Translations under genes and position numbers: made by a program
Shown: positions 1 through 24,614 of the stretch, in pieces
How positions within the stretch are numbered: position 1 is the stretch's first letter
Layout of the letters: each line of letters begins with the position of its first letter
Notes under the pieces: model-generated
The model's input: only the letters and a program-made list of their open reading frames with translations
The model's database searches: none
What the model was told of the DNA's origin: nothing
DNA from: Candidatus Neomarinimicrobiota bacterium
GTDB taxonomy: Bacteria > Fidelibacterota > UBA2242 > B5-G15
Length of the DNA stretch: 24,614 bases
Direction: 5' to 3'
NCBI GenBank assembly: GCA_017656425.1
Contig: JACDNV010000025.1
Coordinates: 1-24,614 of the forward strand

Positions 1-387
1 ATGCAGAATGCAGAGTGCAAATTGAAAAATGCAAAATCGCTTTTTGTCAGATTTGTTTTTGTACCCAAAATGTATACAGAAATAAATTTGACTTTTGCAC
101 TTTGCAATCTTCATTTTGCAATTGCCGTAAGGCTATCTTGTCCTTCGGGAAATCGTCTTCGGTGACTTCGTGAATACAAGACGTTAAGCGCAAAGGCTCA
201 ATGCAGAATGCAAAATGCAAATTGAAAAATGCAAAATCGCCTTTTGTCAGATTTGGCTTTTGTACTCAAAATGTAGACAGAAATAAATTTGACTTTTGCA
301 CTTTGCAATCTTCATTTTGCAATTGCCGTAAGGCTATCTTGCCCTTCGGGAAATCGCCTTCGGCGACTTCGTGAATACAAGACGTTA
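1..387. repeat. Two tandem copies of a ~187-bp intergenic repeat
   Basis: Copy 1 is about 1-186 and copy 2 about 201-387. They differ by scattered substitutions and one inserted base, and are separated by 14 bp. Each copy has an AT-rich half built of variations on TGCAAAATGCAAATTG, with a partly complementary stretch (CTTTGCAATCTTCATTTTGC) further on, and then a GC-richer half. In copy 2 that half holds three mini-hairpins: GCCGTAAGGC (325-334), CCCTTCGGG (342-350) and CGCCTTCGGCG (355-365). The last two are enclosed by TCTTG (337-341) and CAAGA (378-382). No convincing ORF crosses the region. It looks like a non-coding dispersed repeat; function and family are not recognised. Confidence 0.85.
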
Positions 388-739
388 TTCTCACCAGAAA
401 GAGCAGGTGAAATATTATTATAGCAGCTTAAGAATAATAATACCGTATTATATGAATTACCGTTCCTCGATAGATTGGAACATAAAGTGAAGATAAGTTA
501 ATTAGTCGAGAAATTACTAATTTTCGATAGGTTAATTTTTCCCCTTATAAATAATATATTACGTGATGATTTACTGATTATTATTAGTGATCATGGGAAT
601 ATTGAAGATTTAACCAGTAGTAAACATACAAGTAACGATGCTCTGATTATTATAAGAGGTAAAATTGGCTCAATATCCTTTGAAAAAAATAGGTTCACTC
701 TATGATTTTTCAGAGGCGATATTTAAGTGCTTTATATAA
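388..739 (+). pseudogene. 3' remnant of a metalloenzyme-superfamily (phosphoglycerate-mutase-like) gene
   Basis: Reading from 388 gives SPERAGEILL, then QLKNNNTVLYE, then DRLIFPLINNILRDDLL, then IIISDHGNIEDLTSSKHTSN. The SDHGN-IEDL...HT block is the metal-binding signature of the metalloenzyme superfamily (alkaline phosphatase / cofactor-independent phosphoglycerate mutase fold). The frame is broken by TAG at 421-423, TAA at 499-501 and a frameshift in the A7 run at 683-689. After that shift the expected C-terminal segment continues as IGSLYDFSEAIFKCFI and stops at 737-739. The 5' part is missing: homology starts exactly where the left-end repeat stops. The tail overlaps the stop codon of the converging flavodoxin gene. 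Clearly dead; the exact subfamily is uncertain. Confidence 0.7.
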
Positions 740-1205
740 TTGACAGATTTTTCTTAAGGTCTGATATTTCTTCATTTAGTTTTTTAGTATCTATTTCTTT
801 GGCGGAAATGCTGGCAATCGATAACGGCGTTTTCTCAGTTATTTCTTCTATAATTTTAATTGCCCTCGCACTTGGTTTCAGTCCATATGTCATAAAAAGT
901 GCATACTTTTTTATTTGATCTTTATAAGTATTGAAAAAAGTTTTAATTGCTGGAGGTATCTTTCCTGCCCACACAGGGAAGGTTACAATTATTAAGTCGT
1001 AGTCTGATGGTTTTTTCTCTATTTTCTTTATTTCTGTATATCTTTCGAAAATTGCGTCAAAACCGTTGATAAAAAATCTTAATATCCCCTCTCTATTCTT
1101 TTTGTCTACAATTTCCTCGACATCAGATTTTAGGTGTTTCGATAGATTTTCTGATATTTTCTTTGAATTGCCACTCAGTGTAAAATAATAAATAATAGTT
1201 TTCAT
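732..1205 (-). CDS. Flavodoxin family protein
   Basis: A 157-residue soluble flavodoxin-like protein predicted to bind FMN and act as a low-potential electron carrier or quinone-type reductase. The N-terminal strand is followed by the FMN-phosphate loop TLSGNSKKIS (residues ~9-18). A central hydrophobic strand leads into IVTFPVWAGKIPP (~72-84), the loop that normally lies against the flavin ring, and then an alpha/beta C-terminal half. Length is normal for a single-domain flavodoxin. The start is ATG with an upstream TAGGT ribosome-binding site. It lies 19 nt downstream of the GltS-like gene on the same strand, so the two are probably co-transcribed, although a functional link is not obvious. 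The 3' end overlaps the last bases of the metalloenzyme pseudogene. The redox partner is unknown. Confidence 0.8.
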   Translation of the reverse strand: MKTIIYYFTLSGNSKKISENLSKHLKSDVEEIVDKKNREGILRFFINGFDAIFERYTEIKKIEKKPSDYDLIIVTFPVWAGKIPPAIKTFFNTYKDQIKKYALFMTYGLKPSARAIKIIEEITEKTPLSIASISAKEIDTKKLNEEISDLKKNLSII

Positions 1206-1224
1206 AATATTACCTACTTACTAT

Positions 1225-2643
1225 TTAACTTGTCCTTAGCCAAATTTTTGATGGTTTTCTAAAAAAATTTCTCTTTGCTAGAATTCGCTTCATAATAATT
1301 GTAAATATAAAATAAATAAAAGAAATGAGAATAGCAATCCAAAAGTAAATTTGCTTTTTATACAAATAGCTATATGCGGGTAGATTTATAGCTAAAATGA
1401 AAGGTATGACTAAAACAAAAGTAACTGCACTTGAAAACATGTAATCACTTGCTACAGGTGTTTCAAATTGTGGATCCAATACTCTCAGTAGTGCAAGACC
1501 AGTGGGCATTGTGCCTGTACATGCTCCATATACAATCAATGTCCTGTGAAATCTATGATCCCTGTAAATTCTTGAGCAGAACCAAGGTGTTGATATAATA
1601 ATAATTATTCCACCAATAGTACTCAAGACTAAGATAGGGATAAGATATTCCTTAACAACAACAAGGGATATTGCTCCAAGGGAAGCAGCAACCATAATAT
1701 CTACTGAAAAACCAGATATCCTTGTTAGACAACCATTATCAAGGACATAATCTATTTTTAACAGATTAGCAATTTTTCTTATAAGCAATGCAAAAAGTGC
1801 GGCAAAGACAAAACTAATACCCCACAGGTTTATTGCCAAATCGCTACCTAATTTTCCGGCAAAGGATAAAATATATGAGATAAATTTTAGAAAGATGTAG
1901 CTAAAAAGATAGGTCATGAAAACTACAGAAGCGTTTAACGTCATACTATCTATTGCCTCCGAATGTGTTGTTAAATGTGAGCCATAGGGCTTTTTTGCAT
2001 CTGGTGAAAGTATCCCAGATTTTACCTCAATCTTTTTTATTACTTCAATTTTTTTCTCTTCAATCCAGTTTTTCCTTAGTCCATAGTTGATTAGATACAT
2101 ACCACCAAAGCATGCCCATATAAAACCAAGGGCAGCAAAAGTCAATCCGATGCTTCCGGCGCCTTCAAAACCGAAACTTTCCCAACCTTTCCCAATCGCA
2201 TATGATTGTCCGGGACCGAGGGCAAAACCCAAAGGTAGAAAGAACCCGAACGCTGGGAATAAATTTGGGAAAAAGGTTTTCATAAAAAAATAGGTGATGA
2301 ATAGCCCTACCATTGCTTGGACTGCGTATTGGAAAATTATTGATATTGAAGTTGAGATGATGCCGTGATTACTTTTTTGCCTTTTTTCTGGTGCTCTCCT
2401 GAGACTCATTGCAACAAATGAAATACTCAACAAATGATAAACCATGTGTCCTAATGATTCCTGTGTTAAATTGATTTGCGGCCCAAAGTAGTTATAAAAA
2501 ATAAGAAGAATAAATCCAGCTGTTAGTGAGTTTGGCACCAGATATTTTTGTAATAGAATAATTCTTGCTCTAAAGAATGTAGCTAAAATAAGAGCTGTGG
2601 ATATTATTCCCAGATTTAAAAATAACTGCCAAGGGAAATTCAT
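1225..2643 (-). CDS. Sodium/glutamate symporter-like (GltS family) membrane protein
   Basis: A 472-residue polytopic inner-membrane protein with about 10-12 hydrophobic segments, resembling the sodium:glutamate symporter (GltS) family. Features include the N-terminal helix and loop followed by VPNSLTAGFILLIFYNYFGP, a glycine-rich re-entrant region LGFALGPGQSYAIGKG (standing where GltS has a GGHG-type motif), and a second-half loop GACTGTMPTGLALLRVLDPQ. It is longer than E. coli GltS (about 400 residues). The extra length is a charged central loop near residues 190-230 and an extra C-terminal hydrophobic segment with a basic tail. The start is ATG with GGGAG 8 nt upstream. It heads a two-gene unit with the flavodoxin gene. 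With two glutamate dehydrogenases in the window, glutamate uptake is plausible, but the motif divergence means another carboxylate is possible. Confidence 0.75.
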   Translation of the reverse strand: MNFPWQLFLNLGIISTALILATFFRARIILLQKYLVPNSLTAGFILLIFYNYFGPQINLTQESLGHMVYHLLSISFVAMSLRRAPEKRQKSNHGIISTSISIIFQYAVQAMVGLFITYFFMKTFFPNLFPAFGFFLPLGFALGPGQSYAIGKGWESFGFEGAGSIGLTFAALGFIWACFGGMYLINYGLRKNWIEEKKIEVIKKIEVKSGILSPDAKKPYGSHLTTHSEAIDSMTLNASVVFMTYLFSYIFLKFISYILSFAGKLGSDLAINLWGISFVFAALFALLIRKIANLLKIDYVLDNGCLTRISGFSVDIMVAASLGAISLVVVKEYLIPILVLSTIGGIIIIISTPWFCSRIYRDHRFHRTLIVYGACTGTMPTGLALLRVLDPQFETPVASDYMFSSAVTFVLVIPFILAINLPAYSYLYKKQIYFWIAILISFIYFIFTIIMKRILAKRNFFRKPSKIWLRTS

Positions 2644-2767
2644 AACAGTCTCCCATAAATACTAAAATAATCTACCTATTTATATTATAAAATAAAAATA
2701 GGCAATATATTCATATAGTAGGAAATATTTTCAAATTAAAGAAATTTTTTATGAGCTAGAGTAGATA

Positions 2768-2826
2768 CCCTCCCCGAACGTTAAGTGAGGGGATGATGGG
2801 GGATGTTGCGGCACATTCGGGGAGGG
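2768..2826. repeat. GC-rich 11-bp inverted repeat with G-rich loop
   Basis: CCCTCCCCGAA (2768-2778) and TTCGGGGAGGG (2816-2826) are perfect inverted repeats separated by 37 nt, in otherwise AT-rich DNA. Further out, TAGAT on the left and GATCTA on the right extend the symmetry, with an extra GGAGG bulge on the right. An alternative, smaller hairpin can form between TCCCC (2771-2775) and GGGGA (2789-2793), excluding the large stem. There is no T-run on either side, so it is not a classical terminator. It could be a dispersed repeat or a structured leader element. Confidence 0.6.
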
Positions 2827-2975
2827 GGAGGGATCTATCTGAGGTTGATCCGTAGTAGCATCAAAAACCATGATATAATTTAACAAATATTATGCCAAAT
2901 TGAAATCAAATTTTTCAAATTTCAATGATTTTAACAATTAGACAGAGTAAATGTTCCTAAGGTTACATTCCTATC

Positions 2976-2992
2976 CTTATAAATTTTATAAG
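2976..2992. promoter_or_regulatory. Possible operator palindrome upstream of the response regulator
   Basis: CTTATAAATTTTATAAG is a perfect 8+1+8 inverted repeat, 64 bp upstream of the chosen start codon of the response-regulator gene. Its size and position suit a dimeric repressor or autoregulatory site. AT-rich palindromes of this size also arise by chance in such DNA, so this is only a candidate. Confidence 0.25.
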
Positions 2993-3056
2993 CTTAGAAA
3001 GTTGTTTGATTAACATTTAAAAGGTAAATTTTAACGTATTTAATTGCGAGGTGTTT

Positions 3057-3812
3057 ATGCAAAAGATTCTGATAATAGATGATGATACTGAACTTCTAAA
3101 CCTATTAGAAAATTTTTTCAAAGAAAAAGGGTTTTTTGTAGTACTATTGAACTCAGGTGTTAATGCGAATGAGGTTGCGGTAAAAGAACAGCCCGACATA
3201 ATTTTACTTGATGTTAGAATGCCTGGAGCTGATGGATTTACCGTATTGAAACGATTAAAAGAAAATGGTTTGACATCACATATACCGGTTATAATGTTAA
3301 CTGGAGAGGATACTCCTGATTCACAGATAAGTGGGCTTTTAACTGGTGCTGATGATTATATCACAAAACCTTTTGATCTGGAAGTTCTATATGCAAGAGT
3401 ACTTGCTGGATTGAGAAAAAGTGCAGAACATATTAGAACAAAGAAGGATCAGATTAACCTATTAAATTTTCTTATTAATCATTACATAAAAAGGGGATAT
3501 GAAGTATATAGTAAGCTACATCCTGATTTTCCAGATTATCCAGAGGGGTGGAAAGGATATGTACCGGACATGATTATTCGAAAGGGCTATAAGACTAAAT
3601 GTTACAGTTTTGAAAATATACAATCTTTAAAAGAGGAATCATTTATTGATAGATTAAAGGCTCTTGTGACATTGGGGATAGAAAATGAAATCGAGCCTGA
3701 AGTGATTGTAAGAACAAAGGAAGCTAAAAAATTTTGCAAGGAAATTTGTAAAGAATACAATTTGCCTATAAAAATTAAATTAATAAAACGGCATAAAAGA
3801 CTATTTCGCTAA
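3057..3812 (+). CDS. Response regulator with uncharacterised C-terminal domain
   Basis: 251 residues from ATG 3057. A GTG at 3051 is also in frame, but GAGG at 3048-3051 is the likely ribosome-binding site and places ATG 3057 at the right distance. Residues 1-~118 are a complete receiver domain: acidic cluster D8-D10, phospho-acceptor D52 (LLDVRMPGADGF), T82 (MLTGED) and K104 (YITKPF). Residues ~119-251 are not a DNA-binding domain I recognise. They begin with a helix (DQINLLNFLINHYIKRGYEV) and continue with DYPEGWKGYVPDMIIRKG, a beta-rich stretch, a helix and a basic tail (KIKLIKRHKRLFR). The order helix, PD-strand, strand, helix loosely recalls a PD-(D/E)XK nuclease-like fold, but the second catalytic motif is not evident. 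No histidine kinase lies next to it. Its 3' end overlaps pepT by 12 nt, tail to tail. Confidence 0.8.
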   Translation: MQKILIIDDDTELLNLLENFFKEKGFFVVLLNSGVNANEVAVKEQPDIILLDVRMPGADGFTVLKRLKENGLTSHIPVIMLTGEDTPDSQISGLLTGADDYITKPFDLEVLYARVLAGLRKSAEHIRTKKDQINLLNFLINHYIKRGYEVYSKLHPDFPDYPEGWKGYVPDMIIRKGYKTKCYSFENIQSLKEESFIDRLKALVTLGIENEIEPEVIVRTKEAKKFCKEICKEYNLPIKIKLIKRHKRLFR

Positions 3813-5060
3813 GGATTTTTCGGGCCATATTTTTATTAAATTTAATATAGTCTGTACCGCTTTTTCCATTGCTTGAATACTGATCCATTCCTGTTTGCTG
3901 TGGAAGTTATGGCCACCTGTGAAGATATTTGGTGTCAGTATACCTTTAAAACACAATTTTGCTCCATCTGTACCCCCTCGTATAATCTGTAATTTGGGTT
4001 CCAGTCCGGATCTTTTTACAGCCTCCAGAGCGTATTCAACAACCTTAGGATCCTCCTCGAGTTTAATTTTCATATTTCTATATGATTCTTTTATTTCAAG
4101 TTCAATTTTTGATTTTGGATATTTTTTATTAGCTAAGTCTTTAATTTTATTTAAATCTATTTCCTTTTCTTTCATGGCGGAAAGTTCAAAGTCACGAATT
4201 AAAACCTTTAATGTACATTTTTCGACTCCTCCCTCGATAACATATGGGTGGAGATACCCTTCTCTTTTTTCAGTGGTTTCGGGAGATGGTTTTTTTTCGA
4301 GTTCTGAGACAATAAATGAAGCAATTTTAATAGCATTGACAAGTTTATTTTTTGCGTATCCAGGATGTACATTTATTCCATGAATATTAAATATTGCCGT
4401 GCTTGCATTGAATGTTTCATTCTCAATTTCACCTAAGGATTCACCATCAACGGTGTATGCATACTTTACACCAAATTTGTTTACATCGAAATGTTTTGTT
4501 CCATTACCCACTTCTTCATCAGGTGTAAATGCCAATTTTATTTTACCATGTTTTATGTCGGGGTTGTTGATTAGATATTCTATTGCAGTAATAATTTCTG
4601 CTATACCGGCTTTATCATCAGCACCGAGTAGTGTTGTACCATCTGATGTAATAATATCATCTCCTATGTGCTGTTTAAGAGACGGATTTTCTTCAAATTT
4701 AATAACCTGAGAGGGGTCACCAGGCAAGACTATATCGCCTCCAGAGTAATTTTCATGTATAATCGGCTTAACATTTTCACCAGATACTTCTGGTGAGGTG
4801 TCCAGATGTGCTAAAAAACCTATTGGAGGCACTTTATCCTCATCTTCAGCGAGATTAGAGGGTAGAGTTGCGTATACGTAACCATATTGATCTATTTCAA
4901 CCTCATAAAGTCCAAGGCTGTTTAATTCATCTACGAGAAGCAAAGCGAGATTCTTTTGTTTATCTGTACTCGGGAATTTGTCTTCAACTCCTTCTTTAGA
5001 TTGAGTATCAATTTTTACATATTTTAAAAATCTTTCTACAAGCTTTTCTTTTAATAGCAT
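3801..5060 (-). CDS. pepT: Peptidase T (tripeptide aminopeptidase)
   Basis: A cytoplasmic M20-family zinc aminopeptidase that removes the N-terminal residue of tripeptides. The start at 5060 gives 419 residues, close to the usual ~410, with GGGAG just upstream. A longer in-frame form to 5120 would add 20 residues without family support. Counting from 5060, the metal and catalytic residues are all present: H85 and D87 in GFLAHLDTSPEVSG, D148 in LLGADDKAG, E182/E183 in FTPDEEVGNG, D205 in YTVDGE, and H387 in GGHNFHSKQEW. RGGTDGAKL, a typical PepT motif, lies between the last two. The gene converges with the response regulator (12-nt overlap) and diverges from the amidotransferase gene. It fits a peptide-degrading lifestyle feeding the nearby glutamate dehydrogenases. 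Confidence 0.95.
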   Translation of the reverse strand: MLLKEKLVERFLKYVKIDTQSKEGVEDKFPSTDKQKNLALLLVDELNSLGLYEVEIDQYGYVYATLPSNLAEDEDKVPPIGFLAHLDTSPEVSGENVKPIIHENYSGGDIVLPGDPSQVIKFEENPSLKQHIGDDIITSDGTTLLGADDKAGIAEIITAIEYLINNPDIKHGKIKLAFTPDEEVGNGTKHFDVNKFGVKYAYTVDGESLGEIENETFNASTAIFNIHGINVHPGYAKNKLVNAIKIASFIVSELEKKPSPETTEKREGYLHPYVIEGGVEKCTLKVLIRDFELSAMKEKEIDLNKIKDLANKKYPKSKIELEIKESYRNMKIKLEEDPKVVEYALEAVKRSGLEPKLQIIRGGTDGAKLCFKGILTPNIFTGGHNFHSKQEWISIQAMEKAVQTILNLIKIWPEKSLAK

Positions 5061-5194
5061 TACTCCCTTCCTACCTTTAAACCTCGGGGAATTTACACAG
5101 GTAATACAAAAAAGGCACATAAAATTATTTTTTAGCTTGAAAATGTAATTCTAACTTTTAAACTTAGGAATGTGAATAAATTATATTAAGCCAG

Positions 5195-5938
5195 ATGAAA
5201 AAACTTTACTTTTTAATAATAAAACCTGGTTCTTCATATGTAGAATTAAGAAAACGAAATAAAGATTTTGATAATCTTATTGTGAATTTGAGCGACAGAA
5301 ATGATGTTTTATGGACTGTACGAAGTGTGCCTGATGTAGAAATATACAATTTGGGTAAATACAAGGCTATCTTTGTAACGGGCGCTCACAGCTCTATCGT
5401 AACTGGCTATAAATATCTTGATGGATTCAAATGGATAGTTGAGTTAGCAATAAAAAGGAGAATACCAATGCTTGGAATTTGCTTTGGGCATCAGTTGATA
5501 TGTAAAGCGCTTGGAGGCGATGTTAGTCGGAATCCTATGGGTCCGGAGTTTGGAATAAGTAGAATAAACCTAACAATTAACGGTATAGCAGACCCAATAT
5601 TCAGGGGAATAAATAGATCTAAAATGGATGTATATACTTCACATGTCGATAATGTCAGCAGGCTTGGTGCCGATTTTATACAGCTTGCATGGAATGAACA
5701 TTCCATGTATCAGGCGGTTAGGTATGATAATTTTATCTATGGAGTACAATTTCATCCTGAATATACAAAAGAGGTGATGGAATTTTATATAAGAAAGAAC
5801 TGGAAATTGATCGAAAAAGATTATAAGGGAGGTCCGCTTTTCAAAAAAAGACCTGAAGAATTATTAAAAAACATGAAAGAATTAAGAAAACCAAAAATGA
5901 TTATTAAAAACTTTATAACATTGGCAACAAGCATTTAA
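5195..5938 (+). CDS. Class I glutamine amidotransferase domain protein
   Basis: A 247-residue stand-alone GATase1 domain resembling the amidotransferase half of GMP synthase. The catalytic triad is visible: nucleophile C96 in GICFGHQ, H187 and E189 in VQFHPEY. An oxyanion-type strand lies near FVTGAHSSIVTG (~60-71). Such enzymes hydrolyse glutamine or a gamma-glutamyl amide; without a fused synthase domain the acceptor cannot be told. The C-terminal ~45 residues are basic (KKRPEELLKNMKELRKPK). No strong Shine-Dalgarno precedes ATG 5195. It leads a plus-strand group, with the endonuclease V gene starting 7 nt after its stop, so the two are likely co-transcribed. A gamma-glutamyl hydrolase role is also possible. 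Confidence 0.8.
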   Translation: MKKLYFLIIKPGSSYVELRKRNKDFDNLIVNLSDRNDVLWTVRSVPDVEIYNLGKYKAIFVTGAHSSIVTGYKYLDGFKWIVELAIKRRIPMLGICFGHQLICKALGGDVSRNPMGPEFGISRINLTINGIADPIFRGINRSKMDVYTSHVDNVSRLGADFIQLAWNEHSMYQAVRYDNFIYGVQFHPEYTKEVMEFYIRKNWKLIEKDYKGGPLFKKRPEELLKNMKELRKPKMIIKNFITLATSI

Positions 5939-5945
5939 AATTACT

Positions 5946-6674
5946 ATGGATATTATAATATCACATGACTGGAATGTATCGCTAACAACAGCTAAGGGGA
6001 TTCAGAAAGAATTATTTAAAAAAGTTGAGTTTTCAAAAATTGATGTGACAAAAGTAAAAAAAGTATTGGCTGTAGATATTTCCTATCATAGGAAAAGCAA
6101 ACTTGGATTTGCTGTTATGGGAGTATTTAATGTTAGTTATGATATGGATCGAAGGATATTTAATATTAATCAATATAGTATTCATAAAAATATTGCAAAT
6201 GTTAGTTTTCCCTATATACCGGGATTTTTAAGCTTCAGAGAAATTCCTTTATTGATTCCGCTTTTAAATAACTTTAAGGATAAGCCTGATTTAGTTCTAG
6301 TCGATGGTGCAGGTATTGCACATCCCAGAAAGATGGGATTGGCATCCCACATCGGTGTTATTTATGACATACCAACAATAGGGTGTGCGAAATCACGTTT
6401 AATAGGTGATTATGATGAACCTGGTACAAGAAAGGGGAGTTTTTCATATTTGTACTATAAGGGAGAAGTTGTAGGTGCGGTTTTAAGAACAAGGGATTAT
6501 ACACGTCCCCTTTTTATATCACCTGGAAATAAGACTGATATAGAAAGCAGTGTTAGTCTGGTTTTATCCTTCTGTACAAACTATAGAATTCCTGAACCGA
6601 TTCGAATAATTGATAGTAAAACAAAAAAATTTAGAAAAGAATATGAAAGAGGGAAAAATGCGGAAGTTATTTAG
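5946..6674 (+). CDS. nfi: Endonuclease V (deoxyinosine 3' endonuclease)
   Basis: A 242-residue DNA/RNA repair nuclease that nicks near deaminated adenine (inosine). Family landmarks in order: catalytic D44 in VLAVDISY, the strand-separating wedge PYIP (residues 89-92), E99 in FLSFRE, D120 in LVLVDGAGIAHPRKMG, K149 in GCAKSRLIG, and the basic, metal-site block RTRDYTRPLFISPGNKTD (181-198). PEPIR near the C terminus is also typical. Length matches the family (about 220-240). It is 7 nt behind the amidotransferase gene, and its last 17 nt overlap the start of the pspC-like gene, implying translational coupling. The ribosome-binding site is weak, which agrees with coupling to the upstream gene. 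Confidence 0.95.
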   Translation: MDIIISHDWNVSLTTAKGIQKELFKKVEFSKIDVTKVKKVLAVDISYHRKSKLGFAVMGVFNVSYDMDRRIFNINQYSIHKNIANVSFPYIPGFLSFREIPLLIPLLNNFKDKPDLVLVDGAGIAHPRKMGLASHIGVIYDIPTIGCAKSRLIGDYDEPGTRKGSFSYLYYKGEVVGAVLRTRDYTRPLFISPGNKTDIESSVSLVLSFCTNYRIPEPIRIIDSKTKKFRKEYERGKNAEVI

Positions 6675-7071
6675 AAGCAGTTCGAATAGGGTAGTTGCTG
6701 GAGTTTGTGGTGGTCTTGGCGAATATCTTAGTATAGATCCTGTAATAGTTCGTATTATCTGGATACTTCTTCTTTTTTTTGATTGTGTTGGTTTAGTACT
6801 TTATATAATTGCCTGGATTATAATTCCATCAGAGATAAAGGGTGTGTCAGAGGAATTAAAAGAAAATAAATCAAAAATAGAAACATCTTCTAAGAAAAAT
6901 AGCGCGTATCTTATAATAGGTATTACACTGGTGTTATTGGGAGTTATTTTTATCGCAAGAAATTATTGGGTACATGATTACATAATGTATTATCTGCAGT
7001 TCATATATAATTTTATTGTCCCATTGGGATTAATAGCTCTTGGGATTTTTCTAATTTTTAAGAAAAAGTAA
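6658..7071 (+). CDS. PspC-domain membrane protein
   Basis: 137 residues from ATG 6658. An earlier in-frame ATG at 6610 lies deep inside nfi, whereas 6658 has AAGAGGG just upstream and begins exactly at the domain. Residues 1-~60 are a PspC domain: short basic N terminus, then NRVVAGVCGGLGEYLSIDP and a hydrophobic helix ending in YIIAWIIIPSE. A polar linker (~62-82) is followed by two more hydrophobic segments (SAYLIIGITLVLLGVIFIAR and FIVPLGLIALGIFLIFKKK). PspC proteins act in envelope-stress signalling with PspA, but no pspA or pspB is here, so the role is unknown. It overlaps nfi by 17 nt and ends 6 nt from the converging transhydrogenase-like operon. Confidence 0.85.
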   Translation: MRKLFRSSSNRVVAGVCGGLGEYLSIDPVIVRIIWILLLFFDCVGLVLYIIAWIIIPSEIKGVSEELKENKSKIETSSKKNSAYLIIGITLVLLGVIFIARNYWVHDYIMYYLQFIYNFIVPLGLIALGIFLIFKKK

Positions 7072-7077
7072 AATCAA

Positions 7078-9114
7078 CTATTCGATTTTATTCTTCCAAT
7101 CAAGTGCTCCAACAGGACAGTTATCTACACACTCTCCACAATCTTTGCATGAGAATGGCAATGGGTTATTGAAAGCTGTGGAAATAGTTGTATTATAACC
7201 TCTATTAATAAATCCAATAAGTGATTTATTGACCACTTCTTTACATATCTTTACACATATACCGCACTTAATACATTTGTTTCTATCAAGTATTATTTCA
7301 GGATGTCTATTATCATATGAAAATTTTATTTTTTCTCCTTTATAAAATTCTGGATGAGCTCCGTATTTTTCAGATAAAGTTTTTAACTTACAATCATTCT
7401 TGGCAGTGCAGCTACATTCAAGACAACGCTTACCCTCCTCCATAATCTCTTTCTCAGTAAAAGTTTTTGTAATCTCTTTGAATGAATTTTTTCTTTCGCT
7501 GATCGGAATGTAGTGTATCTTCTGTCTTTTTTTATTTATAGGCTCTTTTAAAAACACGAGTTCATCTTTCTTTAAATATTGCCAGTGCCCCCTTGTAACA
7601 TTTATAGAATAAGGTTCTTTGTAGGTTTTCCCCTCGAAAAAGTTCAATATACCTAACGCTATCTTCCTGCCTGCTGCCACGGCTTCGACTACAGATGCAG
7701 GTCCTGTTACGCAATCACCACCCGCAAAAATTTTACCTTTGACTTGATGATTATCGGGATTTATTATTATATCACCCCAACGATTAGTCTCTATTTCCTC
7801 TGGAGCTATTGTTTTTTGACCGATTGCAGAAATTATAGTGTCTGCTTCTACGGTGAATTCTGATTCGGGAATTGGTATAGGTCTTTTTCTTCCGCTGGCA
7901 TCTATCTCTCCCAGTTGCATTTTTTGACAGGTTAGTATTTTTTTACCGTTCTTAATCTCGATTTTGACTGGTGCAACAAGGAATTTAAATATTACACCCT
8001 CTTCTTTTGCTTCTTCTATCTCAATCTTTTCTGCTGGCATTTCACTTTCAGTACGTCTGTAAAAACAGTATACCTCTTTGCTTCCAAGTCTGATGTCTGT
8101 TCTTGCACAATCCATGGCTGTATTTCCACCGCCAATTACGATGGTTTTACCAGGATTCTTCCCATTCCAACCATTTAAGGCGATATTTTTAAGCCAATCG
8201 ATTCCTTTTTCGGTGTGATCTTCGCCTTCAATTCCCATGGAACTTGATTTCCATGATCCTACTGTAATGGCAACAGCATCATATCCATTTGCTAATGCAT
8301 ATAAACTAATATCTTTTCCCAGCTCTTTATTACAATAAAAATTTATACCACCCATTTTGATAAAATGGTCTATCTCCAAATCAACTAACTTTTTAGGCAA
8401 TCGGTATTCAGGGATTCCATATCTCAACATACCTCCCGGCCGTGGTAATTTCTCATATATATCCGATGCTACTCCTGAGAGTCTTAAGAAGTAAGCTACA
8501 GATAAACCAGCAGGACCTGCTCCAACTATGGCTACTTTTTTACCATTCAAAGGTGGTAAATCTTCCATGTATTTATCGTAATACAAGTCGGCAGCTAATC
8601 TCTTAAAGTCATTTATTGCAACTGGTTCCCCGTCAATTAGGTTTCTCCTACAGTCTTTTTCACAAAATCTTGGGCAGACCCTCGAAATTGATATTGGCAA
8701 GGGAATTCTTTCTTTTATTATTATTAGTGATTTAAGAAAATCACCATCTCTTCCAGCCCTAACATATTCCTCGACTCTTGCATGTGCAGGACAGGCAATA
8801 GTACAAGGTGCTTCACAGTCTCCTGTATGCTCGGATAGCAGTAAATTCAGAGCTGTTCTTCTTACTTCGAGAACATCTTCGGTATCTGTTAATATGTCCA
8901 TACCATTCTCTGCTAAAGTCGAGCAGGACGGTATGTATCTGTCATTTCTATTATCTTTTACAACACAGACAAAGCATGATGTGTTGTGGGATATTTTATG
9001 ATTGTAACATAGTGTAGGGATATCTTTGCCCAATTTTAATGCTGCTTGAAGTACTGTTTTTCCCTTTTCGATTTCTATTTCCTGATTGTCTATTTTTAAT
9101 TTTATCTTTTCCAC
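7078..9114 (-). CDS. NuoG-like/NfnB-like fusion subunit of an Stn-type transhydrogenase
   Basis: A 678-residue iron-sulfur flavoprotein. Residues 1-~95 are a NuoG-type [2Fe-2S] domain (C36, C47, C50, C64). H96 and C100/C104/C108, then C147/C151/C155, are cluster ligands at the junction to a GltD/NfnB-like module. FAD binds at AIVGAGPAGL (~195-204). NADPH likely binds at IGGGNTAMD (327-335) with arginines YRR (352-354). C564/C567/C569/C575 form a further cysteine cluster. Two C-terminal [4Fe-4S] ferredoxin motifs follow (613-624 and 656-666). This order matches StnC of the Sporomusa-type Nfn, which bifurcates electrons among NADPH, NAD and ferredoxin. The start codon is GTG, 1 nt after the NuoF-like stop, with GAGGAG at 9119-9124. 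The alternative is a plain NADPH:acceptor oxidoreductase, but the operon supports the Stn reading. Confidence 0.85.
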   Translation of the reverse strand: MEKIKLKIDNQEIEIEKGKTVLQAALKLGKDIPTLCYNHKISHNTSCFVCVVKDNRNDRYIPSCSTLAENGMDILTDTEDVLEVRRTALNLLLSEHTGDCEAPCTIACPAHARVEEYVRAGRDGDFLKSLIIIKERIPLPISISRVCPRFCEKDCRRNLIDGEPVAINDFKRLAADLYYDKYMEDLPPLNGKKVAIVGAGPAGLSVAYFLRLSGVASDIYEKLPRPGGMLRYGIPEYRLPKKLVDLEIDHFIKMGGINFYCNKELGKDISLYALANGYDAVAITVGSWKSSSMGIEGEDHTEKGIDWLKNIALNGWNGKNPGKTIVIGGGNTAMDCARTDIRLGSKEVYCFYRRTESEMPAEKIEIEEAKEEGVIFKFLVAPVKIEIKNGKKILTCQKMQLGEIDASGRKRPIPIPESEFTVEADTIISAIGQKTIAPEEIETNRWGDIIINPDNHQVKGKIFAGGDCVTGPASVVEAVAAGRKIALGILNFFEGKTYKEPYSINVTRGHWQYLKKDELVFLKEPINKKRQKIHYIPISERKNSFKEITKTFTEKEIMEEGKRCLECSCTAKNDCKLKTLSEKYGAHPEFYKGEKIKFSYDNRHPEIILDRNKCIKCGICVKICKEVVNKSLIGFINRGYNTTISTAFNNPLPFSCKDCGECVDNCPVGALDWKNKIE

Positions 9115-9115
9115 C

Positions 9116-10837
9116 TTACTCCTCTTGTTTAATCTTCTTCTTTAAAGGTGTGCGCGAAATTGCATTTTTAGGACAAACCTCTATACAACTGTTACATCTT
9201 GTACATAAATCTACATTTATTACATAATCATTAGAGATCGCGTTTACAGGACATGTTCTTATGCATAGTCCACATTCGATACAAAGGTTTTTATCGAGAT
9301 AAACTTCTACAAGTGAATTACATACCAATGCAGAACACTTTTTTTCCTCAATATGCTCTATGTATTCATTTTTAAAATATTTTAACGTCGATAACACGGG
9401 ATTTGGAGCGGTTTGCCCGAGTCCGCAAAGGGATGCTTTTTTAACTTTGATAGCAAGGTCTTCTAAGGTATTCATATCGTCTTGAGTTGCTTTACCTTCT
9501 GTTATTTTTGTTAAAATTTCAAGCATTCTCTTGGTACCAATTCGACAAAATGTGCATTTACCACAACTCTCTCTAGTTGTAAAGTCTAGAAAGTAACGAG
9601 CTGTTTCTACCATACATCTATATTTTCCGATTACAATAAGTCCACCCGAGCCCATTATTGCTCCGAGTTCGATCAAAGAGTCGTAATCAATGATTGCGTC
9701 AAAGTGCTCTTCTGGTATACAACCGCCACTGGGACCACCAATTTGTACGGCTTTTACAGACCCAATCTCAGCTCCACCAATGTCATATACAATCTCACCA
9801 ATTGTAATCCCCATTGGTACTTCAATTAATCCTGAATATTTTAAATCACCAGCAAGGGCAAATAGCTTTGTACCTTTTGATTTTTCTGTACCGATTTCTG
9901 CAAATTTTTCTCCACCTTCATTTATAATAATTGGAATATTGGCAAAGGTTTCAACGTTATTTATTGCTGTAGGATATCCCATGTATCCATAGTCTGTTGG
10001 ATAAGGTGGACGATATCTTGGATTTCCCCTCCCTCCTTCAAGCGAATGGATCATAGCGGTTTCTTCACCACAGACAAAAGCTCCTGCACCTTCTTTTATA
10101 ATTATAGGTATTTTTTTACCATTTATGATATTAATTTCTTTTTCTTCAACCTGTTTTATTGCTTGAGTAAGATGTTTTATAGCTAGTGGATATTCTGCAC
10201 GAACGTAAATGAAAAGCTTTGTAGCTCCAGTCGCATAAGCACCGATTAACATACCCTCAATTATCTGGTGAGGGACTGATTCCATAAGCGACCTGTCCAT
10301 GAAAGCTCCAGGGTCACCTTCATCACCATTGCATATTAGTATTTTTTCCTCGGAAAATTTTGATGCAAGTATTGACCATTTTAAACCTGTAGGAAAACCT
10401 GCGCCACCACGTCCCCTTAGTCTGGATTTTTTAACCTCTTCAATTATATCTACAGGTTTTAAATCCAGTGCCTTTTGAAGTCCATTATAACCACCGTTTC
10501 TAATATATTCATCTATTGATGTAGGAGATATTCTGCCGCTTAACCTTGTTACTTTAATTAATTCTTTCTCTTTTCTTTTTTGGGGGAATATATGTAAAAA
10601 TTTTTCTTCCTCATTTAATATAGCGTTCAAATATTCATCGCTCGGTCTGACGTTGGAATAAAACAAAGAACCTTTATCTGTTTCTACCTCAACGATTGGT
10701 TCTGCATAACAATGTCCTATACAACCCACTTTTATTATTTCGATGTCCTTTATTTTTGAAGTAAGGAAATTGTAAACCTCTTCTGCACCAGCGGCAATTC
10801 CACAGCTTGCAGTTCCAACTTTAATCCTTTTTATCAT
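9116..10837 (-). CDS. NuoF/HydB-like NADH-binding flavoprotein subunit
   Basis: A 573-residue protein like the NADH-oxidising subunit of complex I and of bifurcating HydABC/Stn complexes. Residues 1-~85 are a thioredoxin-like domain with C12, C39 and C43 visible as likely [2Fe-2S] ligands. The NuoF core follows, with the FMN/NADH loops RGRGGAGFPTGLKW (141-154) and NGDEGDPGAFMDRS (170-183). ESCGKCTFCRIGTKRM ligates the NuoF-type [4Fe-4S] cluster. The last 55 residues are a two-cluster ferredoxin domain (CIECGLCIRTCP and CTRCNSCIEVCP), absent from respiratory NuoF but typical of HydB-like subunits. It overlaps the NuoE-like gene by 4 nt (ATGA) and abuts the fusion subunit. No [FeFe] hydrogenase subunit is present, arguing against a hydrogenase. 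Confidence 0.9.
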   Translation of the reverse strand: MIKRIKVGTASCGIAAGAEEVYNFLTSKIKDIEIIKVGCIGHCYAEPIVEVETDKGSLFYSNVRPSDEYLNAILNEEEKFLHIFPQKRKEKELIKVTRLSGRISPTSIDEYIRNGGYNGLQKALDLKPVDIIEEVKKSRLRGRGGAGFPTGLKWSILASKFSEEKILICNGDEGDPGAFMDRSLMESVPHQIIEGMLIGAYATGATKLFIYVRAEYPLAIKHLTQAIKQVEEKEINIINGKKIPIIIKEGAGAFVCGEETAMIHSLEGGRGNPRYRPPYPTDYGYMGYPTAINNVETFANIPIIINEGGEKFAEIGTEKSKGTKLFALAGDLKYSGLIEVPMGITIGEIVYDIGGAEIGSVKAVQIGGPSGGCIPEEHFDAIIDYDSLIELGAIMGSGGLIVIGKYRCMVETARYFLDFTTRESCGKCTFCRIGTKRMLEILTKITEGKATQDDMNTLEDLAIKVKKASLCGLGQTAPNPVLSTLKYFKNEYIEHIEEKKCSALVCNSLVEVYLDKNLCIECGLCIRTCPVNAISNDYVINVDLCTRCNSCIEVCPKNAISRTPLKKKIKQEE

Positions 10838-11295
10838 TGAATTTCACCTCGCTTGTATCTCTTTAATATTTTTATAAGAGATTTTCTATCCAGTTTACCA
10901 TACACTTTTCCATTTATTGATATTACAGGAGCTAAGCTACAGCATCCTAGACATGCAACTATTTCGACAGAAAATAGCCCCTCGAACTCGTTTTTATTAT
11001 TTAGATTGATTTCTTCGTCGATCCATTCTTTGATCAGTTTCGATCCCTTTATGTGGCATGCTGTTCCATCACAAATTAAAATATGATATTTACCGGGCTT
11101 TTGCCTCTTAAATTGTGTATAAAAAGATACAACTCCTTCAACTTCAACGGGGGCTAAGTTAAAATACTCCGCTATTGTTTTTATACTATCATTGGAAATA
11201 TAACCTTCGTTTTGCTGAATGAGCTGCAGTGCTTTTATCAAATTGCTTTTTTCCTTAGAGATTTGCTTGATGATTTCGGTATAGTTGTTGTTCAT
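10834..11295 (-). CDS. NuoE/HydC-like [2Fe-2S] thioredoxin-fold subunit
   Basis: 153 residues from ATG 11295. An in-frame TTG at 11307 would add four residues, but it lies inside the ribosome-binding site (GAGG followed by six A before ATG), so 11295 is chosen. A helical N-terminal half includes the family stretch FNLAPVEVEGVVSFYTQF. The thioredoxin-fold half carries the four [2Fe-2S] ligands C75 and C80 (CDGTAC) and C115 and C119 (CLGCC). Such subunits hand electrons between the NuoF-like flavin site and neighbouring clusters. It is the first gene of the three-gene operon and is translationally coupled by ATGA to the NuoF-like gene. A -24/-12 promoter-like sequence sits upstream at 11342-11327. 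Confidence 0.92.
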   Translation of the reverse strand: MNNNYTEIIKQISKEKSNLIKALQLIQQNEGYISNDSIKTIAEYFNLAPVEVEGVVSFYTQFKRQKPGKYHILICDGTACHIKGSKLIKEWIDEEINLNNKNEFEGLFSVEIVACLGCCSLAPVISINGKVYGKLDRKSLIKILKRYKRGEIQ

Positions 11296-11326
11296 TTTTT
11301 TCCTCAAAATATCATTTTATTTTGGA

Positions 11327-11342
11327 GGCAAAGTTTATACCA
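11327..11342 (-). promoter_or_regulatory. Candidate sigma-54 promoter of the transhydrogenase-like operon
   Basis: On the minus strand the sequence is TGGTATAAACTTTGCC. It fits the -24/-12 consensus (TGGCAC, 5 nt, TTGC) with invariant GG and GC at the correct spacing. Transcription would start near 11316, giving a leader of about 20 nt before ATG 11295 that includes the GAGG site. It mirrors a similar site for the divergent gdh gene. Confidence 0.5.
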
Positions 11343-11433
11343 TATAAAAATAGCCTGAAAATAGATAGTTTATTGAGTTAAATTTCCACAATTTTTTAGA
11401 AACGGAAAAATAATTTAATAATCAAAGTATAAA

Positions 11434-11451
11434 TTTTCAATTATTGAGAAA
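11434..11451. promoter_or_regulatory. Possible enhancer-protein site between divergent sigma-54-like promoters
   Basis: TTTTCAATTATTGAGAAA is a near-perfect palindrome, with one mismatched pair per arm around the centre. It lies about 60-80 bp upstream of the gdh -24 element and about 90 bp from the operon's -24 element. Those distances suit a bacterial enhancer-binding protein. The sequence is AT-rich, so chance is a real alternative. Confidence 0.25.
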
Positions 11452-11511
11452 TATTATTGTTTATCTTGAATAATTAAATAATAATCCTCAACGTTAGAGT
11501 GTGACCGGATA

Positions 11512-11527
11512 TGGCACTGTTTTTGTC
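11512..11527 (+). promoter_or_regulatory. Candidate sigma-54 promoter of the NAD-type glutamate dehydrogenase
   Basis: TGGCACTGTTTTTGTC has a perfect -24 hexamer TGGCAC and, 5 nt on, TTGT in place of TTGC at -12. Predicted transcription start is about 11537, leaving a ~26-nt leader with the GGAGGA ribosome-binding site before ATG 11563. The -12 deviation (C to T) lowers confidence; the divergent partner site raises it. Confidence 0.5.
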
Positions 11528-11562
11528 CTTTTATTTAATGTAATTTTAATCGGAGGAAGAAA

Positions 11563-12915
11563 ATGATTGGCAATCAATTTTATTCAACCCCTGAAGATTT
11601 CATGAATTATGTTATTGCTAAAAATCCGGGTGAGAGTGAATTTCACCAAGCAGTTAGAGAATTTGTATTATCAGTGTGGGATTTTATTTTAGAGAATCCT
11701 ATTTATATTGAGAATAAGATTCTTGAGAGAATAGTTGAGCCAGAAAGGGTAATTATTTTTCGTGTTCCGTGGGTAGATGATAATGGTGAAATACAAGTAA
11801 ATAGGGGTTTTAGAGTGGAATTTAATTCTGCATTGGGTCCTTATAAAGGTGGATTGAGGTTCCACCCATCAGTGAATCTTAGTATATTAAAGTTTCTAGG
11901 ATTTGAGCAGATTTTTAAGAATTCCCTGACTGGGTTGCCGATGGGTGGGGGAAAAGGTGGTTCGGATTTTAATCCCAAGGGTAAATCTGACATGGAGATA
12001 ATGAGGTTTTGTCAGTCTTTCATGACGGAACTTTACAGACATATTGGAGAAGACACCGATGTGCCAGCTGGAGATATAGGTGTCGGTGCTAGAGAAATTG
12101 GTTATATGTTTGGTATATATAAAAAGTTAAAAAATGAATTTACTTGTGTGTTTACTGGTAAAGGTCTGGAATGGGGTGGCAGCATTCTTCGTCCAGAGGC
12201 AACAGGATATGGTGTAGTATATTTTGCTGAAGCTATGCTTAATGAAGTAGGTGACTCTATTGAAGGAAAAACTGTGGCTGTTAGTGGTTTTGGTAATGTT
12301 GCGTGGGGTATTGTGAAAAAGGTAAATGAATTAGGTGGTAAAGTCGTTACACTTTCTGGTCCTGATGGATATATATATGACCCCGATGGTGTGAATGGTG
12401 AAAAAGTTGATTTAATGCTTGAGTTACGTGCATCAAATCAGGATATTATCCGACCGTATGCTGAAAAATTTGGTGTAGAATTTTTCTCTGGTCGTAAACC
12501 TTGGGAACGGAAGGTTGATATTGCTTTTCCATGTGCTATACAGAATGAATTGGATGCTGATGATGCTCAACGTCTCGTCGAAAATAGTACCATAGCAGTT
12601 GTCGAAGGTGCTAATATGCCCTGTACTATTGATGCGATTGATATTTTTCAGAAAGCAAAGATACTTTACGCTCCTGGAAAAGCTGCAAATGCAGGGGGTG
12701 TGGCAGTTTCAGGTCTTGAAATGGCTCAAAATAGCATGAGATTAAGATGGTCTAGTGAAGAGGTAGATACCTATTTAAAGTCGATTATGAAAAATATTCA
12801 TGATACTTGCGTGAAGTATGGAAAAAAAGGTGACTATGTGGATTATGTAAGAGGTGCTAATATAGGCGGATTTATAAAAGTGGCTGATGCAATGATAGAT
12901 CAGGGGGTAATCTGA
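11563..12915 (+). CDS. gdh: Glutamate dehydrogenase, NAD-type coenzyme signature
   Basis: A 450-residue hexameric (class I) glutamate dehydrogenase interconverting glutamate and 2-oxoglutarate plus ammonia. Substrate and catalytic residues are in place: K95 in GPYKGGLRFHPS, K131 in LPMGGGKGGSDFNP, D171 in PAGDIGVGAREIG. The Rossmann loop reads SGFGNVAWG (F243), and the end of the second strand reads LSGPDGYIYDPDG (P267, D268). These match F238, P262 and D263 of the NAD-specific Clostridium symbiosum enzyme, so NAD and a catabolic direction are inferred. The start ATG follows GGAGGA closely. It diverges from the transhydrogenase-like operon and has a sigma-54-like promoter. A close paralogue with different coenzyme residues lies 1.1 kb downstream. 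Confidence 0.95.
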   Translation: MIGNQFYSTPEDFMNYVIAKNPGESEFHQAVREFVLSVWDFILENPIYIENKILERIVEPERVIIFRVPWVDDNGEIQVNRGFRVEFNSALGPYKGGLRFHPSVNLSILKFLGFEQIFKNSLTGLPMGGGKGGSDFNPKGKSDMEIMRFCQSFMTELYRHIGEDTDVPAGDIGVGAREIGYMFGIYKKLKNEFTCVFTGKGLEWGGSILRPEATGYGVVYFAEAMLNEVGDSIEGKTVAVSGFGNVAWGIVKKVNELGGKVVTLSGPDGYIYDPDGVNGEKVDLMLELRASNQDIIRPYAEKFGVEFFSGRKPWERKVDIAFPCAIQNELDADDAQRLVENSTIAVVEGANMPCTIDAIDIFQKAKILYAPGKAANAGGVAVSGLEMAQNSMRLRWSSEEVDTYLKSIMKNIHDTCVKYGKKGDYVDYVRGANIGGFIKVADAMIDQGVI

Positions 12916-13997
12916 TTTAGTATTGATAGGCCTTTTCATCTTTGTAATATTTTATTTTCCCTTTTAGTATCATTTTTCACTCGAGTGTAAATATGTGGAC
13001 TATATATAGGTTAATAATATTTAGTCTGATACTTTTTATTTATTCTTTCGTATATGAATGCGTGAATGTAACAATTTTTAAAAATACGAGCTTAACAATT
13101 CATTCTGCGGGAATTAAAGCTAAAAAGTAGTATCCAACATAAACTTGCTTCAATAAGTATTGATAATCTTAATATTGTTAAAAATCAGAATTATTTTATT
13201 TTTAAAAGTATGAAATTGTATCTTGATATGTATAGGCCCAAATGTAGGTACAAACTGATTGTCTATTACTTTAACGATGTGTAATGTTATACGGGAATTT
13301 TGAAGTTAGAAAGCGATTATTGATTTTTTTAGATATTTAGTTTGAATTAAAGAACACATGTGATAATATAAACGACTCAAAAGCTTTCATCACGAGTGCG
13401 TATAGAGAAAATTTTACGAGTTTGGATTACCTGAATCAGTATGTTATAAAATATAATGCCAAAGTGATAGGTGTTATAAAATATTTAATATAATTGCTGA
13501 TATTGGCAGTATAATCGATATATGATATAACTGTTATATTTGATGAGAGAAAAGGTATGATTACAGGTAAGCTATCTTCGGAAAAGTTATAATTTGGTTA
13601 TTACTATAGAGAACGCAAAAATCTGCTGGCTGAGAATTAGTCAATAGGTCATATAGATGAAAGTGTCCTTCTTGGTTTGAATGTTAATATTACAAGATCA
13701 AAATTTCGTAGGGTAGATGTAGATTTAGGAAATATTATGAGAAATATAAGCTTGGGAGTATCCTTCATACTTTCTGTCTATTTCGTTCTTAGTATAATGA
13801 TTTAGCCAATATAAAGCTTCAGATTAGCAAATATAAATAAACAGATAAAAATATTTAAAAATTATTTTTGAGAAATTTTATTTATGTGATTATGATAATA
13901 ATTGTATAAAATATTTTTAGTTCGCGATTTTTTTGTTTAAAAAGAAAAATTTCAAGCAATAAATTCCTGAGTTTTTTAGAAGAGGAGGTACTAAAAA
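12916..13997 (+). pseudogene. Decayed gene between the two glutamate dehydrogenases
   Basis: No intact ORF, but coding traces run in plus-strand frames from about 12993 to 13805. ATG 12993 opens 45 codons with a signal-peptide-like start (LIIFSLILFIYSFVYEC), ending at TAG 13128-13130. One frame over, the text continues LKSSIQHKLASISIDNLNIV, then FKSMKLYLDMYRPKCRYKL. Later fragments include ERKGMITGKLSSEK and LLGLNVNITRSKFRRVDVDL, ending at TAG 13803-13805. The alternating beta-strand pattern and GxITGKL-like repeats loosely suggest an AsmA/GspN-like envelope protein, but I would not name it. Beyond 13805 the DNA is AT-rich spacer leading to the second gdh, with no convincing promoter. Confidence 0.45.
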
Positions 13998-15347
13998 ATG
14001 TACGGAAAATATTATTCATCACCTGATGATTTCATGAGTTATGTGATTGCAAAAAATCCTGGAGAGAGTGAGTTTCACCAGGCAGTTAGAGAATTTATTA
14101 ATTCAATATGGGATTTTTTAGTAGATAATCCTATATATATTGAGAATAAAATATTGGAGAGGATTATAGAACCTGAAAGAATAATAATATTCAGGGTTCC
14201 ATGGGTTGATGACAGAGGGAATATTAATGTAAATAGAGGGTTTAGAGTCCAGTTTAATTCGGCATTGGGACCATATAAGGGAGGTTTAAGATTTCACCCT
14301 TCAGTGAATTTGAGCATAATGAAATTTTTGGGATTTGAACAAATTTTTAAAAATTCCTTGACCGGGCTTCTATTGGGTGGGGGAAAAGGTGGTTCTGATT
14401 TCAACCCCAAGGCTAAATCTGATATGGAAGTAATGAAGTTTTGCCAATCCTTCATGAGGGAATTGTATAGATACATAGGTCCTGATACAGATGTTCCAGC
14501 TGGAGATATTGGTGTTGGTGGCAGAGAAATTGGATATTTGTTTGGAGAATATAAGAAGTTAAAGAATGAATTTTCTGGATCGTTAACTGGCAAGGGAATA
14601 AACTGGGGTGGTAGTTATATCAGACCAGAAGCGACTGGGTATGGCGCTATCTATTTTGCAGAAGAAATGTTAAAAACTGTTGGAGAAAGCATAAAGGGTA
14701 AGACAGTTGCGATTTCAGGTAGCGGGAATGTTGCACAATATGCAGCCAAAAAAGTTTTAGAAGTAGGAGGAAAAGTTGTAACACTTTCAGACTCTAATGG
14801 AACAATCTATGATCCGGATGGAATTGATGAAGATAAATTAAGTTTTGTATTTTATCTTAAGAATGTTAGAAGAGGAAGAATAAGGGAGTACGCTGAGAAG
14901 TATAAAGTACAATATTGGGAGAATAAAAAGCCCTGGAAAGTAAAATGTGATATTGCCATTCCATGTGCTACTCAAAATGAGATTAATGGAGATGATGCAA
15001 GAACATTAATAAAAAACGGATGTTTTTGTGTTGTTGAGGGAGCCAATATGCCTTCTACATTGGAAGCAATTGATGAGTTTCAGCAGGCAAAGGTACTATT
15101 CGCTCCTGCAAAAGCCGCAAATGCAGGTGGTGTGGCAGTTTCAGGATTGGAAATGACCCAAAATAGTATAAGATTAACATGGACAAAAGAAGAGGTTGAT
15201 AATAAGCTGAGAGATATTATGAAAAATATACACGCTACGTGCGTAAAGTATGGAAAAAATGGTGAAACTGTTGACTATATAAGAGGAGCAAATATAGCTG
15301 GATTTATTAAAGTGGCTGACGCAATGATAGATCAAGGGATTGTTTAA
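13998..15347 (+). CDS. gdhA: Glutamate dehydrogenase, NADP-type coenzyme signature
   Basis: A 449-residue class I glutamate dehydrogenase, highly similar throughout to the enzyme at 11563-12915. Core residues are kept: K94 in GPYKGGLRFHPS, K130 in GGGKGGSDFNP, D170 in PAGDIGVGGREIG. The coenzyme site differs: the Rossmann loop is SGSGNVAQY (S242 for F243) and the second strand ends LSDSNGTIYDPDG (S266, N267 for P267, D268). Serines at these positions are typical of NADP-dependent enzymes, so a biosynthetic or NADPH-linked role is inferred. LTGLLLGGGKGG replaces the usual LPMGGGKGG just before the catalytic lysine. The start ATG has a strong GAGGAGG site. No sigma-54-like promoter was found upstream, suggesting regulation separate from its paralogue. 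Confidence 0.95.
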   Translation: MYGKYYSSPDDFMSYVIAKNPGESEFHQAVREFINSIWDFLVDNPIYIENKILERIIEPERIIIFRVPWVDDRGNINVNRGFRVQFNSALGPYKGGLRFHPSVNLSIMKFLGFEQIFKNSLTGLLLGGGKGGSDFNPKAKSDMEVMKFCQSFMRELYRYIGPDTDVPAGDIGVGGREIGYLFGEYKKLKNEFSGSLTGKGINWGGSYIRPEATGYGAIYFAEEMLKTVGESIKGKTVAISGSGNVAQYAAKKVLEVGGKVVTLSDSNGTIYDPDGIDEDKLSFVFYLKNVRRGRIREYAEKYKVQYWENKKPWKVKCDIAIPCATQNEINGDDARTLIKNGCFCVVEGANMPSTLEAIDEFQQAKVLFAPAKAANAGGVAVSGLEMTQNSIRLTWTKEEVDNKLRDIMKNIHATCVKYGKNGETVDYIRGANIAGFIKVADAMIDQGIV

Positions 15348-15498
15348 TTTGCTCTATATTTTTTTTGAAATTAGGAAATATTGAAATAATTATTAGAAAT
15401 TTGGCCCTGAAAATTTTGGGATTTATGATATGAATTAGCACTTATAAGGAATAAAGCTTATTGTAAAAGTATAGATTAATTTAAATTTCTAGTTTTCT

Positions 15499-18465
15499 CT
15501 ATTTTTTATATATAATTGCGATACCCTTTCTACCATCCATCAATATTTTTTGTGGGTTTTTAGCCCTTGAATGTACTAGGAAATTAGTTTCCTTTACGAC
15601 AGGAAGCTGTTTGAGCCATTTCCAATCGATAAATGAGTTGCTATTATTATTTATTACAAGATATCCTATATTCATTGATATTAAATTGTGTAAAAAATGC
15701 GTTCCCTGTGATAATTCAACATTAAAGTCATTAAGAATTACTTCCGTAATTACGTTCGCATTACATATCTGGTAAAATTTTACAGGTATACCAAGAAATC
15801 TATCGGCAGTACCCCACCTACCAGGACCTATTAGGATATATTTTTTATTTTCTTTTTTTATTTCTTCGTTTAAGACCTCAACTTCTTTCTGAATTTCTAA
15901 AGTTCTTGTATTGTCAAATTTTTCCGGCTTTACATAAATAATATCATGAATGTCGTCTATTATACCATTTCCAAGACTATTATTGGTCATTAACCAGATA
16001 TCTTCTTTTTTTATATTTTTTAAGTCAATGTCAACAATTTGTGTTCTTGAAATAGAGGGTCGAATTTGGAGTATATAGAATTTAGATATTTCTTTTGATA
16101 GTTTTAAGGCAAACTCTATTTCGACTGGTCCACCAAAGGCCATTTTCCCAATTTCAAGTATATTTTCGATAATTTCAGAAAACGGTACTCTGTTATATTT
16201 CAGAATGTTATCGAAACTAAACATTACAGAATATTTTGGTTTGTCTTCTCGATAGGGTATTATTTTATTATTCTCGTGATCATATATAGAGGCACAATGT
16301 TTCAAAATTAATTTATTATTTAGTTTGTCTAAGCAGAGTTTTCTCATTGTACAATCTTCATTGCTGATTAGATCAAATTTATTGTTATTTAAATCAATTG
16401 CATAATAGTAGGTTGGGGTTTTTCGTAATAAAGTATCAATGTCGAAAAGATTTACCTTAGGATATTTTGGTGAGAATCTATAGCCGATTCCATCAGTAAC
16501 TACAGCTTTTCCGAGCCCAATTGCTATAAGTGCTATACTATCTGAATAAGTGAGAGGAGATACTGGATAATAGTTGTGTGATGATGCTATGCCCGATATT
16601 GCGGGGTAGAAATAACCTGGTTCGTATTCATCTCCTACAATTTTTTGCAGGATTACAGCCATTTTTTCTTCTTCAATTTTATGATTAATGCTTTCTATAT
16701 ATCCCCTTGCTGATTTCAGAAAAACAGAGGCATATACGAGTTTTATTGCGGATTCAAGTTGTTTCAATCTTACAAGTTTATCTGGGTGATTATTTGGTAT
16801 CATGTATGTTCTATAAATTCCAGCGAATGATTCGTATGTAGAATCCTCGAGAAGGCCTGAAGACCTGACTGCCAATGGCGTTTTTATTTGATCAATATAA
16901 ATAGAAAGCTTTTCTCTTAACTCATCTGATAATTTATAGTTTATAAATGTTTCATTTATTTCTCTATCAGAAAGTGAAATTATTTCGGTAATATCAATAT
17001 TATTTTCATCAATAAATTTATCGTATTCATTTGTACCTATAATAGATGTGCATGGTTGCAATATTGGAAGGTTGGCGTACCTATTTTCAAGATTCATTGA
17101 TACAATAATATTATTCATAAACGCTATACCACGTCCTTTTCCACCCAGCGAGCCTTCGCTAAGTAAAATTATTTTAAAAGGATCTGTGAGGCTGTTTGGA
17201 TCAAAGTGAATGATTTTTCCTTTATTTTTCCTTTCTCTAATGGTTCTGATGGAATTTATTAGGTGGCTTTTTAATTCAGCTATTGAGTTAAAATCTTCTG
17301 GTTTTAATGGTCTTAGCTTTTTTGCTATTTGTATTTCACCTCTTGCCAGTAGCCATGTAGAAAAATGATTTCTATTGCTATGATATAGCACAGATTCGTC
17401 GGGAACTTCTTTCAGCTTTTCTTCAAATTCGTAAATAGTTTTTGCAACAGTGACAATGCCCTTGCCAGGGACTTGAAATTTGAAATCACCAAACCCTAAA
17501 CTTTCAAGCATAAAGTTGCGAATTTCATGTAAAAGATTTTGGGAAAATTTGTTTATAAGGGTTACGCCTAATTCCTTAGCTTTTTCTTCATGGCTTTGAT
17601 CCGATGACATTAAGATGCAAGGAATGTCATTTTTTTTATCCTGCCTTACCATGGATACCAGTTTTAATCCAGCTTCATTATCCATCTGATTGTGGTTCGG
17701 GAAACGAATATCCGATATTACTGAGAGTATATATTCCTTATATTTGTTGTAATAATAAATGGCATCTTCATAAGTATGAAGTAAAATTATTTTGGGTCTG
17801 ACTCTCATCCTAAGTCGTTTTTGTATGTCGCTTAATTCTTCCTCAATGAGTAGTTGGGTTTGTTTCATTACCTCTGTATAAAGCAAGGGAAGGAAGATTG
17901 AGTAATATTGTACAGAATCTTCAACAAGTAAAATTACTCTTACGAGACCAATTCTTGTATCGTTTTCGATGTTTTTTTTATCTTCTATGGATTTTACCAT
18001 GGCAAGAAATATTTTAGCATCGCCATTCCATAGGAATATGTCATCGATATATTTGTAAAGTTGATTTAAGTATGGCTGTATCTCCTCTACCTCAGCGTTG
18101 GATTTCAATAGCAGTAGGATAGGAAGGTTCTGAAACTTTGTTTTTATTTGTTTTGCGAATTCAAGTGTAGTTATATCTCCTACATTAAGTAGTGTGATAA
18201 TTAAATCAAATTTTTTATTGTCAAGTAGTTTTAGGGCTTCGTCGGGCATTGAAGCATTTGTGATCCTTGGCGCAGTACTCAGGTTTAATTGCTTATATTC
18301 ACCATAGATTTGTTCAGAAAGACCACTATCCTGTTCAAGTGTAAAAGCATCATAAATGGAAGATAAAAGGAGAATCTCCCTTACTCTATTTTTCATTAAT
18401 TCATGGTAGCTGTCTTCACCATATTTGAGAAGGTTGAAAAATGAACAAAGGTTTTCAGCATTCAT
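15499..18465 (-). CDS. PEP/pyruvate-binding protein with N-terminal receiver domains
   Basis: A 988-residue multidomain protein. Residues ~28-160 look like a degenerate receiver (LLLSSIYDA, FDLIITLLNVGD). Residues ~173-320 are a second receiver with ED at 182-183, D252 (VISDIRFP), S287 (LMSSDQ) and K306 (INKFS). A linker with the segment HSNRNHFSTWLLARGE (362-377) leads to a PPDK/PEP-synthase N-terminal ATP-grasp domain from ~430: EGSLGGKGRGIAF (437-449) and LAVRSSGLLEDSTYESFAG (531-549), with EIEFAL and ILQIRPS toward its end. A C-terminal domain begins GPGRWGTADRFLGIPV. The phosphohistidine swivel domain and TIM-barrel of true PEP synthase are missing, so it is probably a regulator or specialised phosphotransferase. 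The start ATG has GGAG upstream. It lies 71 nt after the radical SAM gene, probably in one transcript. Confidence 0.8.
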   Translation of the reverse strand: MNAENLCSFFNLLKYGEDSYHELMKNRVREILLLSSIYDAFTLEQDSGLSEQIYGEYKQLNLSTAPRITNASMPDEALKLLDNKKFDLIITLLNVGDITTLEFAKQIKTKFQNLPILLLLKSNAEVEEIQPYLNQLYKYIDDIFLWNGDAKIFLAMVKSIEDKKNIENDTRIGLVRVILLVEDSVQYYSIFLPLLYTEVMKQTQLLIEEELSDIQKRLRMRVRPKIILLHTYEDAIYYYNKYKEYILSVISDIRFPNHNQMDNEAGLKLVSMVRQDKKNDIPCILMSSDQSHEEKAKELGVTLINKFSQNLLHEIRNFMLESLGFGDFKFQVPGKGIVTVAKTIYEFEEKLKEVPDESVLYHSNRNHFSTWLLARGEIQIAKKLRPLKPEDFNSIAELKSHLINSIRTIRERKNKGKIIHFDPNSLTDPFKIILLSEGSLGGKGRGIAFMNNIIVSMNLENRYANLPILQPCTSIIGTNEYDKFIDENNIDITEIISLSDREINETFINYKLSDELREKLSIYIDQIKTPLAVRSSGLLEDSTYESFAGIYRTYMIPNNHPDKLVRLKQLESAIKLVYASVFLKSARGYIESINHKIEEEKMAVILQKIVGDEYEPGYFYPAISGIASSHNYYPVSPLTYSDSIALIAIGLGKAVVTDGIGYRFSPKYPKVNLFDIDTLLRKTPTYYYAIDLNNNKFDLISNEDCTMRKLCLDKLNNKLILKHCASIYDHENNKIIPYREDKPKYSVMFSFDNILKYNRVPFSEIIENILEIGKMAFGGPVEIEFALKLSKEISKFYILQIRPSISRTQIVDIDLKNIKKEDIWLMTNNSLGNGIIDDIHDIIYVKPEKFDNTRTLEIQKEVEVLNEEIKKENKKYILIGPGRWGTADRFLGIPVKFYQICNANVITEVILNDFNVELSQGTHFLHNLISMNIGYLVINNNSNSFIDWKWLKQLPVVKETNFLVHSRAKNPQKILMDGRKGIAIIYKK

Positions 18466-18536
18466 AAATAATCTCCATTAACCAATTAATTTAATATAAA
18501 TTATAATAAAAAATTTAGAGAAATGGAGTTATTTAC

Positions 18537-19988
18537 CTAGTCGCGAAATAGACTTAATTTGATATATCTTTTCTGCCATATTTGATTGGAAATATTGTGA
18601 AATTCACGGTCATAAGAGTCAATCGTTTTTTCTATATCATCATCTGAAAGTAGTTCATAATCGATAGAATCAATAGGAATGGCTTTGTGTCTTAACAATA
18701 CTTTTTTGATATCAGAAAAATGATCCCTTATGGGACATGGTGCTATCAGATTACCCATTTCATCAAGAGGTCTATCATCATAATATTTACGCTGCCATTT
18801 CCTTATATCTTTGAAGTACGGGCTAAAAAGTATTGTGTTAAGGTTTCCTCCTCTTTTATATACATCAATAATGTTGTCGACCTTAAAAGGGTTAAAAACA
18901 CATGGTGTCACATCGCCTGTCCAGGTTATGTAGAAATAGCCTCCCCCATATGCAGCTCCTGCAGAAATACATCCATCACTTACTGTTCCACAGTTCCAAA
19001 AATCGGCGATAAAGTATTTTCTTTCCCTGATTGCTTTCCATGTTTTCTCATACATTTCGATTCTTTGCTGTGGAGTTACCATCAGCTTTAAATTTCTATT
19101 TCTGCCTATTGGCATATATTGAAATATCCATTGATAGAGAGCGCCTAATTTTTCAAAGTAAAAATCCCAGAACTCTTCACTTGTTATTATATCCCAGTTT
19201 TCGGATGTAGCGGTAGTGGAAATTCCAAATGGAACACCATATTTTTTTAGATTTTCTATACCTTCCACTATACGTTTAAAAGTTCCTTTCCCTCTTCTTG
19301 CGTCTGTTTCTTTTTCAAATCCCTCAACGGAGATAGCGGGAGTTACATTTCCCAGTTCACCGAGCCTTCGGGAAATTTCGTCAGTAAAAAGAGTCCCATT
19401 TGTATAAATAAGAAATATTTGCTCAATGTTTTCTTCAAAAATATCAAGTAAACTCTTGCCTTCAGATTTATATAAAAAAGGTTCTCCTCCTGATATTACA
19501 GTAAAATGACTTCCCCATAGGTCTAATTTTTCTCTTAGTATTCTTTTAAAAACGGAATAGGGAAGAGTGATTTTTCTCGCTTCGGAACTATTTGCATAAC
19601 ATCCAATACATTTCAGATTGCATGCACCAGTAGGAGATATAACTAAAAAACTTGGGGGGTGCATCTTGTAATTTTCAATGAATCTATAGAAATTCTCATT
19701 TGTTTTTAGAAAAGTTTTTCCAAATAGATTATTAAATAGCCTTTTAGAAGCATTTTCACCAATTAATTTTCTATTTATACCTCTCCTGCCAGCATTTAGT
19801 ATCGAGGATACCATGGCATATTTATCTTCCTGAACTTTCTTTAAACGATTGTTGTTGTTTTGTTTTACTATGTTTGTGTATGCATATCTATCAAGATACT
19901 TGAAAATAAGTTCTCTAATAAATTTTATTTCAAAACCATATTTTAATGTATTAGCTGTAATAATTTGGTTAATATTTAATTTACTCAT
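18537..19988 (-). CDS. Radical SAM protein with C-terminal cysteine-rich (SPASM/twitch-like) region
   Basis: A 483-residue radical SAM enzyme. The [4Fe-4S]/SAM motif is C123-x3-C127-x2-C130 (GACNLKCIGCYA), followed by the SAM-binding GGEP at 167-170. The mid-barrel contains IYTNGTLFTDE and AISVEGFEKETDARRGKGTF, common in peptide-modifying and heme-type radical SAM enzymes. Further cysteines in FWNCGTVSDGCISAG, VTPCVFNPF and IAPCPIRDHF could hold auxiliary clusters, as in SPASM/twitch domains. A ~110-residue N-terminal extension of helical, basic character is unusual. No small precursor peptide was found nearby, so the substrate is unknown. GGAGGG precedes the ATG. It lies just after the pncA-like gene's terminator, so it needs its own promoter or read-through, and probably leads into the PEP-binding gene. 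Confidence 0.85.
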   Translation of the reverse strand: MSKLNINQIITANTLKYGFEIKFIRELIFKYLDRYAYTNIVKQNNNNRLKKVQEDKYAMVSSILNAGRRGINRKLIGENASKRLFNNLFGKTFLKTNENFYRFIENYKMHPPSFLVISPTGACNLKCIGCYANSSEARKITLPYSVFKRILREKLDLWGSHFTVISGGEPFLYKSEGKSLLDIFEENIEQIFLIYTNGTLFTDEISRRLGELGNVTPAISVEGFEKETDARRGKGTFKRIVEGIENLKKYGVPFGISTTATSENWDIITSEEFWDFYFEKLGALYQWIFQYMPIGRNRNLKLMVTPQQRIEMYEKTWKAIRERKYFIADFWNCGTVSDGCISAGAAYGGGYFYITWTGDVTPCVFNPFKVDNIIDVYKRGGNLNTILFSPYFKDIRKWQRKYYDDRPLDEMGNLIAPCPIRDHFSDIKKVLLRHKAIPIDSIDYELLSDDDIEKTIDSYDREFHNISNQIWQKRYIKLSLFRD

Positions 19989-20013
19989 GGTACACCCTCC
20001 TATCTACTTTAAA

Positions 20014-20048
20014 TAAAAAATGCCGATTCCTGTGTTGAAATCGGCATT
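20014..20048 (-). terminator. Rho-independent terminator of the nicotinamidase-like gene
   Basis: On the minus strand, ATGCCGATT (from 20047) pairs with AATCGGCAT (ending 20020) around a 10-nt loop. It is followed by a T-run (complement of the A6 at 20015-20020). A 9-bp GC-containing stem plus U-tract right after the pncA-like stop codon is a standard terminator. It separates that gene from the radical SAM gene. Confidence 0.85.
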
Positions 20049-20076
20049 GGTAACAATTCTATGGGCGTTAAGAGTT

Positions 20077-20697
20077 TCATTTTAGAAGTTTCAATGCGTC
20101 CTGTGTTTTAATAAATTTTGCTCCTTTCTTTTTCATCTGTTCAATTGCTTCTTTACCTCCAGCTTCCGTTACGGGTTTTATTGCATCTTCTATTACATAG
20201 ACATTTTTTTTCATATCTAACAGACCAATTACAGCTGACTTTACGCAATAGTCCGTTGCAACACCAAAGACTATAAAATTTTCATAGTTTTTAAAAATTT
20301 TTTCTGCATTCGGATTTTCAAAAACTGTGTAACTTTGTTTTTCGAAATATATTTCACCTTTGTGATTAATTACTTTTTCTAATTCGTCTTCAGTATATTC
20401 TCGATTTTCAACATATATTGGGTTAAGTGGTTTGGTTTCAGGTATTTTTTTCTGTCCTTTTTCGCCTTTTATGCAATGTAATGGAAAGGGTCCACCTACA
20501 GTATTCATTTCTGGGTCATCTGTTTTATGGGCATCTACAGAACCCAATATTTTGATATTTTCCTTTCTTGCAATATTAATCAGCCTCTTAAGGTTGTCTA
20601 TAATATTAATAGAATCAGGGACATAAAGTCTTCCTTCGGGATTCATGAAGTCAAATTGGGAATCAATATCAATAAAAGCAGTTTTACTTTTGTCCAT
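20077..20697 (-). CDS. pncA: Isochorismatase-family hydrolase, probable nicotinamidase
   Basis: A 206-residue cysteine hydrolase predicted to deamidate nicotinamide to nicotinate for NAD recycling. The catalytic triad is D12 (IDIDSQFDF), K120 (YFEKQSY) and C151 (ATDYCVKSA). Metal ligands typical of nicotinamidases are D55 and H57 (SVDAH) and H74 (FPLHCIKG). A cis-peptide-type GVATDYC segment precedes the nucleophile. Length suits PncA (180-210). ATG 20697 has no strong Shine-Dalgarno. The gene is monocistronic, ending in a clear terminator. NAD salvage would fit the NAD(P)-heavy neighbourhood, though no other NAD genes are adjacent. Another isochorismatase-like amidase cannot be excluded. Confidence 0.8.
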   Translation of the reverse strand: MDKSKTAFIDIDSQFDFMNPEGRLYVPDSINIIDNLKRLINIARKENIKILGSVDAHKTDDPEMNTVGGPFPLHCIKGEKGQKKIPETKPLNPIYVENREYTEDELEKVINHKGEIYFEKQSYTVFENPNAEKIFKNYENFIVFGVATDYCVKSAVIGLLDMKKNVYVIEDAIKPVTEAGGKEAIEQMKKKGAKFIKTQDALKLLK

Positions 20698-20859
20698 TAT
20701 GAATCTTTAAAAATTAATTCCTGAATCAACATATACGTATTTAATTTAATATTTGAATATTTTATATGAAAGGACAAATTGGGGAAAAGTATTGCTATTT
20801 AACTGGCGTATTTGGAAGCTGAGAATAAACTGGGGAAGAATTAACTTTCTTGAATCTGA

Positions 20860-21452
20860 CTTTACTTTTATTATAATTAGCACAGTCATTCCCAAGGGTA
20901 ATTTAACCCCTGAGATTATAGCTACGATTAAATATGTATCTGATCCACAGATTTCGCCTGATTCTAATAATATAGCTTTTGTAGATACGGAGATTGACAT
21001 GAATAGTTCAAAGAATTATAGTAGTTCCAATATATGGATTGTTCCGACAGATGGAAGCGAGAAACCACGAAAGTATACTTTTTCAGATAAGGATGAGAAA
21101 ATGCCTCGCTGGTTTCCTGATGGAAAATATCTGGTTTTCTTTCAAATCATGATGATGGGGATACATATCAGATTTACATAATGAGAACTGATGGTGGAGA
21201 AGCTTACAAATTGACGAATCATAGTGGTGGAGTAGTTAATTACAAGTGGGGGAAAAATTCTAATACTATATTTTTCGTTGCGATCGATTCGCTTACAAAG
21301 TTTGAAAAGGAAAGAAAGGAGAAAAAAGATGATGAGATAATACTGGATTATAACTATAAATCCTGTAGACTATATGAGATTGATATACAGTCAAGAGAGA
21401 TTAAATTATTAACCGAAGATAAACAAAATGTTAACGATTTTGGTTGGGAGGC
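20860..21452 (+). pseudogene. 5' remnant of an S9-family (prolyl-oligopeptidase-like) peptidase
   Basis: The text NLTPEIIATIKYVSDPQISP (from 20900), then DSNNIAFVDTEID, NIWIVPTDGSEKPRKYTFSD and MPRWFPDGKYLVFF is the start of the beta-propeller of S9 peptidases and acylaminoacyl peptidases. A frameshift near 21138-21145 moves the reading to SNHDDGDTYQIYIMRTDGGE, then AYKLTNHSGGVVNYKWGKNS, ending at NVNDFGW where homology stops. The catalytic alpha/beta-hydrolase half is absent: the degenerate insertion sequence begins there. The upstream signal-peptide region is also scrambled. The surviving part is about 190 codons of a protein that is usually 600-700 residues long. Confidence 0.7.
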
Positions 21453-21535
21453 TCAGTGATATGGTGGTACAGACCATAGACAGGATTAAGTGAGGGGGTT
21501 ATAGAATTTTTGCCGAATAATTTGTCGAGGATTAT

Positions 21536-21557
21536 TCGTAGAATCCCTGTTCGTGAG
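21536..21557. repeat. Double-hairpin mini-repeat, copy A
   Basis: TCGTAGAATCCC followed by TGTTCGTGAG. The most diverged of the four copies. With the preceding T, the first hairpin is TTC-GTA-GAA. Removing 22 nt joins transposase residues PP to IILDKLF in frame. Confidence 0.7.
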
Positions 21558-21783
21558 TGGAGGCATGAATGCGATACTTGGGGATATTTTATAATCTTTC
21601 AGGATATTTACCGGGGTTTTGAATTTTTTATATGAGTTTTCCCCCAGGGAATTGAAATAGAATTGATAAAATGAAGCTTTATTAAGGAAATCTTTTATTG
21701 AGCTGAATGATTCTATGCAGTGGAATTCGTCTTCGATTAATCTATGAGAGGATTCTACATCGGCATTAGCATTGGGGTAATGT

Positions 21784-21805
21784 GTCCGTAGAATCCCTAA
21801 TCGGG
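21784..21805. repeat. Double-hairpin mini-repeat, copy B
   Basis: CCGTAGAATCCC followed by TAATCGGGAG. Same orientation as copies A, C and D. It sits between the transposase segments KYIP and HYPNANADVES; removing 22 nt restores the frame and the usual family spacing. Confidence 0.85.
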
Positions 21806-21951
21806 AGTGGTATATATTTCACCTTAGCATTCCAATTCTTTTCGACATATTTTTTATATCCTCTGTTGTGATGTATTCTTATCCCACTAAACTCAGAGCC
21901 GTTATCAACTTGAATTGTTATTTTTTCTGGATCAATTCCATGCTTGGATAT

Positions 21952-21973
21952 CCGTAGGATCCCTAATCGGGAG
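21952..21973. repeat. Double-hairpin mini-repeat, copy C
   Basis: CCGTAGGATCCC followed by TAATCGGGAG. With the preceding T, hairpins are TCC-GTA-GGA and TCCC-TAATC-GGGA. It splits KLLFEH from SKHGIDPEKI in the transposase; removing 22 nt rejoins them in frame. Confidence 0.85.
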
Positions 21974-22243
21974 ATGCTCAAACAATAATTTCACAGAGAT
22001 TATTGTCGATGTTACACTTTTCTCATATGTATAGAAATAAAAGAGTGTTCCAGAGCGTACATCCCTTGCTGTGATTTGATATCTTGGTAGTCTGTATTTG
22101 CAGTAGTATTTAAAAAACTCTGGTATATCATCAAGATATTTTACATCCATCTGTATCACCTCAAAAGGTTTTAATCAATCACTCCCTTCTGAAATCGTAT
22201 AATATTATCTTTGCTTTTAGTTTTTTATTTGCTATGATACTAT

Positions 22244-22265
22244 CCGTAGGATCTCTAATCGGGAT
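22244..22265. repeat. Double-hairpin mini-repeat, copy D
   Basis: CCGTAGGATCTC followed by TAATCGGGAT. It lies just behind the likely transposase start codon (ATG 22272). Removing 22 nt places that ATG in frame with SIIANKKLKAK. Confidence 0.8.
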
Positions 22266-22315
22266 AGGTCATGTTTTTTCTCCTTATCTTTGATTCCTTT
22301 TCTAAATATCTCAAA

Positions 22316-22343
22316 GAGCATAGCCTGTCCACGGGCTATGCTC
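22316..22343. repeat. Perfect 10-bp stem-loop near the IS right end
   Basis: GAGCATAGCC (22316-22325) and GGCTATGCTC (22334-22343) form a strong hairpin with an 8-nt loop, just upstream of the transposase start on the minus strand. There is no proper U-tract on either strand. Possible roles are a weak terminator or a structure in the IS leader that blocks read-through translation. Confidence 0.6.
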
Positions 22344-22397
22344 TCATCATTCATTACACTTAATTTAATCAATTCTACCGTACCACTATATGCATGA

Positions 22398-22588
22398 ACT
22401 TTCCCGTAAAGCAGTTATAAAAATCTTGATTTTTAGATAATGGATTAATATCTTAGAAAAACAGGGTTTTTCGCATTTAATAGTTCAATCTAGAGGATTG
22501 TGGCGCGTGATTTTTCATAAAGTAAAAAGGGAAATAGGAAAGGATGAAATTGATAACAGGTTAGCTAAAATTAACTGACGTTAAATTT
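22398..22588 (+). pseudogene. Possible C-terminal remnant of a SPOR-like domain gene
   Basis: Between the IS and the next ORF, plus-strand codons from 22441 to TGA 22576-22578 read WINILEKQGFSHLIVQSRGL, then WRVIFHKVKREIGKDEIDNR, then LAKIN. The pattern (long helix, GF-h-IVQS-G-WRV, helix) resembles the end of a SPOR peptidoglycan-binding domain. A TAA at 22438-22440 cuts it off from the upstream DNA in the same frame. Short and divergent, so the call is tentative. Confidence 0.3.
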
Positions 22589-22888
22589 ATGTTGCGTGAT
22601 GGATTATATGAGTTAGATTACATAGAGGATACTATCTTGGGGGAGCTCTCCCATTTTTTAAGTGCGAATGTCGACAAGACTACAAAATTTTGTTGTGTTG
22701 ATGTCCCTGTACCAAGATCTAGGACAGGGTGTGTTAGAAATTTGAAGAATAAGCTGGAAGAATCTAGAAAAATTACTGTCTATATTCGTCCATATTTAGC
22801 GTTGCGAAGTACTTCGTTTGTAGAAGTAATTTTTGCTGCCCTTTGTTTTTTTTCTATTTATATTTTTTGGCGTAATTTAGAAGTTTAA
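22589..22888 (+). CDS. Small hypothetical protein with C-terminal membrane segment
   Basis: 99 residues, not recognised. A soluble, mixed-charge N-terminal part contains two adjacent cysteines (KFCCVDVPVPRSRTGCVRN). It ends in one hydrophobic segment, FVEVIFAALCFFSIYIFW (about residues 77-94), so it may be a tail-anchored protein. No strong ribosome-binding site precedes ATG 22589, and the region just upstream is decayed, so this could itself be a fragment. It ends 12 nt before the next gene, which has its own strong site, so the two may be co-transcribed. Confidence 0.4.
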   Translation: MLRDGLYELDYIEDTILGELSHFLSANVDKTTKFCCVDVPVPRSRTGCVRNLKNKLEESRKITVYIRPYLALRSTSFVEVIFAALCFFSIYIFWRNLEV

Positions 22889-22900
22889 GGGAGGAGATTT

Positions 22901-24280
22901 ATGTTAAGTTATAAGGCCAGATTTGTTAAAGTGGGCGATTTTTATACTATACTGTTTATTTTCGCTCTTCTTATAATGACGGTTTATAGATACTGTGGTA
23001 AAGCGAACAATGATAGAGTAGTGATAAATAGTAATGAAAGTGTCATTGCAGTTAACAGATATGGGATAATTGTTAAGGATAGTACCGAAGTTTATACTGA
23101 TATTAAGTCATCCCCATCAGATAGTACATTTTTCAAAATGTCGGACATTGTCTTCATCGAAAGCAAAATTGACCAATTTTATAAAGTAAAGAATAGTAAT
23201 GCCTATATAATCGATTCGTGTGTTGTACTTGTGGATAGCATACTATACCAGACAAAAGTTGGCAGTTTTGTATTTCAAAATACTATCCATGATATCTTTA
23301 GAGTGAAAGGTAAGGAGTATATTCCGATATATATAGCTTTATATACTCCATATTTGAGTAAGTATGATTATATGGTTAAGAAGCATTTAGCAATGGATAT
23401 AAAATTTGTTTTCGGAGATGATATACACGTGGATAGTTCATTATATTTAATTCCCATTGGAAATATTAATCTAATTGGTTTGAGGTCTAGTTATAACGAG
23501 TATCAGTTTTTTGTGATAAAAGATAGTACATCACATCGAATTGGTATTTCAATTTTTTGGGGGAAAAATATAAATACAGGAAGATATGTTTATGGTAAGG
23601 GATCGAAGTATTTTAATAAATCTAGGGAAGTGAATGAGTCAAATAAAAAACGAAACAGGATTGTGGGTACTTGGCAATCAGGAGAAATTAAATGGATATT
23701 TAAAGAGAATGGTGTACTCAGTTTAATTTCTGGCGATAAGGTTTTCGATTACACTTGGTCTCTTGATACGAATTTTAAGCCTTACCATTTAGATTTAAAA
23801 ATTGAAGGGGAGCCTATTGTTATAAAAGCAATTATAAAATTTATTGATGATAATATTTGTGTAATTGAAACCGATAGAGATCTTAATAGAAATATTAGAC
23901 CAAAAGATTTTAGTGATTTTAGTTCATATCTGTATCGAATCAAAAGTAGTGGTGAGAAAAGCGACTATTCTTTAAAGAGTTATGAGTCAAAAGATATCGT
24001 TTTGAAAAATAAATTATTAAGTTCCTATAAAAAATTTGGTATTATAGATGTTCAAGTAAATGATTTTTATGTGATTTTAGAAGTTAACGAAACCTTAGCT
24101 AAGGGTTTTACAATAGATAAAATCCGAACATTAACTATTATGGAAAGTATTATAAACACAATAAAAGATGTTACTCGAAGGAATTTTGGAGTAGTTGAAG
24201 TTTATTACATGAGAAAAAAGATACTAAAGGCGGAATCAAAGATTCTGGATGATGGTATTAAAATAAAATATTATAATTGA
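22901..24280 (+). CDS. Membrane-anchored hypothetical protein with SH3-like and lipocalin-like regions
   Basis: 459 residues, no family recognised as a whole. Residues ~14-30 are a single membrane anchor or uncleaved signal (FYTILFIFALLIMTVYR), so the rest is probably periplasmic. Residues ~50-110 (VNRYGIIVKDSTEVYTDIKS, then FYKVKNSNAYIIDSCVVL) have the rhythm of a bacterial SH3 domain. Residues ~253-347 start IVGTWQSGEIKWIFKENGVL and end SSYLYRIK, a pattern like lipocalin-like domains that open with GTW. The last ~110 residues are a separate alpha/beta-looking region. Serine, aspartate and isoleucine are abundant. The start ATG has GGGAGGAG upstream. It follows the small membrane ORF by 12 nt. 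The function is unknown. Confidence 0.7.
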   Translation: MLSYKARFVKVGDFYTILFIFALLIMTVYRYCGKANNDRVVINSNESVIAVNRYGIIVKDSTEVYTDIKSSPSDSTFFKMSDIVFIESKIDQFYKVKNSNAYIIDSCVVLVDSILYQTKVGSFVFQNTIHDIFRVKGKEYIPIYIALYTPYLSKYDYMVKKHLAMDIKFVFGDDIHVDSSLYLIPIGNINLIGLRSSYNEYQFFVIKDSTSHRIGISIFWGKNINTGRYVYGKGSKYFNKSREVNESNKKRNRIVGTWQSGEIKWIFKENGVLSLISGDKVFDYTWSLDTNFKPYHLDLKIEGEPIVIKAIIKFIDDNICVIETDRDLNRNIRPKDFSDFSSYLYRIKSSGEKSDYSLKSYESKDIVLKNKLLSSYKKFGIIDVQVNDFYVILEVNETLAKGFTIDKIRTLTIMESIINTIKDVTRRNFGVVEVYYMRKKILKAESKILDDGIKIKYYN

Positions 24281-24614
24281 AGTAATATTAACCTTTCTCA
24301 GTTAAATATTTATTAACTTGGGAATTTTAATACTTTAATATATATACTTTATTTAGATATTTTCAGCTCGAAACTTGTCTTATTTTTATGATATTTTTAT
24401 GCATTTAATTTATGATTATAGACATTGAAGCATATTATAATTAATTTCGCTTATCTTTTTTTGAGCGGACTAATGTGTGTAGTGGAAATATTAGAGACTG
24501 TTTCATTTTTTGTGTAAATACCTTTTTCATTAAAACTCTCCGAAGGATCTCTTTTGAGACAGGTTTAACCTTCCTTCGAAATGGATAGCCAACTGGGCAA
24601 TAATTTTTGTCCAG
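24281..24614. other. Gene-free right tail with nested inverted repeats
   Basis: Very AT-rich until about 24470. CGAAGGA (24541-24547) and TCCTTCG (24572-24578) form a 7-bp inverted repeat. Inside it, TCTCTTTTGAGA (24548-24559) forms a second hairpin. The stretch 24540-24561 shares its first 13 bases, bar one, with mini-repeat copy D, and may be a distant copy. On the minus strand a frame is open from the window edge to TAA 24441-24443 (57 codons, including PFRRKVKPVSKEILRRVLMK). It could be the end of a gene beyond the window, but nothing about it is recognisable. Confidence 0.45.

Follow-up and report, generated by a model that had tools for sequence, protein, structure and literature searches.

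A probable compact Stn-type transhydrogenase operon beside NAD- and NADP-type glutamate dehydrogenases in Candidatus Neomarinimicrobiota

We describe a locus in which a compact three-gene operon, probably encoding a bifurcating transhydrogenase of the Stn type, lies beside two glutamate dehydrogenase (GDH) genes with different coenzyme signatures. Our preferred reading, to which we assign a probability of roughly 65%, is that the transhydrogenase is tied to amino-acid nitrogen metabolism and links an NADH-making GDH1 with an NADPH-using GDH2. The window (the whole stretch of DNA that was analyzed, 24,614 nt) is contig C25 of a 2.8-Mb assembly, and the kinship of the relatives found places the host in Candidatus Neomarinimicrobiota.

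The five reading frames named in the original prediction, which had been made from the sequence alone, were all recovered at the same positions (Table 1). The stn genes form a tightly coupled operon (7078–11295, minus strand): the stnA stop overlaps the stnB ATG, and stnC starts at most two bases past the end of stnB. For stnA, the ATG at 11295, which follows GAGG, is a likelier start than the TTG at 11307 of the listed reading frame. The stnABC and gdh genes are divergent and form no single operon. GDH2 has a ribosome-binding site of its own; no terminator-like site was found between the two GDH genes, and an Rfam search gave no matches. GDH1 and GDH2 are the sole GDH-family genes in the assembly.

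Table 1. Features of the locus and its conserved flanks
Feature	Position	Strand	Remarks
Class-I amidotransferase	5195–5938	+	Conserved slot flank
Endonuclease V	5946–6674	+	Conserved slot flank
PspC-domain protein	6610–7071	+	Conserved slot flank
StnC-like gene (BfuA/NfnA of Nfn-Bfu)	7078–9114	-	678 aa; GTG start
StnB-like gene (HydB/NuoF-like)	9116–10837	-	573 aa
StnA-like gene (HydC/NuoE-like)	10834–11295	-	Thioredoxin-fold [2Fe-2S] subunit
Intergenic region	11296–11562		Separates the start codons of stnABC and GDH1, which diverge
GDH1, class-I hexameric glutamate dehydrogenase	11563–12915	+	NAD-type signature F243/G266/P267/D268
Gap of 1,082 bp	12916–13997		No ORF of 80 aa; 25.9% G+C (window 33.0%)
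GDH2, class-I hexameric glutamate dehydrogenase	13998–15347	+	NADP-type signature S242/D265/S266/N267
PPDK_N/response-regulator-like protein	15499–18465	-	Conserved slot flank; convergent with GDH2

A probable compact form of the Stn complex

An Stn-like complex had been proposed beside the GDHs, and the proposal held: the operon consists of a NuoE-like gene, a NuoF-like gene and a NuoG-N/GltD fusion, and their best solved relatives include Sporomusa ovata StnABC (8oh5). StnC combines a 2Fe-2S/NuoG N-terminal domain, a GltD/NfnB-like FAD-NADP(H) domain and a C-terminal 4Fe-4S dicluster. It aligns with residues 2–671 of S. ovata StnC at 44.4% identity (658 residues compared) and keeps the shared cluster cysteines up to C666 as well as K171 and R238 (S. 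ovata K170 and R239), both invariant in 62 sequences. The position of C114 is occupied by Val, a change published for some StnC homologues (PMC10482914). StnB consists of an N-terminal thioredoxin-like part, an FMN/NADH domain, an N3-type 4Fe-4S cluster and a C-terminal 2x[4Fe-4S] part (Fer4 at 512–560). The ligands of its bifurcation site (the B2 cluster) are all kept (C408, T446, H495, C501 and C506; Thr is a common residue at the position of T446), as are the markers A178 and M180.

These features match the BfuABC family, in which the five B2 ligands include a His that is absent from non-bifurcating HydB homologues and BfuB carries a C-terminal 2x[4Fe-4S] part. As in Stn, the three genes are adjacent, and their order is the same in related loci wherever the contig is long enough. 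An assignment to NfnAB does not fit, with no NfnB match in this genome at E ≤ 1e-100 and with NuoE/NuoF-like partners for StnC. Judged by its sequence, the operon thus probably encodes a compact Stn-type bifurcating transhydrogenase (Nfn-Bfu), and we infer that the complex probably assembles, is active and bifurcates. An AlphaFold model of StnC (mean pLDDT 58, from 13 sequences) was set aside.

The original prediction had overlooked that StnC is short and lacks the FdhF-like C-terminal domain, which makes up residues 683–1172 of the S. ovata protein; the gene downstream of stnC lies on the opposite strand. S. ovata StnC without this domain gave no active complex, the domain being needed for both assembly and activity (PMC10482914). 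A genome scan returned 236 relatives. Among the best 80 of these the reading frame stops at about the same point, which rules out an assembly artefact as the source of the shortness; these loci were fetched with short-form motifs and so are not a random sample. They come from Neomarinimicrobiota, Lentisphaerota, Halanaerobiales, Spirochaetales and Myxococcota/Deltaproteobacteria metagenome-assembled genomes (MAGs). One carrier of the short form, Victivallis vadensis DSM 14823 (L183), is in culture. Short forms grouped together in a FastTree phylogeny of 62 sequences plus S. ovata, which had been set as the outgroup; in the part of the tree examined, longer forms (970–1003 aa) from another Neomarinimicrobiota family fell off the short-form branch. 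The short-form clade keeps intact StnA and StnB. Published StnC lists reach down to 891 aa (PMC7483475), and literature searches turned up no paper dealing directly with Stn in Lentisphaerota or Halanaerobiales. The complex with the short StnC represents a smaller version of an enzyme already known, one undescribed in the literature searched, and the short-StnC clade provides a natural test of the published need for the FdhF-like domain in a working Stn.

Gene neighborhoods and proposed working

Two recurring gene neighborhoods hold a transhydrogenase. Slot A comprises, in order, amidotransferase–EndoV–PspC, the transhydrogenase and GDH–PPDK_N protein. The Stn–GDH adjacency on which the original prediction relied proved to be kept across four families of the order: besides this genome (G000), seven others have it (G003, G008, G009, G011, G016, G017 and G020), and so, outside the order, do two Myxococcota MAGs. 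Three further genomes (G001, G005 and G021) show the PspC side of slot A alone because their contigs end. Next to Stn, G003, G009 and G011 have an NAD-type GDH, and G008, G016 and G020 have an NADP-type one; in G017 the visible part of the GDH stops before the coenzyme domain. Our window has both types, NAD-type first. That relatives place either type next to Stn had also been missed, and because they do, no single direction of flux is implied. The reading frame upstream of stnA in G002 is not a GDH, and we assigned this genome to neither slot.

Several Stn-less relatives carry NfnAB. In G018 and G019, nfnAB sits in slot A, convergent with PspC–EndoV–amidotransferase, and the gene that directly follows nfnB in G019 is an NAD-type GDH; these two genomes have 4%–5% estimated contamination, G019 has two broken nfnB copies, and most relatives are draft MAGs. 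Slot B runs from aminotransferase/SerA through BCAT–CMD to the transhydrogenase. Four genomes (G004, G012, G013 and G014) have nfnAB there, followed by aminotransferase and 2-oxoacid:ferredoxin oxidoreductase genes, and G006 and G015 have Stn beside BCAT–CMD, i.e., at the slot B position that nfnAB holds in relatives. The host of our window has the aminotransferase–oxidoreductase part elsewhere, without a transhydrogenase. Across 23 genomes, 14 had Stn, six had Nfn, three had neither and none had both (p = 0.0008, a value that overstates independence because the genomes are related). A published survey found Stn and Nfn to be nearly exclusive in acetogens too (PMC7483475).

Comparable arrangements occur farther afield. 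In the two Myxococcota MAGs (L185 and L188), stnABC lies downstream of an NADP-type GDH; in one of them, genes for an NrpR-type nitrogen regulator and for a PPDK_N protein are found alongside. In Clostridium thermocellum, the NADPH-GDH Clo1313_1847 has a locus tag consecutive with those of nfnAB, Clo1313_1848–1849 (PMC9888227). The retention of either Stn or the unrelated NfnAB in one place suggests that the GDH–transhydrogenase pairing is functional. The exchange of Stn and Nfn between the same slots is evidence, drawn from genomes and not from biochemistry, for a shared role of the two enzymes and for a tie between this role and the metabolism of glutamate and amino acids. The same-slot exchange and the lack of any genome with both enzymes strengthen the core of the "redox hub" put forward in the original prediction, the details of which we correct.

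GDH1 would convert glutamate and NAD+ to NADH, ammonium and 2-oxoglutarate, and ferredoxin would be reduced by a 2-oxoacid:ferredoxin oxidoreductase, which this genome does carry, at another location. From NADH and reduced ferredoxin StnABC would, reversibly, make NADPH, which GDH2 could spend on ammonium assimilation. Within the complex, NADPH would meet FAD in StnC and electrons would pass along the StnC Fe-S chain to the FMN in StnB, there to divide between NAD+ and ferredoxin or, in reverse, to merge. With the coenzyme pools joined by the transhydrogenase, relatives may keep either GDH type and either transhydrogenase in the slot. GDH2 need not be the main route for ammonium, since the genome also has GOGAT. 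We infer flux direction and regulation, and also joint function, the last from the gene neighborhood. Deletion of nfnAB in C. thermocellum left amino-acid secretion unchanged (PMC9888227), which counts against the proposed working. We also counted against it the divergence of stnABC and gdh, the non-GDH neighbor in G002 and the absent FdhF-like domain.

The locus might instead run in reverse, with an NADP-type GDH oxidizing glutamate and StnABC splitting the electrons of NADPH to ferredoxin and NAD+, so that it would serve to gain energy from amino acids and not to supply NADPH. The reaction is reversible, the peptide fermenter Thermococcus sibiricus reduces ferredoxin from NADPH with such an enzyme (PMC9304861), and the GDH that neighbors Stn is indeed NADP-type in G008, G016 and G020 as well as in the Myxococcota MAGs. 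We consider reverse operation unlikely: the GDH directly beside Stn in the window is NAD-type and would yield NADH without Stn, and a search of the genome found no [FeFe]-hydrogenase that could accept electrons from reduced ferredoxin. Equally, the genes might have stayed together by descent alone, with a transhydrogenase that serves general biosynthesis. Divergent orientation would agree with this, as would the same Stn beside folD and xseA, not GDH, in Halanaerobiales MAGs, the lack of GDH within the fetched flanks of most Lentisphaerota loci, and a GDH that stays beside PspC with no transhydrogenase in Stn-less genomes. Pure descent nevertheless gives no account of slot A in G018 and G019, where an unrelated enzyme of the same reaction stands, and leaves unexplained both the Stn of G006 and G015 at the nfnAB locus of relatives and the separate Myxococcota case; we hold it to be improbable.

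Doubt can also be directed at the enzyme itself, which, with an StnC that lacks the FdhF-like domain, could be a simple, non-bifurcating NADPH:acceptor or NADPH:NAD+ oxidoreductase. The inactivity of the S. ovata complex after deletion of the domain (PMC10482914) speaks for this, but the published electron path bypasses the FdhF branch, ligands of that path and of the bifurcation site are kept, and bifurcation is known for T. sibiricus NfnA, whose C-terminus is shorter. Conservation of the short form across a clade of several phyla, with StnA and StnB intact, speaks against it as well, and we judge a simple oxidoreductase to be very improbable. We retain the link between a bifurcating transhydrogenase and the two GDHs as the preferred reading.

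Coenzyme signatures and history of the GDH pair

The residues originally proposed to set coenzyme choice, F243/P267/D268 in GDH1 and S242/S266/N267 in GDH2, were identified correctly and align with F238/P262/D263 of Clostridium symbiosum GDH and Ser/Ser/Ser of the Escherichia coli enzyme. In a set of 58 GDHs (19 NAD-type, 39 NADP-type), each type has its own fixed residues at positions 243, 248, 266, 267 and 289, in agreement with C. symbiosum and E. coli; the single exception is at 267. GDH2 matches the NADP-specific NCBIfam model PRK09414; GDH1 matches both PRK09414 and a general model, so the family names leave its type undecided. At the sequence level, the coenzyme signatures of the pair do differ, as predicted, and each protein falls in its own clade of the coenzyme-domain tree; by homology, GDH1 would be NAD-specific and GDH2 NADP-specific. 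In C. symbiosum GDH, the NADH:NADPH preference fell from 1930:1 in the wild type to 3:1 in F238S/P262S at pH 8, no mutant preferred NADPH, and D263 was changed to Lys (D263K) and not to Ser (PMC3157743). The precedent cited with the original prediction holds with reservations: the preference was shifted toward NADP but never reversed, and not all three changes were serine-type.

The description of the two enzymes as near-identical except where coenzyme choice is made did not survive: they are 72% identical (323/446), with 127 differing positions, and identity falls from 83% in residues 1–200 to 59% in residues 201–380. The N-terminal domains are closer to each other than to those of any ortholog used, and the coenzyme domains are each closer to own-type orthologs. 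Four-fold-site identity also differs between the domains (51% vs. 35%, from only about 50 sites per domain). A whole-protein tree separated the NAD and NADP types with weak support, except for one tandem copy in G059; tandem pairs occur in G059 and G077. In a FastTree phylogeny of residues 201–380 the types split without exception (support 1.0) and sisterhood of GDH1 and GDH2 was rejected (constrained test, p-AU 0.001), which together with the separate coenzyme-type clades rules out a recent duplication. In residues 1–200 the types intermingle and NAD-type monophyly is excluded (delta lnL 159), ruling out a plain two-clade history of the whole gene for this part. GDH1 and GDH2 are sisters here in FastTree (0.91), and the constrained test does not reject that sisterhood.

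Gene conversion between neighboring copies has probably homogenized the substrate domain, with selection keeping the coenzyme domains apart. With all coenzyme-contacting segments removed, the tree signal no longer decides, so selection on these segments may be the cause. A literature search for GDH gene conversion found nothing directly on point. The pair offers a native system for how tandem enzymes keep their coenzyme specificities apart. More tentatively, and with some doubt on our part, minimal Stn and NfnAB may be interchangeable modules that follow amino-acid nitrogen genes, the module freeing the coenzyme type of the neighboring GDH to switch, partly by recombination that makes the substrate domains of tandem copies alike and leaves their coenzyme domains distinct. 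If so, recombined GDHs would be the natural counterpart of a laboratory domain-swapped GDH chimera such as 2yfh.

Comparison with known systems

GDH1 has the same F, G, P and D at the coenzyme positions as the NAD-GDH of C. symbiosum (1bgv; 59% identity). GDH2 shares S, D and S with E. coli GdhA (3sbo/4fcc; 58% identity), as well as Q at the W248 position, and differs from it in having N instead of S at the fourth position; GDH2 also deviates at several near-invariant residues, M127L among them.

Among solved structures, StnB is matched best by 9n5u_B, from an NfnA/NfnB entry of the Nfn-BfuABC type known from T. sibiricus. The NfnA of 9n5u has 963 aa and is missing cysteines of the second dicluster cluster, whereas our StnC is shorter and keeps all eight dicluster cysteines. 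T. sibiricus Nfn-BfuABC has the same subunit plan as our complex (PMC9304861). NfnAB has the same overall reaction as Stn, and its GltD-like NADP(H) subunit corresponds by homology to the central part of StnC, but NfnA is unrelated to StnA and StnB, and NfnB has Glu at the special cluster where Stn has Lys (PMC10482914). S. ovata StnABC (8oh5/8oh9; PMC7483475, PMC10482914) agrees with our complex in StnA–StnB–StnC order, in the domains of StnC 2–671, in Fe-S ligands, in K170 and R239, and in the residues of the StnB bifurcation site. Its StnC has 1172 residues, an FdhF-like domain and C114, against 678 residues and Val at that position here, and its stn genes adjoin a Wood–Ljungdahl cluster, whereas those described here adjoin GDH genes.

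PPDK_N proteins beside glutamate dehydrogenase

In many Neomarinimicrobiota, glutamate dehydrogenase (GDH) is adjoined by, or lies close to, a PPDK_N protein with a response-regulator-like N-terminus (see table). This neighbor is also found in relatives in which the short Stn transhydrogenase (the form without the FdhF-like domain of StnC) is absent (G025, G028, and G033), and PPDK_N proteins flank a 428-aa GDH of an unrelated kind in genomes G008/G020. The GDH–Stn locus of a Myxococcota MAG (L188) is likewise flanked by a PPDK_N protein. A regulatory link between the PPDK_N protein and GDH is possible. Separately, we noted that the NrpR-type nitrogen regulator of L188 immediately neighbors an NADP-type GDH, with stnABC close by.

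Features and their coordinates (window positions unless a locus is given)
Feature	Position	Description
GDH1–GDH2 spacer	12916-13997	1.08 kb, AT-rich
GDH2	13998-15347	NADP-type signature
PPDK_N protein	15499-18465	response-regulator-like N-terminus
Apparent broken coding sequence, then repeat-rich stretch	20753-22888	judged by eye only
Dispersed repeat TCCGTAGGATCCCTAATCGGGAGTGG	21535-22269	21-27 nt, short inverted core
NrpR-type nitrogen regulator	L188:4353-5441	Myxococcota MAG

Other transhydrogenase settings and repeats

Three loci from Halanaerobiales and related MAGs (L148, L161, and L165) carry the short Stn operon not beside GDH, within a folD-xseA-ispA-dxs-like cluster whose gene names were assigned by eye. 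In relative G019, nfnB is present as two near-identical pieces at two contig ends (L077 and L249), broken at nearly the same base and with different neighbors (GDH for one, PspC for the other); strain variation, or a copy of nfnAB duplicated in inverted orientation, may account for the two pieces.

The repeat TCCGTAGGATCCCTAATCGGGAGTGG has 37 copies genome-wide at two or fewer mismatches, and the same search with its reversed control returned zero copies in the genome. Judged by eye only, the seemingly broken coding sequence in this part of the window resembles N-terminal segments of an S9-like peptidase, spread over two reading frames.

GDH2 substitutions

The spacer between the two GDH genes contains no ORF of 80 aa. 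At near-invariant positions, GDH2 carries M127L, G140A, H160Y, and G372A (GDH1 numbering), which may alter substrate handling; the first corresponds to M121 of C. symbiosum.

Follow-up and report, generated by a model that had tools for sequence, protein, structure and literature searches.

Why does a single transposase gene hold four copies of a 22-nt repeat, each of which breaks its reading frame? The gene lies in the window, a stretch of 24,614 nt (G000:C25:1-24614) from a 2.8-Mb draft genome; the closest named relative of one long window protein is from a Neomarinimicrobiota MAG (68% identity). Elsewhere in the window, two similar glutamate-dehydrogenase-like genes adjoin (11563-12915 and 13998-15347).

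The interrupted transposase gene

The gene belongs to a decayed DDE-transposase insertion sequence, here called IS-A. The features of this region are:

21446-22406, minus strand: IS-A, bounded by imperfect terminal repeats (GGGAGGCTCAGTGATATGGTGGTAC at 21446-21470 and GTACCACTATATGCATGAACTTTCCCG at 22380-22406)
21535-21556, plus strand: element A, 22 nt, diverged (TTC-GTA-GAA + TCCC..GTGA); empty site in G001 L066/L067
21785-21806, plus strand: element B, 22 nt; removal restores the frame
21951-21972, plus strand: element C, 22 nt; removal restores the frame
22243-22264, plus strand: element D, 22 nt, directly after the transposase start codon; empty site in G001 L065
24539-24559, plus strand: fifth copy, 21-nt subtype TCCGAAGGATCTCTTTTGAGA, near the contig end

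All four repeats that the first-pass annotation had reported are present in the same orientation, within 1-2 nt of where it had placed them, and all are inside the minus-strand transposase. At every one of the four sites the frame is restored when exactly 22 nt are taken out, as it had claimed. Element A has the sequence TTCGTAGAATCCCTGTTCGTGA, and its site is also occupied in the IS-A copies on contigs C13, C8, C15, C14 and C1. Compared to the C13 copy, the IS-A of the window has lost the N-terminal HTH part and the E site. The fifth copy sits in DNA that is common to a C14 repeat.

A family of abutting hairpins

A lack of further genomic copies had been named beforehand as an outcome that would speak against insertion. 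With up to 3 mismatches, the 22-mer occurs 37 times in its own genome and the reversed control not once, an excess well above what chance would give. Structural patterns for 20-mers (TTCGAAGAATCCCTTCGGGA) and 21-mers (TCCGAAGGATCTCTTTTGAGA) gave 48 and 25 matches and none in the controls; two looser patterns had 4 control matches each. Rarer variants, such as CTCGTAGAG and GTCTAAGAC, have different first stems. The family includes 20- and 21-nt subtypes besides the 22-mer, which amends the earlier description, and amounts to at least 80 copies of 20, 21 or 22 nt, counted across overlapping pattern searches and imperfect copies. They are spread over about 20 contigs with different flanks and are found in intergenic DNA, in host genes and, for the most part, in transposase genes, of which five unrelated types carry them.

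The common architecture is xyC-NNN-Gy'x' followed by TCYC-N3..5-GRGA, that is, two abutting hairpins, one with a 3-bp stem and a 3-nt loop and one with a 4-bp stem and a loop of 3-5 nt. In 18 variants, 98.4% of cells are paired in the structure (((...)))((((.....)))), and 15 cells have changed on both sides of a stem, a value equalled by 0 of 500 shuffles. This covariation agrees with the two-hairpin fold described before, in which some variants had been seen to keep their pairing. The folding energy of isolated elements is weak and no better than that of shuffles; the pairing therefore rests on covariation and not on stability. Rfam returned nothing relevant, and a Pfam search with short pieces of the window gave no match.

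Several loci deserve separate mention. Six elements in both orientations are found within 600 nt of intergenic DNA, apparently outside any IS (L034, G000:C18:33088-33683). A 21-mer (L072, G000:C10:62732-62752) separates the ATG of a membrane gene from a Shine-Dalgarno-like AAGGAG and at the same time falls within the last codons of the preceding gene. A repeat with TCCCAATGGGACTCCTCG (7 copies) was rejected as a further subtype, being part of a longer dispersed repeat that has no first hairpin. A separate longer dispersed repeat with the core GATTGCTTCGTCGTCCCAATGGGACTCCTCGCAA is present in at least 7 copies (L113-L117, on G000 contigs C4, C11, C14 and C31).

Boundaries, target and polymorphism

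Alignment with related IS copies, as suggested in the first-pass annotation, revealed empty sites that define inserts of 20, 21 or 22 nt. In G001, a genome of the same family, site A is empty in L066 and L067 and site D in L065 (22 nt), and L068 carries a 20-nt version at site D. In the own genome, the copies of IS-B (IS256-type) on C2, C19, C3, C15 and C23 differ by clean insertions of 20, 21 and 22 nt, and the IS-C copies on C15, C32 and C12 have different sets of 21-mers. A target duplication was found at none of the empty and filled sites compared, neither in the IS copies of G001 nor in IS-B and IS-C of the own genome. Of the range of 22-25 nt given earlier, the empty sites in G001 bear out 22 nt, and 25 nt is without support.

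The insertion sites share the consensus TR^NARG on the plus strand, which is CYTN^YA on the other strand; it was derived from 42 sites judged independent and compiled by hand, with site lists made partly by eye. A is present at +2 in 33/42 (p 3e-9) and G at +4 likewise in 33/42 (p 1e-18). The flanks noted before on the minus strand, CCW before and AYA after, were a partial view of this target.

The IS-B copies C2 and C19 each have a 22-mer whose loop contains a nested 20-mer. At GTTA^CAGG a 21-mer is present in C2 and C15 and absent from their sisters C3 and C23. Apart from this element, C15 and C23 agree at every position of about 270 flanking nt, a polymorphism that needs clean loss, repeated gain at the same nucleotide or a very short conversion.

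Intact relatives of the IS-A transposase in other genomes have 371-379 aa and no inserts; intact relatives carrying the same inserts had been held to be an argument against insertion. Sites A-D are common to many IS-A copies of the own genome, and where a site is shared, its element copies resemble each other closely. The earlier view has to be amended here: some copies do not stem from an insertion event of their own, IS copies share sites by inheritance or conversion, and many elements owe their spread to the IS or to conversion and not to their own movement. The IS copies are mosaics; in C25/C14 and C12/C32 the tracts that surround elements are of this kind. Recombination between elements has deleted DNA in C8, C6 and C14. 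Two IS-C copies, L074 (C15) and L078 (C32), share a tract of several hundred nt at 100% identity, and on both sides of it identity is about 80-87%, the pattern expected of gene conversion.

Are the elements translated, skipped or only relics?

Elements in host genes are informative as to how they are read. The frame of an S46 peptidase (719 aa), which matches dipeptidyl aminopeptidase BII along its full length, is open only if the 20-mer, plus one base, is translated as FEESLRE. A response regulator and a membrane gene contain in-frame 21-mers without stops, and in an M24 peptidase the 22-mer is located in the last codons. Since elements in host genes are in frame and the S46 frame needs its element, they would be read through and not skipped.

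This bears directly on the view that the hairpins are bypass elements, skipped in translation or cut from the RNA, and that the transposases are functional, like genes with byps in Magnusiomyces. What keeps it alive is that several transposases are intact apart from the frame-breaking elements: once these are removed, the transposases of IS-B (C15, C23), IS-C (C15) and ISL3 are otherwise intact across hundreds of codons. Moreover, IS-A copies that share inserts have a slight excess of synonymous change (33/87 versus 28% expected, p 0.03), and the compared stretch has no stops (p 0.09) and no indels. The similarity of element copies at shared sites would also fit, and two abutting hairpins would draw the flanks together. 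A dN/dS of ~0.3, calculated without correction for mutation bias, was not retained, as the signal is weak once the observed transition bias is included, and such weak constraint could predate the insertions because the copies are mosaics. The requirement of the S46 peptidase for translation of its 20-mer and the placement of host-gene elements, in frame or at the very end, argue against skipping, as do the IS-B copies C2, C19 and C3, which carry one further frameshift. In addition, take-off and landing codons match at only 14/42 positions, and no codon is fully matched. A general translational bypass is thus disfavoured; skipping is possible but not favoured, and we consider bypass an unlikely explanation of the family. 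If true, bacterial ISs with multiple inserts would stay active and the elements would be a bacterial counterpart of the mitochondrial byps.

The occupation of sites A-D in many IS-A copies and the mosaic tracts flanking elements would also be compatible with relics that were formerly mobile and now spread only by IS copying and gene conversion between IS copies. C15 and C23, whose flanks are identical while only C15 has the element, do not fit this picture. Neither do the nested 20-mer and the recurrence of one target at independent positions in intergenic DNA, in host genes and in transposases of five unrelated types; we consider this reading unlikely. Even less credible, to the point of being negligible, is an artefact of assembly or sequencing. 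The draft comprises 50 contigs and several copies are near contig ends, but the elements occur on about 20 contigs with differing flanks, precise frames and compensatory stems, and similar in-frame units are found in a transposase of G018, which is from the same order. Because several IS copies are cut off by the end of a contig, the draft may lack intact element-free copies.

A model for the spread of the elements

Taken together, the repeats are probably mobile elements of a new family, ultra-small at 20, 21 or 22 nt, non-autonomous and built on hairpins. A small, precisely inserting element had been preferred over bypass from the outset, and copy number, empty sites, target, nesting and polymorphism support this choice. 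The proposal builds on the family, its structure, the exact boundaries, the target and the polymorphism, and mobility is deduced from the comparison of sites and not from movement seen directly; the enzymatic mover is what we infer.

According to this model, the elements would insert precisely and without duplication at the short, strand-specific target TR^NARG and would have spread in this way to at least 80 places in the genome. Most of those that persist would be in intergenic DNA and IS transposases, where loss of the frame is cheap, and host genes would tolerate them only where the frame stays open. IS copies would inherit elements, swap them by recombination and be able to drop them cleanly.

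The lack of a target duplication, the short target in the left flank and the hairpin ends would fit a mover that acts in trans and recognise the folded single strand, like the Y1/HUH transposases of the IS200/IS605 type. Absence of duplication and a short target beside one end, as in IS200/IS605-type (Y1 HUH) elements, are both found here. A mobilising enzyme was not found in the draft genome, which has one Y1_Tnp match, an atypical Y1 domain within a restriction-modification ORF, on a contig that holds none of the located elements. At this locus (L079, G000:C5, about 24.9-28.2 kb) the restriction-modification ORF is type IIG-like and encloses, in the same frame, a Y1 transposase domain that is RAYT-like; the domain is bordered by the peptides TGIPAC and TGISAC, which resemble translated repeats.

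A 20-nt unit of two hairpins would be close to the lower size limit of mobile DNA and among the shortest in bacteria, and would illustrate that a moving enzyme can make do with very little sequence. Which enzyme moves small dispersed repeats and double-hairpin elements is a long-standing question, and the present family would be a compact system in which to address it. A further question is what keeps transposase genes otherwise intact when several inserts break their frame.

Comparison with known systems

By comparison with described systems, the elements appear to work most like cyanobacterial small dispersed repeats (SDRs) and fungal mitochondrial hairpin elements. SDRs (Elhai et al. 2008, cited in PMC3116915 and PMC2884548) are reportedly about 20 nt long. 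They resemble the present elements in size (~20 nt), in having many dispersed copies and in being non-coding and probably mobile; SDRs are defined as dispersed repeats of ~20 nt that some homologous sites have and others lack, and such repeats are also found here. The present family differs from them in its double hairpin, its TR^NARG target, its location mostly in transposase genes and its host phylum, Neomarinimicrobiota. Palindromic elements of Rickettsia are about 100-150 nt long, far longer than 20-22 nt. They share in-frame insertion within functional genes with the present elements and are CGTC-tagged (PMC3733652).

The double-hairpin elements and GC clusters of mitochondria likewise consist only of hairpins, merge or nest, are polymorphic and are exchanged by recombination (PMC4478555). 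Yeast and fungal GC clusters are about 40 nt long and flanked by AG/ACT duplications (PMC4478555), whereas the elements described here have 20-22 nt, no duplication and a bacterial chromosome as their home. The byps in mitochondria of Magnusiomyces capitatus are also short, frame-breaking inserts in otherwise intact genes, many per genome (PMC5009743). In contrast to these, take-off and landing codons do not match here and one host gene needs its element translated; some mitochondrial byps also have no perfect match of take-off and landing (PMC5009743).

REPs and REPINs are short palindromic repeats too, with many copies per genome and some in frame inside genes. A REP is a single hairpin whose stem has 5-13 bp and which ends in an unpaired GTAG or CGTC, and it is mobilised by a RAYT (PMC3116915, PMC3733652); the tag that defines REPs and REPINs is an unpaired tetranucleotide, GTAG/GTRG (or CGTC), at one end (PMC3733652). 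Assignment to this class was rejected: the ends of the present elements are paired (TYC...GRGA), with GTA, GAA or TAA in the loop instead, and no RAYT gene is flanked by elements, the lone Y1_Tnp match being the one in the restriction-modification ORF. An origin as MITE or other IS derivative, which would bring a target duplication and the inverted repeats from the ends of its parent IS, was rejected as well, as the elements have 20-22 nt in total and their empty sites show no duplication.

Occurrence in other genomes

The exact 22-mer has no match in IMG/VR or the GTDB r220 species genomes, and with up to 2 mismatches it was found, among 100 related genomes, in its own genome only. The generic double-hairpin pattern matches 47 times in the own genome compared to 0-3 times per relative. 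Matches in G010 and G016 were discarded as members; they lie in a larger intergenic repeat. An IS transposase of G018, from the same order, has two in-frame double-hairpin-like units (L127, G018:C69:5988 and 6119). These two look like true members, and given these units such elements may extend beyond this genome.
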